This document shows, piece by piece, positions 1-64,000 of a DNA stretch of 64,000 bases (positions are counted from its first letter, which is position 1; the number at the start of each line of letters is the position of its first letter). Both the position numbers and the translations under genes were made by a program. The notes beneath the pieces were generated by a model that searched no databases, had not been told where the DNA came from, and saw only the letters and a list, made by a program, of their open reading frames with translations. The stretch comes from Rosistilla carotiformis (GTDB lineage Bacteria; Planctomycetota; Planctomycetia; Pirellulales; Pirellulaceae): NCBI RefSeq assembly GCF_007753095.1, contig NZ_CP036348.1, positions 3,472,001 through 3,536,000 on the forward strand. The letters are read 5' to 3'.

Positions 1-3000
1 AATCGACCGGTAACCCGCTGCAACCCGATGGCGTCGAAGAGAACAAGAATCTGGCGGCTTACACCGCCGCAATTGCGAAGATGGCAGCGTCTGACGGGCA
101 TCGCTTTGTCGACCTGCACTCTCGAACCTCAGAAGCCTTTGCTGAGACCGCCGGCAACCAATTCACGATCAACGGCGTTCACCTGAATGAACAGGGCGAT
201 CGTTTGATGGGGGAATTGCTGGACGAGAGCCTGTTCGATGGGGAGCATCCCTTGGGGGCCGACGCCAGCAAATTCCAAGAGATTCGCCAATGGGTGAACG
301 ATAAATCTTGGTACCACTTGCAAGACTACCGAATGCTCAACGGTTGGTACGTTTATGGTGGTCGCCGCACATGGGACACCGAAACGTTCCCCACCGAATA
401 TCGCAAGATTCGAAACATTGTCGGTGTCCGTGATCAATACATCTGGGACTTGGCCGCTGGACGCCCGGTTGCCGATCAGCCCGATGATTCGAACACAGGC
501 GAGGTCTATAAGCCTGAAACAATGTTTGGCACGCGGGACGAAAACTTCCGCAAAATGCGTGAACCCGAAGAGATCAAATACCCGTCGCCCGAAGAATCGA
601 TCGAGATGATGACGGTTCCCGAGGGCTTCAAGGTGGAGTTGTTTGCTTCGGAACGGGAGTTCCCCGAACTTGCCAACCCGAATCAGATCGCCTTCGACAG
701 TCGAGGTCGGTTGTGGGTTTCGTGTATGGCCAACTATCCTCAGTGGCAACCCGGGTCGGCCAAGCCGAGCGATCGGTTGTTGATTTTTGAAGATACCGAT
801 GGCGATGGCAAAGCTGACAAGTGCATTCCGTTCTACGACAAACTGATCTGTCCCACCGGTTTTGAATTCTGGAACGGTGGCGTCTTGGTCGTCGACGAAC
901 CGCGGATTCTGTTCCTGAAAGATACCGATGGTGATGACCGCGCGGACGAAGTCACGCCGATCATCGATGGCATTGCGACCGACGACACCCACCACACCGT
1001 GGGTGCGTGGGAGTTCTCGCACGGCGGCTTGCTGCACATGCTTGAAGGCGTCTCGCTTTCGACCACGTTGGAAACGCCTTGGGGCCCGTTCCGCAACAAG
1101 GGAACCAGCGGTGGGTATATCTTCGACCTGCACTCATTGAAGTTCAGCCACTACCGCACGCCGGGCTACGGCAATCCGTGGTGTTTGGTGTTCGATAAGT
1201 GGGGGAACGGGATCGTGGGGGACGGGACCAACGCGAAGCAACACTGGGTCAGTCCACTCTCGGGCCTGGAAGTCAACACGCGTCGGACGATGGATCCGGT
1301 CTTCGATAACCAAGGGATGCGTCCTGCGGTCGGGAATGAATTCTTGTGGTCGCGTCAATTTCCGGACGATGTCCAAGGACAATTCATTTATGCCTGTGTG
1401 ATCAACATGCACGGCATGCCTCGATTTAACGTTCGTGATCAGGCCGACGGTGCGGGGTTTGAAGGGGAACGGGTCGACGATCTGCTCTCTTCGACCGACA
1501 TGGTCTTCCGCCCTGTCGATCCCAAAATTGGTCCCGACGGTGCGCTTTGGTTTGGCGATTGGTGCAACGCGTTGATTGGCCACATGCAATATTCGCAGCG
1601 CGATCCGAATCGCGACCATCAACACGGCCGCATCTTCCGTTTGGTGTATGAACCCAAACCGTTGTTGGAACCGATCACGCAGGCCGATAAGTCGATTCCC
1701 GAACTTTTGGATCAATTGAAGACTTACGAACTGCGCACTCGCTATCGCGTGCGTCGTGAAATCCGCGACCGCAACAAGGAAGACGTTTACGCAGCGATCA
1801 GCCAATGGATCGATGGCGTCGAAGATCCGATGCAATTGTGCGAAGCGATGTGGATTCAAGAGAGTTTCCGCGATGTCGATCCGAGCTTGCTGGACCGGAT
1901 TTTGGCCACCGATGAATACCGTGCCCGGGCTGCGGCGATCCATACGATCACCAACGAAATGGAGCGGATTCCGAATGCGAAAGACTATCTGGCCAAGGGA
2001 GTTGTCGACTCAAATCCTCGCGTTCGCTTGGAAGCCGTGCGTGGCTTGAGCTTCCTGGGGACTGTGGAAGCGACCGAACTGGCGTTGAAGGTTGTCGACC
2101 AACCGATGGACTATTGGATCGACTACACGTTGGAGCACACGCTGCACGCGTTGGAGCCAGCGTGGAAGTCGGGTGAAGGGAACGAAGGCTTTTTGGCGAA
2201 CAGCTCCGAAGCCGCCACAAAGCACTTCACGCGCTTCCGCAATCTGAACGGTCCCGGTGGCGCCGCGGTGCTGCCGTTGGAAGTTGCCGATGATGTCGAT
2301 GCGTCGCTCAAGGCACGCAAAGATGCGATTGCGAAGCTGTCGAAACTCAGCGGCGGCAACGCCGGTCGTGGTCTCGAAGTGTTTAAACGCGTCTGTTCGG
2401 CGTGTCACATGGTCGGCGATGTCGGCAAAAAATTTGGTCCCGATCTGAGCGATATTGGTCGTCGATTTAGCGTGGAACAGATCATTGCTTCGGTCATCAT
2501 GCCCAACGAGGAGATCTCCAAGGGCTATGAGACGGTGATGGTGCTGACGTTCGACGGTGCGACTCACAACGGTTTCATCCTGAAGGAAGATGATGAGACG
2601 TTGTCGTTGGGCGTTGCCAACGGAAAACAGATCGACGTGCTGAAGGATGACATCGAAATCCGCAAGCCGATGAAAGCCAGTTCGATGCCCGAGGGGCTCG
2701 TTAAAACGATCGCTCCGGTGGAATTCCTGGATCTAATTGCGTTCTTGAAGAATCAACAAGCCATCGCGTATTCCAAGAGTGACGATGGTTGGATTCGCAG
2801 CACCGACAAGAACCCGCCACCAATGCGAACGCATGGTGAGTTTCAAGAGATCTCCCGCGATGCGGAACTTCAATTGGGCGACGCCTTTGACAATCGTGAT
2901 TGGAACAGCAATGCGCATTTGTTTCTGAACCCGTTGAAGCCGTCGAAGTGGGACTTTACGTTCCATTCACATCACGACTCGGCCAATCCCGCGCTGACGA

Positions 3001-3260
3001 TTCGGTTGGCGAAGGAGTCCGAAGTTGGGCACATCGAACTGAAGAACCGCTTGGAGAGTAAGTTCCATGATCGGGCTGAAGGCTTGACGGTTTGGACATC
3101 GATCGACGGCAAAGACTTCCAGAAAGTCTGGTCGGCGGACAAACCGCAAGCGGATTACAAGATCGATCTGCCCGCCGGCACCCGAGCGAAATACGTTCGC
3201 ATCGGCCTCGATGGCAAGGGGACTTTCCATCTGTTCCAAGGCGTAATCTACGGACGCTAA
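1..3260 (+). CDS. GDSL/membrane-bound dehydrogenase/c-type heme protein, 5' end cut by the window
   Basis: The reading frame is open from base 3, so the first ATG at 81 is not the true start and the N-terminus lies outside the window; 1085 residues are visible. The first ~85 residues resemble the end of an SGNH/GDSL hydrolase (NGVHLNEQGD). Then comes a beta-propeller of the PVC-type membrane-bound dehydrogenase kind with repeated DTDGDG/DTDGDD motifs and a conserved DPNRDHQHGRIFR stretch, then HEAT-like helices. A CSACH heme site lies at about bases 2394-2408, and a C-terminal region follows that resembles a discoidin-like carbohydrate-binding fold. Such proteins are secreted in planctomycetes and are thought to oxidise sugars or glycans, passing electrons to the bound heme; the substrate is unknown. 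A paralogue at 21245-26230 keeps the full N-terminus and carries a second heme and a PA14 domain. Family assignment is firm, activity is inference. Confidence 0.88.
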   Translation, partial: STGNPLQPDGVEENKNLAAYTAAIAKMAASDGHRFVDLHSRTSEAFAETAGNQFTINGVHLNEQGDRLMGELLDESLFDGEHPLGADASKFQEIRQWVNDKSWYHLQDYRMLNGWYVYGGRRTWDTETFPTEYRKIRNIVGVRDQYIWDLAAGRPVADQPDDSNTGEVYKPETMFGTRDENFRKMREPEEIKYPSPEESIEMMTVPEGFKVELFASEREFPELANPNQIAFDSRGRLWVSCMANYPQWQPGSAKPSDRLLIFEDTDGDGKADKCIPFYDKLICPTGFEFWNGGVLVVDEPRILFLKDTDGDDRADEVTPIIDGIATDDTHHTVGAWEFSHGGLLHMLEGVSLSTTLETPWGPFRNKGTSGGYIFDLHSLKFSHYRTPGYGNPWCLVFDKWGNGIVGDGTNAKQHWVSPLSGLEVNTRRTMDPVFDNQGMRPAVGNEFLWSRQFPDDVQGQFIYACVINMHGMPRFNVRDQADGAGFEGERVDDLLSSTDMVFRPVDPKIGPDGALWFGDWCNALIGHMQYSQRDPNRDHQHGRIFRLVYEPKPLLEPITQADKSIPELLDQLKTYELRTRYRVRREIRDRNKEDVYAAISQWIDGVEDPMQLCEAMWIQESFRDVDPSLLDRILATDEYRARAAAIHTITNEMERIPNAKDYLAKGVVDSNPRVRLEAVRGLSFLGTVEATELALKVVDQPMDYWIDYTLEHTLHALEPAWKSGEGNEGFLANSSEAATKHFTRFRNLNGPGGAAVLPLEVADDVDASLKARKDAIAKLSKLSGGNAGRGLEVFKRVCSACHMVGDVGKKFGPDLSDIGRRFSVEQIIASVIMPNEEISKGYETVMVLTFDGATHNGFILKEDDETLSLGVANGKQIDVLKDDIEIRKPMKASSMPEGLVKTIAPVEFLDLIAFLKNQQAIAYSKSDDGWIRSTDKNPPPMRTHGEFQEISRDAELQLGDAFDNRDWNSNAHLFLNPLKPSKWDFTFHSHHDSANPALTIRLAKESEVGHIELKNRLESKFHDRAEGLTVWTSIDGKDFQKVWSADKPQADYKIDLPAGTRAKYVRIGLDGKGTFHLFQGVIYGR

Positions 3261-3283
3261 CGTCGATCTACTGAGAATGCCGA

Positions 3284-3311
3284 CCCAGGGATCCCCGCGG
3301 GGGTTCCTGGG
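3284..3311. terminator. Hairpin after the heme protein gene
   Basis: A GC-rich inverted repeat begins 23 bases after the stop codon. About 12 base pairs can form, including two G-U pairs, around a CGCG tip. There is no clear T tract, so it may end transcription, stabilise the 3' end or simply be a repeat; the position favours a 3'-end role. Confidence 0.4.
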
Positions 3312-3344
3312 GCCCAACGGCGCACGTTTAGGGTCCAACGTATC

Positions 3345-3512
3345 GGAAGTCGTCAAGACTTTCGATTTCTGGAAAGCAGCACGGGCTCGAAACGCGCGAC
3401 CCGTTCCGCTTCGAAGTGCGTCACCGCGGGGCGATTCCCCGGCGAAGCGGAAGTCGTCAAGACTATCGATCTTCGGAAAGGAGCACCGGGCCGAAACGCG
3501 CGACCCGTTCCG
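3345..3512. repeat. Pair of imperfect 64 bp direct repeats
   Basis: Copies at 3345-3408 and 3449-3512 both begin GGAAGTCGTCAAGACT and end GAAACGCGCGACCCGTTCCG, with roughly nine differences between them in the middle. The 40 bases in between are unrelated. They fill the space between the two convergent genes, so they sit downstream of both. No coding function is visible. Confidence 0.7.
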
Positions 3513-3542
3513 GTACCTTGGCTTCCGAAAAGACCGCGGCGA

Positions 3543-5036
3543 TCAACCGCCTGTGGTTTCGAGTTCTCTCATGTAGACCGCCAGTGAGGTCTCAAAGGTT
3601 GAGGCATCGATTTTGTAGTGCGGATCCGAATCGGTGTACTTGTTGCAATGTTCGACCAACACGCGGTACAGGAATCGGAACAGATGCCGAGGAACTCGCA
3701 ACGACTGCATTGCGGCGAGTAAACGTTCGTAAGAAATATTCTCATCGAACAGCTTCCGCGGCTCGGGAGACTGACCTTCTGCCGCACACGCCATCATGCG
3801 GGATTGAGCCAAGTCGTATAACGCTTCGCCTGTCCAGTGGAAACTGGGAACCAGGTTCTGCTTATCCAGTCGCGCCCGTTCGTGGAACTCTCGCGACTCG
3901 CGCTCGACGTCTCGATGCAGCTCTTGCGGCAACAGCAGTTTGATGCCGACGCCCGAATGTTTCAACAGCTTGTTGTCCAACAGCGGCCAAACGAAGCGAC
4001 GCATCAGCTCTGGCTTGCCGCCCAAGAGATGGGGTTCATCGACTCGGTCGATCAGTACGATCACGCCCGAGAAACCGAGACGCGCCAGCAAAAGTTGAAA
4101 CTTGCTGAGCATCTCATAGCGGTCGTCGGTGCGGTCGAATCGCGGCAACGGCTGACTGGCCAGTTCGCTGAACGGGATCGAAAGCAGGGTCTTGTGCAGT
4201 GCACGGGTGTCCCGTTTGCCAACGCGCATGTGCTTGCGGATTCCGCGTGCCATCCACCAACATCGCAACCAACGCCACTTGTAGTGCGCCGCCCCGACGA
4301 AGCTGACCAGCAGGAACAACGCACCGGCCCACATCGGACTGAGCCGGTCGGAATAAGCTAACCAGCTCGAAAGGCCCAACGCGATGATCACCGAAGCGAT
4401 CGCCAACCCAAAGTCCCAGCCGACCGACCAGTTGCGGTAGCCCAATTTTCGTCGCAGCCCATTCCAACGGTCGGAGAATGATTCGCCGGTCGATTGATCG
4501 TAGGCGAGCGACAGCAGCAGCAGGTCGCGTGCTTGATGACGTTCCAGTTTTCGCAGGTCTTCGTCGCGAACCTCGGTCGCTACCGAATCGTTCGCGTTAT
4601 TTTGATCCAGGACGCGATCGACGAGCCGTGTGACGCCGATGCACAGGATCGAATCGATATGATCCCACAAACGCCAAGCGTCGAGTGTGCGTTCGGGTTT
4701 TTTGGCAATTCGATTCGGCAGCCGTTCTTGGAAATGATCCAGGAACGGATTGAAGTCGTCGTACCGAATGACAAATGTGCGGTTGTTGAGATGTTGGCGG
4801 TTGTAGCGATCCAAATGGCGATCGATCTGTAAACCAATCGCCGTTTTTCCAGCCCCCTTCGCACCAAACACGATCGCAGTGCTCGGTTCCGACGGATCGC
4901 CGTAGACCTTGTCCCAGACCGGATGGAAGGCGCTGGAGATACAAAATTCTTTGAACACGGGATCGGTTTGCGCATCCTCTTCGGCGAAGGGATTGCGGCT
5001 GATACCGTGATGCTCAAGGAAGGTGTGGATATTCAT
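3543..5036 (-). CDS. Membrane-anchored P-loop ATPase
   Basis: The 497-residue protein starts at an ATG without an obvious ribosome site. A Walker A motif GAKGAGKT lies at residues 58-65 and a Walker B-like stretch GVIVLIDRVDE at 324-334, so the ATPase domain is interrupted by a long insertion. That insertion holds two hydrophobic segments at about 208-227 and 234-251, which would anchor the protein as a hairpin with both halves in the cytoplasm. This plan recalls KAP-type or ORC/Cdc6-like STAND NTPases, but I do not recognise a named family. It stands alone: the convergent neighbour is the heme protein and the next gene behind it is a secreted protein, so there is no functional hint from context. 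Nucleotide binding is well supported; the role is unknown. Confidence 0.8.
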   Translation of the reverse strand: MNIHTFLEHHGISRNPFAEEDAQTDPVFKEFCISSAFHPVWDKVYGDPSEPSTAIVFGAKGAGKTAIGLQIDRHLDRYNRQHLNNRTFVIRYDDFNPFLDHFQERLPNRIAKKPERTLDAWRLWDHIDSILCIGVTRLVDRVLDQNNANDSVATEVRDEDLRKLERHQARDLLLLSLAYDQSTGESFSDRWNGLRRKLGYRNWSVGWDFGLAIASVIIALGLSSWLAYSDRLSPMWAGALFLLVSFVGAAHYKWRWLRCWWMARGIRKHMRVGKRDTRALHKTLLSIPFSELASQPLPRFDRTDDRYEMLSKFQLLLARLGFSGVIVLIDRVDEPHLLGGKPELMRRFVWPLLDNKLLKHSGVGIKLLLPQELHRDVERESREFHERARLDKQNLVPSFHWTGEALYDLAQSRMMACAAEGQSPEPRKLFDENISYERLLAAMQSLRVPRHLFRFLYRVLVEHCNKYTDSDPHYKIDASTFETSLAVYMRELETTGG

Positions 5037-5338
5037 GGAGTCGCCGAAAGCGGACGTGAAACGCGGTTCGCGGTGATAATTGACGTTGGTGAAGCCTACT
5101 TTGGTCTACACCGGTTCGCCGAACCAAGCAGCAGCGGATCGGTGGGTTTCAAAGCAGCGAGAATCGCCGAATCGGCATAATCGCTAAGCTCGGCTCCAGC
5201 GTACCTACGAAAATCGCCCGACGGAATGCCCCGCCGAGCGATACGTTTTTCATAGCCGCAGGCTGCCACAGCGATGTTCGCCGCAGAGCGACCTCAAACG
5301 GGGGCAGGTTTCTCGCGGTTTCGCCTTTGGGGGGAGTG
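5037..5338. other. Intergenic, nothing recognised
   Basis: About 300 bases lie between the start of the ATPase gene and the stop of the secreted protein gene, both on the minus strand. The promoter of the ATPase gene should be here. I see no convincing promoter box, hairpin or short gene. Confidence 0.5.
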
Positions 5339-5884
5339 CTATTTGATGCTCTTGAGCATGCTTTTAAAGGCTTCCTTGTTTTCACCAACGATTTCGGCGG
5401 GGCCAGTCACCTTGATGAAGTATTTGCGTCCATCGTTGACAATGATCGCACCCAGCATCTCGTAGTCTTCACGCTTGACGGTTTTGCCAGGAGCAAATGG
5501 GCCACCGCCCATCGATTCCTTGAAGGTTCCCTGCAATTCGATCAAGTGAACTTCGTTTCCGGCCACATCCAGCTTTTCTTGTTTGGCTGTCGCTTTCGCC
5601 GATCCGCCATCGGGAGCTGTGAACTGGGCGATCCAGCGATCGATATTGGCGGTGATGTCGCCCCCGGCGGGCATCATCGTCACTCGTGCCGCCTGTTCGA
5701 CTCCTTCCTTGCTGATCGCGTATTCCTTCTCGACGATCCGCGATCGCGGCGGGACGGCTTTCCAACCCTCGGGCGTTTCCAGCGTGACCGCGCCCCCTAA
5801 AGCTTCCACCTTCTCAGCGAAACTGCTGGAACAGATCAAAAACTGGCTGAGGGTCAATATTCCAAAGAAAGCTAAGCGTCGCAT
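5339..5884 (-). CDS. Secreted hypothetical protein
   Basis: The frame opens upstream, but the ATG at 5884 gives a typical signal peptide (MRRLAFFGILTLSQ then SSSFAEK) and has GGAG nine bases before it, so I use that start, giving 181 residues. The mature part is small, lacks cysteines and contains TPEGWKAVPP and a run of short strands with an acidic/basic mix. It ends in EAFKSMLKSIK. This resembles PsbP/DUF1795-like small beta-rich exported proteins that planctomycetes carry in number, but I cannot name a function. It stands alone, with a long gap on its 5' side. Export is well supported and function is unknown. Confidence 0.75.
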   Translation of the reverse strand: MRRLAFFGILTLSQFLICSSSFAEKVEALGGAVTLETPEGWKAVPPRSRIVEKEYAISKEGVEQAARVTMMPAGGDITANIDRWIAQFTAPDGGSAKATAKQEKLDVAGNEVHLIELQGTFKESMGGGPFAPGKTVKREDYEMLGAIIVNDGRKYFIKVTGPAEIVGENKEAFKSMLKSIK

Positions 5885-6574
5885 TTTTTTAGACTCCGTC
5901 GAATCGGTGGGGCTGAATTCAGTATCTGAGGATTTTAGCTCCCAGTGACGCAAAAAGCCAATCCGGGAGTGTTTTCACGTCGGAAGTATTACGACCTCGA
6001 CGCAACAATCCTCCTAAAGAAACGAAGCGTTGCCCAGCGGTCAGAAGAATGTTCCTCCTCGCCGTCAAAACGCCTCGGAAATCTTCCGCCGACGATCATC
6101 GAAGATCCACCCACCACGTCGGAGGTGCGGCGAAGTTCGCGTGGCTGGCGACAGTAGCGGTGCTGTGAGATTGCACTGCGGGCGATGCCGGTACAACGTC
6201 GCGGAGCGGGGGGCCGTCAACCGCCAGCCCAAATGAAGGTTTGATTAAAAATCACGTTGTTTGAGTGAGGAGCAATGTCGCTCCGATCGGTTTCACGGGA
6301 CTTCGATCGTTGCGCATAAGGGGAATCCGGCGGCCAGTGTTATGGCGGTACGGTTGGATGAAGTGGCGGTGTGCGCCGCGACAGTCGCTGTTGGCGAAAT
6401 TCACTCGCTCGTTGGCGGGGAGCCTATGAGACAAGCTTCGCGCGTTCTTCATCATTCCTGCGCCTTGGCTTCATTTACGAATTCATAAACTGCGACAACC
6501 TTTGGGCGACGGACTCTTCAGTTCGTGACGTCATTCGTTTGTCTTCGATATTATTCCTGTGGAGTTGGTCCGTT
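5885..6574. other. 690 bp gap, no gene accepted
   Basis: This stretch separates a divergent pair (secreted protein on minus, small lipoprotein on plus). It holds only short open frames on both strands (around 60-75 codons) without ribosome sites or family features. Two 5' ends should be here, but I see no clear promoter. It may be old coding or repeat sequence. Confidence 0.5.
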
Positions 6575-6745
6575 ATGTCCATTTCTTCTCGATTACTGCT
6601 TCTTGCAAGCATCGCGCATGTCGGTGCCGCCGTCGGTTGCGGCGGGCCCAGCAACGCCCCAGTCACCCCTCTTCCTACGCCAACGGCTACCAGCGACGCC
6701 CCGCCGCGCGGCCCTGAACCTGTATTGGCCGACGAAGGGCCATAG
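6575..6745 (+). CDS. Small putative lipoprotein
   Basis: A 56-residue protein starts at 6575 with GGAG ten bases before the ATG. It opens with MSISSRLLLLASIAH, a hydrophobic stretch, and then a lipobox-like AVGC with Cys at residue 22. The rest is Pro/Thr/Ala-rich, as in linkers that hold a lipid-anchored peptide off the membrane. The next gene on the same strand, 78 bases on, encodes a DUF1559 protein; tiny lipoproteins beside DUF1559 genes are frequent in planctomycetes, and a second such pair is seen at 45729-48464. The lipobox is not ideal (Ala at -3). The open frame extends further upstream, but that part reads as random. Confidence 0.6.
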   Translation: MSISSRLLLLASIAHVGAAVGCGGPSNAPVTPLPTPTATSDAPPRGPEPVLADEGP

Positions 6746-6823
6746 TTCGGTACTTTCGAATATGCAATGTCTTCCTGCAACCGCGCTGGTTGCGGTTTTC
6801 GATAAATGGTCTTCATACAATAG

Positions 6824-7768
6824 ATGGATAACAGGATGATTAACCGAAACGGTCGTCGGGCGGGCTTTACGCTGGTGGAATTGTTGGTCGTGATCGCGAT
6901 TATTGGAATCTTAGTTGGACTTTTGCTTCCCGCTGTGCAGTCGGCACGCGAAGCGGCCCGGCGGATGCAGTGTGGCAACAATCTGAAACAACTGGGGTTG
7001 GCGATGCACAACTACCACGATACCTACAACAGCTTGCCGTATGGTGCTAACGCCGGATGGGGGCACGATTGGACGACATTTATTTTGCCCCAGATTGAAC
7101 AAACGCCTCTGTATGACACGGTCCCCACACCGTTTAACGATTCTGGCGCCTGGACCGGAACCGATGCTCGCAGCCTGGCGTTGATCGCCCTGGCTCAAAC
7201 TCCCGTTCCCGCGTTCCGTTGTCCCTCGCAAATTGGCCCGACTAACGAGCCGGACACCATCAACGGGTTGGCCAACCGCGCAATCAACAACTACCTCGCC
7301 TGCGCGGGTGGGAACGCCCAAACCGACAACAATGGTACCGGGGGAATGGACAGCTCCAACGGGTTGTTCATGGCCAGTTTGTTCACGAGTTCGCGACCGT
7401 TGCCGCCGCGAAAATTCCGTGACGCGACCGATGGATTGTCCAATACGGTGATGATCGGAGAATCGCAATACATGCTCGATGGCGACAAGGGCTGCAATAT
7501 ATGCGATCGCTTCTTGTTCTATCACATGAACTACGATAGCGATTCGGGAAGCGATTTCTCCGAGTCTTTGGGGTCGACGTTCTTCAAAATCAATAGCGAC
7601 GCGGTCAACAATCAAGAACGCGAGCTGTCGTATTCCAGCTACCATCCAGGGGGCGCTCAAATCGCGTTGGCCGATGGTTCGACTCGGTTCGTTTCCGAGA
7701 CCGTTGAACTGGCCACCTGGCAAGCCCTGGGATCTCGCGACAATGGCGAAACGATCGGCGAATACTAA
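6824..7768 (+). CDS. DUF1559 prepilin-like protein
   Basis: The 314-residue protein has a type IV prepilin-like start: a short basic leader, then [17 protein letters not shown] with Glu at +5 after the cleavage Gly, then a long amphipathic helix ([11 protein letters not shown]). The remainder is the DUF1559 domain, ending with the signature [16 protein letters not shown] near the C-terminus. A CNICDRF motif holds two close cysteines. Such proteins occur in dozens of copies per planctomycete genome. They are thought to be processed like pseudopilins and exposed on the outer surface, but their job is unknown. An alternative ATG lies four codons on. It follows a small lipoprotein gene and probably shares its transcript. 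Confidence 0.92.
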
Positions 7769-7806
7769 CCGTTCGATCGCTCCACACGCATCGTGGAACA
7801 CAGGTG

Positions 7807-7863
7807 CCTCGCCAATTTCAAATGGGCGAGGGCGTCGCGGTCAGTGTCTCCACGACCGCGACG
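7807..7863. terminator. Two hairpins between convergent genes
   Basis: The first hairpin pairs CCTCGCC (7807-7813) with GGCGAGG (7825-7831). The second pairs CGTCGCGGTC (7833-7842) with GACCGCGACG (7854-7863) perfectly. They fill the 106 bases between the stops of the DUF1559 gene and the dehydrogenase gene and could act on both strands. Neither has a strong T tract. Confidence 0.55.
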
Positions 7864-7874
7864 AACCGGTGCGA

Positions 7875-8981
7875 TCAACGATCCCAGTCGATGATCACCT
7901 TCAAGCTATCTTTGTCCGCGGCTCGGCTGATCGCGGCGTGGATTTGATCTTGTCCAAAGACTTCGGTCTCGTTGGTCATGCGGTCAATCTTGGGTAGTAA
8001 CCCCTCGGAAAGAAACTTGTGAGCCAAGCGAATTCCGTGCATGCTGCTTCCGTGAGTCGCTTGGTAGCACTGCAGCCGATAATGAATGTCGTTGTTGAGA
8101 TCGATCTCATGGGCAATCCGCGGCTTCCCATCGGCCCCCTTGACCCCCGCGTGTCCGTCGAGGACCGTTCCGTAGCCCATCAACTGCGGCGCCAGATCAT
8201 ACGCTTCGCGAACCGGTGCGTTGACCATCACAAAGTGGGGTTCGTTGTATGGCTTGCAATGCGCCAACGTATTGGCGACGACGTTTTCATCCCACCGGAC
8301 GCCAACAACGCGATCGTCGCCGAAATCCGCGAGCACGCGTTCTAGTCGCTCTTTGCCGCGATTGATCAGAATGATTTTCTTGGCGTTCATCGCTTTGGCG
8401 CACTGCAGCGCGTAGGTGCTTTGCGAGCCGGCGCCGATCAAAACGACAATCCGATTCTCGATGCAGTTGTTGACGCGCGTCATGCCTTCGAGGCAGCAGG
8501 CCAGCGGTTCCAGTTGGCAGGCGTGATTGGGATTGAAGCCGGCCGGAAATTTAACGATCGGGCCGTCGTCAACGAACCATTTCGGCAGAATTGCATGCGA
8601 CCGGGCGAAGCCGGGAAATTCGTGTCCGGTGGCCTGCGTGTTGGGGCAACTGGTCCAGTCGCCGGTCCCTTCGGCACCACAGTAGATACAATCGGTATCA
8701 CCGCAGGGGATGTCGCATCCGAGGCCGACGAGATCCCCAACGGCAAACTTATCCACCCCCGCACCGACGGCGTCGACGACGCAAGCAACCTCGTGCAACA
8801 GAATCGCGGGCCACGATAGAATCCGCGGCAGACCGACTTTGTAGATCACCACATCCGATTGGCAGACCGATGTCTTATTGGTTCGCAAGCGAATTTCGCC
8901 TGGTCCAGGTTCGCCGATCGTTTCCTGAGCATGCGTGAAGTTGCCGCCGGGTTTGTCGAGATAATAGATCGAGTTTTGCAT
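7875..8981 (-). CDS. Zinc-type medium-chain dehydrogenase
   Basis: The upstream in-frame extension is dropped and the ATG at 8981 is used, giving 368 residues that begin MQNSIYYLDK. The catalytic lobe shows Cys40, His63-Glu64 and Glu158 in the positions expected for the catalytic zinc. Cys89, 93, 98 and 101 could hold a structural zinc with unusual spacing. The nucleotide-binding turn reads LIGAGSQS instead of the common GxGxxG, a noteworthy variant. It is the last gene of a three-gene minus-strand operon, 55 bases after a second dehydrogenase and downstream of a fused sugar isomerase/epimerase, so it most likely oxidises or reduces a sugar, polyol or their phosphates. The exact substrate cannot be read from sequence. 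Confidence 0.85.
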   Translation of the reverse strand: MQNSIYYLDKPGGNFTHAQETIGEPGPGEIRLRTNKTSVCQSDVVIYKVGLPRILSWPAILLHEVACVVDAVGAGVDKFAVGDLVGLGCDIPCGDTDCIYCGAEGTGDWTSCPNTQATGHEFPGFARSHAILPKWFVDDGPIVKFPAGFNPNHACQLEPLACCLEGMTRVNNCIENRIVVLIGAGSQSTYALQCAKAMNAKKIILINRGKERLERVLADFGDDRVVGVRWDENVVANTLAHCKPYNEPHFVMVNAPVREAYDLAPQLMGYGTVLDGHAGVKGADGKPRIAHEIDLNNDIHYRLQCYQATHGSSMHGIRLAHKFLSEGLLPKIDRMTNETEVFGQDQIHAAISRAADKDSLKVIIDWDR

Positions 8982-9036
8982 CGTGAGTTCGCATTTAAAG
9001 TATGGGGAGGGGGTGTCTGTTCGCGACAATTTGACG

Positions 9037-10095
9037 CTACGGATGCAGCAACACCTTGGCGTAAAACGCACTCTGGTCGCGGATCATTTCCAGTGCGGCG
9101 ATCCCTTCGGATAACGGAACGTTATGGGTGATCAGCGGTTTGAGATTCAAGACGCCACTGCGCATCGCATCGAGCACGGTTCGCCAATCATCGTCGTCGC
9201 CGAAGACGCTGAAGTCGCTGTTCCAAGTTCCCAGGATGTCGATCTCGCGACGCATGCACTGTGAAATCAAGGCGGCTGGCAGCGTCACGTCGGTCGCCGG
9301 ATTGCCCAACAACACGCAACGCCCCGAGCGACGCGTCGCTTGCAAAGCGGCGGTCATCGTCGGCGGGACGCCCGCGCTTTCGATCGCCACATGCACGCCG
9401 CGGCCTCCGGTCAACCGTTCGGCGACCGATGCAGGAGCTTCGTCACGGCTGTCGAAGACGTGCTCGAAGCCAAGTTCGCGGGCGAGCTGCAATTTTTCGG
9501 GCAGGATGTCGAACAGGGCGATCTGTGATGCCCCCATCGCGCGGGCCCATTGGGCGACCATCAATCCGATCGGCCCCAATCCGAAGATTCCCACGGTATC
9601 GCCCAATCGCAATTGAGCGCGACGCACCGCATGCAACGCGACGGCGGCTGGTTCGGTCATCGCGGCTTCTTCTAAAGAAACGTTGTCGGGAACCTTGATC
9701 AGATTCCGTTGTGGCGCGATTACAAATTCGCTGAACGCGCCGTCGCTTCGGCTGCCCAAATAATCATAGCCATCGCTTTGCGCGTACTTACCCACTTCGC
9801 AGGCTGGATGGTTGTCGTTCCAAATCAACGGAAAGACCGCCACGCGATCGCCCACGGCGAAATCGGTCACTCCGGCACCAAGGGCTTCCACGGTCCCGGC
9901 AAATTCGTGCCCGCAGATCGTGGGGAAACTATAGGTCCCTTTGGTGAAGCAACGCGGAATGTCGCTGCCGCAAACACCACAGAATCCGATCCGAACACGC
10001 AGCTTGCCTTCGGGCACCTGGGGCACGGGAACTTGTTCGAAACGTAAGTCCGAAACGCCATGCAGCACAATGGCGTCCATGAGTGCTTTTGTCAT
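9037..10095 (-). CDS. Zinc-type polyol/sugar dehydrogenase (GatD/sorbitol dehydrogenase-like)
   Basis: The ATG at 10095 is chosen because GGAG lies nine bases before it and the family alignment starts there; 352 residues. Catalytic zinc ligands Cys42, His63, Glu64 and Glu148 are visible, and the Rossmann turn reads GLGPIG at 172-177. The general pattern (GHEFAGTVEALGAGV, DYLGSRSDGAF) is like galactitol-1-phosphate and sorbitol dehydrogenases. Oddly, the structural-zinc loop around residues 93-107 keeps only one Cys (Cys99), where relatives have four, so that metal site is probably lost. It lies 29 bases after the isomerase/epimerase fusion gene and 55 before another dehydrogenase, indicating one transcript. 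A role in polyol or sugar-phosphate oxidation is probable. Confidence 0.87.
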   Translation of the reverse strand: MTKALMDAIVLHGVSDLRFEQVPVPQVPEGKLRVRIGFCGVCGSDIPRCFTKGTYSFPTICGHEFAGTVEALGAGVTDFAVGDRVAVFPLIWNDNHPACEVGKYAQSDGYDYLGSRSDGAFSEFVIAPQRNLIKVPDNVSLEEAAMTEPAAVALHAVRRAQLRLGDTVGIFGLGPIGLMVAQWARAMGASQIALFDILPEKLQLARELGFEHVFDSRDEAPASVAERLTGGRGVHVAIESAGVPPTMTAALQATRRSGRCVLLGNPATDVTLPAALISQCMRREIDILGTWNSDFSVFGDDDDWRTVLDAMRSGVLNLKPLITHNVPLSEGIAALEMIRDQSAFYAKVLLHP

Positions 10096-10124
10096 TTGAA
10101 CGGTCTCCAATGGATGGGGCGGGG

Positions 10125-11780
10125 CTATGGGCAGTTTGTGTTCAGACCAGCGGCGATGGCGTGCTTCATCGTGATCACGTTCTCGCTCCACGAAGCATCC
10201 CGATGGAAGATGCTACTGGTTCCCGCGACCAAGTTGACGCCACCGGCGCGGACCATCGCTGGGATGTTCTCAAAACTAACGTTGCCATCGACCTGGATTG
10301 GGATTTGGGAATAGCCCTGATCGTCCAACAGCTTGCGGCAATCGGCGATCTTGCGGATCGAAGCAGGGGTCATCTTCTGTCCCGCATAGCCAGGATTGAC
10401 GGTCATCACCAAGACGTAGTCGATCCGCTCGAGGACGTACTGGATCGCCGATAATGGCGTTGCCGGATTGATCGCCACACCAGCTTGTGCTCCGATTTCG
10501 CGGATCCGTGCTAGTGTGCGATCCAGGTGAATGCATGATTCGACATGGACAGAGATTTGATCGACTCGCATCGGTGCTAACAGCTCGACAAAGAAATCGT
10601 TGTCCTCCACCATCAGATGGACATCGATCGGCAGATCGGTCTTGGGCCGCAAGGCTTCCACAATCCCGAGGCCCATCGGCGCGTTGGGGACAAAGTGTCC
10701 GTCCATGATGTCGATGTGCAGCATGTCGACGCCCAACGCCTCGACGCGTCGCAACGCCGATTCAAAATTCAAGGGATCGACGCACATCATCGAAGGGGAA
10801 ATCAGCACCTGCGGTTTTTCAGAACGTATCGTCCGCGGGGGCAGCGGTTCCGGCGTTGACGCCTCCATGAAAGCCGTTTGCAGGTATTGGAGCGATTCAC
10901 GCAACGAAGCCTCCAGCAAATGGTCGCTGTAGTCCCGTCCTAACTTGGGGCCACCAATCTCAAGATAGCCCGCCAACTTGGTGACCGGTAGACGATCGGA
11001 GGCTTCGATCAACAATTGACGGAACTGCGGAACGTCGATGATTCCCTTGGCACGTTCGGCCTGGGTGAATCCGAACGTTGAGTTGTAGATGCTGTCGGTG
11101 TTCTTGAGATGCACTTCGTACATCCAGGGGACGCAGGCTTCAAACAGATCGTATTGATCGAAGAGGATCTTGCCATCGCGGTCGGCGTAGCCGTGCGCGA
11201 TGTCGGTGCAGTAGCCAACTTGCACCGTGGTGTCGGGATGGGCGTTGTGGTATTCGGTCAATTCTTGTCCGAGCGCCGCGATCTCTTCCGGCAACGTCGG
11301 CGGTTCGGCCAGGCAGCTCATCGGTTCGATCGTCAACCATTTGAGGCCGTGCTCGTTCGCGTAGTGCATCAATTCCTTCATGTGCTTGATGTAACATTTC
11401 AGCCCCGCCGCCTTGGTTCCCATTTGGTCTCGCAGCACCGCACCGGGGTTGCTGCCGACGCTGGTTGCGCCCAGAAGTCCTCCGACTTCGATGTAGCGTT
11501 CATAGTTCTTGCGCGCGACCTGTTCGAATCCAGGTTCACTGCGAAAGAATCCCCCCAGTTCACGGTGGGTCGTGAAGGTGCTGTCAATCACAACCCCAGC
11601 GTCATCGGCTTGCTTGCGGAGGTCGTGGAAGTAACGGTCGGGCAGGTGGTAGGTCTCCAACTGTGAACCCAATTGGACATATCCGACACCCTCTTCGGCC
11701 AACAGCCGGAACAACCATTGGTGCGAGTAACGGTATTCGATCATGTCGGACTTCACGCCCAAACGCAATTCAACGGCCAT
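10125..11780 (-). CDS. Fusion of xylose-isomerase-like TIM barrel with ribulose-phosphate 3-epimerase
   Basis: The frame can begin at TTG 11837, but the ATG at 11780 follows GGAGAG at good distance and is chosen; 551 residues. Residues 1-305 form a xylose-isomerase-like sugar isomerase/epimerase barrel with likely metal ligands Glu152 (TIEP), Asp193/His196 (TDIAH), His224 and Glu274 (YLEIGG). A short proline-rich linker follows. Residues 324-551 are a full ribulose-phosphate 3-epimerase domain with HIDIMDGHFVPN (His355, Asp357, Asp360), HLMV (His388), MTVNPGYAGQ and Asp498 in QVDGN. All epimerase acid/base residues are present, so both halves should be active. The fusion suggests two successive steps on one sugar, for example ketose isomerisation then phosphoketose epimerisation. 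It heads the operon with two dehydrogenases and faces a DeoR regulator across a shared control region. Confidence 0.9.
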   Translation of the reverse strand: MAVELRLGVKSDMIEYRYSHQWLFRLLAEEGVGYVQLGSQLETYHLPDRYFHDLRKQADDAGVVIDSTFTTHRELGGFFRSEPGFEQVARKNYERYIEVGGLLGATSVGSNPGAVLRDQMGTKAAGLKCYIKHMKELMHYANEHGLKWLTIEPMSCLAEPPTLPEEIAALGQELTEYHNAHPDTTVQVGYCTDIAHGYADRDGKILFDQYDLFEACVPWMYEVHLKNTDSIYNSTFGFTQAERAKGIIDVPQFRQLLIEASDRLPVTKLAGYLEIGGPKLGRDYSDHLLEASLRESLQYLQTAFMEASTPEPLPPRTIRSEKPQVLISPSMMCVDPLNFESALRRVEALGVDMLHIDIMDGHFVPNAPMGLGIVEALRPKTDLPIDVHLMVEDNDFFVELLAPMRVDQISVHVESCIHLDRTLARIREIGAQAGVAINPATPLSAIQYVLERIDYVLVMTVNPGYAGQKMTPASIRKIADCRKLLDDQGYSQIPIQVDGNVSFENIPAMVRAGGVNLVAGTSSIFHRDASWSENVITMKHAIAAGLNTNCP

Positions 11781-11969
11781 CAGCGGTGTCTCTCCAGGCA
11801 AGCGAGTCTTTTCAGCGAACATCTTTGTTCGATTCAACGCGAGATCCCTTTGCCACTGCGAGCAACATCGATGATGTGAATCCCTTGGGCACGCGGATCA
11901 ACGCTTGACAAAGCGTATCGAATGGATCAAAAGGGAGCAATCAACGCGCAGTACCAATCATGGAACAAT

Positions 11970-11991
11970 CGCGTTTTGCGATCAAAACGCG
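11970..11991. promoter_or_regulatory. Palindrome, probable operator of the DeoR-type regulator
   Basis: Perfect 9-base arms CGCGTTTTG and CAAAACGCG flank a CGAT centre. The site lies 59 bases before the DeoR-type start codon and about 190 bases before the start of the divergent sugar operon. DeoR-family repressors commonly bind such sites in divergent control regions and repress both directions until a sugar phosphate binds. Binding is inferred, the symmetry is directly seen. Confidence 0.65.
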
Positions 11992-12050
11992 CAGTTAGGA
12001 GCAGGGTGCTTGAGCGTAATGCGTCATTTGTGCAATTTGAGGGATCCGCG

Positions 12051-12821
12051 ATGAAGGTCCATCGTCACGAAGAGATCATGAAAGTTCTGGCCGAAACCGG
12101 AACGTTGTCGGTCGAAGAGGCGGTCGCGCGCTTCGGTGCCAGTGTGGCGACGGTGCGACGCGATTTTGGCGAGATGGCCGACGCCAATCTGGTTCGCCGC
12201 GTCCGGGGCGGGGTTCAGGTGTTGCATAATGACCAGACGATGCCGATCGCGATTCGTGAGGTACGGCAGCGCAACGCAAAACTGGCAATCGCCCGCGAAG
12301 CGGTCACGATGCTGGCCCCGGGCAACGTCGTGTTCGTCGATGGCGGCACAACGACGTTGCAAATGGGCAATTGTCTGCCCGCGATCCCGTTGCGGTTGAT
12401 TACCAATTCACTGCGTTTGGCGGCGGCGATCGAATCGCATTCGTCCAGCCGCGCGATGCACGAGCTGTTCTTGACAGGCGGGTTTCTGTTTCCAGGTACC
12501 GGACTATTGGTCGGTCCAAGTGCGCAGGCGTCGATCGCGCAATACCACGCCCAATGGACGCTTCTCTCGGTCAGCGGGATCAACCTTTCCGGCTTGTACA
12601 ACGACAACGAACATGTCGTTGAAAGCGAGCGGTTGATGATCGCCCACGCGGACCGTGTGATCGTGTTGGCCGATCACACCAAGATCGGCAAGCATTCGAT
12701 GTGTCACATTGCTGGTTTGAATGAGATCGATGTGATCGTGACCAATCGTCATCCCGATACGGCGGAAGCATTGGAAGCGTTTGAGAACGCGGGGGTCGAA
12801 GTTCTGTTCGCGGCAGAGTAA
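12051..12821 (+). CDS. DeoR-family transcriptional regulator
   Basis: The upstream extension is discarded because the ATG at 12051 has GAGGGA in front and the winged helix begins right there (MKVHRHEEIM); 256 residues. The helix-turn-helix spans about 18-40 (VEEAVARFGASVATVRRDF), the usual DeoR signature. The C-terminal sensor domain shows VFVDGGTTTL, which binds the sugar-phosphate effector, and DHTKIGKHS. It is divergent from the isomerase/epimerase operon and a palindrome lies between them, so it very likely controls that operon and itself. A hairpin follows its stop codon. The effector is probably an intermediate of that pathway, by analogy with other DeoR proteins. Confidence 0.92.
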   Translation: MKVHRHEEIMKVLAETGTLSVEEAVARFGASVATVRRDFGEMADANLVRRVRGGVQVLHNDQTMPIAIREVRQRNAKLAIAREAVTMLAPGNVVFVDGGTTTLQMGNCLPAIPLRLITNSLRLAAAIESHSSSRAMHELFLTGGFLFPGTGLLVGPSAQASIAQYHAQWTLLSVSGINLSGLYNDNEHVVESERLMIAHADRVIVLADHTKIGKHSMCHIAGLNEIDVIVTNRHPDTAEALEAFENAGVEVLFAAE

Positions 12822-12877
12822 GTCGTTGATGAGCGATGCCTGCGGACCCTGCAGGGCGGCGGGGTCCGAAACGACAA

Positions 12878-12910
12878 GAACCCAAAGTGCGAGGTCCGCA
12901 CTCTGGGTTC
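12878..12910. terminator. Bidirectional hairpin between DeoR-type and porin genes
   Basis: A 14-base stem with one mismatch pairs 12878-12891 with 12897-12910 around an AGGTC loop. It lies between two convergent stop codons and can form on both transcripts. The T tract is poor on either strand, so rho-independent action is likely but not certain. Confidence 0.6.
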
Positions 12911-12948
12911 CGTGTTCAACCGATTAGGCTTTGTCGCAGGCGATCGTC

Positions 12949-14259
12949 TTAGAACAAGACGATCGTATCGATGCCGAAGGTGGTTTGGTTCTTGCCACCG
13001 TCTTGGTTGACGCCCAATTGATCGGGATCCCAGTCCCAACGGACTTCAGGACGAATGATCACGTTCGAATGGGGAGTGACATTGCAACCCAAGGTCAGGT
13101 CATAAACATCAGCACGGTTGCCGGTTGCGCTGTCCAGGTTGTTCCACCATTCGAAGCGAGCTCCTGCCGACAAGCAGTCGTTGATCGAATAGATCCAGTA
13201 TTGGTTGATCCCGATCGATTCACGTTCGGCAGCGCCGCTGGCGTTCTCGGTAGCCAACAAGTCCGATTGAAGAATGTACTGGAAGTTTTCGGTCATCGTG
13301 ACGTCGAAGACAAGGCTGTGCATGTAACCGCGTTCCTGTGTTCTTTCTACGAAACGACCAAAGACGGTGGCGTAAGTGGCGGTGATATTGTCGCACAATG
13401 CCGAACTGATACCGCCGATGAAGTTGTCGCCGTTGTCTTCGTATCCGCTGTCCCAACCGAGGGTGTAGCCGCCGAATACCGACGCGTTGTCACCAACGGC
13501 CAAGGTTGCCAACGCACCGGTGTGAGTAAACGGTTCGCTGTTGTACATCGTGTAAGCGTGACTGTAGAAGAAGTTGTCAGGCGCGGTAACGACTTCCCAA
13601 CCGATGATCGTGTAGAAGTGTCCGACCTTGACCGACAGGTCTCCATAGCCCATTTCAACATAAGCTTGCGGAATTGCCGATCCGTAGTTGCCACCGTTGT
13701 CAAACGATTGGTCCCAGTGCCCGTTGTCGGTTCCAAACGCTTGTGTGTCGGGACCGTCGGTACCGTAGATGTAGTCGATGTGTCCACCGATATCGAAGCC
13801 TTCGGACGTGTCGATCGCTTTGTCGATCGAGAGCCAGGCCTGTTGCAATTGCACGTTGTTGGGATCGCTGTTGAAACGGAAGTCGCTACCTTTGCTGTGG
13901 TAACCGATTTGTGTCCATCCCGAGACGGTCAGACCGCATGGGCTGCAACCGAACAACGACAAGGGATCGCCGCCACAGTTGGAGAACAAACCGCAGCCGG
14001 TTTTGCTCGAGTCGAAGCAGCCGAGGCCGCCACCCATGCTGTCACATCCGCTGTCGCAGATTGAATCACAATCGGCCGCCGGTTCGGATATTCCGCACGT
14101 CGGTTCGCTGCAAGAACCTTCGCATCCGCAAACCGCTTCGCCACAATCACACTGGGCCGCGTAGCCGACTTGCGCAATCGATTGGAACGGGGTTTGAGCG
14201 TGAAGGATTGCGTTTGGCAATAAGGATGCCAACGCCAGGGGAACAATAATTCGTAACAT
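12949..14259 (-). CDS. Outer membrane beta-barrel porin with Cys-rich N-terminus
   Basis: The ATG at 14259 gives a signal peptide (MLRIIVPLALASLL, cut near HAQ) and has GGAG eight bases before it; 436 residues. From about residue 110 the sequence is a run of short alternating strands rich in Gly, Asn and aromatic residues, ending in a terminal Phe (GIDTIVLF), typical of the planctomycete BBP2/OmpL-like porins. Between residues 37 and 108 there are 14 cysteines, an unusual density that could crosslink the protein to other envelope proteins by disulfides. It is a single gene with a long 5' region holding a palindrome and a shared 3' hairpin. Solute specificity cannot be read. Confidence 0.87.
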   Translation of the reverse strand: MLRIIVPLALASLLPNAILHAQTPFQSIAQVGYAAQCDCGEAVCGCEGSCSEPTCGISEPAADCDSICDSGCDSMGGGLGCFDSSKTGCGLFSNCGGDPLSLFGCSPCGLTVSGWTQIGYHSKGSDFRFNSDPNNVQLQQAWLSIDKAIDTSEGFDIGGHIDYIYGTDGPDTQAFGTDNGHWDQSFDNGGNYGSAIPQAYVEMGYGDLSVKVGHFYTIIGWEVVTAPDNFFYSHAYTMYNSEPFTHTGALATLAVGDNASVFGGYTLGWDSGYEDNGDNFIGGISSALCDNITATYATVFGRFVERTQERGYMHSLVFDVTMTENFQYILQSDLLATENASGAAERESIGINQYWIYSINDCLSAGARFEWWNNLDSATGNRADVYDLTLGCNVTPHSNVIIRPEVRWDWDPDQLGVNQDGGKNQTTFGIDTIVLF

Positions 14260-14454
14260 TGATTCGTCTCCAGTAGACTTTGGCCGGATCAGCCTTGGAC
14301 CGCCACCCAAAACCGGTTCATTGCTTTGTTTAGGCTGCGGCCGATTGTTTCGATCGGCAGCTGCTTTGTTGTAAATCTGTATCGACCGGCATAATCCAAC
14401 CAATCAGGTCCGCCAGAGGAATTGCGATTTTCGATCGGGGTCTAAGCGACGTTT

Positions 14455-14471
14455 TCGGTAAACTTTACCGA
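14455..14471. promoter_or_regulatory. Perfect palindrome upstream of the porin gene
   Basis: Arms TCGGTAAA and TTTACCGA surround one C. It lies about 195 bases before the porin start, within the 405-base gap 14260-14664 that otherwise shows only a weaker GCCGAT/ATCGGC pair and no gene. It may be a repressor or activator site for the porin gene; no regulator can be named. Confidence 0.45.
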
Positions 14472-14664
14472 TTAAGCGGCGCAATACACCGAGTTTTTCT
14501 ACCCAAGTGGAGGGTTTTCCTGTCGACGTGGGGCCGTGATCGCACCTAAACGGCGGCGCAGCTTCGACGCTTTCAGGCGTCCATTAGACGTTGAGAGGCA
14601 AGCGCGCGGCGTCTCAAGAATCGGCGGCAGACGCCATTGGGCAAGCTTTAGCGAAGCAGAGTGT

Positions 14665-15048
14665 TTAGACGCTGACAGCGATCGCAAACGCTGTGGCGTG
14701 GGAGCGGCAATGGGAGATGGAGATTTGGATCTCGTGCAGTCGAAGCTCCTCGCACAGGTTGCGTGCTTCTCCCGCCAACGCAATTCGTGGCTTGCCGCCG
14801 GTTTCATTGCGGACCTCGATATCGGTCCAGTGGATGCCGCGAGACCATCCGCTGCCGAGCGCCTTCAGGACCGCTTCTTTCGCCGCCCAGCGACCTGCGT
14901 AATGTTCCGTCGCCGCCTTACGGACGCTGCAGTATTCGATTTCGCCGGGCGTGTAAACTCGCGTCAAAAACAGATCGCCATGCTTCTCGATCATCTTTTC
15001 GATACGCAAGCATTCGACGATATCGGTACCGATGCCGATGATATTCAT
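14665..15048 (-). CDS. acpS: Holo-[acyl-carrier-protein] synthase
   Basis: The ATG at 15048 starts the domain exactly (MNIIGIGTDIVEC) and 127 residues is the normal length. The enzyme moves 4'-phosphopantetheine from CoA to a serine of acyl carrier protein. The Mg-binding Asp is in the GTDIVE motif at residue 8, and the second signature RWAAKEAVLKALG is intact, with the ISHCRSHATAFAIA C-terminus. It lies 37 bases after trpS on the same strand and probably shares its transcript; the pair is a housekeeping unit without functional link. Confidence 0.95.
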   Translation of the reverse strand: MNIIGIGTDIVECLRIEKMIEKHGDLFLTRVYTPGEIEYCSVRKAATEHYAGRWAAKEAVLKALGSGWSRGIHWTDIEVRNETGGKPRIALAGEARNLCEELRLHEIQISISHCRSHATAFAIAVSV

Positions 15049-15085
15049 TTGCGGTGCTCTGGCGCGTTGAGGTAGACGGTGAAGA

Positions 15086-16048
15086 TTAACGCAAGCCGCA
15101 GGCGCGTTGCGCCCGAGCCAACACATCCGCAGCTTTGCCGCGTGCCTTTTCGGCGCCTTGGCGGAGCACTTGATCGACGTAGTCGACATCTTGTTCCAAT
15201 TCTGCGCGACGCTGTCGCGCGGCGGCGAAGTATTCCTCGCTGGCAGCGGCAACCGCCTTCTTCACCTCGCCATACCCAAATCCGCCGCGGCGATAGGTTT
15301 CGGCCATCGCATCGATATCCGCCTGGCTGCCGACCAAACGCAAGAGATCAAACAGATGGTCCCCCTCGGGATCTTTGGGATCTTCCATCGGCCGGCTGTC
15401 GGTGGTGATCCGCATGATCTGTTTGCGAATCGCCTTGGTGTCTCCGAATAACGGCAACGTGTTGTCGTAGCTTTTGCTCATCTTCTGGCCATCGGTACCG
15501 GGGACCTTGGCCGACTCTTCCAGAACCTTCGCTTTGGGGAGGACAAACGTCTCTCCGTAGGCATGGTTAAAGCTGCCCGCCAGATCGCGACAGACCTCGA
15601 TGTGTTGGATCTGGTCGGCGCCAACGGGGACCATGTCGGAGTCGTAGGCCAAGATATCGGCGGCCATCAGGACGGGATAGGTGAATAGCCCGGCATCGGC
15701 TTTGATGCCCCGTTCCTTCTTTTCTTTGTAGGCGTGGCATCGTTCCAACAGGCCCATCGGCGTTCCGGTCATCAGCAACCAAGAGAGCTCCGAAACCTCG
15801 GGCACATGCGACTGGACAAACAGCGTCGCTTTGGCCGGATCGAGCCCCAACGCCAACAGATCCAGGGCCGCATCACGAACGTTCTGACGCAATATTTGCG
15901 GATCGCGAACGGTGGTCAGCGCGTGCAGGTCGGCGATGAAGTAGTAACCTTCGTTGGCGTGTTGCAGATCGATGTATTGTCGAATCGCTCCAAAAAAATT
16001 ACCCCAATGGAAGCGGCCCGTTGGTTGGATTCCAGATAACACTCGCAT
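15086..16048 (-). CDS. trpS: Tryptophanyl-tRNA synthetase
   Basis: This 320-residue class I synthetase charges tRNA-Trp. The first signature is [10 protein letters not shown] at residues 8-17 (HIGH-type, with HWGN) and KMSKS is at 189-193. [12 protein letters not shown] and [13 protein letters not shown] are typical of bacterial TrpS. Length matches the family. It starts at an ATG with no clear Shine-Dalgarno motif, common in this phylum. The following gene is acpS. The divergent neighbour encodes a RimB-like protease; the 178-base space between holds the promoters of both. Confidence 0.96.
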
Positions 16049-16226
16049 GCGAACTACGCTGGGTTAAGGAGAACAAAAAATGTATTGAATTTGCTCGGCT
16101 TACCGTACCTTGACGGTTGCGTTTTGACCAGATGCGGTTTCTGATTTGTGGGTTGGCACCTGATCTGTCGCCAACCGAACCGATAGACTGTGTGAAACCA
16201 TCGATTGATCAAAGAAGGCAGGATGC

Positions 16227-16691
16227 ATGATGACCGAGAAAACCCCCGACCAGCCCGTGATCGGATGGCGAGAATGGGTTGCGTTGCCCGATCTTGGGAT
16301 CGGACGAATCAAAGCCAAAGTCGATACGGGGGCACGGTCGAGCAGTTTGCACGCGATCGACATCGAGGAACAAGTTCGCGACGGCGTGACCTATTTGCAT
16401 TTCAAAGTGCTGCCGGCCCAACGCAAAGAGCGGTTTGTGCATGTGGCTGCCGAGTTGCTGGAATATCGACACGTCCGCAGCAGCAGCGGGAAAGCCTCTT
16501 CGCGTCCGGTGATCTTAACCAAAGTCCAAATCTTGGGCCAAAGCTGGCCGATCGAATTGACCCTAGCCAACCGCACTTCCATGGGCTTCCGCATGCTGTT
16601 GGGGCGCGAAGCGTTCCGTGGACGGATGCTGGTCGACGCTGGGAAGTCCTATTATGGTGGCAAGCCCAAGCGACGACCTTCGTCCAGTTAA
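16227..16691 (+). CDS. Putative zinc protease of the RimB/retropepsin-like family
   Basis: The 154-residue protein carries KVDTGARSSSLHA, the aspartyl-type active-site turn (DTG) typical of the ATP-dependent zinc protease family PF05618, and the second conserved block NRTSMGFRMLLGRE. Members of the family occur next to rimK and trim the poly-glutamate tails that RimK adds to ribosomal protein S6. Here a RimK-family gene follows on the same strand after 67 bases, which supports this pairing. The start has AAGGCAGG in front. A second ATG is directly adjacent. No signal peptide, so cytoplasmic. Confidence 0.88.
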   Translation: MMTEKTPDQPVIGWREWVALPDLGIGRIKAKVDTGARSSSLHAIDIEEQVRDGVTYLHFKVLPAQRKERFVHVAAELLEYRHVRSSSGKASSRPVILTKVQILGQSWPIELTLANRTSMGFRMLLGREAFRGRMLVDAGKSYYGGKPKRRPSSS

Positions 16692-16758
16692 TAAACACAT
16701 TCGCCTGACGATTTGAACATAACATCCGATCCGACGTCCCAAACGCCTTAGGTTACCC

Positions 16759-18000
16759 ATGAAACTCGCCATCCTTTCCTGCAGTCTCAACTGTTACAGT
16801 ACTCGACGTCTGCGGGAGTCGGCGATCGCCCGCGGCCATTCGGTTAAGGTGCTCAACACGCTGAAATTTGCGATCGACGTGGAGCAAGGCGTCCCCGAGC
16901 TGTATTTCCGCAGCAAACGTCTGAGCCACTACGACGCGGTGTTGCCTCGGATCGGATCGTCGATCACTTATTTTGGTACGGCCGTCGTTCGCCAATTCGA
17001 GCAGATGGACGTGTTCTGCGCGAATTCGTCGAACGGGATCTCGAACTCTCGCGACAAACTGCGCAGCCTGCAAATCCTCAGCCGACACCAGATTGGCATC
17101 CCGCAAACGACCTTTGTCCGCGATCGAAAAGATGTCTTGCCCGCGATCGACAGGATCGGTGGGGCGCCGGTCATCATCAAACTGCTCGAAGGAACGCAGG
17201 GCGTTGGCGTGATCCTGGCCGACAACGTCAAGGTTGCCGAAGCGATCATCGAAACGCTGCACAGCACGCGGCAAAACGTCTTAGTTCAGAAGTTTGTTTC
17301 CGAAAGCAAAGGACGCGATATCCGCGCGTTCGTCGTTGGCGACCAAGTCGTCGCGGCGATGCGACGGGTCGCCCAAGGGAGCGAGTTCCGTAGCAATGTG
17401 CATCGCGGGGGACGCACCGAACCGGTGGAATTGGACGAAACGTATTGCCAGGTCGCGATTCGCGCCGCCCAAATCATGGGGCTCCGCGTCGCGGGGGTCG
17501 ATATGCTCGAAGGCAACGACGGCCCGCAAGTGATGGAAGTCAATTCGTCCCCCGGTCTGGAAGGGATCGAATCCTGCACGCAATTGGATGTCGCCGGAGC
17601 GATCATCGACTACATGGCCGCTCAAGTCGACTTCCCCGAAATCGATCTCCGTCAACGCTTGACGGTCAGTCGCGGGTACGGCGTCACCGAAATCTATATT
17701 CCCGAGGGTTCCGAATACGTTGGCAAGACGATCGATGAATCGGGCTTGCCCGAGATGGACATCAATGTGCTCACGTTGTATCGCGGCACGACCGTGATCC
17801 CCAATCCACGTCTGAAGCGATCGTTGGAACCGGGGGACCGTTTGTTGTGTTTTGGGAAACTGGACCACATGCGCAGCATGATCCCCGAACGGACTCGCCG
17901 CAAGCGACGCCCGGTTGTGAAGGTGTTGCCGCAAAGTGCCGATCGTTCCGAACCTGCGGCCAGCCCAAACGACGCTGCCGATTCCGAAGTTCAGTCCTAA
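16759..18000 (+). CDS. rimK: RimK-family ATP-grasp ligase fused to a TrkA-C domain
   Basis: Residues 1-290 are a RimK-like glutamate ligase: N-terminal domain (MKLAILSCSL), ATP-grasp with GTQGVGV at 145-151, the DIRAFVVGDQVVAAMRR strand and the metal-binding end VMEVNSSPGLEGIE at 258-271. E. coli RimK is about 300 residues; this one has 413. The extra part, about 306-375, reads as a TrkA-C/RCK-C ligand-binding domain (IYIPEGSEYVGKTIDE, VIPNPRLKRSLEPGDRLLCFG), then a basic/acidic disordered tail. TrkA-C domains sense small ligands in K+ channels and transporters, so here one may control the ligase. The partner gene upstream is a RimB-like protease. The substrate, probably a ribosomal protein, is inferred from family. 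Confidence 0.9.
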   Translation: MKLAILSCSLNCYSTRRLRESAIARGHSVKVLNTLKFAIDVEQGVPELYFRSKRLSHYDAVLPRIGSSITYFGTAVVRQFEQMDVFCANSSNGISNSRDKLRSLQILSRHQIGIPQTTFVRDRKDVLPAIDRIGGAPVIIKLLEGTQGVGVILADNVKVAEAIIETLHSTRQNVLVQKFVSESKGRDIRAFVVGDQVVAAMRRVAQGSEFRSNVHRGGRTEPVELDETYCQVAIRAAQIMGLRVAGVDMLEGNDGPQVMEVNSSPGLEGIESCTQLDVAGAIIDYMAAQVDFPEIDLRQRLTVSRGYGVTEIYIPEGSEYVGKTIDESGLPEMDINVLTLYRGTTVIPNPRLKRSLEPGDRLLCFGKLDHMRSMIPERTRRKRRPVVKVLPQSADRSEPAASPNDAADSEVQS

Positions 18001-18228
18001 CACGCGGCATTCTTCTGTCGCGCTGGGCCGAGTCCTATCGGCGGCATTCGTAATTCGTTGATACGAATCGAATGGGGAGATTTGTGGCGCTGCCTCGGAT
18101 GGCCAAGGCCAAACGAATGCGTCCGATTGCGACGCGTCTCGGCCCGATGGATCGACGTTGAACGCTTCCAGCCTCTGGTTTGCGTTGGGCGACGCCCGAC
18201 GCCCGCGCGGCAGCGAATTGCCGCTGCA

Positions 18229-19287
18229 TCAGTCTTCGATGTCAGCCAGTTCAATCGAACTTGCCCCGTTTGGCAATTCAAAGGGCAAGTCTTCGAGAAT
18301 CGGGCGGTCGTTGCCACACTGGTACAACAGATGGAACAGTCCGTTGACCGCTAGTACAGCTCCGACGGCTCCAGCCAATGCCAGCCCCGTGACCCCTTCT
18401 TGGATGATTGTCCAGACAAATTGCAGGATGCACAGCGTGGAAACCGCCAGGAGCGTGGGAGTCCGTGAGATCAGGTTAACGATCAAAGCGCCAAACGGGG
18501 CGCCAAGGGCAACGATCGGGGCGGCGGCGAGCCAATTGGCGTAAACTTCGGGATCCATGAAGTAGAGGCTTGGATTGATCCGCGCGAGGATCGCGTTGGA
18601 GGTGATTCCGATCACCGAGGTCACTGCCATGATCACAACCGATGTTGGGATCGCGATCTTCAAATCGGCACGGTACAGCAATACTAACGTCGCATAAATT
18701 AGCATGTCGATCCCGACGCCTGTCAGCGACGCGATGATTCCACCGGTGACTCCCAGCGTCAATCCAATCCAACGATCCCAGCCGCGCCAGAGGTCGCTGA
18801 CCCCTTCGGTCTGAACCAATTCACGCAGCTTAATCAGGTGCAAGATCCCAAAGCTGCACCAGATCACGGCAAAGGTCAACTTGATCCAAAGGTCGGGAAC
18901 GTAGGGAGCGATCAGCGCGGCGCCCAACGGCGTACCGATCAACGCTCCCAATATTGCCGGCCGCAATAGTCCACAGTCGATCGGTCGGCGGGCTGACAGA
19001 ATATAGACGCTGGCCGAAACCATGCCGATCGATTGGACCGCCAGCCCAAAGTTCCGGCCAAGCGAACCCGGCATGTCGAACCACAGCACCAACACGGGGA
19101 AACCAACCGTTCCGCCACCCATCGGTGTCGATCCCGCAACATACGAACCCAATGCCATCGCCATGGCAATCGGCCAATGGGATCGTAGCGACGACCACTC
19201 ATTTCCCCAGGTAACAAGACCCAACCAGACACAATAAAACGCGACCAACCACAGTCCGAAAGGCCACATCTTTTTCAGCGATTGCAT
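18229..19287 (-). CDS. TauE/SafE (TSUP) family permease
   Basis: The 352-residue protein has about eight hydrophobic segments and the two-fold pattern of the TauE/SafE family, with GSYVAGSTPMGGGTVGFPVL near residue 50 and GVTGGIIASLTGVGIDML in the middle. Family members export sulfite, sulfoacetate or similar organosulfur anions, or take up related compounds. A MarR-type regulator gene lies 54 bases upstream on the same strand with its own palindromic site, so expression is probably induced by the compound it exports. The last ~30 residues are hydrophilic. Substrate is unknown. Confidence 0.9.
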   Translation of the reverse strand: MQSLKKMWPFGLWLVAFYCVWLGLVTWGNEWSSLRSHWPIAMAMALGSYVAGSTPMGGGTVGFPVLVLWFDMPGSLGRNFGLAVQSIGMVSASVYILSARRPIDCGLLRPAILGALIGTPLGAALIAPYVPDLWIKLTFAVIWCSFGILHLIKLRELVQTEGVSDLWRGWDRWIGLTLGVTGGIIASLTGVGIDMLIYATLVLLYRADLKIAIPTSVVIMAVTSVIGITSNAILARINPSLYFMDPEVYANWLAAAPIVALGAPFGALIVNLISRTPTLLAVSTLCILQFVWTIIQEGVTGLALAGAVGAVLAVNGLFHLLYQCGNDRPILEDLPFELPNGASSIELADIED

Positions 19288-19341
19288 CGATAGACTCTAT
19301 GGTTTTTCAGTGTGAATTGGACACGACGGTCAGCACGCCGC

Positions 19342-19845
19342 TTAAGTCCCATCATCCAACCAATCGCAGCTCGCATCCTCGTGCGGACGTCGAGCCACTT
19401 TCAGCAATTCAATCAATTGGTGTCTCTGGTTTGTATCGAGGTGGCCCAGCTGCTGTTGGTGCATCGCCAAGACCGCTTCGGCCAGTTGCGTCAGCAACGC
19501 ATGTCCGTGATCGGTCAAGCCGATCTCCACCACGCGACGGTTTTCGGCCCGCCGTGTCCGTTGGATCAGGCCACGTTTTTCCAACCGATCCAACATCCGT
19601 GTTGTATCGGGAGCGCGAGAGATCAACCGACGTCCCAGTTCCATCGTCTGCATCCCATCGGGAGCGACCTGTTGCAGCAAGCGAAGCGCGTTGTACTGCT
19701 GGGGCGAGAGATCGTGTTGCGAAAACAACTGTTCTTCAACCGCTTTCAGGCAGTCGTAGGTCCGCCAAAGATGCAGGAAGACCTCCTGCTCGGGAGAATC
19801 GAAGCGGGCGTGTTGCGCGTTGAAAGATTTTGCAGGAGATGCCAT
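19342..19845 (-). CDS. MarR-family transcriptional regulator
   Basis: The ATG at 19845 is chosen over an upstream one because the upstream part overlaps the palindromic site; 167 residues. The winged helix-turn-helix is seen as LSPQQYNALRLLQQ, MELGRRLISRAPDTTRMLDRLEKRGLIQRTR and the wing residues ENRRVVEIGLTDHG. MarR proteins bind as dimers to palindromes over their own promoters and release on binding phenolics, sulfur species or oxidation. A Cys near the C-terminus (DASCDW) is the only one in this form. It precedes a TSUP permease gene in the same direction, its most likely target. Confidence 0.92.
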   Translation of the reverse strand: MASPAKSFNAQHARFDSPEQEVFLHLWRTYDCLKAVEEQLFSQHDLSPQQYNALRLLQQVAPDGMQTMELGRRLISRAPDTTRMLDRLEKRGLIQRTRRAENRRVVEIGLTDHGHALLTQLAEAVLAMHQQQLGHLDTNQRHQLIELLKVARRPHEDASCDWLDDGT

Positions 19846-19864
19846 CGTGGCATCATGTGCCACA

Positions 19865-19894
19865 GAACAACAGTTGTCAAGACAACTATTGTTC
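19865..19894. promoter_or_regulatory. Palindromic operator in front of the MarR gene
   Basis: Two 14-base arms with one mismatched pair surround AA. The core is AGTTGTC-AA-GACAACT (19872-19887), and the outer GAACAA/TTGTTC also pair. The TTG-N-CAA type core and the place 20-49 bases before the start codon fit an autoregulatory MarR site that would cover the promoter. Seen in sequence; binding inferred. Confidence 0.75.
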
Positions 19895-19928
19895 AACGGA
19901 CTGGGTTTTTTAAAGTGAGCGGTTGGGA

Positions 19929-20903
19929 CTAGTAGTCGCCGAGCACATTTCCGTCCTGCTTACGACATAAGTCGACAAAGACCTGGGCATCGACCGTTTC
20001 CGCGAGCGTACGTGTCGAACCGTCGGCCAGCACGATGACAACGACGCCGGGATGGAATCCGTAGGGTGACGCTTCGTTATCGACGTTGATGAATCGGTTG
20101 CATGTGTCGCAGCCTTTGGTGAGCCCATCGTTGGACCAATTGTAGATTCCGACACCGTTATTTCCGGCCCACGGACCATAACTGTAAAACTGAGCATTGG
20201 TGGCCGTGGGCTGCACTTTGCCGAACAACCAATGGGTTGGTTTGCCCGTCATTTCGAACAACAGCAGGGTGTTGTTGGTGCCATCGGTGATATCCGCGAA
20301 TCGGCTGCCCGTTTCGTTAAGGATGCCGCACTTTTCGTCCCAGACGTGTGTCTGGCCGGTCGATGGATCGCCCGACAGATGGTGCAGGCCGCGGACGCCT
20401 TGGTACGACGTTTCAAATCCGGTCAAGGTCGGATCCAATGCCGCCGGATCGGTCGTCCAGCCCATGTTCCAGCCCGAATAAATTGGCATCGTCCGGTCGC
20501 CAGGGGGCGACGGACATGTGAAGGCTGCCACTTCCATGTTGACCGCGGTTTGGTTGGCCACATCGTCAAAGCCATAGGTTTGGTCATAGATGTCGTGCAG
20601 GTTCGCTCCTTCCATGTAGGGCAACAGCATTGCCAAGAATCCCGTCACGACCTTGGTGGGAGCCCCGGCTGAGTTCGTGCCATCGTAAACCAAGCGCCCG
20701 GGGGGCATCCGGCGGAGCGTCGAATGGTAATTGTGGCATGCCAGGCCGATTTGACGAACATTGTTGGTGCATTGCATCCGACGGGCGGCTTCGCGTGCCG
20801 CTTGAACCGCTGGCAAAAGCAGTCCAACCAAGATGCCAATGATGGCGATGACAACAAGCAATTCAACTAACGTGAAGGCGGGACGGATAGACCGTGAGCG
20901 CAT
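19929..20903 (-). CDS. DUF1559 prepilin-like protein
   Basis: A long upstream extension is discarded: the ATG at 20903 has AGGGA in front and gives the standard short leader; 324 residues. The N-terminus reads MRSRSIRPAFTLVELL, so the residue before the cleavage site is Ala and not the usual Gly. Then follow the hydrophobic helix, [12 protein letters not shown], the DUF1559 body with CDTCNRF, and the C-terminal VVIVLADGSTRTLAETV. The family is probably exported and processed like pseudopilins; function is unknown. It has no lipoprotein partner and stands alone between the MarR gene and a giant heme protein, all on the minus strand. Confidence 0.92.
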   Translation of the reverse strand: MRSRSIRPAFTLVELLVVIAIIGILVGLLLPAVQAAREAARRMQCTNNVRQIGLACHNYHSTLRRMPPGRLVYDGTNSAGAPTKVVTGFLAMLLPYMEGANLHDIYDQTYGFDDVANQTAVNMEVAAFTCPSPPGDRTMPIYSGWNMGWTTDPAALDPTLTGFETSYQGVRGLHHLSGDPSTGQTHVWDEKCGILNETGSRFADITDGTNNTLLLFEMTGKPTHWLFGKVQPTATNAQFYSYGPWAGNNGVGIYNWSNDGLTKGCDTCNRFINVDNEASPYGFHPGVVVIVLADGSTRTLAETVDAQVFVDLCRKQDGNVLGDY

Positions 20904-21244
20904 TGGGATATCCCTGTCAGTAGGTGGGTCAGCGATAAAGCGTTGACGCGTTCCTGGCTGGCGGTGGGAGTACCGGTCAAAATCGTTGACCGGTCCCGGG
21001 CTTGCTTGGTAGCTGCAACTGAGACTCAATTGCAACAGTAGAATCGCCGCCGCGTCCCTTCGCAAGCCCTTCTGTGACACCAATGGCGAAAGTTGGACAG
21101 CATAGTGAGGGTTTCGAGGGCGATGGGCTGGTATCGAACGACTCCCGGTTGGGATGGTTGCCAGCAAACGGGAACGTCCCACGGACGTGACCTTCGCAGG
21201 TTTCCGAGTCCGAAGCCTCGGAAACCTGCACAAATTGCGCTTCG
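20904..21244. other. 341 bp gap, promoter region of the DUF1559 gene
   Basis: This lies between the stop of the 1661-residue protein gene and the DUF1559 start, both on minus. Frames run through it without features. I see no clear hairpin for the upstream gene and no confident promoter. Confidence 0.45.
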
Positions 21245-24200
21245 CTACTTCTGGAACAACGGGCTCGATTTATCCGCCCCCGACAAAACGTAGGCAACCA
21301 GGTCGAGCACCTGTTCTTTGGTGAAATAGTTCAGCAGTCCGTTGGGCATTGCCGACTTTTCATTTTTGTTCTCGTGCTCGATTTCGTCTTTAATCACGAC
21401 GGTCGGTTTGTCCTGGTTCAATGGATCCGCTTTGATGTGAACCTCCGTCGCCGTTTCGGCAACAACAAAGCCGGAGACAACGTCGCCGGTATCTAAAAGG
21501 TAGGTTCGCATCGCGTATTTCTCATCGATGTCTTTGGACGGATCGAGCATCGATTCCAACAGATAGGCAGCAGTTCGCTTTTTCGCATCCAGTTGCAAAA
21601 GGTTCGGGCCAAACTGACCTCCCTGGTCACCGATCTTATGGCATTGGTTGCATCCGATTCGTTGGAATGCCAAGGCTCCTGAGTCGAAGGAACGTCCCTC
21701 GGCAGCGAGTTCCGCGTCGCTGAAATCGCTGCGTTTCCATTCTTGGACCAACTTGGGAATCCAACCGTCGGTCGACGCTTGAGCCACCGCGACGCTACCG
21801 TCTTCCAGGGGATATTCCGCCATCAAATCGACGGCACTCCAGAACGTGGCGTCTTCTCCACGGTCGATTGCCCGCATGGAAGCGACGTGCTTTGCATCGA
21901 TGGGATTGGCTCGGTTGGACCATGAATTGCGAACATACGTCAACACGGCGGCGATCTCTTCGTCATTCAACAGATGCCGGAAACCGGTCATCGGCGGCAA
22001 CGGTGGCGAACTGTACCGCTTTCCTTTGACTTCGATCGTGCCATGCATCCCGTCGAGCACCAATCGGATTAAACGATCGGAATTGCCCGTCGTCCACAGG
22101 CTCCCATCGATCGGCGGATACAGGTTTGGCAGACCTTGTCCGCTGGGCTGATGGCAGGTCGCACAATGGCTCTCCCGCGCATAGACCTCGGCCCCCAACT
22201 GCATATGCTTCGGGTCAGCCGTTACCGGGATGCTCGCCCGCAGGGCTTTCAGTTGTTTGCCCGCGTCGGCCATCGCCGCCCCGCTCACGCTTGCCAGACT
22301 GGATCCCAATTGCAACAGGTTGCCAAACGCACCGCTTTGACGCTCGACGGGCGTGGCACTTTCGGCACGCGTCAGCAACGTTTTTAGAATCGTGGTCGCG
22401 TCGTTGACGGACAAGGTGTCGGCGACGGTGCGGCTGGGGAGCGCCGCCAACGCCTCGAGCGCCGGTCCAGACATCGTGTCGCTGGTCACCAACTTGGAAA
22501 AGTCTTCGATCTTCGCTGGTAGATGTCCAGGCCACGCAGCGATCCCATGCAACGCTTGCAGCCGCAAATTTCCGCTGTTGGCCGATCGCAACACGCCGGC
22601 GTCAATCTTCTGCTTGTTGAAACCAGGTCCCAGCCAAGCGACTTCCAATCCGTCGCCGCCACCGTTGTCGAAATAGGTGACAACGATCGTATGCAGTCCC
22701 GCATCCAACGCCAGCTTACCACTCTTTTCCGAAAACCCGTGAAGCCCATCGTTATCGATGACTTCCGTCCCATCGATGTACAATCGCGAACCATCGTCCG
22801 AACGGATCGAAAAGGTATATTCGCCGCTCGCCGGTACCACGATGGATGCGGTTTGCCGGGTGGCGAAGGCGTCTTTAGCCCCGCCGGGGACAAACGTCTC
22901 GAACTGGTCGATCCGGCCCTTCAGTTGAGGCTTCAGTCGATCGAGCGTTTCCAGTTGGACGTTCTTGGGATTGGGTTGGTAGTATTCAAATGCAACGGCT
23001 GGGCCGACCGAAGCGGTTGCCTTGTCGGCTTCGCTGCGCAGCCCTTCGGGAATCTCGAACATCAGTTCGCGGACGCGTGGGAACAAGGCCTCCCGGACCT
23101 TTTCGTCATCAACCCTGCCAGTACTTACCAACAAATCTCGCATCCGATCGCGCGATCCGAGTGCATGTTGCCAAACCGAATCGGCAGCTCCCGAATTCAA
23201 CCACGCGGTATAGGCAGCGATACGAACCTCGGAAGCTTGCGTTTGATCGGCCAGTGGACGCAGCACTCCCGCACTGCCAGTTTCTTTTCCAGCGATCAAC
23301 GGCAACAGGTTCGCAAGGTCGTTCAGACTGGCCCGTTGTTCCTGTTCGGCATTTCGGATCGTCACAACGATTTGTTCAAGCGGCGATCGATCGTTCGCTT
23401 TGGCGACCGCATCGATCGCTTCGCGGCGAAGCGCCGCGGGGATCTTTTCTCGCGACAGCAACGCTTGATAAACGGTGTTGGATCGCTCCATTTCCAACAT
23501 CAATTGTGGCGAAGCGTTTGCCAACGCGTACGCCTCAGCGGCGGTTGACAATGGCGTTTTCGACCGGATTGCGTCGGCAATCATTGTGTCGACATGGATT
23601 TGTTTCCGCGCGTAATCCAGTACCGATTGCAGTTCGGGATCGGTCGGTCGCGTGGCGACTTCGAAGATCGCTTCGGCGGCTGCCAGTCCTTCAAAATCAA
23701 CGGCGGCTTTGGCTGCCTCTGCCCGGACCAGTGCCGAATCGTCTTTGGCTGCTGCCGACAACAACGCGTCCCAACCGGGAAGATGATCGTGCATTATCTG
23801 TCCCGCGTGTCTGTGTTGAGCCCAGTGGCCTAGCGTGCGAATCGCCGCGGCGCGAACACGCGGTTCGGATGCCTGGAACGTTTTTTCAACCAAGCCAATG
23901 TTGGGAACGCGGTGTTCCTCATGAACCCACAGACATTCCAACAATGCTTGGGCTTCGTCGCGATCGATGTCGGCGTGCTTGGGGGTCAAGCTGGCTGCAA
24001 ACGCTTGCGTTCGCTCGATCACCTGTTTCGAATCTCGGCCGCTTAATTCGATCCGCGCGCGGTACCGTGTCCCGTTTTCTTTGCTGAAGAAATTTTGCAA
24101 GACGACGTCGATCGGTTTGCCTTGCATCTTCACCACGGGTAACGGTTTGGCGTCTTTCGCGGCGACGCGATAGATTCGACCGTGCTGATGATCGCGATTG

Positions 24201-26230
24201 GGGTCGCGCATGTTGTGTTGCATGTGACCGATCAACGTGTTTTGCCAATCGGCGATGTAGACGGCCCCGTCGCCACCAACCTCGATATCCGAAGGACGGA
24301 AATTGGGGTCGCTGGATTGCAGCAGGTCCGCAGTGCGATTGGCCGTGATCTCCGCGCCGTTGTAATCGACTTCGTATTGCAGGACGCCCAGGAATCCGAT
24401 CGTGTTGCAGATCAAGAAATTGTTTTGGCTGGCGTCGGGGAAATGGCTGCTGGACAACAAACCCGTTGCCGCGACGGGACGCCACTCTTTTTTGAACCAT
24501 TGCCGTCCCCCAGGACGCTCTCCCTTGCCAATGCTGACATAACCACCGGTTCCAGTGGTCCCATCGTTGGCGAATTGATATCCCCAGCGATCGAACACGT
24601 CGCCGTGCGGATTCGGGCCGATCGGATAATGGAATTCAAATTCGTAGGTTCTTGGATTGAAGCGATGGACACCGCTGGCACCCGAACGGAACGTCCGTGT
24701 TGGAGTTTCAAAGGCGGCCACATTGAAGATCCCTCGCGACCAATAGATCCAGCCATCGGGGCCCAACAGCATCGCGTTGGCACTATGGTGCGTGTCGGCG
24801 CTGGACAAACCTTGCAGCAAGCGGATTTTGACATCGGCACGGTTGTCGCCGTCGGTATCTTTCAGGAACCACAACTCTGGCAACGCGGCGACGACCACAC
24901 CTCCGCCCCAAAATTCGAACCCGGTGACGCTATTCAATTCGTCGGCAAAGACGATCAATTCATCGGCGCGTCCGTCTTGGTTTTCGTCGGGCAGGATCAC
25001 GATCGCGTCCTTGCGAGGTTCCATCGGATTCCAGTGGGGATACGACGGCCAGACCGAAGCCCACAAGCGTCCATCGGGATCGACCGCCATCTGCACCGGA
25101 TTGATCAGCCGCGGGAATTCCGCTTCGGATGCAAACAGATTCACTTCCAAACCGTCTTGGACCGTCATCTGCGAAATCGCTTCTTCGCCCCCGAGATACG
25201 GGAACGCTCCGTTTTCCAACGGGCCCTGCTTGTTGGGGCGAACTACCAATTCGGCCGGCAGGTTGTCGTCTTGCAATTCCGTTTCGTTCCCCTGGGCGAG
25301 CGACCAGATATGGCGATCGCGATTGGCCGTTTTAACGTCAAAAATCTCCATCTCGCGCATCATCACATCGGCGTTCGATTGTCCGAACCAGGCGAGTTTC
25401 GATCGCCCGCCGAAGACGTTGTATTCGTCGACGACACGATAACGGCTGAACCAATGGTAGTTTTTGTCCAACACCGCTTCGCGCAGTTCGGCCACGTCGG
25501 CATCGGCTGGCAACGAACCGTTGGCAAGGCTCGAGAAAGGCGAACCGGCATCGGTCAACAAGCCGCGGGCGAGTTCCCGGTTGCCATGATCCAACAAATG
25601 GATCCCGTTCATCGTCAGCGGTTTCTCGGCGTCGCGATACCGCTTCTGCGAAAGCGCGAACAGATCGACAAACGGGACCTGTTTGGCGCTGCAAATCTCC
25701 CGCATCGCCGCAGTGTAGATCGCCAAGTTTTTATTGTTCTCGCTGCCATCGGGAAGATGCGGGCTGTGCAGGTCTTCGTGCGCCAAAGGCGAGAATACGA
25801 TCAGTTTGGGAGCCGTTTTGCCGTTGTATTTTTGCGACCGCATCTGGTCGATCATCGCTGCCAGATCGGATTCAAACCCTTTTAGTCCCGCTTCCCCCTT
25901 GAGCGCTTCGTTGTATCCGAAAAAGCAGAACACGACGTCGGCGGCGCATTTTGACAGCCACATGTCGGCGTCGCCAAAGTTGTCGGCGCGCTGCCGCAGT
26001 TTGACTTCGTCGCCGGAGAACCCAAGGTTGCGGAACGTCAACTCGTGTTCGGGCAACACCGCCTGCAGGTAGGTTTCCAACCAGGCGTCGTGTTGCATTC
26101 GGTCGGCGAGCGTGTTGCCGATGTAGACAACATGATCCCCCTTCTGAAATAGAGGTTCGTTTGCAGTACCGACCTGCGATAGGCCGAACAGAAGCAGGGT
26201 AAATAACCAGTGGCGGTGCATCGATAACAT
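21245..26230 (-). CDS. Giant secreted GDSL/dehydrogenase/PA14/di-heme protein
   Basis: The 1661 residues start with a signal peptide (MHRHWLFTLLLFGLSQ, ending near TANE); the ATG at 26221, three codons in, is an equally good start. Domains in order: SGNH/GDSL hydrolase about 25-250; PVC-type membrane-bound dehydrogenase beta-propeller about 340-700 with DTDGDN and DPNRDHQHGRIYR; HEAT-like helices about 720-1060; PA14 sugar-binding domain about 1085-1220; cytochrome c with CATCH at 1356-1360 and a likely Met ligand at 1414; a second heme domain with CNQCH at 1527-1531. Two hemes allow electron transfer from the dehydrogenase site to a periplasmic acceptor. The acyl-esterase part could remove acetyl groups from a polysaccharide before oxidation. 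It is a longer paralogue of the protein at the left edge. Activity is inferred from domains. Confidence 0.9.
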   Translation of the reverse strand: MLSMHRHWLFTLLLFGLSQVGTANEPLFQKGDHVVYIGNTLADRMQHDAWLETYLQAVLPEHELTFRNLGFSGDEVKLRQRADNFGDADMWLSKCAADVVFCFFGYNEALKGEAGLKGFESDLAAMIDQMRSQKYNGKTAPKLIVFSPLAHEDLHSPHLPDGSENNKNLAIYTAAMREICSAKQVPFVDLFALSQKRYRDAEKPLTMNGIHLLDHGNRELARGLLTDAGSPFSSLANGSLPADADVAELREAVLDKNYHWFSRYRVVDEYNVFGGRSKLAWFGQSNADVMMREMEIFDVKTANRDRHIWSLAQGNETELQDDNLPAELVVRPNKQGPLENGAFPYLGGEEAISQMTVQDGLEVNLFASEAEFPRLINPVQMAVDPDGRLWASVWPSYPHWNPMEPRKDAIVILPDENQDGRADELIVFADELNSVTGFEFWGGGVVVAALPELWFLKDTDGDNRADVKIRLLQGLSSADTHHSANAMLLGPDGWIYWSRGIFNVAAFETPTRTFRSGASGVHRFNPRTYEFEFHYPIGPNPHGDVFDRWGYQFANDGTTGTGGYVSIGKGERPGGRQWFKKEWRPVAATGLLSSSHFPDASQNNFLICNTIGFLGVLQYEVDYNGAEITANRTADLLQSSDPNFRPSDIEVGGDGAVYIADWQNTLIGHMQHNMRDPNRDHQHGRIYRVAAKDAKPLPVVKMQGKPIDVVLQNFFSKENGTRYRARIELSGRDSKQVIERTQAFAASLTPKHADIDRDEAQALLECLWVHEEHRVPNIGLVEKTFQASEPRVRAAAIRTLGHWAQHRHAGQIMHDHLPGWDALLSAAAKDDSALVRAEAAKAAVDFEGLAAAEAIFEVATRPTDPELQSVLDYARKQIHVDTMIADAIRSKTPLSTAAEAYALANASPQLMLEMERSNTVYQALLSREKIPAALRREAIDAVAKANDRSPLEQIVVTIRNAEQEQRASLNDLANLLPLIAGKETGSAGVLRPLADQTQASEVRIAAYTAWLNSGAADSVWQHALGSRDRMRDLLVSTGRVDDEKVREALFPRVRELMFEIPEGLRSEADKATASVGPAVAFEYYQPNPKNVQLETLDRLKPQLKGRIDQFETFVPGGAKDAFATRQTASIVVPASGEYTFSIRSDDGSRLYIDGTEVIDNDGLHGFSEKSGKLALDAGLHTIVVTYFDNGGGDGLEVAWLGPGFNKQKIDAGVLRSANSGNLRLQALHGIAAWPGHLPAKIEDFSKLVTSDTMSGPALEALAALPSRTVADTLSVNDATTILKTLLTRAESATPVERQSGAFGNLLQLGSSLASVSGAAMADAGKQLKALRASIPVTADPKHMQLGAEVYARESHCATCHQPSGQGLPNLYPPIDGSLWTTGNSDRLIRLVLDGMHGTIEVKGKRYSSPPLPPMTGFRHLLNDEEIAAVLTYVRNSWSNRANPIDAKHVASMRAIDRGEDATFWSAVDLMAEYPLEDGSVAVAQASTDGWIPKLVQEWKRSDFSDAELAAEGRSFDSGALAFQRIGCNQCHKIGDQGGQFGPNLLQLDAKKRTAAYLLESMLDPSKDIDEKYAMRTYLLDTGDVVSGFVVAETATEVHIKADPLNQDKPTVVIKDEIEHENKNEKSAMPNGLLNYFTKEQVLDLVAYVLSGADKSSPLFQK

Positions 26231-26428
26231 CAGGCGTGCGGCTCGTGGGTGGTGGGGAACCAGCTGCGGAGGTGCCTTGGGGCGACTTAGGGTGAAGTCA
26301 CCGCTGCGGGCAAACTGGCGGGATTTTCAGATACGGGCGTGTGAGTTCCCGCAGTATCATAGTTAGGGGGGCGACGTGAGCATAGCAGGCTCCCCCATTC
26401 TTGTGGAAATGAATAGCGCTTCGCAGCG

Positions 26429-27175
26429 GTGGCGCCGGGCTCTGAAATGCCTATGGAAAATTTTAAATGCTTTTCGCGCGATCGGATCTATCTGCTGTTG
26501 ATCGGGGTGAGCGGTCTTGCGGGCTGGGGAATACCGAGGTTTTATCAGTGGACCGAATCGGATCAGAGTCGGATGTCGCCACTCGTCGGGCAGTTTGCCG
26601 TGGGGCTGACAATCGTAGCCGTTGCAATTTGTAGCTGTTTGCCGTTGGTGACGATTCAATCGGACACGTCGGTGCAGGGCCGAGGCCCCGTCCGATTCCA
26701 GCTACGCAGCCTGTTCCTGTGGACAACCGCGTTGGCGATTGGATTGGCCGGCCTGATGCGATTTCCGATGGCCGTCAGTGGGGCTGTCTGCGGAGCTGCC
26801 TACCTTCACTTTATTTGGTTCTTCGCACGGCAGCCGCAGCATCGCTGGGGGGCGGCGGCGTTGGTCGGATGCATGACGTTACCGTACGCCTGGATCGCCG
26901 ACCCCAGTGGAACCAATGGGATTCACGTCGGATGGATCCTGTTGTGGGTCGCCGCAGGCATGCCGATGTTGTTGCCCGCGGGGTTCATTGCTGGTTGGCT
27001 GGGGCACAATGTTAACGACGTCGCTTGGCTAGCGATTCTAATGACCGCCGGGCAGCTGGTGATCGGTACCTGGATCATCCGACTTGGCCCCAAGCGGACG
27101 ATCGCCTATTTGATCGTCTCGCTTGTCATCTCTTTGTTTGGATCGTTCTGCCTGCATGCGATGGTGTTGGCTTAG
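26429..27175 (+). CDS. Multi-pass membrane protein, unknown
   Basis: About seven hydrophobic segments fill the 248-residue frame. One block reads RFQLRSLFLWTTALAIGLAG, a pattern seen at the front of many planctomycete membrane proteins of unknown role. The start is uncertain: GTG at 26429, ATG at 26447 and ATG at 26453 are all possible, and none has a clear ribosome site; the ATG at 26447 or 26453 is more likely to be used. It is divergent from the giant heme protein gene and precedes the sulfatase gene by nearly 290 bases. No catalytic residues are visible. Confidence 0.7.
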   Translation: MAPGSEMPMENFKCFSRDRIYLLLIGVSGLAGWGIPRFYQWTESDQSRMSPLVGQFAVGLTIVAVAICSCLPLVTIQSDTSVQGRGPVRFQLRSLFLWTTALAIGLAGLMRFPMAVSGAVCGAAYLHFIWFFARQPQHRWGAAALVGCMTLPYAWIADPSGTNGIHVGWILLWVAAGMPMLLPAGFIAGWLGHNVNDVAWLAILMTAGQLVIGTWIIRLGPKRTIAYLIVSLVISLFGSFCLHAMVLA

Positions 27176-27462
27176 CGGTTCCCGCGGCGGTGCTGGAACT
27201 CCGTCTGCTGAATAAGAGTGTCCAACCGATCGCGATCGGATTCGGCGAAGCGTACTTGTTTCGGCAAGCGACCTGACGCAGAATCGTTGCCGGCGGCAAA
27301 GCCATTGGCCACATTGGGGCCGCTTGTTGAATCGTCTGCTACCGCGGGTTCCGATGGGCATCCGTTCGAAGGCATTTTGAAACGGGTAAACCTTCCAAAA
27401 CGTTGGTTGCTTCGACCGTCCGACTCCTCACGCGCCACTCAACGCAGTCCCTTCGGTACGCC

Positions 27463-29109
27463 ATGAAACATCCGCTATTCGCTTCTGCCAGTGTTGACGG
27501 CCCCATCCATCGAAGGCATCACAAATCGCTGGGCGTCGTGGTCTGGGCCGCTTTTTCGGTGTGGTTGGCAACGCTCCCGCCGGCTTGGTCGCAGTCGCAC
27601 GATCGGCAACCTTCCCCGTCAACGATCACACGTCCCAATCTTGTGCTGATCATCGCCGACGACATGAACTGGGACGATTGTGGCGCCTATGGGCACCCGG
27701 CGATTCGAACGCCTCACATCGACACGCTGGCGACCGAAGGGCTATTGTTCCAACACGCCTACCTGACCACCAATTCGTGCAGTCCTTCGCGTGCGAGCAT
27801 CTTAACGGGCAAGTATCCGCACAATACGGGAGCCGAACAATTGCACTGGCCCCTCCCAGCGGGAAGCCCCACGTTTTCGGCGGCGCTTCGTCGGCTAGGG
27901 TATTACACCGCGGCGGCCGGAAAGTGGCACCTAGGCGATGCGGTACGGGACGACTTCGACAAACGCTACGAAGCGTCGACCGCCGGTTTCGTTTTGCCCG
28001 CGGGGAAAAATGGGGAGCCCGCTAAAATGATCGCATCGCAGCCGAGCGGGTGCGAAGATTGGGAACGCGCGCTCGACGAACGGCCGCGCGACCAGCCCTT
28101 TTTTCTATGGCTGGCCGCACTCGATCCGCACCGCGAATACACCGACGGAGCCCTCGATCCGCCGCACCGCAGCGAAGATGTGATCGTCCCGCCCCATCTG
28201 CCCGACACTCCGGAGGTTCGCGAAGATCTGCGGCTTTATTACGACGAAATCGGTCGCTTGGATCAGTACGTTGGCAAGGTGATGGCCAAGCTGAAGCAAC
28301 AGGCGGTTGATGACAACACGCTGATCTTATTCATCAGTGACAACGGCCGGCCGTTCCCTCGCGACAAAACGACGTTGTACGACGGTGGCATCCGGACGCC
28401 CTGGATCGTGCGTTGGCCGGCAGTGGTTGCAGCTGGCGAGACGACCGATGCGTTGGTCAGCGCGGTCGATATCGCGGCCACCTTTCTTGATTTGGCTGAA
28501 CGTACCGCAGACCCCACCGCGTTGTCATCGGCAGGAGCCGCGCTGGGTGCTGATAGTGCATCGACCGCCGGTCCGTCCTGGACAACGGAGGGGAAAACCT
28601 TTGTCCCAACGCTGTTGGATTCTCGCAAACCACATCGCACATTCGCTTTTGCCGAGGATCATTGGCACGACTACGAAGACCACGCCCGTTGCGTTGTCGA
28701 TGCGCGGTACAAATTGATTCGGAACGATTACCCCGACTTGCCGGCGACACCTTCGGCAGACGCCGGTCGTGGGTTAACATGGCAAGCGATGTTGAAGCTT
28801 CATTCGCAGGGAAAGTTAACGCCGCAGCAACAAATCTGTTTCCTCACGCCTCGTTCGGAATGGGAGCTGTATGATTTGCAACGTGATCCCGCCGAATCGG
28901 TCAATCGCTTCGACGACCCCGCCTACACAACGGTTCGTCAATCGATGCAGCGGGCGCTAGAACGATGGACGGCCGAGTCAGGTGATTACATTCCCAGCCG
29001 GCGGACACCCGACGAATTTGATCGGGACAGCGGCGAGCCGGACCATCGGGTCCGCGTGCGGCCGCGTCCATCGAAACAAGAGATGTTTGGTACGAATGGA
29101 AAATATTGA
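27463..29109 (+). CDS. Sulfatase (type I, formylglycine-dependent)
   Basis: The ATG at 27463 gives a basic start and a hydrophobic segment near residues 23-43 ending in AWSQ, a signal peptide with a long n-region; 548 residues. The metal-binding start LVLIIADDMNWDD (Asp66, Asp67) and the C-S-P-S-R active site with Cys106, which is converted to formylglycine, are intact, followed by GKYPHNTG. A second conserved block is GYYTAAAGKWHLG. It would remove sulfate from sulfated glycans in the periplasm, as in many marine planctomycete sulfatases. The maturase is not in the window. It stands alone, followed by msrA after 117 bases. Confidence 0.95.
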   Translation: MKHPLFASASVDGPIHRRHHKSLGVVVWAAFSVWLATLPPAWSQSHDRQPSPSTITRPNLVLIIADDMNWDDCGAYGHPAIRTPHIDTLATEGLLFQHAYLTTNSCSPSRASILTGKYPHNTGAEQLHWPLPAGSPTFSAALRRLGYYTAAAGKWHLGDAVRDDFDKRYEASTAGFVLPAGKNGEPAKMIASQPSGCEDWERALDERPRDQPFFLWLAALDPHREYTDGALDPPHRSEDVIVPPHLPDTPEVREDLRLYYDEIGRLDQYVGKVMAKLKQQAVDDNTLILFISDNGRPFPRDKTTLYDGGIRTPWIVRWPAVVAAGETTDALVSAVDIAATFLDLAERTADPTALSSAGAALGADSASTAGPSWTTEGKTFVPTLLDSRKPHRTFAFAEDHWHDYEDHARCVVDARYKLIRNDYPDLPATPSADAGRGLTWQAMLKLHSQGKLTPQQQICFLTPRSEWELYDLQRDPAESVNRFDDPAYTTVRQSMQRALERWTAESGDYIPSRRTPDEFDRDSGEPDHRVRVRPRPSKQEMFGTNGKY

Positions 29110-29226
29110 TTCCACTCGTTTGACGCCCCATTCCGACGGACGTGCAGCAACCCACATCGGATCGTCAATCGGCAACGTCGATTTGGCCGCTGCACGAACC
29201 CCTTCTATCTATTTAGGATCTTAACG

Positions 29227-29736
29227 ATGAACGAACGCGCGGTATTAGCAGGTGGATGCTTCTGGGGCATGGAGGATCTGTTTCGCCGGCAGCCTGGCGT
29301 TGTCGCGACGCGCGTCGGCTACACCGGTGGCGATGTTCCGCAGGCAACCTATCGAAATCATGGCACCCATGCCGAAGCGATTGAAGTCCTGTTCGACCCC
29401 GAAGAAACCAACTTTCGCGAACTGCTTGAATTCTTCTTCAAGATCCACGATCCGACGACCGTCAATCGGCAAGGGAACGACCGCGGAACGTCCTACCGGT
29501 CAGCGATCTATTACACCAACGACGATCAGAAGGACGTCGCCGAAAAGACGATCGCTGATGTGAACGCATCGGGAATCTGGCCCGGCAAAGTTGTCACCGA
29601 AGTCGAACCGGTCAGCGATTTTTGGGAAGCCGAACCCGAACACCAGGATTATCTGCTGCGGAATCCGACCGGATACACATGTCACTTCCCGCGGCCCGAT
29701 TGGGTGCTTCCGCCGCGTACCGATGCGTCCTCGTAA
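29227..29736 (+). CDS. msrA: Peptide methionine sulfoxide reductase A
   Basis: The 169-residue enzyme repairs methionine-S-sulfoxide in proteins. The catalytic GCFWGMED block lies at residues 10-17 and is followed by [25 protein letters not shown] and [12 protein letters not shown], all typical. The start has TAGGAT in front. There is no signal peptide, so it acts in the cytoplasm. C-terminal resolving cysteines are reduced to one (TCHF). The gene ends 12 bases before the convergent selO gene; both act in redox defence, which may be chance. Confidence 0.95.
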
Positions 29737-29748
29737 TCGACGGTGACG

Positions 29749-31320
29749 TTACGAACTGCAGGAGAGCATCGAGCAGCCAACCTTATCACGGGCCCAGTCG
29801 GGACGCTTGGCGAACCACGCTTCCCGTTCGGGTTGCTCCGCGTAGGGCGTCCGCAATAGATCGTAAAGTTCGTGGATCAGCGAGACGTCTCCAACCGTTG
29901 CTTTATCGATTGCCAGTTGCGCCATGTAGTTTCGTAACACATACTTCGGATTGACGGCGTTCATGCGACGGGCGCGCTCGGCATCGTTCGACGTGTTTGC
30001 TTGTAAACGCAGCACATACGTGGTGAACCAGCTGCGCCACTGATCCAACACTTCTCCCGTCAGTTCGGCGGGAACGTAAAACGCGTCGGCGATCGGTTTC
30101 AGGAAATCGATCCCGTCGTCGATCGTATGCGCTTGTCCGACCGCAGCGAGTCGGCGGAAGAAGATCGTCATATCGGTTTCCGTTGCATGTAACAGCTGTT
30201 CCAGGTCTTCGAACAGCGTTTCATCGCCAGCACGTGGTTCATCCAGTCCCAACTTCGCGGCCATCATCATGGCGTATTGGGCCGAAAATTCCGTTTGGAA
30301 TTCCGCCAAAACCTCCCGCAGCGGTTCGGCATCGCCGACCAACGGTACGATCGCGCTAGCCAATTGGGCGAGGTTCCAAAGAGCGATCTGCGGTTGGTTA
30401 CCGTAGCGATATCGGCGGTGTTGGCGATCGGTTGTGTTGGGAGTCCAAGCGTGGTCGTAGCCCTCCAGCCAACCATAGGGTCCATAATCGATCGTGAGGC
30501 CATGGATCGACATGTTATCGGTATTCATTACTCCATGAACGAAACCGACACGTTGCCAATCGATGATCATGGCCAGCGTGCGTTGGGTGACCTGGCGGAA
30601 GAATTCAACGTAGCCTTCTTTCCCCGCCGCGATCCCGGCAAAGTAGTGCTCGATCGTATAGTCGGCCAATTGACGCAGCAGACCGTGTTCGCCTCGAGAG
30701 GCCAGGATTTCAAAACTGCCGAAACGGACGAAGCTTGGCGCAACGCGGCAGACGACGGCTCCTGGTTCGTATTCGGGATGCCCGTCGTACATCACATCGC
30801 GCAGCACCGCATCGCCGGTTGCGATCAGCGACAGCGAACGCGTGGTCGGCACTCCCAAATGGAACATCGCTTCGCTGCACAGATGCTCGCGCAGCGACGA
30901 TCGCAAAACCGCCAAACCATCCGCGGTTCGCGAGTAAGGCGTTTCGCCCGCCCCTTTTAATTGCAGTGTCCAGTGTTGGCCGGCATGCTTGACTTCTGCC
31001 AGATTGATCGCCCGGCCGTCTCCCAGTTGCCCCGCCCACGAACCAAACTGATGGCCGCCGTAGCACATCGCGTACGGATCTGCCTCGTCGGGAACGACGG
31101 CTCCACTGAAGATGTTCTTAAAACTGTCCGACTGGTCGTCATCGGGTTGCAACCCGATCAACGCGGCGACGTCCGGGGCGGCGTGCAACAACCGGGGCTG
31201 CGACGGCACGCGCGGCGTCACGTACGAGAAGGCTGCGTTGCGAATTTGCCGACGGAGGTTGGAACGATCGGGATCGGCGGGCAATGCGTGAATGAAACGG
31301 TCGTCGATCGGAAGATGCAT
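29749..31320 (-). CDS. selO: SelO-family protein adenylyltransferase (YdiU/UPF0061)
   Basis: The N-terminal extension in the frame is discarded; the ATG at 31320 starts MHLPIDDRF; 523 residues, near the normal SelO length. SelO is a pseudokinase-fold enzyme that transfers AMP to Ser, Thr or Tyr of proteins and supports redox homeostasis. Seen motifs are YGGHQFGSWAGQLGDGRA, LQLKGAGETPYSR, the metal-binding FVHGVMNTDNMSIHGLTIDYGPYGW and a C-terminal SCSS ending, where animal SelO carries selenocysteine. Here Cys is used. The gene stands alone, tail to tail with msrA with 12 bases between. Confidence 0.94.
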   Translation of the reverse strand: MHLPIDDRFIHALPADPDRSNLRRQIRNAAFSYVTPRVPSQPRLLHAAPDVAALIGLQPDDDQSDSFKNIFSGAVVPDEADPYAMCYGGHQFGSWAGQLGDGRAINLAEVKHAGQHWTLQLKGAGETPYSRTADGLAVLRSSLREHLCSEAMFHLGVPTTRSLSLIATGDAVLRDVMYDGHPEYEPGAVVCRVAPSFVRFGSFEILASRGEHGLLRQLADYTIEHYFAGIAAGKEGYVEFFRQVTQRTLAMIIDWQRVGFVHGVMNTDNMSIHGLTIDYGPYGWLEGYDHAWTPNTTDRQHRRYRYGNQPQIALWNLAQLASAIVPLVGDAEPLREVLAEFQTEFSAQYAMMMAAKLGLDEPRAGDETLFEDLEQLLHATETDMTIFFRRLAAVGQAHTIDDGIDFLKPIADAFYVPAELTGEVLDQWRSWFTTYVLRLQANTSNDAERARRMNAVNPKYVLRNYMAQLAIDKATVGDVSLIHELYDLLRTPYAEQPEREAWFAKRPDWARDKVGCSMLSCSS

Positions 31321-31822
31321 GGGGAAGTTCTTGGGGGACGTGACGTCGATGAAATCATTAGGGGCGGTCGGCGCGGCGACTCGGGTTGCGGTTCGGACCC
31401 CGTCGATCCACCTTAACAGCGCCGCTCGCGTTGGGTCAGCCGAAGACCGCGAGATTCCAAGGCGAATCCGTTTTTCGGTTCGGATAAATCGGACATGCAA
31501 CACGAATGCCGATCGGACGCGCCGGGGGGAGACACTCCAAATGGAAAAGCGACGGCGCCCCTCTGCGGTGCGATGCCGGTTAGTTGTCAATGGATCGTCG
31601 ACCCAGTATTCTGGATCTCACCCACCGCAGGCTTCATCTTTCGTTCGACACCGTCGGATGGGGACGTTGGACGCGTGTCAGACGCAAACCCGGACCTGCA
31701 TTGCATCTCGCCGTTTTGTGGATCGTCGATCCTGGTGAAGTCATTCCTGCACGCACGGTGCGTTTTCTGGATGGGACTTCGCGATCGATCCTACCCCCTC
31801 TCCTTCCAATCGGAATTCCACC
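31321..31822. other. 502 bp gap between divergent genes
   Basis: The 5' regions of selO (minus) and the ceramidase-like gene (plus) lie here. Frames on both strands run in from the flanking genes but show no family features or ribosome sites. No promoter or hairpin stood out. Confidence 0.45.
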
Positions 31823-33265
31823 ATGCTTTGGTCATCGCGCACGATCGCTTTATTGCTCGTCAGTTTTGGGCTCTGCAGCCAATTGAACGCGGCCGACGAA
31901 GCTGGCGCGAAAGTGCTGCGTGGTGGCGCCGTTGCCATCGACATCACGCCGCCGAACTTTCCTGTCAGTTCCGCAGGCAGCATGACGCACCGGATGGCCG
32001 ATGCGGCGCACGATCCGCTGCATGCCCGCTGCTTGGTGATCGACAACGGCGAAACGAAGATCGCGTTGGTGACGTGCGACAGCTGTATGATCCCGCGCGA
32101 AATCTATGACGCTGCCAAACAGCAGGCATCCCAAGCAACGGGAATTCCAACGACCAACATTCTTTGTTCCGCGACGCACACCCATACCGCGGTCACTGCG
32201 ACGCCAACGTTTCAAAGTTTAGTGCAAGAGGATTACATCGATTTCTTGGCCGAACGGATTGCCGCGGGGGTCGTTCAAGCGAACAAACAATTGGAACCGG
32301 CACGCATCGGATGGGCCGTTGGCAGCAACCCACGGCAAGTGTTCAACCGGCGGTGGTACCTGCGTCCAGGAAGCGCGTTGAGCGATCCTTTTGATCGGGG
32401 CACCGATCGGGTTAAGATGAACCCGGCGGCGAACAGTAAGTCGTTGCTGCAACCTGTGGGCCCAACCGATCCAGAAGTTCCCGTGCTCGCGGTCCAAGCG
32501 ATCGATGGACGCCCATTGGCGGTGTGGGCGAATTACTCGTTGCACTACGTCGGTGGCCCTCCAAGGAACTCGCTGTCGGCCGATTATTTCGGTGAATTCG
32601 CCCGACAGTTTTCGGGATTGGTAGCCGATCCTCAGGCCCAACCCGCGTTTGTTGCAGCGATGACCAACGGGACCAGCGGCGACATCAACAATATCAACTT
32701 TTTTGAAGGGCGAGCCGTCCAGCAGCCATTCGAACAGATCCGTTTGGTCGCTGCCGACGTCGCCGGTTCGGCGCACGTTGCGTACCAGCGAATTGAATTC
32801 CAGGATTGGATTCCGCTGAAGATGCAGGAGACCGAAATCGAATTGGGCGTGCGTCGTCCCGATGCGGACGAACTCGCCGATGCCAACAAATTGTTGGACG
32901 AAGCCGGTCCTGGGCCATGGAAGGATCGCCGCCTGATCTATGCCAACGAAACGCGTGACTTGGCCCAATACCCCGCCACGGTCAAAGTAAAGTTGCAGGC
33001 GATTCGGATCGGAGGACTGGGCATCGTCAGTAGTCCCTGCGAGACGTTTGTGGAAACCGGACTGGCGATCAAAAAGCAAAGTCCGTTGAAGCCGACGTTT
33101 ACGATCGAATTGGCCAACGGGTACAACGGATATTTGCCGACGCCCGATCAACATGCACTCGGCGGTTACGAAACGTGGCGCGCCAAGTCGAGTTATCTTG
33201 CGGTGGATGCTGAACCCAAAATTCGCAAAACACTTTTACAACTGCTCCATCAGGTTGCCCAATAA
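31823..33265 (+). CDS. Neutral ceramidase-like secreted hydrolase
   Basis: The 480-residue protein has a clear signal peptide (SRTIALLLVSFGLCSQ, cut after NAA). It begins GGAVAIDITPP, followed by HDPLHARCLVIDNGETKIALVTCD and SATHTHTA, the zinc-binding HTH stretch of the neutral/alkaline non-lysosomal ceramidase family (PF04734). MTNGTSGDIN and NGYNGYLPTPDQH are also typical. Planctomycetes have several such paralogues, shorter than true ceramidases (about 650-760), so the substrate may be another amide and not ceramide. GGAA lies eight bases before the ATG. A Dabb-domain gene follows after two bases, implying one transcript. Confidence 0.88.
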   Translation: MLWSSRTIALLLVSFGLCSQLNAADEAGAKVLRGGAVAIDITPPNFPVSSAGSMTHRMADAAHDPLHARCLVIDNGETKIALVTCDSCMIPREIYDAAKQQASQATGIPTTNILCSATHTHTAVTATPTFQSLVQEDYIDFLAERIAAGVVQANKQLEPARIGWAVGSNPRQVFNRRWYLRPGSALSDPFDRGTDRVKMNPAANSKSLLQPVGPTDPEVPVLAVQAIDGRPLAVWANYSLHYVGGPPRNSLSADYFGEFARQFSGLVADPQAQPAFVAAMTNGTSGDINNINFFEGRAVQQPFEQIRLVAADVAGSAHVAYQRIEFQDWIPLKMQETEIELGVRRPDADELADANKLLDEAGPGPWKDRRLIYANETRDLAQYPATVKVKLQAIRIGGLGIVSSPCETFVETGLAIKKQSPLKPTFTIELANGYNGYLPTPDQHALGGYETWRAKSSYLAVDAEPKIRKTLLQLLHQVAQ

Positions 33266-33267
33266 AA

Positions 33268-33588
33268 ATGTCAGAATTCGCCATCGAACACACCGTCACT
33301 TTCCAATTGAAGCATCCCGCCGGATCGCCCGAAGAGGGGGCGTTCCTGGCGGCCGCATCCGAATTGGCAGCGATCCCCAACGTCCACAAGTTTCAAATTC
33401 GACGGCAAACCAGTCCCAAGAATTCGCATCGGTTTGGGATCTCGATGTGGTTCGAGAACGCCGATCACTTCGCCGCCTACTGCGATCATCCAGCACACGT
33501 CGACTTCGTGCAGCAACGTTGGCTCAACGAAGTCGTCGACTTTCAAGAATCGGATTTCGAATCGATCACTACGACGTCCGATGCATAA
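33268..33588 (+). CDS. Stress-responsive A/B barrel (Dabb) domain protein
   Basis: A 106-residue cytoplasmic protein with the ferredoxin-like Dabb pattern: IEHTVTFQLKHPAGSPEE, a helix of the form AAASELAAIPNV, then HKFQIRRQTSPKN and HPAHVDFVQQRW. Dabb proteins are dimeric beta-barrels, some of which catalyse cyclisation or decarboxylation, many unassigned. It starts two bases after the ceramidase-like stop codon, so it is translated from the same mRNA. The next gene is convergent and 22 bases off. Confidence 0.9.
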   Translation: MSEFAIEHTVTFQLKHPAGSPEEGAFLAAASELAAIPNVHKFQIRRQTSPKNSHRFGISMWFENADHFAAYCDHPAHVDFVQQRWLNEVVDFQESDFESITTTSDA

Positions 33589-33610
33589 CGGGCGGCGGAT
33601 GAAGGGGCTC

Positions 33611-35203
33611 TCAACCGCTGGCTAGATGGTCATCGGTTTGCCGTGGTGAGGCGAGCCGATCGAGTTGGATGTTCGATACGCATAATTCGGCAGTTTCCAA
33701 ATAGACGCCCAGTTGGCCGGTTTCGAAACTCTGGTCGGCCAGCGATAGGACAACGCGTCGGTTAACCGACAGTTCGATGTAGCTGCCGAAGACGATCAAT
33801 TGCACCTGAGCTTCCGATCGAGTCTCCGAAAACCAGAAGCCCGACTGCAGCGCTTGGAACTGCATCATGTGTTCTCCGCTACCGTCTTCGCCAGTCCCCC
33901 AGGCTCGCAGCTGTGCAACGCCTTTGAGCATGTCCAACGAGAGGTAGTAACCGTCGCGGGATTCGGGATCGATTCGGAAAACCAATCCGCATTTGCCCAT
34001 TCCTTGCATCTGAAGCGTGGCTTGGAAGCGGAAATGCTCCAACGATTCATCGAACACAAACGCTTGGAAACCACTGTCGCAGGCAAGGTTCAGATCCCCG
34101 TCATCGACACGGCAGAATTGTAACCTCGGGCCCGCATCGTCGATCAAACTGTGGATGCATCGGGTGTCGATCGCATCGCGAACGTAAGCTTCGATCCCTT
34201 CAAAGGTCACCGCGCGCAGCATCCCTTCACCATTTTTGACCAAACGTTTGGGAGGTGGCATGAGATTCTCCGCCGTCCGGTCGGCCAGGTTCATGGAATA
34301 GAAATTCCACAACAACCAGCCTTGGTCGTCGCGACAGACGCGTCCTGCATAATTGCCTTGAGCCAACAGAACGTTGTCGTGATAGCTCTGCCAACAATCG
34401 CCGATTTGCTTGGTATGCCAATAGCGTATTTTGGCATCCTCGCGGATGCTGCCGATCAGGTAGTGGTCTTCGCCGATATGGATGGCGTTCGGAACTTCGA
34501 TATCGTCGTACAGACGTGGGTGATGCAGTGGAGGTTGGGCGACAAACCGATTCGGTTCCATCTCTTTCATCAATGCCACGCAACCGCGACGAACAATCGG
34601 CCCCGAATTGACGCGGCCCGCAGCTAACAACCATCCATCGTTTCCATCGTGGTAATAAAACGGATCGCGAAAACTGATCCAATGCCGTCCTTCGTCCAAC
34701 GAAGCCTCGTAGTATTGGGGATCGGGTTCCAACGGAAAACAGCTCTCGGGATCGAACAGCGCGTGCCGCGCATCGGCCACCTGGGAACGACTCTGCCGGA
34801 CCGCTTGTTTCACCCGTTCGGGATCTCTTGGACCGCGATGATCTTCCCAGTGGACGGGGGTTTTGCGCCACTGGTACAGGTCGTCGCTGATCGCCATTCC
34901 GAGGCGTTGGTATTTTCCTTGATCGCGTCGCGACAACCCGGTATAGAACATCCGCCAGGCGCCCGGTTGGTGAGGGTCCGGCGAGATGTGCATCGTCCAC
35001 AACATCAAATCGTCCCAGCTGCCGGGATCGCCAATAAACAGGGCGTTGTTGACTCGCCGCCAATTGATCGCATCGGTGCTGACGGCGTGGGCAATAAAGT
35101 CGTGGTTGGGTAAAACCAAATGGAACAAGTGATATAAACCGTCGTGGAATAAAACGTCTACATCGCCGATTGTTTTTCGGCTGCCTGCGGTCTCTGAAAA
35201 CAT
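33611..35203 (-). CDS. Five-bladed beta-propeller glycoside hydrolase (GH32/GH43-like)
   Basis: The ATG at 35203 is used because AAGAG precedes it; 530 residues, no signal peptide. The N-terminal 330 residues fit a clan-J type propeller: [16 protein letters not shown] takes the place of the first acidic motif, [19 protein letters not shown] is the RDP motif and [19 protein letters not shown] carries the third acidic residue. The last ~170 residues form a jelly-roll/concanavalin-like domain, as in GH32. The usual WMNDPNG opening is not present, so fructan specificity is doubtful. It is isolated, with convergent and divergent neighbours, so context says nothing about substrate. Confidence 0.82.
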
Positions 35204-35609
35204 AGCGACTCTTCTAAGGTGCGAGGGACAACGACGAGACGACAATGTCGCCGGCGGTCGGACAACCCATGCTGGATTGGGGGATGAAAGGGATGAGAAA
35301 TCTCCCGGCTTTCCAGGGGGAGATCGATCGGATGCTGCAGACGAGGCGGGCGGAAAATCCTTGGTTGCGGAATTTCGGCACGTGTTTTGCCCACTGTTCT
35401 ACGTTAGCAACTTGCGTCTGTCACGGCAATTTGTCCCCATCCCGGTGCGAGGGGAAATCTGCCGCAACGGTTGGATGCAACAACCCGAACGCGATCGCGT
35501 CCGGTGCGCTAAGGAACGGTTAGCGCTAGCGGCTGACGGCGGAACTGCCTGAACCGAAAGCTGCTTTTTCCTAGCCGCGACGCGGTCTCCATGCCACAAG
35601 GAACTCGCT
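35204..35609. other. 406 bp gap between divergent genes
   Basis: The 5' regions of the propeller hydrolase and of the quinone oxidoreductase lie here. At 35375-35390 the plus strand has a sigma-54-like arrangement, CGGCACG-N4-TTGC, with correct spacing but mismatched first base, 220 bases before the oxidoreductase start. I regard it as weak. No gene is seen. Confidence 0.4.
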
Positions 35610-36608
35610 ATGTCTACTCAAATTCACGAAGCCGACGCAACCGCGCGTCGACACCCGATCGCTCAAACCATGCATGCGATGGTTTACGACGGATATGGCA
35701 ACGCCGACGTTTTGCATCGAACCGAACTGCCAATTCCGAGGCGTTTACCCGGCCAGTTATTGCTCGCGGTGCAGGCTTCCAGCGTCAATCCGATCGATTA
35801 TCGGTTGCGCCGCGGCGAATTGAAGGGATTGCTCCCCTTTGGCTTTCCCCGCGTTCCGGGGTATGACATCGCCGGGACGGTGGCAGAATGTGCGGACGAT
35901 TCCGCCTTCCAGCCCGGCGATCGGGTGATCGCGTATTTGGATCATATCCGTGGCGGCGCGTGCGCCGACTACGCGGTCTGTTCGATCGATGTGACCGCCA
36001 AGCTTCCCGATTCGCTTCCCGATGAAGAGGCGGCTGCGATACCATTGGCGGGCACCACGGCGCTGCAGTCATTGCGTGATCACGGAAAAATCCAAGCGGG
36101 GCAACGCGTGCTGATCAATGGCGCCAGTGGCGGAGTGGGGATGTTTGCCGTGCAGATCGCCAAGTCGTTCAATTGTTTCGTGACCGCCGTCGCCAGCGCC
36201 CCCAACGAAGCGTTTTGCAGGCAGCTGGGGGCCGATGAATTTATCGATTACGGTGAAGTCTCTTTCACGGAAACCGGTGCCCGGTGGGATCTGATTTTTG
36301 ACGCCGCAGGCAAGTCGGGGTACCTCGAATCGCGAAGGGTGCTTAGCGATTCCGGGCGATTTGTTTCGACCGAACCCGACGTCCAGGGAATGATGATGTC
36401 GGTGCTCACTTGGCCGCTTTCAAAGCGTGGTAAAGTGATGTTGGCGAAACCGAACGCCGACGATTTGCGGACGCTAATCGACTTGTACGAACGCGGAAAG
36501 TTGAAGATCACGATCGACAGTCGGTTCCCGTTCACCGAACTTGGCGCAGCCCATCGCCGTGTGGAGGATGGTGTCGATCGCGGAAAAGTCGTCCTGCTGA
36601 ACGGTTAG
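35610..36608 (+). CDS. NAD(P)H quinone oxidoreductase-like (zinc-independent MDR)
   Basis: The 332 residues belong to the quinone oxidoreductase branch of medium-chain dehydrogenases: AMVYDGYGNADVLHRTELP, SSVNPIDYRLRRGEL, FPRVPGYDIAGTV and the nucleotide site LINGASGGVGMFAVQIAK. The zinc ligands of alcohol dehydrogenases are missing, as expected. Such enzymes reduce quinones or enones with NADPH, often against electrophile stress. AAGGA stands before the ATG. It is a single gene; the small gene behind it is convergent. Confidence 0.93.
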   Translation: MSTQIHEADATARRHPIAQTMHAMVYDGYGNADVLHRTELPIPRRLPGQLLLAVQASSVNPIDYRLRRGELKGLLPFGFPRVPGYDIAGTVAECADDSAFQPGDRVIAYLDHIRGGACADYAVCSIDVTAKLPDSLPDEEAAAIPLAGTTALQSLRDHGKIQAGQRVLINGASGGVGMFAVQIAKSFNCFVTAVASAPNEAFCRQLGADEFIDYGEVSFTETGARWDLIFDAAGKSGYLESRRVLSDSGRFVSTEPDVQGMMMSVLTWPLSKRGKVMLAKPNADDLRTLIDLYERGKLKITIDSRFPFTELGAAHRRVEDGVDRGKVVLLNG

Positions 36609-36795
36609 TTCGGAACCCAGGCGTTGCGAATGGTGCACCGTGAGGGTGTCGAAATCTCTATCCCGAGGTGTGTTCGCGCAACCGCGACCGGCCACCCGAT
36701 TGGAAGAGAACGTTGCACGCGTGAAGACCGTGGCGACGATCGATTTCCTGTTCAAGCAGCCGTGGGATGTTCCTGTCGGCGACGGAGCCTCGCGG

Positions 36796-36981
36796 CTAGC
36801 CCATCTTCTTTTTGGCAGTCGCCAAGCCCTTGGAGATGGTGTCGGAAAGTTCCGCCGCATCCATGGCGGCCAGAACCAAAAATGCTTCGCTGAGGACACG
36901 TTTGGTGACAGCGGCGTTGATCGCCGTTTTGTCGGTGTCGACGCGCGTGCTGACTTCGTTGTAAAAATCGCTAAGCTTCAT
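36796..36981 (-). CDS. Small conserved-looking protein, 61 residues
   Basis: The ATG at 36981 has GAGG seven bases before it and gives a compact 61-residue helical protein starting MKLSDFYNEVSTRV and ending in SKGLATAKKKMG. Composition is Ala/Lys/Glu-rich with no cysteine and no membrane segment. The good ribosome site and balanced amino-acid composition suggest a true gene and not chance. A longer overlapping frame in another register is treated as noise. No family is recognised. It stands between convergent and same-strand neighbours 345 bases apart. Confidence 0.65.
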   Translation of the reverse strand: MKLSDFYNEVSTRVDTDKTAINAAVTKRVLSEAFLVLAAMDAAELSDTISKGLATAKKKMG

Positions 36982-37326
36982 AACATCCTCGAAGTTGGTG
37001 ACAGGGCAATAAACAACTCGCGGAGTATAACGCAATCCTCGTGCGGCATCGATCTCAATTGCTGGCGTTTCCGCGTTTCCATTGAGTCATCTGTCGGCAT
37101 GTCACAAACTTGCGACGTCACGCATCGACCTTGGCTGTCGATTGCGTTCACAAAGAATGGCTCGTTCCGTCGGTGTACCCCATTGCGGTCACATAGTAAC
37201 GACGGGGTGATCCCTGCAACGGATTGGATGCCCAAGTAGCAGTGCGACTTACCGACGCGTTCACCAGAATACGCGGTGGCCGTCGTTTTTTATCGGTCGG
37301 CGAAATTGAGCCAGCGAAACGCGAGC
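36982..37326. other. 345 bp gap, promoter region of the small gene
   Basis: Between the start of the 61-residue gene and the stop of the membrane-protein gene, both on minus. No hairpin, promoter motif or further small gene could be supported. Confidence 0.4.
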
Positions 37327-38046
37327 TCAGCGCTGCTGCGGATCCCGTACGCGTTTTAGCAACAATTCGTTGGCATATGCCATCGCGTCGACAGCGACAT
37401 CGGCGATGATCGTTCGTCCCTTAGCGAGCCAAGCGGCGGCAAAGGCCCAAACTGCGATCCATTCCATCCAGAATAGGAAGTGGTATTCATTGAGCCATTG
37501 TTTCGTGGCTCCGCGAATGACAAACAGGTAGGCTCCCATCGCGACGAGACTGACCAGGATCACAATTCCGCTGGTCCGATAAATCAGCCGACGTTCCCGC
37601 AGATGCGGTTCGTCTTCACGCTGTGCGTCGCGTGGAAAGTGATACAGCGAATAAAAGGCGAGCGTCAGGAAAAAAACGCCGCCACAGAACGAATGGAGGT
37701 ATCCGGTCAACGATTTTTGCAGCAACGGGTCACTTTTGAAATCGAGCGGAAAAAAAGCGATGCCGAGGGCGGAGACGCAGCCGAGGTTGGCTGTCCAGTT
37801 TTCGACCCGGTCGTAGCTGCGATAACAATATAAGAAGATCCCAATTGCTGATAGCGTCCCCACGAAGACGTCCCGCATGCCGGTGTGATAGTAGCTGCTG
37901 AGGTTTGGTTGCAAGGGAATTCCAACAATCCAACCTCCGGGGCCCAGGACCAGCGGCAACAGCAATCCGGTGACACCAATCGCACGTCGAATCGTCAAAT
38001 ACGAAATCACCAAGACATTCGTCTTGTCGGGATATTCGGGGATCAC
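37327..38046 (-). CDS. Six-span membrane protein coupled to EcsC
   Basis: The start is GTG at 38046, which overlaps the EcsC stop codon as GTGA, with GGTGG six bases before it; 239 residues. About six hydrophobic segments are seen, with short loops (LLLPLVLGPGGWIVG, LSSYYHTGMRDVFVG, LGCVSALGIAFFPLD). The SSYYHTGMRDVFVG and SYDRVENWTANLG loops with conserved-looking Tyr, His, Arg and Asp are reminiscent of DUF998-like membrane proteins. Function unknown. Translational coupling to EcsC suggests that the two act together at the membrane. Confidence 0.78.
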   Translation of the reverse strand: MIPEYPDKTNVLVISYLTIRRAIGVTGLLLPLVLGPGGWIVGIPLQPNLSSYYHTGMRDVFVGTLSAIGIFLYCYRSYDRVENWTANLGCVSALGIAFFPLDFKSDPLLQKSLTGYLHSFCGGVFFLTLAFYSLYHFPRDAQREDEPHLRERRLIYRTSGIVILVSLVAMGAYLFVIRGATKQWLNEYHFLFWMEWIAVWAFAAAWLAKGRTIIADVAVDAMAYANELLLKRVRDPQQR

Positions 38047-38858
38047 CGCAAACCACCGTAAACTTGGCGGACGCGGGCGACGCCGTACCTCCGCTCCAGC
38101 CGCCGGATGCTAAAGTGGGCGCGGGCGATGTCTTGGTAGTGGTCGATAAAATAGCTATTGATCAACGCGCCGCCGAGTGCTCCGATCACTGGGATCGCTT
38201 GCGCCGCGATCTTTTCGCTGACGACGGTTCCGAACCGTTTGCCGATCATCGTGACAAGCTTGACTAACGGGGGAGCGGCGGTGTCGGCCACGCCGTTTTT
38301 TAAGACGAACTGGGAAGCGTCGCGGATTTGTTGCGCCATTGCCGCCCGAACGGCGAAGTACCCGATTTCGGTATCGTCATCGACGGATTCAGAGTTGCCC
38401 GGATCCAGGGCGAAGACTTGAAGACAGGCAAGTTGTGACTCAACGCTTGTAAGATCTTCACCTTCACTGCGTGCGATGTCGGCGACGCTACGCAAGATCA
38501 ATACGGTCGACACCGGCAGTTCCGCCGCGATCGTCGCGCCGCCCATCGCGCCGCCGGCCGCACCCACAACACCGGCCATCAATTTATGCGTAAGCAATCG
38601 TGGCTTTCCCGATTTCAATGGATCATCTCCCAGCGTCCGCAACGCGACGTCCAATGCGACACGCATCGATTTGTCGATCGCGGCATAAACTGCGTTTTCC
38701 GCCACATCGGGCAATAGCTTTAGAGATGCGGTGATCGGCTTGCCGATCAGTTCGGTCAGGCGGTCGGCAATCCCGTGATGTTCGAGGATGGTTTTCGCTT
38801 CCCGCAACTGCACCAACACTTCCTCGGGCAATGCGTCGTCGATCAGTTCTGTATTCAT
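38043..38858 (-). CDS. EcsC family protein
   Basis: The 271-residue protein matches the EcsC domain pattern: LTHKLMAGVVGAAGGAMGGATIAAELPVSTVLILRSVADIA region (glycine-rich hydrophobic helix near residues 92-125), then EIGYFAVRAAMAQQ and a C-terminal IPVIGALGGALINSYFIDHYQDIARAHF. EcsC proteins are membrane-associated and found with ABC exporters or stress genes; their biochemical role is unresolved. It overlaps the next gene by four bases and lies 75 bases past the GlsB-type gene on the same strand, so the three probably form one transcript. Confidence 0.92.
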   Translation of the reverse strand: MNTELIDDALPEEVLVQLREAKTILEHHGIADRLTELIGKPITASLKLLPDVAENAVYAAIDKSMRVALDVALRTLGDDPLKSGKPRLLTHKLMAGVVGAAGGAMGGATIAAELPVSTVLILRSVADIARSEGEDLTSVESQLACLQVFALDPGNSESVDDDTEIGYFAVRAAMAQQIRDASQFVLKNGVADTAAPPLVKLVTMIGKRFGTVVSEKIAAQAIPVIGALGGALINSYFIDHYQDIARAHFSIRRLERRYGVARVRQVYGGLR

Positions 38859-38933
38859 CGATTGTTGAATCCTTGCTTCAGTTCATCCCTGCGATTCGAT
38901 CCACAGAGCAAAGTCTACCGCCGCAGTACGGCA

Positions 38934-39188
38934 TCAGTCGACGGCGTTGCTTCGACGCATCGAAATCGCCAGCAGAATGATCGCGCCAAGGATCGATCCG
39001 ATCCATCCGCTCGACTGAACCACCGACCCACCTTGCAACAGATATCCGATCGCGCCACCAACAAACGATCCGGCGACGCCAAGCATGACGGTTCGCATGC
39101 ACCCCATCGAATGATCGCCGGGGACAAGCGCACGGGCAATCAAGCCGGTCAATAAGCCAAAAAAGATCCAACCAATGATCGAAAACAT
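38934..39188 (-). CDS. GlsB/YeaQ/YmgE family membrane protein
   Basis: From the ATG at 39188 the protein has 84 residues, the normal family length. The pattern MFSIIGWIFFGLLTGLIARAL, then GCMRTVMLGVAGSFVGGAIGYLL and SILGAIILLAI gives three membrane helices with Gly-rich faces. The family, once called transglycosylase-associated, is induced by general stress in many bacteria. It heads a minus-strand set with EcsC and the six-span protein. The DJ-1 gene is divergent from it across 520 bases. Confidence 0.9.
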   Translation of the reverse strand: MFSIIGWIFFGLLTGLIARALVPGDHSMGCMRTVMLGVAGSFVGGAIGYLLQGGSVVQSSGWIGSILGAIILLAISMRRSNAVD

Positions 39189-39709
39189 GTTGTGGTTTCC
39201 ATATAGGTAACGAGTGAGTCGGTGTGCGTCGGCACGCCCAATTGGCACGTTCAACCGAGCGGTCCCTGGAGATACGCAAACGCCATGCCGTCGATAGTTT
39301 TTCATCGTGGTGACGCTGCAAAGTGACAGCTCGCTCGCCGCGAACGGCCAACCTGGGCGCCCGGCACGAGAGATGTGCCTTCTCATCGCTTCTGCCCTCC
39401 ACGCGTACGGGGCGTGCTCCGCGGAATCTCGAGGCAGACCTTCCGAAAATCACGGCGGAGGCACGCTGCGGTTTCGAACGATCGGGGTTACGGAGCGACT
39501 TTCGAGTCGTCGATTGCGGTTGGGTCGTCGTCCCCATCTAGCAACCGTTCCGCCGCCTCTGCCAACGTATGGTGGTTCCCAAGCCAAGTTGCTTTGTTAG
39601 CAACCACACTCCGTCGGATGCGTTGAGGTTTCTCGGCGATTACTGACTTGGCACGACATCTGCAATTGCTCCTTCGATGTTTGATACCACGATCACTAAG
39701 GAGACAAGA
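39189..39709. other. 521 bp divergent control region
   Basis: This region separates the GlsB-type gene (minus) from the DJ-1 gene (plus). Near its right end is a sigma-54-like promoter (see 39648-39664). The rest holds only featureless open frames on both strands and no supported gene. Confidence 0.5.
39648..39664 (+). promoter_or_regulatory. Sigma-54 type -24/-12 promoter before the DJ-1 gene
   Basis: TTGGCACGACATCTGCA matches the sigma-54 consensus YTGGCACGRNNNTTGCW at all defined bases but one (CTGC for TTGC). The GG/GC spacing is right. Transcription would begin about 35 bases before the ATG at 39710, which is itself preceded by AAGGAG. This would put the gene under an enhancer-binding activator. 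Confidence 0.6.
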
Positions 39710-40276
39710 ATGAGTCAGCAAGAATTGAAAGGCAAACGCATTGCGTTTTTGGTAACCGACGGCTTTGAACAAGTCGAACTCACCCAGCCGTGGGAAGCGA
39801 TTCAGGCGGCCGGCGCAGAAGTCGTGTTGGTCTCGCCAAAAGAGAAGCAGGTGCAAGGGATGAACCACGACGAAAAAGGGGAGACGTTTTCGGTGGACCA
39901 GATGGTCCAATCGAGTTCCGCCGCGGAATTCGACGGCTTGGTGCTGCCAGGTGGTGTCGCCAACCCCGATGCTTTGCGAGTCTGTACCGCCAGTGTCAGC
40001 TTTGTCCGCGACTTTTTCGCGCAACATAAACCCGTTGCTGCGATCTGCCACGGCCCATGGACCCTAATCGAAGCTGACGTCGTCCGTGGACGTACCGTCA
40101 CCTCATGGCCAAGCTTGAAGACCGATCTGGTTAACGCGGGTGCGAACTGGGTAGACGAGGAGTGCGTCTGTGACGAAGGCTTGGTAACAAGCCGAAACCC
40201 CGACGACTTGCCAGCATTCTGTGCAAAGGCAATCGAAGAGTTCGCCGAAGGCAAGCACGCGGCGCAAACCGTCTAG
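39710..40276 (+). CDS. DJ-1/PfpI family protein
   Basis: The ATG at 39710 follows AAGGAG; the frame runs 11 codons further up but those are not used; 188 residues. It has the PfpI start GKRIAFLVTDGFEQVEL with Glu20, GLVLPGGVANPD and the nucleophile elbow AAICHGPW with Cys113-His114. Family members act as protease/chaperone-like or glyoxalase/deglycase enzymes under heat, oxidative or carbonyl stress. It has a sigma-54-like promoter and sits with other stress-type genes. The following flavin-binding gene lies 148 bases on, possibly cotranscribed. Confidence 0.93.
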   Translation: MSQQELKGKRIAFLVTDGFEQVELTQPWEAIQAAGAEVVLVSPKEKQVQGMNHDEKGETFSVDQMVQSSSAAEFDGLVLPGGVANPDALRVCTASVSFVRDFFAQHKPVAAICHGPWTLIEADVVRGRTVTSWPSLKTDLVNAGANWVDEECVCDEGLVTSRNPDDLPAFCAKAIEEFAEGKHAAQTV

Positions 40277-40424
40277 CTCCGTCGCCTCGCTAGGCAATTC
40301 CGTGGCAGACGCTCGACGCCAGCCACATCGTACGGTCCCGTTTCGAGTGGCGATTGCAGCGGCGTTGGTTCGTCGCGGCACTCGCGTCCCACTCACTTTT
40401 GCCCCTGTAAAGGAAAGAAATTCC

Positions 40425-40907
40425 ATGGATACGCATCAAAAACTGATTGATCTGATCAAAGACTTCGACAACGCCATGCTGGTGACTCGCAGCAACGACC
40501 GCACCCTCGACGCTCGCCCGATGGCGATCGCCGAGGTAGAAGAGGGCGGGGAAATGTGGTTTGTCACCGACCGGAATTCGGGGAAGGTGGCCGACTTGAT
40601 GTTGGATGTGGAAGTCGCCGTGACGATGCAAGGCAAAGGCAAGTTTGTCTCGATATCCGGTACCGCTCAGGCGGTCGACGACCGGGCCAAACTGAACGAG
40701 CTTTGGAACGAAGCCTGGAAAGTTTGGTTCCCGGAGGGGAAGGCCAGCGAAGCGATCGTGTTGCTGCGCATTGAACCAATCCATGGGCAGTACTGGGACA
40801 ACTCTGGGCTGCAAGGCATCTCGTATCTGATTAAAGCAGGGAAGGCGTATCTTCAAGGCGAACGTCCGTCGACAAGTGACGCAACCAACGCCTTCGTCCC
40901 TCTGTAA
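40425..40907 (+). CDS. General stress protein 26-like pyridoxamine-phosphate oxidase family protein
   Basis: The ATG at 40425 has AAAGGA in front, the longer frame upstream being noise; 160 residues. The split-barrel flavin fold is seen in AMLVTRSNDRTLDARPMAIAEVE, WFVTDRNSGKVADL, VAVTMQGKGKFVSISGTAQ and a C-terminal WFPEGKASEAIVLLRIEP with YWDNSG. It likely binds FMN or F420-like flavin. The same domain is found in general stress protein 26, supporting a role in the local stress cluster. It follows the DJ-1 gene in the same direction. Confidence 0.92.
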   Translation: MDTHQKLIDLIKDFDNAMLVTRSNDRTLDARPMAIAEVEEGGEMWFVTDRNSGKVADLMLDVEVAVTMQGKGKFVSISGTAQAVDDRAKLNELWNEAWKVWFPEGKASEAIVLLRIEPIHGQYWDNSGLQGISYLIKAGKAYLQGERPSTSDATNAFVPL

Positions 40908-41176
40908 ATGGAGCTTGTTGAGTCACCCATCTGGGCGTGGCTGACCAGTATTCGGCACATAACGAGTAGAGCCATGGAGGGCTGGGGCCTAGTCAGAACA
41001 AGATTCGGCTCCAGCATATTTTGGTTGCACGGAGTGGTGGTTGCGATGCGTCGCCGCAGCCCCGATCCTTTCTTGCGATCGCGAAGCGATCAGCCTCCTT
41101 GCGAACGGATACTGACTTACGCTCGATCGCCACACAATCTCGATGGCGACGCAATGTAATCCTTCCGACCCGCCAC

Positions 41177-41683
41177 TCACTCGGTATCGCTTTCCCGACG
41201 TGCTTCTTTCGCCTTGCCCCGCCGGTAGACGATCTTTCCGATCTTATCTTCGACGATGCCAAGCACGACAAGGACGAGCACTGCGAAAAATGTGATCGTC
41301 AGGGCGAGCGGCACTCGATTCACCGCCGCCGCCACACCGATTCCGGCAGTCAAATAGATTGTCGCTGCCGTCGTCAGCCCCTCGACACCTTCTTGTTTCT
41401 GGTGCACGATCGTACCTGCGCCGAGAAAGCTGATGCCGACGACAATCGCTTGCAGGATCCGGATCGGGTCGGAGTTCAATAGCGAATTCGGTTCTTCACG
41501 CTGAAACTGATTGACGACCTCGTGACCCAAGATCATCATCAGCGCCGAACCGGCGCAGACGAAAATGTGCGTGCGGATGCCCGCCGGTTTCCCGGCGATT
41601 TCGCGTTCGATACCAAGCACTGCGCCGCATGCGGCCGCAATCGCGATGGTTTGCAGGTTTTCAATGTCATGCGCTTCGAACAT
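41177..41683 (-). CDS. MgtC/SapB family membrane protein
   Basis: From the ATG at 41683, preceded by GGAG, the protein has 168 residues with four or five hydrophobic segments: LQTIAIAAACGAVLGIEREIAGKPAGIRTHIFVCAGSAL region first, then GISFLGAGTIV and TTAATIYLTAGIGVAAAV. GIEREIAGKPAGIRTH and SFLGAGTI are the family marks. MgtC-type proteins help survival at low Mg or in acid and can inhibit the F-type ATPase; many environmental members are unassigned. It is convergent with the flavin protein gene. Confidence 0.94.
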   Translation of the reverse strand: MFEAHDIENLQTIAIAAACGAVLGIEREIAGKPAGIRTHIFVCAGSALMMILGHEVVNQFQREEPNSLLNSDPIRILQAIVVGISFLGAGTIVHQKQEGVEGLTTAATIYLTAGIGVAAAVNRVPLALTITFFAVLVLVVLGIVEDKIGKIVYRRGKAKEARRESDTE

Positions 41684-41776
41684 GTGTCTCCATCCCATCG
41701 CGTGTCCTGGCAAGGCCTACTGTTTGGTCGCGTGTTGCGTTACTGGAATGCTCACCACCCACCAACGGCATTCATT

Positions 41777-42328
41777 CTATCGCGACGCATCTTTTGAACG
41801 ATGATCGGGAACGGGATCTCCTTGCATACGCTCCATTTTAAACAGCATCAACTTACTCCCCTCCGGCGATGCAAATTTCGTAGGCCGATCGGCACCAGGT
41901 AACGCATAGCAAAGCACGCAGCGATCGTCTCCATCGAACTTAAGAATTCCCGCTGCAATCACATCCTGCTTAGGACGATCGACCTTTTCTTTTGAAAGGG
42001 GCGCTTGCTCCGGGATCGATGTCATATCGATATGCATCGGCTTTTCGGCGGCATCGATTGTGAAGACCGCCCGAAATCGTTGGTGTTCGTCGCGATCATA
42101 GGTAACGATGGTGTTGGTCGCCACCGTGACGGTGGTTCCTTGGATTTCGGCTTCGCTCAATTCGCGTCCTTGATTGACTCCGGCGACAACTTTCCATCGA
42201 CCTTGAAATTTTTCGGTGGACGTGTCGTGAGGCGTCGGACCGGGGGCGCGTTCGCCAGCGGCAGCAAGGGAGGCGAGGCAAAGCAGCATCGAGGTCGTGG
42301 TCAGGGCTGTGATCGTACGCGCGTTCAT
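41777..42328 (-). CDS. TIGR03067-type secreted protein
   Basis: The ATG at 42328 has GGAG seven bases before it and begins a signal peptide (MNARTITALTTTSMLLCLASLAA, cut before GERAPG); 183 residues. The sequence EKFQGRWKVVAGVNQGRELSEAEIQGTTVTV is the start of the planctomycete domain TIGR03067, a lipocalin-like small barrel that often occurs in several copies. The C-terminal part FDGDDRCVLCYALPGADRPTKF with its CVLCY pair is also typical. Export is clear; function unknown. It precedes the MgtC gene on the same strand by 93 bases. Confidence 0.88.
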   Translation of the reverse strand: MNARTITALTTTSMLLCLASLAAAGERAPGPTPHDTSTEKFQGRWKVVAGVNQGRELSEAEIQGTTVTVATNTIVTYDRDEHQRFRAVFTIDAAEKPMHIDMTSIPEQAPLSKEKVDRPKQDVIAAGILKFDGDDRCVLCYALPGADRPTKFASPEGSKLMLFKMERMQGDPVPDHRSKDASR

Positions 42329-42702
42329 AAGTCTTCTCCAAATTGTGTTGTGGAACGGAAACAGATCCTCCTTTGCACGTTTTGTGCCCAACAAACTGGA
42401 AGCGGGAAAAACAGGCGACACGGTCCCATTTTTCGCGTTGCTTGAGCGACCGCGTTCCAGCGCGATCGGCCAGCGATCGCCTCCGGGAAAGAGTCGCGAT
42501 GGAACGTCGCGAGAATACGTCGCAGCAACATTTACCGGGGACTCGAATCACCCGTGCGGATGTCAAACACAGTTGGCGGCGCCATCTGCGGGGCAGCACT
42601 GACGCTCATGAGAAACGAAACGACGCAGTGGATCGTCGTGAATCAAAGCGTCGTCGCGAGTAACGCCGGCGAGTGTCAGCAAGCGTGCCGTTGTGAATCG
42701 TG
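42329..42702. other. 374 bp gap
   Basis: This lies between the start of the TIGR03067 gene and the stop of the last Tad-like gene, both on minus, and should contain the former's promoter. Short frames on both strands show no features. Nothing else stands out. Confidence 0.4.
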
Positions 42703-43119
42703 CTACTCATTCCGTATCTCGATCGAATGCGATACGTCCGAATCGAGGAATTTTCCCATCACGATCCAGCCGTCGCTGCTGAGGTCGCAATCGACGGTCA
42801 CCCGAATCGTCGCGGCAAGGGTGGGTAACGTCCCAGGGTTAACCGTCACCTCGTAGTTCAATTTTGGATTGAATGCGGTGATCGTATCATCGACGGCCGT
42901 CTGAACTTCGGCAACCGTCGCTCCTTGCACCAATGCGGTTCGTGCGCCTTCGTAGGCTGCTTGGGCAACGACGTTCCGTAGCAGGTTGTAGCGAATTACA
43001 TCGGCGCTGGCCACAAATAAAAACAACAGGATCGGAATGCAGAACGCCATTTCCACGGTGACCGCTCCGGTGCGGCAGCGTCGGTCGAATCGAAGGCGTC
43101 GATGGGTGTGAATCTTCAT
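42703..43119 (-). CDS. TadE-like pseudopilin
   Basis: The 138-residue protein has a basic start and then GAVTVEMAFCIPILLFLFVASADVIRY, a TadE-type hydrophobic start with Glu at +5 after the small residue, followed by a long AAYEGARTA helix and a beta-rich domain. TadE minor pseudopilins are cleaved by a dedicated peptidase and help Flp/Tad pilus assembly or secretion. It begins six bases after the vWA gene and is the last of three genes in one operon. No Tad ATPase or secretin is nearby, so the rest of the machine must be elsewhere. Confidence 0.9.
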   Translation of the reverse strand: MKIHTHRRLRFDRRCRTGAVTVEMAFCIPILLFLFVASADVIRYNLLRNVVAQAAYEGARTALVQGATVAEVQTAVDDTITAFNPKLNYEVTVNPGTLPTLAATIRVTVDCDLSSDGWIVMGKFLDSDVSHSIEIRNE

Positions 43120-43125
43120 GGCATA

Positions 43126-44289
43126 TTACTCCGTTAACGACAGTCCGATGGAACGGGCGATTTCTCGGAACGCCGCCTGCAGTTCTTGATCGCTAGCCGC
43201 TTGGAAAGCTATTCCACCGGTTGTATTAGCCACATCTTGCATGACCGAGAAACTGGCCCCTGCACCGAAGCTGACTGTGTGAATGGTGATCCTTTCATGC
43301 TTCGCATACACCGCCGCCTGGACCGGGTTGTAGCCGGTGTTCCATTGCCCGTCGGTCATCAGGATGATCACCTTTTCGGAAAAGCTGGCGTTGGGTGAGT
43401 TTCGGATTAAGGTGCGGGCGCGGTCGATCCCGCTGCTGATCGCCGTCCCCCCGATGATCTCGCGGTTGCCAATCGCCCGCACCGCGTTTTGAACCACCGC
43501 ATAGTCGTTGGTGAAGTTGGCGTTCGTTGTCACCTCAGTCGCCGTGAACGTTCTTCGGTAGACGGCACTGTATTGCGACTCGGGAGCCGAATACGAAACC
43601 AACGCGATGTGTTCCTTTTTTTCCTTTTGCCCCATCTCGTCGAAGAAGACATCGATCGCGTTTTCGAGACTGTCCCAACGACTTCTCGGTTGCGGAGCTT
43701 GAAAATACGCGTAGTCAAAACTTTGGCGATTCGGATAAACCCAATCCACTCCTGACAGGTCAAATGCCATCGATGCGGATCGATCGAGCACTAGCACGAT
43801 GTCAAGATTGATCTCCGTGGCGGTCGCCATCTGCGACAGATCGGTCGCTTCCCCGTTGCGAACTCCTGGGAACAGCGATTGCAATCCCGGATTCACCGAA
43901 CCACCTCCCAGACGAGCGACCACGCGGAACGAATTGATCGGCGTCGCATCTTCGCTGAACTGAAATTTGTTGTTGGTTTGCCGTTGCGAATTCCCCGCGG
44001 CAATATCTGCGTCGTCCAAGCGAAAGTCTTTTGCGCCGATGACGGTGTTTTGGATCGCGAGGTTCTTCGCGCGCGACTTCGCTAGGGAAATCGATCCGGT
44101 CTGCGTGTATTCCACCGAAGCGGCTTTCGACGAAAGATCCGACACGATTCGCATGTCGGTTCGAGCGGCTTCGACCAACGACAGATCAAGCGCCATCGCC
44201 CCCAATGCGATCAGAGCGGCCAGCATAAACAAAAACATGACTAGAATCGCACCGGTTCGTGTTCGGTCAGGAAAGCGTTGTAGGGGCAT
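43126..44289 (-). CDS. TadG-like protein with von Willebrand factor A domain
   Basis: 387 residues. The N-terminal hydrophobic segment GAILVMFLFMLAALIALGAMALD with a downstream AARTDMRIVSDLSSKAAS helix is the TadG/pilus-like anchor. From about residue 165 a vWA domain follows with the MIDAS motif DRSAS in IVLVLDRSASMAFDL, a GTAISSGIDRA block and ILMTDGQWNTG. Such proteins are exposed on the surface and bind matrix or partner proteins through a metal ion. It lies between two TadE-like genes, with gaps of 36 and 6 bases, in one operon. Confidence 0.92.
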   Translation of the reverse strand: MPLQRFPDRTRTGAILVMFLFMLAALIALGAMALDLSLVEAARTDMRIVSDLSSKAASVEYTQTGSISLAKSRAKNLAIQNTVIGAKDFRLDDADIAAGNSQRQTNNKFQFSEDATPINSFRVVARLGGGSVNPGLQSLFPGVRNGEATDLSQMATATEINLDIVLVLDRSASMAFDLSGVDWVYPNRQSFDYAYFQAPQPRSRWDSLENAIDVFFDEMGQKEKKEHIALVSYSAPESQYSAVYRRTFTATEVTTNANFTNDYAVVQNAVRAIGNREIIGGTAISSGIDRARTLIRNSPNASFSEKVIILMTDGQWNTGYNPVQAAVYAKHERITIHTVSFGAGASFSVMQDVANTTGGIAFQAASDQELQAAFREIARSIGLSLTE

Positions 44290-44325
44290 TCGTAGGTTCC
44301 AAATCGAGTTGAGATTAAGGGGCGA

Positions 44326-44778
44326 CTATTCTTTGACAGCGACCACCGACACGGTGACATTCCGATCCGCAAGCAGGTTAAATGACGAGAAATGCGCGAG
44401 TTCGGAGATCGGGACCTTCAGTTCGAGCTGCAACAGATCGCCTCGCCTCGCCGTCGTTAGATTGGCGGGGGGCGTTAGCGTCCAACCTTCGATCTCACGA
44501 GCTGTCAACATTCGATCGACGGCGCCTGTGACGTCCGCACTGACGGCTCCCACGTCCGCAGCAGCGCGGATGCCCTCATACGCGGCGACCTTCAGCGTTT
44601 GCTTGAAGTAGATGTAGTTGGTGACGTCGATAAATCCGAAAGTTACGACAGTAAACACCGGCAAACAGAATGCGAGTTCGGCAACGGCCGCCCCCAAACG
44701 CTTTGAGCCGCGGGAACGAAGCGTCCTCGCGTGCACTGGGTTTCGGCGGCAAGTCGGGTTACCTGTTTTGTTGTGCAT
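44326..44778 (-). CDS. TadE-like pseudopilin
   Basis: 150 residues with a 29-residue basic leader, then GAAVAELAFCLPVFTVVTFGFIDVTNYIY, the TadE membrane segment, and AAYEGIRAAADVG. The leader is Arg/Lys-rich, as in prepilin substrates. It heads the three-gene operon with a vWA protein and a second TadE. The two TadE copies share the layout but differ strongly in sequence, so they may be different minor subunits. The ATG lacks an obvious ribosome site. Confidence 0.88.
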   Translation of the reverse strand: MHNKTGNPTCRRNPVHARTLRSRGSKRLGAAVAELAFCLPVFTVVTFGFIDVTNYIYFKQTLKVAAYEGIRAAADVGAVSADVTGAVDRMLTAREIEGWTLTPPANLTTARRGDLLQLELKVPISELAHFSSFNLLADRNVTVSVVAVKE

Positions 44779-45546
44779 CGGAAAGGCTGTGGAATTTTGT
44801 TACGGAATCGATAGTTCGCGAAACCGGCGCATCGCTATGGGGCCTCGCAACACGGGTACACATAGCAACTCTATGCCACGCAGCGAAACGAAGCCGAGAA
44901 TTTCTTTGTTGTATTTCCGCAACATCCCCCCCCCAACACTGAACTATGCCGCCACCATCATGTGTTGGATGGGCATGGCGGACAGCCATAAACAAGGCGA
45001 TGTCGCGTCGTCGTTCGCTTGGAAAGATGGCTCCCACTCAACGAGCCCCCATGAAGTTCACGACGCACTCCGTTGCGTTGCTAACGGAGTCAACCCTTGC
45101 AACTTGCCCCAACCGAGCGCGATGGCGAAAAACGCTACCGAGAAAACAGAAACTGCTTTACGGCAGAGAATCAAGACAGCCTGATAGGGCTGAGAGCGGC
45201 AGTACCGATGGGGCGGTCCAACAGTAAGTCAACAGCAAACTTAGCCAACGGCGAACGTTCTACGGCCTCTACTTGACCTGAATCGATCCCATCGGACTTG
45301 AAAGAGAACTAATGAGACAAGCATCAACTTTTCGACGAGCCAGTGGTGGTCAGAATTTTTGCCAATGCGGCTTTCTTGCAAATCACCTGCGTGCCCAACA
45401 CAAAATCCGGACTTAGATCTCCTGCGCATGCAGAAGCTATGCCTGCCCCAAAAACACCCCACCTGGTTGACTTTAAACCGACTAGGTGTAGAGTAGCCAG
45501 TTGAATGCCATCCCAGTTGCTTTGGTCGTGCATGTTTCACCAAAGT
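44779..45546. other. 768 bp without a supported gene
   Basis: Between the Tad-like operon start and the tandem repeat array. Frames of up to about 105 codons occur on both strands but have no ribosome sites, no family features and irregular composition; composition looks less GC-rich than surrounding genes. It may be remnant sequence of a lost gene. The start of the Tad-like transcript should lie in its left part. Confidence 0.5.
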
Positions 45547-45706
45547 GATTCCCACCAAATTGAATTGATTCTCAGCGATTTAGGTCGATTCCCGCTGACT
45601 TGAATCGATTCCCGCTGACTTGAATCGATTCCCGCTGACTTGAATCGATTCCCGCTGACTTGAATCGATTCCCGCTGACTTGAATCGATTCCTACCGGCT
45701 TAATTC
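45547..45706. repeat. 20 bp tandem repeat array with palindromic junctions
   Basis: Eight 20-base units run from 45547 to 45706. Five are identical, GATTCCCGCTGACTTGAATC (45587-45686); two before and one after are degenerate. At each junction of intact units the sequence GAATCGATTC forms a perfect 10-base palindrome, so these palindromes repeat every 20 bases, close to two helical turns. The array ends 22 bases before the DUF1559 start codon, so it lies across the promoter or leader of that gene. It is not CRISPR-like (no spacers). Confidence 0.95.
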
Positions 45707-45728
45707 TCACCAAACCAGGCGCAGTAGA

Positions 45729-46694
45729 ATGAATTTTGTAAACGTTTCCGGCAAGCGTCGAACGCTTGTACGCGGTTTCACCTTAGTGGAACTGTTAGTT
45801 GTGATCGCGATTATCGGAATTCTGGTCGGTTTGTTGCTTCCGGCGGTTCAAGCGGCTCGCGAGGCGGCGCGACGGATGCAGTGCAGCAACAACCTCAAGC
45901 AAATGGGGCTTGCGCTGCACAATTACCACGATACCTATCGATGCTTTCCAGCAGGTTACATATATCGGGGTACCGCCTTCAACAATCAGCCAGAATGGGG
46001 CTGGGGCGTGGCGATCTTACCGTTTGTTGAACAGCAACCGTTGTATGATGCATTGCAGTCCACAACACGCACACTAAATCAAGTTCTCAACGCAGCGTCC
46101 ACCGATCCAAGTCCTGAACGGACGCTTGTGCAGACGACGTTGGACTTCTACCGCTGCCCGTCCGACACCGGTCCGGATATTGCAGATAGCGAAATGCCGA
46201 ATTTTGGCACTTTTACCAACCCGCGTGTGGCGCTTTCTAATTATGTAGGAAATGCCGGTTGGCAAGATCAGCCTGCCCGGGCGGATAAGGTCCGAGGTAT
46301 GTTTTTTGGAAACAGTTTTCTCAAGTTCGCGCATGTACTGGATGGCAGTTCGAACACGATCTTTGTTTCGGAACGTGACTACAGAAGGACCCACGCGGCA
46401 TCCTGGCTGGGGATTGGGAACAATAACTTGGGCGCGTCGAACCACGCTACATTGAAGGCATTGTTTCGCGGCTACTTCAACATCAATTACGATTACGCGA
46501 CCTTGAATAGCGGCAACACGGGCAAGGGCTGGGGGAGCCTTCATCCCGGCGGCCTACAAGTGTTGATGGTCGATGCTTCGACCCACTTTCTATCGGAAAC
46601 GGTCGAGCGTGAGTCGTCAATCGCTGGACAAATCGGTGTTTTGAACGCAATGCTCTGGCGAGACGACGGGCAGCCCTTCAAATCGCCATTCTAG
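45729..46694 (+). CDS. DUF1559 prepilin-like protein
   Basis: 321 residues: basic leader, [29 protein letters not shown], then a DUF1559 body and C-terminal [21 protein letters not shown], where the usual ADGS reads VDAS. The last ~30 residues are unusual for the family. It begins directly behind the 20 bp repeat array and ends 29 bases before a strong terminator. A lipoprotein gene follows that was cut by an insertion element. Probably exported and surface exposed; function unknown. Confidence 0.92.
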
Positions 46695-46723
46695 TTTGCG
46701 CCCCGCCGACTGCTACACTCTCG

Positions 46724-46765
46724 CGACGCCTCGGAAAACACAATCTTCCGAGGCGTCGTTTTCTT
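46724..46765 (+). terminator. Rho-independent terminator after the DUF1559 gene
   Basis: A perfect 13-base stem, CGACGCCTCGGAA paired with TTCCGAGGCGTCG, with loop AACACAATC, is followed by TTTTCTT. It lies between the DUF1559 gene and the lipoprotein gene, 32 bases before the latter, so the lipoprotein gene would need readthrough or its own start. Confidence 0.88.
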
Positions 46766-47154
46766 ATTCATCATTCCCCTTCCCTATTGATATACAAATG
46801 ATAAAATCAACTGTTCTTCCGCTGACGTTTTTGCTGGCATGCGCTCTCATTGCAGGCTGTAACTCAGGTGTTGAACTCGCCACGGTCACAGGAACCGTCA
46901 TGCTAGACGGCCAACCTGCGGAAGGGTTGGAAATTGAGTTCGCCCCAACAAATCCTGGCGTTACCTCAGTCGGCCTCGGTTTCACTCAAGCCGATGGTTC
47001 GTATTCACTTCACTACCCCGGGGACGACAATGCCGGCGCACCTCCGGGCGACTACGTTGTTCGGATTCGCGGTGCAGAACGCGATGATGCTCCGATGTTG
47101 AAAGTCGTCGACAACTATAACACCAAGTCTGAATTGACAGCCACTGTAGAACGA

Positions 47155-47164
47155 GGCGCCAATA
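47155..47164. repeat. Left 10 bp target duplication GGCGCCAATA
   Basis: Identical to bases 48426-48435 on the other side of the element. The perfect copy means insertion was recent or is under little drift. Ten bases is within the 8-10 bp range known for ISAs1-family elements. Confidence 0.95.
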
Positions 47165-48425
47165 CAGGGCAATCGTACGTCGATTTTGTTTTTGGTCTAA
47201 GTATTGCGTGGAGGTTGGCTGAGTCAAGTTGCTTCGACGAGAAGCTTTGTTGTTCCTGCACGGAGGTGTTTATCGATGACTGGGCCAGCTGCAATTGTTT
47301 CAAAATGTTTTGAAAACATTACCGATCCGCGCGTTGATCGTGGCCACAACTATGATCTCGTGGAAATGATCTTCATCACGCTGACCGCTGCGGTCTGCGG
47401 TGCGAACGGCTGGGTTGATGTGGAGCGCTTCGCCAAGGCAAAAATCGATTGGTTTCGACGTTATGTCAAACTCGACAATGGAATCCCTAGTCACGACACC
47501 CTTGGCCGCGTCTTCTCGAACCTCGACACCGGAGAGTTTCTCACAGCGATGCATCAATGGGTCGATCATTTTGCCAGTTCGCTGCGAGACAAAGGTGTTG
47601 CCATCGACGGGAAGGTCTTGCGTGGCTCATTTGATCACGCTGCGGGCAAGAGCCCACTACATACCATTACCGCCTTTGCCACCGAGACAAAGCTGGTGCT
47701 CCGACAAATGCCTGTCGACGATAAAAGCAACGAAATTCCTGCCGTTCCCCAGTTGCTCGAACTGCTTGACCTTGCTGGATCCGTGGTCACGCTCGACGCG
47801 ATGCATTGCCAGAAAGAGACCGCCAAACGGATTGTCGCCGCAGAGGCAGATTACATTCTGACGGTCAAAGGTAACCAAGGGAATCTTGCGAATCGATTGT
47901 CAGAACTGTTCCTTGAGTATGGTGAACAGCGATACCGTGTCGAAGGATTACGCAAGCATGTAACGGTGGAAACATCGCGTGGTCGCGACGAGCGCCGTGA
48001 GTACTACACAATCGCCGTTCCAGGCGAACCGCTCTTTGCTGACTGGGCCGGTATCAAATCGATTGGAATGATCTTCCGCGTCCGTGACGATGGCAATGTG
48101 AGGCATTCCGAGGCGACGTACTTCATTAGCAGCCTGCCGCCCAAGGTGAAAAAGCTGAGCCGGCGGATTCGCGATCACTGGAAGATTGAGAACAGCGAAC
48201 ACTACATTTTGGATGTAACTTTTTCCGAAGACGCCAGTCGAATTCGCGCGGGCAGTTCACCAGAAATCTCCGCTGCATTTCGCCGAATGGCGTTGAATAT
48301 TTTGCAGCAGGACACAACCGTGAAAGACTCGATTCGCGGCAAACGACTCCGTGCGGGCTGGGACGAAACCGTTCTTGATGCCATTTATGCCGGTTTCAAC
48401 AGGGCTTGAACGTGCGATTGCCCTG
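47165..48425 (+). mobile_element. Complete ISAs1-family insertion sequence
   Basis: The element is 1261 bp, with inverted ends CAGGGCAATCGTACGT (47165-47180) and ACGTGCGATTGCCCTG (48410-48425). These pair over 16 bases with one mismatch. It carries one transposase gene and is flanked by a perfect 10 bp direct duplication. The transposase stop codon abuts the right end. It inserted near the 3' end of a lipoprotein gene, in the same orientation. All features expected of an active copy are present. Confidence 0.95.
47276..48409 (+). CDS. ISAs1-family transposase
   Basis: From the ATG at 47276, which has GGAGG ten bases before it, 377 residues, the normal ISAs1 length. DDE-type catalytic residues lie in VAIDGKVLRGS, VVTLDAMHCQKE and the later RDHWKIENSEHYILDVTFSED region with the YILTVKGNQ strand. 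It catalyses cut and paste or copy of the element using the inverted ends. The gene is intact, so the copy may move. Lipoprotein-gene transcription reads into it in the same direction, which may supply expression. Confidence 0.96.
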   Translation: MTGPAAIVSKCFENITDPRVDRGHNYDLVEMIFITLTAAVCGANGWVDVERFAKAKIDWFRRYVKLDNGIPSHDTLGRVFSNLDTGEFLTAMHQWVDHFASSLRDKGVAIDGKVLRGSFDHAAGKSPLHTITAFATETKLVLRQMPVDDKSNEIPAVPQLLELLDLAGSVVTLDAMHCQKETAKRIVAAEADYILTVKGNQGNLANRLSELFLEYGEQRYRVEGLRKHVTVETSRGRDERREYYTIAVPGEPLFADWAGIKSIGMIFRVRDDGNVRHSEATYFISSLPPKVKKLSRRIRDHWKIENSEHYILDVTFSEDASRIRAGSSPEISAAFRRMALNILQQDTTVKDSIRGKRLRAGWDETVLDAIYAGFNRA

Positions 48426-48435
48426 GGCGCCAATA
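48426..48435. repeat. Right 10 bp target duplication GGCGCCAATA
   Basis: Second copy of the target site. The original lipoprotein sequence resumes at 48436 and runs to its stop at 48462-48464. Confidence 0.95.
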
Positions 48436-48741
48436 CCATCGACTTCGAGGTTACCAGCAAGTAGGGCAAGCCGAATCGATACTGCCAACAGCGACCGCTG
48501 ATAGAGTGTCAGCTGTCGCTGTCCGATCAAGGCGCTGCGAAGGAGCAAGCAGTGGAGACCAATTCCGATGGGATCCGTGAAACGCTAGAGCCAATATGCG
48601 TTCAGTCCCAATATCCCAAGGACGGAGCCGTTCTCTACGCCGGATCGATGGTCTCTGACAAGGCATTTCCGGTTCCCCGTGCGGAGCGTTATGATGAGCT
48701 CTATACGCTCGTGCGTAGCGACTCCCCCGAACTTGCCAACC

Positions 48742-49935
48742 ATGGAAATCAAAATGCATCGAACGATCACTCGTTTTGTTCTCCCCGTCGGTCTCTTGGG
48801 CTTGGTGATTCTTGCCGCCATCGCCCAACCGCCAGGATTCGACCGCGAGATCTCTCAAGCGTTTCGTGGGATCTTTCCGGGGGCGAAGCCGGAACCGGGA
48901 CTGTTCCCGATCGAATCGACAGGCGTTTCGACGCGGCCGGTGATGGAAGCTGCCGATGCGTTTCTGGGGACGTTGAGCGAACCGCAACGCGCGCGGACGA
49001 CGTTCCCGGTCGATGATATCGAGTGGCGGAAATGGGCGAACCAACATTCGTACAAGCGGCAAGGCGTCAGCTTTGAAGAGATGAACGAAACGCAGCGCAC
49101 AGCCGCCTTCGACATGCTGCAAGCCGGCTTGAGTGCCAAGGGACTGAAGAAGACTCAGGACATCATGAAGTTGAACGAGACGCTCGCCGAGCTCTCGGGC
49201 AAGTTCGACGAATACGGGCAATGGTTGTACTACATCACGATCATGGGCGAACCGTCGCAGACCGAGCCTTGGGGCTGGCAGCTGGATGGCCATCACTTGG
49301 TGATCAACTATTTTGTGTTGGGAGATCAGGTTGTGATGTCGCCGGTCTTCATGGGCAGCGAACCGATCCGTGCCGATTCGGGTAAGTTCAAGGGAACGGT
49401 TGTCATGCAGGACGAACAGGATAAGGGCTATACGTTCATGCAATCGTTGGATCCGCAGCAGCGAACCGAAGCGGTGCTGTCGAGTCAAAAAGGAGGAACT
49501 AACAATCTCGCCGAAGCGTTCCACGACAACATCGATCTCGATTACGCGGGCATCCCAGGGAAGAAGTTGGACGAAAAACAACGGCAACTGTTGCTGGAAC
49601 TTATCGCGGAATACGTCGGCAACATGGCCGATGGTCACGCCAAGGTGAAGATGTCCGAAGTCGAAAAGCACCTCGATCGGACCTGTTTCGCTTGGATCGG
49701 AGAAACCGATCCCGAAGGCGTTTTCTATTACCGTGTCCACAGCCCGGTGATCCTTATCGAATTCGATCACCAACGCCGGATCGCTCCGCAACGTGGGCGA
49801 ATTCCTGTGCGAGAACATATCCATACCGTCGTCCGAACGCCTAACGGCAACGACTACGGCAAGGATCTTCTGCGACAACACTACGAAAAACACCATCACC
49901 CCCATCCTCACGAGGATGCAAAACCGGCAAAGTAG
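48742..49935 (+). CDS. DUF3500-like secreted protein
   Basis: The ATG at 48742 is used (48754 is an alternative); both give a signal peptide ([21 protein letters not shown]); 397 residues. Conserved features are [24 protein letters not shown], then [11 protein letters not shown]-like [33 protein letters not shown] and a C-terminal [13 protein letters not shown]-like IEFDHQ. These mark the DUF3500 family, whose function is unknown; some members resemble hydrolases with His pairs. The end HHHPHPHED is His-rich and may bind metal. It stands alone after the IS-disrupted gene. Confidence 0.85.
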
Positions 49936-50171
49936 GCAGCCAGCTAACGGGGATCTCACCAACCTTGGACGGTGGCGAGTGGACCGCGGGGCGGGATCTG
50001 GTAGGATAATGAAGCGTTTCGTCGCGTCGGTGTTTTCCGCATCGACGCCGTCGTTTCGCCATCGCTCTTAGCGCGATGACTCATCTCTGATTCCACCACT
50101 CGATCTCAACCGCTGCAAGCTGTCGATTGCCATCGACCTCAGCGCACGCGATCCACCTATTTCGAAATCGC

Positions 50172-51896
50172 ATGACAAACGAAGCCGCCTCGGCCGCGAT
50201 CGCTGAGATCAATCCGGAACAACTGCCGGTTCCAAAGCACAAGTTGCACGGTTGGACCCATTTCGCGGGACTCTACGCCGGCGAACACGTCGCGGCGACC
50301 GAGTTTGTGATCGGCGCGACCTTCGTCGCCCTCGGTGCGACGACGATGGACATCTTGATCGGTCTGTTGATCGGCAACGTGCTGGCGATCCTCAGCTGGA
50401 CTCTGATCACGACGCCAATCGCGGTTCAAACGCGGCTGAGTCTGTACACGTACCTGCACAAGATCGCCGGCGATTCGATGAGCGATCTTTACAACTGGGC
50501 CAACGTCCTGATCTTCACGGTGATCTCCGCCGCGATGATCACGGTCTCCAGCACGGCGGTGCGGTTGTTGTTTGGCATCCCCGCGCAATTGCAGTGGTAT
50601 CCGACGAACAGTCTTTTTGTGTTGGTCGTCGTCGGCGTTGGGATGATCGTTGTCCTGGTGGCGATGTACGGGTTCAACGCCGTCGCCGAGTTCTCGGGGA
50701 TCTGCGGTCCATGGTTGGTCGTGATGTTTGTCTGCGGCGCGTTTGCGTTGTTCCCAGCCCTTGCCGATTCGGTGCTCGGCCGCACGCAACTGACAAGTTT
50801 CGCCGACTTCATCACGATCGGCGATCAATCGATTTGGACGGGACTGAACAGCGAGGGGAAGCCGGGGATCGGTTTGTGGGAGGTGATCGGTTTCGCATGG
50901 GCTGCCAACACGATCACCCACTTCGGCCTGATCGACATGGCGCTGCTGCGTTACGCAAAACGATCGATCTATGGACTGTGCACCAGTGCCGGAATGTTGT
51001 TTGGTCACTACATCGCCTGGATCGCTTCGGGCATCATGGGAGCCGGAACCGCAGTGCTGCTGCAGCGCACGATTGTCGAACTCGATCCCGGCGACGTGGC
51101 TTACCAAGCGTTGGGGCTTTCGGGATACGTGATCGTGATCATCGCCGGTTGGACGACAGCCAACGCGAACCTGTACCGCGCCGGCCTGGCGGCTCAAGCG
51201 ATTTTTCACAAGCACTCGCGGATGCAAGTCACCTTCACCGTCGGCGTCGTCACCGTCGTGATCGCCTGCTTCCCGTTTGTCTACAAACAGATCCTGCCGC
51301 TGCTGACCTACGCCGGATTGATCGTCGTTCCGGTCGGCGGAATCGTCTTCGCCGAACACGTCCTCTTCCCGCGTCTCGGCCTGACCCGATACTGGGCGAA
51401 ATATCGCGGGCTAACGCACAGCACTCCCGCCGTCGCCGCTTGGGCTGCCGGGCTGGTGTTTGGTTTTGGACTGAACTACTTGCAAGTCATCTCCTTCTTC
51501 TATCTGTTCCTGCCGACTTGGGCGGTCACGATCGTGCTCTATACGATCTTGGCGAGTCTCTACGGAGCCCGCGACAGCTATCCTGCCGAAGAAGCGGCCG
51601 AACGCGACAGAAACGAAGCGATTAAAGAGTTCCAGACGCAACAAGCTCTCGCCGAAGGGACGCCCGGACACGATACCTCCACGTTGCACAAGATCCTGCG
51701 TGGCGTCGCTTGGCTGTCGCTGGGGCTCACGCTGACCCTCGGATTGGTGGTGATGTTTGGCAGCTCCGACATGGCTGCTTACGAAAGCAACGTCGCCATT
51801 TTTTACACGTGGGGATTTATCTTCACGATCGTCTATTTCGTCTCCGCCTATTGGGCATTGAAACACACGAAATCACTCCAACAAGCTCGAACATGA
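50172..51896 (+). CDS. NCS1-type permease (purine/cytosine permease-like)
   Basis: From the ATG at 50172, 574 residues with about 12 membrane segments. GEHVAATEFVIGATFVALGATT near the start, GIPAQLQWYPTN, and WTTANANLYRAGLAAQAI (the substrate site segment in the middle) recall nucleobase/cation symporter-1 members. A hydrophilic region at about 455-505 separates the last membrane segments. The polyol dehydrogenase gene downstream overlaps by four bases (ATGA), so the substrate may be a polyol or sugar acid rather than a base. Direction of transport is inward by family. Confidence 0.85.
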   Translation: MTNEAASAAIAEINPEQLPVPKHKLHGWTHFAGLYAGEHVAATEFVIGATFVALGATTMDILIGLLIGNVLAILSWTLITTPIAVQTRLSLYTYLHKIAGDSMSDLYNWANVLIFTVISAAMITVSSTAVRLLFGIPAQLQWYPTNSLFVLVVVGVGMIVVLVAMYGFNAVAEFSGICGPWLVVMFVCGAFALFPALADSVLGRTQLTSFADFITIGDQSIWTGLNSEGKPGIGLWEVIGFAWAANTITHFGLIDMALLRYAKRSIYGLCTSAGMLFGHYIAWIASGIMGAGTAVLLQRTIVELDPGDVAYQALGLSGYVIVIIAGWTTANANLYRAGLAAQAIFHKHSRMQVTFTVGVVTVVIACFPFVYKQILPLLTYAGLIVVPVGGIVFAEHVLFPRLGLTRYWAKYRGLTHSTPAVAAWAAGLVFGFGLNYLQVISFFYLFLPTWAVTIVLYTILASLYGARDSYPAEEAAERDRNEAIKEFQTQQALAEGTPGHDTSTLHKILRGVAWLSLGLTLTLGLVVMFGSSDMAAYESNVAIFYTWGFIFTIVYFVSAYWALKHTKSLQQART

Positions 51897-53395
51897 ACCG
51901 ACAGCTTCCCCTGACGCAACAGAACCTCGATCAACTTCCCAGCCAAATCGCCCGGCCGACTTACGACCGCAGTCGCCTGACGACGGGGATCGTTCACGTC
52001 GGGGTGGGCGGATTCCATCGCGCTCACGAAGCGTTTTACACCGACCAATTGCTCGAGGCCGGCGGCGATCCGCAGTGGGGAATCTGCGGCGTCGGTCTGC
52101 GAGAACCGGACCGCAAGATGGCGACGATTCTGCGAGACCAAGACTACTTGTATACGCTGATCGTCAAGCGTCCCGACGGTGGGATCGAAACGCGAGTCAT
52201 CGGATCGATCGTCGATTTTCTGATGGGATGCGACGACCCGGCAGCCGTCATCGACCGGATGGCTGATCCCGCGACGAAGATCGTTTCGCTGACGATCACC
52301 GAAGGGGGCTACAACGTCGATCCGGCGACGGGTGAATTCAACGCGTCGAATCCCGATGCGCAGCACGACATCGATCACCCGTTGCAACCACGGTTGGTCT
52401 TCGGATTTATGACCGCGGCAATGGCGAAGCGTCGCCAACAGGGGCTGCCCGCGTTTACTGTCCAATCGTGCGACAACATCCAGCACAACGGTGATCTGAC
52501 GCGGAAGATGCTGATCGGATTTGCGCGGCTGCAAGATCCGCAGCTGGCCGACTGGATCGAGCAAGAAGTCAGCTTCCCCAACGCGATGGTCGACCGGATC
52601 ACCCCCGTGACCAGCGACGCCGACATCGATTTCCTGCGCACCGAGTTCGGCCTGGACGACAAGTGGCCCGTCGCCTGTGAACCGTTTTGCCAATGGGTTG
52701 TCGAAGACGACTTCTCCGCCGGACGACCCGACTGGCAGGATGTTGGCGTGCAGTTTGTTCCCGATGTGACGCCCTACGAGAAGATGAAGCTGCGGCTGTT
52801 GAACGCCGGGCATTCGGTGTTGGGGATTCTTGGATCGGTCTTCGGGCACGAGACGATCGACCAAGCGATCGATGACGATCTGTTCGCCCAGTACCTTCGC
52901 CAATTCTTCGACCGCGAAGCGACGCCGGTGTTGGATGCCGTCGCTGGCATCGACTTAGACGAATACAAACAGACCTTGATCGAGCGGTTCGGCAATCCCA
53001 AAATCCGGGACAGTCTTTCGCGGATCCGCCTGGAGAGTTCCAGCAAACTGCCGGTCTTTCTGATCCCAACGATCCGGGAGAACTTGGCCAGCGGCGGCAG
53101 CATCCGCTACGCCACGCTAGTCCTCGCCGCCTGGTGTTATTACAGCGACAAACAAGTCGATCGACACGGCAAGGCGTTGGAAATCACCGACGGTCTAAAA
53201 ACGGAACTCCACGCCGCGGCAAGGAAAACCGGCGATGACCCGTTAGCGTTTTTGAAAGTCCAATCGGTCTTCGGGGACCTCGCCGAGAACCAGCGATTCA
53301 CAAAGACCTACGCCGACCTGATCGATCGCATCTACAGCAACCCCGACGTCACCGCGACGATGCAAGCGATACTGAGCGACGAAAGCAATTCCTAA
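51893..53395 (+). CDS. Mannitol dehydrogenase family (long-chain polyol dehydrogenase/hexuronate reductase)
   Basis: 500 residues; the ATG overlaps the permease stop as ATGA. Begins with GIVHVGVGGFHRAHEAFYTDQL, the NAD-binding GxGxxG-like start, and holds KLRLLNAGHSVLGILG, the catalytic Lys-x4-Asn-x2-His signature of long-chain mannitol dehydrogenases. It would interconvert a polyol and ketose, or fructuronate and mannonate. Family members in this size range include mannitol, arabinitol, fructuronate and tagaturonate enzymes; sequence alone does not decide. Coupling with the permease suggests uptake and oxidation of one substrate. Confidence 0.92.
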   Translation: MNRQLPLTQQNLDQLPSQIARPTYDRSRLTTGIVHVGVGGFHRAHEAFYTDQLLEAGGDPQWGICGVGLREPDRKMATILRDQDYLYTLIVKRPDGGIETRVIGSIVDFLMGCDDPAAVIDRMADPATKIVSLTITEGGYNVDPATGEFNASNPDAQHDIDHPLQPRLVFGFMTAAMAKRRQQGLPAFTVQSCDNIQHNGDLTRKMLIGFARLQDPQLADWIEQEVSFPNAMVDRITPVTSDADIDFLRTEFGLDDKWPVACEPFCQWVVEDDFSAGRPDWQDVGVQFVPDVTPYEKMKLRLLNAGHSVLGILGSVFGHETIDQAIDDDLFAQYLRQFFDREATPVLDAVAGIDLDEYKQTLIERFGNPKIRDSLSRIRLESSSKLPVFLIPTIRENLASGGSIRYATLVLAAWCYYSDKQVDRHGKALEITDGLKTELHAAARKTGDDPLAFLKVQSVFGDLAENQRFTKTYADLIDRIYSNPDVTATMQAILSDESNS

Positions 53396-53429
53396 CCGGA
53401 GCGTCCCCCGGTCAAGCCGAGTCCCCCGC

Positions 53430-53545
53430 CCGTTTTGCATTCGTTTTGCGGAGCGAAGCTCCAGCCATTTGCTTAGCCCAGGCCAACGGCCTGGTTGGCG
53501 TGATTGCCAAGTGAAATCCATAGGGCCAACGGCCCGGCTATTTGC
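53430..53545. repeat. 116 bp palindromic-repeat unit, copy A
   Basis: Contains AGCCCAGGCCAACGGCCTGG and AGGGCCAACGGCCCGGC, each able to fold into a hairpin around AAC. About 97 per cent identical to bases 53802-53917, 372 bases on. Starts 35 bases after the stop of the polyol dehydrogenase gene. Noncoding on inspection, with frames that run through without features. Confidence 0.9.
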
Positions 53546-53573
53546 GAGGGGCGGATCGATTTGCTAACAAATT

Positions 53574-53634
53574 GCCGGGCCGTTGGCCCTTCCGGTTTTC
53601 GCGTGTCATGGGGTCCCAGGCCGTTGGCCTGGGC
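53574..53634. repeat. Inverted partial copy of the palindromic repeat
   Basis: GCCGGGCCGTTGGCCCT (53574-53590) and CCCAGGCCGTTGGCCTGGGC (53615-53634) are reverse complements of the two hairpin cores in copies A and B, in mirrored order with similar spacing. So A and this part form a large inverted repeat. Confidence 0.85.
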
Positions 53635-53801
53635 TATGCAAATCGCCTGGCCTTCAGCCCTGCATCCGAAACCGGTGCGCCCGCGTTGCGGTCGATGGAA
53701 TGCTACGGCGATAGTGTCCGGCCCGAGAGATCCCGAAGGGATGAAAGATGGTAGCCGGAGGCCGTCCCGCAGCGGCGCACCTCCGGAGGCGAGGCCGCCA
53801 T

Positions 53802-53917
53802 CCGTTTTGCATTCGTTTTGCGGAGCGAAGCTCCAGCCATTTGCTAAGCCCAGGCCAACGGCCTGGGTGGCGTGATTGCCAAGTGAAATCCATAGGGCCA
53901 ACGGCCCGGCGATTTGC
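53802..53917. repeat. 116 bp palindromic-repeat unit, copy B
   Basis: Second near-identical copy in the same orientation as A, with only a few base changes. It ends about 170 bases before the RND adaptor gene and thus lies in its upstream region. Sequences of this kind (GGCCAACGGCC) look like a dispersed genomic repeat family. Confidence 0.9.
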
Positions 53918-54085
53918 TTTCTTAATGCGTCGATCTGCCCGAATTTCCCTGTCTTTCGCGATTCTTGCGAAAAATTGGCCCCGCCCGGCGAGCGTTTTCG
54001 CATGACTTGGGGACGAGTTCACCGAGTGCGGGGCAGAGCGCTCGACCTTCCACCAGCAAAACACCCCTCCGATTGGGACAACCGC

Positions 54086-55699
54086 ATGAATGAATCAAAC
54101 GTTGCGGCCAGGCGTTCTCGCGTCCATCTGTTTATCAACTTCGCCGTCTCCGCCAGCGTGCTCACGATGTGCGTGATCGCCTACACCAAACTGGGCAAAC
54201 GCGAGCGTCCGGCGATGTCAAAGCCGCCCAAACCGGCGGCGACGGTCGTCGATACCGAAGCCCTGCGAATTCATGAAGGCCCCGTATCGCTGACCGCTAA
54301 CGGCGTCGTCGTTCCGCTCCGCGAGATCCGGTTGGCGACCGAGGTTCCCGGACGTGTCGTTGAACTGTCCCCCAACATGCGAGCCGGGCGGATGGTTGAG
54401 AAGGACGAGGTGTTGGTTCGGTTGGATCCGATCGAATACGAACTCGAAGTGCAGCGATTGGTCTCCCAGCAGAATCAGGAAGCGGCTGAGCTGGAAGCGA
54501 TCGATGTCAGTATTCAAAACACCGATCAATTGGTTGCGCTGTCCCAACGCCGCGCTCGATTGACCGAAGCGGCGAGCAAACGAGCCCATTCGTTGATCCA
54601 ACAAAATGCTGCTTCGATCGCCGAGGTCGACGCCGCCGAGGAGGCCGAACTTTCGGCCAGCGCTGCGGTGGTCGAACTGCAAAACCGACGCCGCGAACTC
54701 GAAGCGCAACGGAAGCTGATCGTGGAACGGCAAGCGTCGACCGAGGTCGCGCGGCGGCGAGCTCAGTTGGACTTGGACCGTACCGTCGTTCGCGCTCCGA
54801 TCCGCGGCCGCGTGGTGATGAGTAACGTCGAAGAGCAATCGTTTGTCGCGGCGGGAACTTCGTTTGTCACGATCGAAGATGTCAGCGCGGTCGAGGTTCG
54901 GTCGAACCTGACGGTTGAACAGATGTATTGGGTTTGGAACGCACGCAACTCCGCTGCCAATCTCGAAGAGGCCGGATCCTCCGCGGCACACCACCTGCCC
55001 GAAGTCAATTGCAACATCGAATACCGTTTGGGCAACCGAACCTATCAATGGGCGGCCGTGCTGAAACGGATCGATGGCGCTGGGATCGACCAGGATACGC
55101 GGACCTTTCCCTGTCTGTTTCGCGTCGATGACCCCGAAGCGGTTGAACGCGTGGGGGCCAACGCATTTCCTTTCGCCATCGAAAGCACGGCCGACCGATC
55201 GCTGGAATCGCCCGGCCACGCGATTGGAGTCGACGGACCGCGGCAATTGTTGCGAGGGATGTTCGTTTCGGTTCACCTGCACGTCGACGCGACGCGTCCG
55301 TTGTATCGCGTTTCCGAATCGGCGATTCGCCCCGGCGACCGGATCTGGATCAATCGCGATGGCAAGATGCGGATCGTCCAAATCGAAGTCGTCGGGCAGA
55401 TCGATGGCGACGTAATCGTCGACGCTCGTTTACCAGAACGCCAATCGGCTGGAATCGCATCGAGCAACGGCGAGCACAACGGCGTTTCGCCCGCCGATGT
55501 ATCAAAGCTTGCTTCGGTGATCGTCTCCCCGGTCAACGATCCACGCGACGGCTTACCGGTGATGACGGCCAAGGCTCGCGATTCGAAGGCGAAGCGGCCG
55601 CCGGTGGCCGCTGTTGGCGTCGATTCCCCCGCGACCGATGGCAACCAGACCGATCGCAATCGCCCCAAAACGACCTTGGTTAGCGGAGTGGCACGATGA
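54086..55699 (+). CDS. RND efflux periplasmic adaptor (HlyD/AcrA-like)
   Basis: The ATG at 54086 is followed by one membrane anchor (VHLFINFAVSASVLTMCVIAYT); 537 residues. Then come the lipoyl-like and barrel parts: VPLREIRLATEVPGRVVELS, DEVLVRLDPIEYELEVQ, a long alpha-hairpin coiled coil about 130-230, APIRGRVVMSNVEEQSFVAAGT and a beta-barrel with VHLHVD. The last ~100 residues are an unusual Lys/Asp/Pro-rich disordered tail. It bridges an inner-membrane RND pump to an outer channel. It overlaps the pump gene by four bases (ATGA). No outer channel gene is in the window. Confidence 0.93.
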   Translation: MNESNVAARRSRVHLFINFAVSASVLTMCVIAYTKLGKRERPAMSKPPKPAATVVDTEALRIHEGPVSLTANGVVVPLREIRLATEVPGRVVELSPNMRAGRMVEKDEVLVRLDPIEYELEVQRLVSQQNQEAAELEAIDVSIQNTDQLVALSQRRARLTEAASKRAHSLIQQNAASIAEVDAAEEAELSASAAVVELQNRRRELEAQRKLIVERQASTEVARRRAQLDLDRTVVRAPIRGRVVMSNVEEQSFVAAGTSFVTIEDVSAVEVRSNLTVEQMYWVWNARNSAANLEEAGSSAAHHLPEVNCNIEYRLGNRTYQWAAVLKRIDGAGIDQDTRTFPCLFRVDDPEAVERVGANAFPFAIESTADRSLESPGHAIGVDGPRQLLRGMFVSVHLHVDATRPLYRVSESAIRPGDRIWINRDGKMRIVQIEVVGQIDGDVIVDARLPERQSAGIASSNGEHNGVSPADVSKLASVIVSPVNDPRDGLPVMTAKARDSKAKRPPVAAVGVDSPATDGNQTDRNRPKTTLVSGVAR

Positions 55700-58600
55700 A
55701 GTCGATCATCGCATGGGCCGTCAAAAACTCGCAGGCAATGAATGTCATTATGCTCGGGACCTTGGTTTTAGGTGCCTGGAGTCTGGCAAATCTGCGACGC
55801 GAATTCTGGCCCGATTTCGAACTCTATGTCCTGACCGTGTCGGTCGAATATCCGGGAGCCAGTCCCGACGAGATCGAAGAGGGGATTCTGGAGAAGATCG
55901 AAGAGGCGACGCGGACCGTCGACGGCATCGATGAGATGACCTCCGCCGCGACGGAGGGCTTGGGGAGCGTGACGTTTGAACTCGAGAGCGACGCCACGCA
56001 GATGGACGCTCAACGCGTGCTGACGGAAGTCACGACGCTGATCAATCAAATCCCCAGCTTCCCCGAACTGGCCGAACGTCCCGATATCCGGTTGCGAACG
56101 AATTTTGTCACCGCGATTCGCGTGGCGGTGATGGGGCCCAAAAGTGATGCCGAGGCGGAGAGTTCCGATGGCGACAGTTCCACGTCGCGAGGCGTCGATC
56201 GAGCCGAGCGGGCTGAAAAGCGGGTCGAAGCGGCGCTGGCGTTGCACCGCGTCGCCGAATCGGTGCGGACCGACCTGCTTGCGTTGCCTTCGGTTTCAGT
56301 CGTCGATTTTGTCGGTGCGCCGAAATATCAGATCGACATCGAAATCCCCGAACGGACGCTCCGCGAATACAATTTGTCGTTGCGCGATGTCGCGGAGATC
56401 GTTCGTAGCAACAACGTCGAGTTGCCCGGCGGTACGCTAAAAGGTCAATCGCAAGAGGTCGTGCTGCGGGGAAGCGACAAGCACGAAGTCGGCGAAGAGA
56501 TCGCCAATATCCCGTTGGTCAGCCAAGCCGGTGGCGTCGTGCTGACTGTCGGCGATCTGGGCCGCGTTCGCGATGAGTTCTCCGTCGACGAAGCCGTCAA
56601 CGAAATCAACGGTCGTCCCGCCGTGGTGATCTCCGTCGAAACGACCAGCGCCGACGATCTGTTGGTCGTCGCTCAAGAGGTGCGAGACTTTGCCGCTCGA
56701 GCGAAACACGACCTTCCCGCCGGCTATTCGATGATAACGATGCGCGACCGTTCCAAAACGGTCAGCGACCGGTTGAACCTGCTAGCCAAAAACGGCTGGA
56801 TGGGGCTGGTCCTTGTCTTTGTTGTACTCGCACTGTTTTTAGAGATGCGATTAGCGTGGTGGGTGTCGCTTGGGATTCCCGTCTCGTTGTTGGGCGCTTG
56901 CATTTACATGTACTACGGCGGCATGACGCTGAACATGACGTCGATGTTCGCCTTTTTGATCGCATTGGGAATCGTCGTCGACGATGCGATCGTCGTCGGC
57001 GAAAACATCTACGCCCATCAACAGATGGGCAAATCGTGGCGTGACGCGGCGATCGACGGGGCGACGGAAGTGGCTCCCAGCGTGATCACCGCTGTGCTAA
57101 CGACGATCATCGCGTTCAGCCCGATCATGTATTTGGAAGGGAACATCCAACGGATGACCGTCGTGTTGCCGCTGTGCGTCGGCGCGATGCTGCTGCTGTC
57201 GATGTTCGAAAGTCTAACGATCCTGCCGTCGCACCTCTCCCATCGCCGCAGCCGCTTTCTGGACGTGGTCGTCTGGTTGCTGTTGCCGTTGCATCCGTTG
57301 GCGTGGCTGGTCAAGAAGGCCAACGGCATCGTGACCGTTTGGTTGGAATGGTTCATCGAACGCGTCTATACCCCGTTCCTGAAGATCTCGCTGCGAAACC
57401 CGGCGATCACGATCTCGGTCGCTACCGGGATGTTGTTGCTGTCGATCGGCGTCGTCCGGTCGGGGATGGTGCAGTTCCTATTGCTGCCGAAGATCGATTT
57501 TGGGTTTGTGACCGCGCAAGTCGTCTATCCCGATGGCACGCCCGTCAAGACAACGGATGCCGCCACGCAGCGGATGGAAGCTGCGATTTGGCGAGTCAAT
57601 CAACGCAGCATCGACGAGGGGCTGACGACCGATCCGGACGGTTTTGTCAAAGCGGTCCAGCGGGCGGTCGGCTCGACCGGCGACGAGGTCTCCGCAGCGT
57701 CGTCCAGCCATATCGGTGGACTGTTCGTTCAACTCAACGACATCGGCCAGCGGACCGTTTCCAGCGCCGAGATCGTTCGGATGTGGCGTGAAGAGACGGG
57801 GCGGATGCCAGGAACCGAATCATTGGCCTTTGGAGCGACGCCGCGCGGCCCCGCGTCGCTGCCGATCGAGGTGCGGTTGATGGCTTCGTCACAACACCTG
57901 GATGAATTGGACGCGGCGATCGAGCGTACTAAATTGAAACTGGCTGAATATCCTTACGTCTCCGACATCGCGACCGACACGCGGCAGGGTAAATGGGAAT
58001 ACCGGATGCAAGTTCGCGACGATGCCAAGGCGATGGGGATCTCGTTGGCCGACGTCGCCGGAACGGTGCGAGCCAGCTATTACGGCGAAGAGGTGATGCG
58101 GTTGCAACGCGGCCGGCACGAGGTTCCGCTTCGGGTCCGTTATCCTCGCGAGGACCGCAACACGCTTGTCAGCTTCAATGGGATCCGAGTTCGCACGGGC
58201 GAAGGCGTCGAGCGTCCAATCAACCAAATCGCGGAGGTCGACGTGCAGCGTGGCTATGCCGAGATCCGCCGCATCAATCAGATGCGTTCGATCAGCGTAG
58301 TCGCCGACGTCGATGAATCGAAAGGGAATGCCTTTAACGTCGTCTCCGACCTGCGAGCCAATTTTGTTCCGACGCTGGAAGCGGAGTTTCCCGGCGTTGA
58401 AATCATGTGGGGCGGGCAACAGGAGCAAACGACTGAAACGGTCGACAGCCTGACCGTTGGATTTATTGTCGTCATGGGAGCGATGTTTCTGCTGCTAACA
58501 ATCCAGTTCGGATCCAGTTGGCAAGCGATCTTGATCCTGTCGATCATTCCCTTTGGATTCATCGGCGCGATCGTCGGCCACATCGTGATGGATATCGATC

Positions 58601-58986
58601 TGACGCTGTTCAGTATCTTTGGGATCGTCGCGCTGTCGGGTGTCGTCGTCAACGACTCGATCGTCTTGGTCGACTTTATCAACCGCCGCGTTCGCGACGG
58701 GCTGCCGTTACACGAAGCGATCATCGATGGCGGGCGGCGGCGTTTCCGCGCGGTGCTGCTGACGTCGCTGACCACGATCGCTGGAATGTTCCCGATCCTG
58801 TTGGAACGATCCAAAGAAGCTCAGGTTGTTTCGCCGATGGCGACTAGTTTGACATTCGGTTTGGGGCTGAGCACCCTGATCGTGTTGATCTTTGTTCCGG
58901 TGATGTATTTGGTGACGGCTAGCATCACGGGCTCGGAAGAGGATCTGGAGCCGAGTTCGCAATTGCCCCCCGTGCCAGCGACTTAA
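55696..58986 (+). CDS. RND family efflux transporter
   Basis: 1096 residues with 12 membrane segments and two large periplasmic loops, normal AcrB-like size. The proton relay pair lies in GIVVDDAIVVGENI at Asp429-Asp430, and the second half has NDSIVLVDFINRR. The start overlaps the adaptor stop by four bases, so the two are coupled. It would use the proton gradient to export drugs, lipids or metabolites; the substrate cannot be read. Its 3' end overlaps the convergent kinase gene by 62 bases. Confidence 0.95.
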   Translation: MKSIIAWAVKNSQAMNVIMLGTLVLGAWSLANLRREFWPDFELYVLTVSVEYPGASPDEIEEGILEKIEEATRTVDGIDEMTSAATEGLGSVTFELESDATQMDAQRVLTEVTTLINQIPSFPELAERPDIRLRTNFVTAIRVAVMGPKSDAEAESSDGDSSTSRGVDRAERAEKRVEAALALHRVAESVRTDLLALPSVSVVDFVGAPKYQIDIEIPERTLREYNLSLRDVAEIVRSNNVELPGGTLKGQSQEVVLRGSDKHEVGEEIANIPLVSQAGGVVLTVGDLGRVRDEFSVDEAVNEINGRPAVVISVETTSADDLLVVAQEVRDFAARAKHDLPAGYSMITMRDRSKTVSDRLNLLAKNGWMGLVLVFVVLALFLEMRLAWWVSLGIPVSLLGACIYMYYGGMTLNMTSMFAFLIALGIVVDDAIVVGENIYAHQQMGKSWRDAAIDGATEVAPSVITAVLTTIIAFSPIMYLEGNIQRMTVVLPLCVGAMLLLSMFESLTILPSHLSHRRSRFLDVVVWLLLPLHPLAWLVKKANGIVTVWLEWFIERVYTPFLKISLRNPAITISVATGMLLLSIGVVRSGMVQFLLLPKIDFGFVTAQVVYPDGTPVKTTDAATQRMEAAIWRVNQRSIDEGLTTDPDGFVKAVQRAVGSTGDEVSAASSSHIGGLFVQLNDIGQRTVSSAEIVRMWREETGRMPGTESLAFGATPRGPASLPIEVRLMASSQHLDELDAAIERTKLKLAEYPYVSDIATDTRQGKWEYRMQVRDDAKAMGISLADVAGTVRASYYGEEVMRLQRGRHEVPLRVRYPREDRNTLVSFNGIRVRTGEGVERPINQIAEVDVQRGYAEIRRINQMRSISVVADVDESKGNAFNVVSDLRANFVPTLEAEFPGVEIMWGGQQEQTTETVDSLTVGFIVVMGAMFLLLTIQFGSSWQAILILSIIPFGFIGAIVGHIVMDIDLTLFSIFGIVALSGVVVNDSIVLVDFINRRVRDGLPLHEAIIDGGRRRFRAVLLTSLTTIAGMFPILLERSKEAQVVSPMATSLTFGLGLSTLIVLIFVPVMYLVTASITGSEEDLEPSSQLPPVPAT

Positions 58987-61195
58987 GTTGATCCAAGCGA
59001 GGATCGTCGGGAGGGAGTTCGCCGGTCAGCCGCAGCGAAGCCTCTCGATAGTTCATCAGAAACTCGATCCAATCGAACCACGGAATCGGAGGCGTTCCCT
59101 GTTGGGTTTCGATCGATTGGTCGAGCCATTGATCGCGCGATTGCTTTGCGAGAGTCCAAGCTTTGGCTGCGTCGTCGCTGCGTCCGGCTTGAGTGTAAGC
59201 GATCGCCAGCAGCGGGTAATTGATCCCGCTAGCCGGCCAGATCGCCGATTCGTCGAGCGATTCTTCCAACCGCTCGATCGCCCGATCGATATCTCCATTG
59301 CGCAGATGGGCCCAACCGGCGACATACAACTTGGGGCCCCGGGGAATCCGCGAAGTCCGCGTCGGCCGGCCGTCGGGTCTTAACCGACGCTCTTCCAACA
59401 ATTGCTCACCCAAAACCGCCAACTGGGCCGAGACCTCAGCCGACGGCTGGTCGACCAACTGGCCTCGCAAAATTGTCCCCAATGAACCGCTGCTGGATTG
59501 GGCGAGATCCTTGGTGAGTTGTTCATACATCGCGTGATCGCCAACGTAGTCGAATAGCTGCGGGACTCCCAGGAATTGCACTCCATCGACGGGAGTTCCC
59601 AATTCGAGCGCCTTGCGGTAATCGCTCGCGGCCATTTCCCAGAGCCCCATTTTCGCGTACAGCGATCCCCGGTCCATCCATGCGTGGAAATAACGGGGCT
59701 GGGTCTGAGTCGCGTTGGTAAACGCTTCGTTGGCGTTGGACCAGTCGCCGGCGTCGGCATAGGCGCGGCCGGAGGCGATCAACGTGTTGGCGCGGCGCAA
59801 GCGGTCGGTAAATCCCTCCAGTTCCGCGTTGGAGCTTTTGGCTGCTGCCGCCGCCACGCGAGCCTGTTCCATGGCGTGGTAGGCCACCCGCGCCTGCCAA
59901 AGACTGACAACCGTTCCCAGCACCAACGCACCGGCGACCAGCGAGACCGTCGTCAACGCGACCTTATTGCGGCGGGCGAATTTGGAAAAACGATACAGCG
60001 TCGACGGCGGACGGGCTTCGACCGGCTGGCCCTCCAAAAATCGAGAGACATCCTGAGCCAAGGCGATCGCACTGGGATATCGGCGGGCACGATCTTTATC
60101 GATCGCCTTCATCACGATCCAGTCGAGATCGCCACGCATCAAGGAGGTCAGTTTGGCGGGTTCCAACCGGCGATTGGCGGAGACCGTTGTCGACAATTGA
60201 TTGCCCAACGTGCTCAGCCGCGTACTGGGACTCGGCGGTTCCTCTTCACGGATGATCCGCCGCAATTCGTCGAACCCGACGCTGTTCAAGCGGCCGACGA
60301 CAAACGGCGTCGATCCGGTCAGCAGTTCGTACAACAAGACCCCCAACGAATAGATGTCGCTGCGCGTGTCGACGTCGACGTTGCTCATCTCCGCCTGTTC
60401 AGGACTCATATAGGCCGGCGTGCCGATCATCGACGCCAGCCGCGTGTAGATCGTTTTGTCGGTCAGACTTTGTCCGATCGCTTTGACGATTCCAAAATCG
60501 ATCACCTTGGCGATCGGGCGGCCATCTTGCAGCGTCACCAAGACGTTCGAAGGCTTGAGGTCGCGGTGGATGATTCCCTTTTGATGGGCGTGCTGGACGG
60601 CGTTGCAGATCGATAGAAACAGCTCCAACCGCTGGCGCGTGTCGAGTCGGTGGTTGTCGCAAAACTCGTTCAATGGAACGCCGCGGACCAGTTCCATCAC
60701 AAAGTAAGGTTGCCCGGTCTGCGTCACACCGGCATCGAAGACGCGGGCGATGTTCTCATGATCCATCATCGCCAACGCCTGCCGTTCGGCTTCGAAGCGG
60801 GCGATCACTTGGCGGGTTTCCATCCCCGGTTTGATGATCTTCAGCGCCACGCGGCGACGGACCGGAACCTGTTGATCGGCGACGAAGACCAACCCGCAGC
60901 CCCCTTCGCCAATCTGTTCCATCAACTTGTACGGACCAACCATCGTCCCCGGTGGGTGATTTGCTTCGATCGACCGAGCCACCTGTTGGGTGACCGCATC
61001 GAATGTCGGCAAGCTTGCCACGACGGGATGGTCGATCGGGTTGTCGGCGCGATCGTGTTCGGCCAACAATCGCGAGACAGCATTCAACAGCTCGGGATCC
61101 CCTTGGCATCTTCCCTGCACAAAGGCCTCCCGCGCGCGAGGCGATTCGATTTCGAGCGCTTCGAAGAAAATCGTCTTTTCGTGCTTGGGACTCAT
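58925..61195 (-). CDS. Transmembrane Ser/Thr protein kinase with TPR-like repeats
   Basis: ATG at 61195 chosen (an upstream TTG is the alternative); 756 residues. The kinase domain runs about 85-390: IGEGGCGLVF loop, VALKIIKPG with Lys119, IIHRDLKPSNVL with catalytic Asp212, DFGIVKAIG at 233, GTPAYMSPEQAE. One membrane helix follows at about 411-432. Outside, TPR-like helices (AFTNATQTQPRYFHAWMDRGSLYAKMG, then WAHLRNGDIDRAIERLEES) probably bind partners. Phosphorylated targets are unknown. The ECF sigma gene lies 108 bases upstream on the same strand, a common planctomycete pair. Its 3' end overlaps the RND gene tail by 62 bases. Confidence 0.95.
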   Translation of the reverse strand: MSPKHEKTIFFEALEIESPRAREAFVQGRCQGDPELLNAVSRLLAEHDRADNPIDHPVVASLPTFDAVTQQVARSIEANHPPGTMVGPYKLMEQIGEGGCGLVFVADQQVPVRRRVALKIIKPGMETRQVIARFEAERQALAMMDHENIARVFDAGVTQTGQPYFVMELVRGVPLNEFCDNHRLDTRQRLELFLSICNAVQHAHQKGIIHRDLKPSNVLVTLQDGRPIAKVIDFGIVKAIGQSLTDKTIYTRLASMIGTPAYMSPEQAEMSNVDVDTRSDIYSLGVLLYELLTGSTPFVVGRLNSVGFDELRRIIREEEPPSPSTRLSTLGNQLSTTVSANRRLEPAKLTSLMRGDLDWIVMKAIDKDRARRYPSAIALAQDVSRFLEGQPVEARPPSTLYRFSKFARRNKVALTTVSLVAGALVLGTVVSLWQARVAYHAMEQARVAAAAAKSSNAELEGFTDRLRRANTLIASGRAYADAGDWSNANEAFTNATQTQPRYFHAWMDRGSLYAKMGLWEMAASDYRKALELGTPVDGVQFLGVPQLFDYVGDHAMYEQLTKDLAQSSSGSLGTILRGQLVDQPSAEVSAQLAVLGEQLLEERRLRPDGRPTRTSRIPRGPKLYVAGWAHLRNGDIDRAIERLEESLDESAIWPASGINYPLLAIAYTQAGRSDDAAKAWTLAKQSRDQWLDQSIETQQGTPPIPWFDWIEFLMNYREASLRLTGELPPDDPRLDQLKSLARGAIANSAPDPLPSP

Positions 61196-61303
61196 CGGGT
61201 GGGGCAACCTCGCAAATGCCAATCCATTGGGCGGTGGTCGATTTCGGAGCGAAACTACGACCTGTAAGAATGCGAATTCTGAACGCGTCGGGGGCCAAAA
61301 TTT

Positions 61304-61873
61304 TTAGCTGTCCGCTTCGGCTCGTAGTTCGCGTCCCAACCAGGCTCGGGCAAAGGCCCAGTTGCGTTTGACCGTTCGCGGCGAGATGCCGAGCGCCTTG
61401 GCCGACTCTTCCACGCTGAGACCGGCGAAATAACGTAGCTCGACCAGTTTAGCCATCTCCGGTTCGGTCTCGCCCAGCTTGGTGAGCGCGGCGTCGAGGT
61501 CCAGCAGCTCCTCGGCGTTGTCGGGGACGGCTACCGCGTCCTCCTCGGCCAACTGGCACCGCGCCCAATCGCCGCCTCGCTTGAGACTCTTGCGATTCCG
61601 AGCGCTCTCGATCAAGATCCGCCGCATCGATTCAGCCGCCGCGGCGAAGAAGTGGCCTCGTCCATCCCACTCCTGCCCCACGTTGCTAGCTACCAACCGC
61701 ATGTAGGCTTCGTGCACCAGCGCCGTCGGCTGCAGCGTGTGGCCGGCAATCTCATGCTGCATCTTCCGCTTCGCCAGCCGATGCAGTTCCGCGTAGACCA
61801 AGGGGAGCAAATCGTTGGCCGCCGCCAGATCGCCGTTGTCGATTTGATGCAGGATCTGGGTGATGTCGGACAT
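61304..61873 (-). CDS. ECF-type RNA polymerase sigma factor (TIGR02999-like)
   Basis: ATG at 61873, MSDITQIL; 189 residues. It shows the PVC-type ECF pattern: DLLPLVYAELHRLAKRKM, LQPTALVHEAYMRLV, GHFFAAAAESMRRILIESARNRK (region 2) and region 4 ELRYFAGLSVEESAKALGISPRTVKRNWAFARAWL with a helix-turn-helix. It directs RNA polymerase to its own set of promoters. Partner kinases of this sigma type are usually encoded next door, as here, and may regulate it by phosphorylation instead of an anti-sigma factor. It starts a two-gene unit. Confidence 0.95.
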   Translation of the reverse strand: MSDITQILHQIDNGDLAAANDLLPLVYAELHRLAKRKMQHEIAGHTLQPTALVHEAYMRLVASNVGQEWDGRGHFFAAAAESMRRILIESARNRKSLKRGGDWARCQLAEEDAVAVPDNAEELLDLDAALTKLGETEPEMAKLVELRYFAGLSVEESAKALGISPRTVKRNWAFARAWLGRELRAEADS

Positions 61874-62019
61874 AAAAAAGGGAGCCAATGGAAACGAAGC
61901 GACAAGTTCGGCAGCTTCATTTTAGTACATATTTGTCGCATGCGATCGAGATCAAGGCGCCATCGGTCTTCCCATTTCAGGTATCCGCCGCCACGCGTCG
62001 GCAGTCGGTTTCGGTGGTG

Positions 62020-62892
62020 TTATTTGCTCAGTTCGCTCGCCAGCTTGCGAGCTGCCTCCGGCCACTGCTCGCGGTCCCCCTCGCCAAATCCCGTCACCAT
62101 CCGCCAGGTTCCCTTAAACCCCTTGGGGACGGTTTGGTTCTGAAATGCTGTCAGATAATACTTGCGATACGTTCCGACGACGTTCCAGACCTTCGACGTG
62201 CTGCCAGCCGTCGCGGGCGTTTCCAACAAACGGGAGACAGCAAATTGTTGGCTGCCCGGTTCGTAGACCGACATCCAATCGACAGCTGCATTGATGTAGA
62301 ACTTGTGGTCGACCTCGTCATCGTTCAACAGCGGCTGAATCAGATCGGCCTCCGGCTTCGCATCGCTCCCCGCCATCAGCACCGAAACCGTTGGCGTCCA
62401 GGCGTGCATGAAATGGTAGACCAGGTCCAGCGGCGTCTCGACATCAGCCGCCACCGTCGTGGTTTCGTACAATCGATCCTCTTTGATTTCGAAGACGTTG
62501 GTCAGCCGAAAACCGCGAATCTTGGACACCCTCACAAATCGGAGCGTTTCCCCCGACAGCTCCGCCGTCGGCGTGGCGACTTCTTTCCCGTCGACGTAGA
62601 AGGTTAGCGATTGCAATTCCTCGGGTTCGTTCTCCAAGTGCCCCGTTCCGATAAATCCGATTTCCGGATAGCGGAAGACCGTCCCATACGCGCTCCTTTC
62701 GGTGGTCATCGGCGTGCCGCGGAAATCGATCCGGGCGGGAGTCCACTGCGAATGCCGACGCAACATCAACGTCACCTCCCCACAACGGACGGTGATCGAT
62801 GGAAGATCGGGACCGAGATTGGGAACAAACGCCTGCGCGGCAACGGGGCCACTTAGAGACAACAACAAGAGTAGGCAGCAAAATCTTTTCAT
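62020..62892 (-). CDS. Secreted hypothetical protein
   Basis: ATG at 62892 gives a signal peptide (MKRFCCLLLLLSLSGPVAA then QAF); 290 residues. The body is beta-rich with WTPARIDFRGTPMTTERSAYGTVFRYPEIGFIGTGH, then LYETTTVAADVETPLDLVYHFMHAW. It resembles galactose-mutarotase-like or carbohydrate-binding beta-sandwich proteins, but I am not sure. No cysteines in the mature part other than one. It lies before the ECF sigma gene with 146 bases between and behind a partial beta-helix gene with 67 bases between, all on minus; cotranscription with the latter is possible. Confidence 0.75.
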   Translation of the reverse strand: MKRFCCLLLLLSLSGPVAAQAFVPNLGPDLPSITVRCGEVTLMLRRHSQWTPARIDFRGTPMTTERSAYGTVFRYPEIGFIGTGHLENEPEELQSLTFYVDGKEVATPTAELSGETLRFVRVSKIRGFRLTNVFEIKEDRLYETTTVAADVETPLDLVYHFMHAWTPTVSVLMAGSDAKPEADLIQPLLNDDEVDHKFYINAAVDWMSVYEPGSQQFAVSRLLETPATAGSTSKVWNVVGTYRKYYLTAFQNQTVPKGFKGTWRMVTGFGEGDREQWPEAARKLASELSK

Positions 62893-62959
62893 GCGAAATC
62901 GATCGTCAGTCGGGTGGAACAAGGTGTAATTTAAGAAATGTCCGTTGCCGCTTCATGGG

Positions 62960-64000
62960 CTAGAGTGCGGGCTGCAACAGGCAATCGCGATGCGTTGCGA
63001 AGAACGGTGGCAGCCCTTGCAGTTCGACAAAATAATCTTCCATGCGTCCCGATGAAGGACGCGAAATTTGCAGCGTCCAGATTTCTCCCTGCTGCGATTC
63101 GGGAACACCCACAAATTGTTCGGGGGCCGAGATCTTTGTCTTTTCCCAAACGGACTTCCCTTGCGGGTCTGAGACCGCAACGGCGACCACTTCGCCTCCG
63201 TCGCCGTAGGCTTTGACGCCAAATTGCTTGGTTCCCGGGGGGACGTAGAAGTAGAGTTTGCCGACGGAGTAAACCAACCGCACGCGCCCCGTTTCGCTGG
63301 AGATGACGGTCGGGCAATTGGTCGCTTCCAAGGAAAACTTGTTCGGGCCGACATCGATTGGGATTTGGTAGATTCCGGATTCTGGAGCGACAAAACCAAG
63401 CGAGCCGGTCGTATCGAGCGGAACCTCACCGATTGGCAACTTCTTGCCGCTCGGCGCGATCGCTTCGACAACCACCGGCGTCCCGGTGTAGTTACCGACG
63501 TGGCTGTGGTTCAGCTTCAGTTCCACTGGAGTGCCGCTTTCGGCAAACAGCACAAACGTTCCCGAGCCGCGAAGCGTGAAATTGGGCTGCGGCAGCATCG
63601 CGTCGGGTTTCAACGGCTTTAACGGAATGAAAGTTGTCCCGTCGGTTTCGTATTTGGGGAACCGTTGGAACTTGTTTCCCGGATGTAGATCGTCGAGATA
63701 TTTCTGATCGATTTCGACGGTCCGTTGGGTGTCGCCGGATGTCGTTTTCAACGTGCCAGTGACATCGATCAAATGCAGTTCCCTGGCACCGTCGTAGAAT
63801 CCAATCAACGGTCGCTGTTGCGGATCGTGAACTCGGCAGCTTTCAAAATCGACGCCACCGACGTCCAATTGGTTGCCCGCTCGCGAGGCGAAAAAAATCG
63901 TTGGCGTCGTCGGTTTGCTGGCTCCTGGTTCCAGGCGGCAGTTGATGAAACGGACGCGTGCCCCGGCGGCCGGTTTGCGGTTCATCGTCGCGACGGGACC
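62960..64000 (-). CDS. Probable beta-helix surface protein, 5' end outside the window
   Basis: The frame is open to the right edge, with GPVAT before the first ATG (63985), so the true start lies beyond it; 346 residues visible. The first ~110 read as the last turns of a right-handed beta-helix (VRFINCRLEPGASKPTTPTIFF, VGGVDFESCRVHDPQQRPL). The C-terminal 200 residues are a beta-sandwich with GSGTFVLFAESGTPVELKLNHSHVGNYTG and KLYFYVPPGTKQFGVKAYGDGG, the kind of ending seen in secreted pectate-lyase-like or carbohydrate-active proteins. Catalytic residues are not visible in this part. The next gene, on the same strand, encodes a secreted protein. Confidence 0.75.
   Translation of the reverse strand, partial: GPVATMNRKPAAGARVRFINCRLEPGASKPTTPTIFFASRAGNQLDVGGVDFESCRVHDPQQRPLIGFYDGARELHLIDVTGTLKTTSGDTQRTVEIDQKYLDDLHPGNKFQRFPKYETDGTTFIPLKPLKPDAMLPQPNFTLRGSGTFVLFAESGTPVELKLNHSHVGNYTGTPVVVEAIAPSGKKLPIGEVPLDTTGSLGFVAPESGIYQIPIDVGPNKFSLEATNCPTVISSETGRVRLVYSVGKLYFYVPPGTKQFGVKAYGDGGEVVAVAVSDPQGKSVWEKTKISAPEQFVGVPESQQGEIWTLQISRPSSGRMEDYFVELQGLPPFFATHRDCLLQPAL

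Follow-up and report, generated by a model that had tools for sequence, protein, structure and literature searches.

A 20-bp tandem array of Rosistilla carotiformis is probably a lineage-specific minisatellite in the 5' leader of a DUF1559 gene

In the marine planctomycete Rosistilla carotiformis, eight 20-bp units stand in tandem on the + strand (45547-45706) ahead of a gene for a DUF1559 protein; all positions refer to the window, which is the whole 64,000-nucleotide stretch of DNA analysed (contig NZ_CP036348.1, positions 3,472,001 to 3,536,000). We propose that the array is probably a lineage-specific minisatellite in the 5' leader of this pseudopilin-like gene, downstream of a conserved, predicted sigma-70-type promoter.

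The units begin at 45547, 45567, 45587, 45607, 45627, 45647, 45667 and 45687. Units 3 to 7 (GATTCCCGCTGACTTGAATC; 45587-45686) are identical and, together with unit 8, form five GAATCGATTC palindromes, which start at 45602, 45622, 45642, 45662 and 45682. The outer units are degenerate: the first two (45547-45586), of which the first reads GATTCCCACCAAATTGAATT, match units 3 to 7 at 15 and 12 of 20 positions, respectively, and the eighth (45687-45706) at 14 of 20. TRF places the array at 45585-45692 with a period of 20, 5.4 copies, 100% matches and a score of 216, whereas 20 Markov-shuffled versions of the window score 58 at best. Unit count and TRF thus bear out the preliminary description, which had reported eight units, five of them identical, ending 22 bases before the start codon; the gap between the array end at 45706 and the ATG at 45729 is indeed 22 bp. 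The search for further arrays that it had suggested yields no second one, as a scan of the 7.44-Mb genome allowing up to 3 mismatches finds the unit in six places, which are the five perfect units of the array and one singleton with 3 mismatches. Compared with 40 genomes, its own included, the array DNA has itself as the sole good match, all other matches having E values of at least 0.041. Prokaryotic satellites are described, in the passages seen of a general survey, as at least four head-to-tail units of 10-200 nt (PMC6749651), and the array, with its regular tandem units, falls within this definition; it is of a tandem type whose copy number could change. Rhodopirellula baltica is found in a table of that survey with the number 29, which we take to be its number of satellites, and neither the present locus nor its genus is dealt with in those passages (PMC6749651).

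The gene downstream of the array (45729-46694, + strand) encodes a protein of 321 aa with Pfam matches to DUF1559 (PF07596) and to the N-terminal methylation motif (PF07963). It is one of about 100 DUF1559 genes in the genome of R. carotiformis (104 match rows, some of which are pieces of one gene). Upstream of it, two TadE-like genes and a gene with a VWA domain are found on the other strand, and downstream lies a small gene (46798-47313, + strand) whose product looks lipoprotein-like by eye and has no Pfam match. The 3' end of this small gene is altered by an insertion sequence (47166-48425) with a DDE_Tnp_1 transposase (47204-48409), which sits in its last codons; the sister species lacks the insert at this site, where the flanks share an overlap of 11 bp, as expected of a target duplication. 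Among the 241 genomes searched in the family, nine, including that of the window, contain a match to the DUF1559 gene at E <= 1e-85, and these nine matches are treated as presumed orthologs by similarity alone. The gene of the sister species, hereafter referred to by its genome handle G002, is 89.4% identical at the DNA level, and the presumed orthologs outside the genus show 52-57% identity. R. oblonga (G001) has no match to the gene at E <= 1e-85, its best match being 49% identical; for the VWA neighbour, the closest match in R. oblonga shows 33% identity. Scans of contigs with the DUF1559 gene and its VWA neighbour give no confirmed relatives in a dataset from which records of near relatives were possibly excluded. 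According to the parts seen of two earlier studies, DUF1559 proteins are the biggest paralog group (68) of Planctopirus limnophila (PMC10632474), and 9 of the 74 DUF1559 genes of Rhodopirellula baltica show a rise within the first hour under cold and salt shock (PMC2754498). No description of the control of single DUF1559 members was found in the literature examined, and no report on this locus was found among the matches listed in a search of titles and abstract openings of open-licence papers.

The placement of the array in a leader comes from a promoter-like site upstream of it. A sigma-70-like scan of 44780-45740 finds one site, TTGACT-16-TAGAGT (45467-45494, + strand), which is the predicted core promoter for the DUF1559 gene; because shuffles give 0.9 such sites, this one is weak on its own evidence. 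The same kind of scan in G002 performs better than chance, with 1 site found against 0.1 expected. The pattern TTGACN-N16/17-TANNNT, whose TANNNT form was picked post hoc after viewing the sequences, is found upstream of seven of the nine presumed orthologs (the window and six of the eight others), and its background frequency is 0.0106 per kb per strand over 1.6 Mb. In the five genomes with the site and without an array, the distance from the -35 element to the ATG is 94, 92, 82, 89 and 95 bp, as compared with 262 bp in the window and 137 bp in G002; when the arrays are subtracted (160 bp in the window by unit count and 49 bp in G002 by TRF), the latter two become 102 and 88 bp. The remaining two, L199 and L009, have loose promoter matches alone, at 99 and 59 bp, respectively. 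Under a stricter 9-of-12 scan, the site is found at the expected place in three of the nine (the window, G002 and L197), and L195 and L009 give other sites instead. Local alignment of the upstream regions of the window and G002 does not single out the promoter, as the best score is reached by 56% of the shuffles. Among 114 upstream regions of DUF1559 genes, each 300 bp long, the pattern occurs in seven, that of the window included, and TTGAC is found 78-100 bp before the ATG in six. With a start assumed about 6-7 nt past the -10 element, the transcribed 5' leader of the window would be about 228 nt long (45501-45728, + strand). Because the shared site lies upstream of the array and the leader is lengthened by approximately the length of the array in two species, the array is probably located in the transcribed 5' leader and not in the promoter. 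The preliminary description had spoken of a promoter/leader position; its leader part is retained, and its promoter part is not.

In G002, an array is found at the same position in the leader, and it consists of a different unit of 18 bp, repeated 2.7 times with 93% matches (TRF). Its longest perfect palindrome is 2 bp, and GAATCGATTC is absent. The first unit of the window array resembles the G002 unit better than do all 5000 shuffles (0/5000 as good); for the perfect units the corresponding value is a modest 0.009, and neither the eighth unit (0.058) nor the second (0.44) reaches significance. The homogenised units of both species align best as GAATCGATTCCC with GAAACGCTTCCC, so that their likest stretch is the palindrome region plus CCC; this likeness could hint at constraint on that stretch. 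The intergenic region of the two species is for the most part alignable only with many gaps, unlike the gene itself. TRF detects no comparable upstream array in the seven other presumed orthologs; the upstream region of one of them, L198, has TTTTC x 3 near the start. Since the two arrays are co-located, their units differ and the first unit of the window resembles the unit of G002, one old leader repeat of the species pair seems to have expanded anew in the two lineages, from different unit variants. Given that the sister species carries another repeat in this place, the window array looks like a fast-changing leader repeat rather than a series of binding sites for a regulatory protein.

No comparable array is found upstream of the other DUF1559 genes examined. 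The 114 upstream regions, of which 85 come from R. carotiformis (G000; 80 tiles plus the window) and 29 from G002 (from 30 loci of 109 match rows, the presumed ortholog of G002 not being among them), were collected by a pilin-motif search with heuristic start codons, which may have misplaced some starts and overlooked some genes. An array with units of at least 10 bp and more than 2.5 copies is found in one of the 114, that of the window. One other region of the set has a perfect 16-bp repeat of 2.1 copies ahead of another DUF1559 gene (L107 of G002, 1218-1250), and a perfect 13-bp array of 7.5 copies, GCTGATTCGCATC, is found downstream of a DUF1559 gene in L102 of G002 (3014-3111). In the genome at large, array expansion is ordinary for R. 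carotiformis, as other near-perfect arrays of short units occur in it; TRF reports 75 rows with scores of at least 60 on 1.664 Mb, overlapping rows being counted. When twelve arrays (eleven of R. carotiformis, including that of the window, and one of G002) are compared with a crude ORF listing, some are found inside open frames, and the array of L182 has no frame in that listing. A dispersed minisatellite family of 14-15 bp, GGCAGRATGATG, is found in G000:C1 at 817177-817493, 4058869-4058894, 6394009-6394095, 6396434-6396550, 6803077-6803350 and 7210440-7210535, with two of its arrays lying between convergent frames by the crude ORF listing. In L115, L122, L138, L150 and L172 of G000, longer units of about 180-195 bp recur in tandem, with about 3-4 copies at each place and CTTCACCCTCCC-like ends.

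The regular palindromes invite another explanation, in which a dimeric DNA-binding protein controls the gene by binding to the GAATCGATTC palindromes, possibly acting as a roadblock beyond the promoter. In its favour stand the five perfect palindromes: just 2.2% of random 20-bp units contain a palindrome of at least 10 bp, and of the 41 TRF rows with a period of 10-60 and at least 2.5 copies, the 40 others have none longer than 8 bp. In addition, the palindrome region is where the homogenised units of window and G002 are most alike. The geometry, however, argues against this explanation. The preliminary description had placed the palindromes on one helix face, but with 10.5 bp to a turn, a spacing of 20 bp falls about 34 degrees short of two full turns, and successive sites lie at 0, 326, 291, 257, 223 and 189 degrees, which adds up to a drift of about half a turn from one end of the array to the other. 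A helically phased array of operators would have conserved spacing in whole turns, and because the period is 20 bp in the window and 18 bp in G002, the helical phase is not conserved. The suggested alignment of dimeric proteins along the array finds no support either, as the promoter-like site shared by the presumed orthologs is upstream of the array, the phase of the array drifts and the G002 unit has no perfect palindrome longer than 2 bp. Nor is there a sign of GAATCGATTC as the site of a regulon in the 1.6 Mb examined (80 tiles of the 7.44-Mb genome): it occurs elsewhere as 13 single copies, 11 in long open frames and 2 outside them, as compared with a mean of 9.75 for 16 ATCGAT-centred palindromes and of 1.5 for all 320 palindromes of the same G+C. 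On geometric and comparative grounds, a one-face operator array is unlikely, and we give control through these palindromes in any form only a slim chance. Much less probable still is that the array is a methylation-sensitive cluster of GANTC sites modified by a putative CcrM-like methyltransferase. This weak idea draws on the 13 GANTC sites in the 160-bp array and on five matches to N6_N4_Mtase in the genome, but the leader of G002 has just 2 such sites, and GANTC is not depleted but above expectation in 1.6 Mb (4.9 versus 3.7 per kb).

At the RNA level, the units could form a row of hairpins with GAUUC/GAAUC stems that control mRNA stability or translation. The predicted fold of the window leader is more stable than those of its shuffles (-64.4 versus -53.1 kcal/mol; z -2.46, 2/200 as good), and in the fold model each extra unit adds about 6-8 kcal/mol and the accessibility of the Shine-Dalgarno stretch rises from 0.47 at 1-2 copies to 0.53 at 3 and about 0.62 from 4 copies on. 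Against such an element, the G002 leader folds no better than chance (z -0.64, 54/200), a search of the window against Rfam gives no match at the gathering cut-off and hence no known leader RNA, and the modelled mean accessibility from -20 to +10 of the start codon, which is 0.43 without units, stays at 0.62-0.63 for 1 to 10 copies. We therefore regard a dedicated RNA element as unlikely, if less so than an operator array. The same model bears on the earlier proposal that repeat number acts as an expression switch: since the accessibility of the start codon is flat over 1-10 copies and that of the Shine-Dalgarno stretch moves from 0.47 to 0.62, an on/off switch by copy number is not predicted, and a mild graded effect at most is possible.

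The closest analogue found is the tract of 7-bp repeats of hmw1A in Haemophilus influenzae, which likewise stands ahead of a surface-protein gene; according to the parts of that study seen, the number of repeats affects the length of the 5' UTR, and a higher number lowered expression, from a cause left open (PMC8262952). Its variation was measured, with 20-24 repeats in one passage of the text, whereas the array described here has 20-bp units in 5-8 copies, is known from one genome of an environmental species and precedes a gene of another protein family. The TAACTGA direct repeats of marine Beggiatoaceae, seen in part as well, are also short tandem repeats close before start codons, mostly a few nt upstream, with a proposed post-transcriptional role (PMC4679880); they differ in that one heptamer occurs in 169 sets genome-wide, as opposed to one array at one gene in R. 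carotiformis. The locus might be a planctomycete contingency locus, in which the expression of one pseudopilin-like gene among about a hundred paralogs is adjusted by the length of a mutable leader repeat that is re-expanded lineage by lineage, a surface protein thus being tuned; we consider this a speculative extension that is doubtful at present.

Under the preferred explanation, a minisatellite in the leader, the array would have grown out of a short repeat in the ancestral leader through replication slippage or unequal recombination, and its centre would have been homogenised while its edges were left degenerate. The array would be transcribed, and a change in copy number would alter the leader in hairpin-forming steps of 20 nt. 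The effect would be at most a gradual tuning of mRNA level, mRNA stability or translation, as neither an on/off switch nor an operator array is envisaged, and the array may be nearly neutral. A neutral array would still be a possible strain marker, and a caution against taking palindromic repeats for operators. The turnover of this leader array between two species with 89% identical genes provides a natural test of whether such genes are tuned by leader length.
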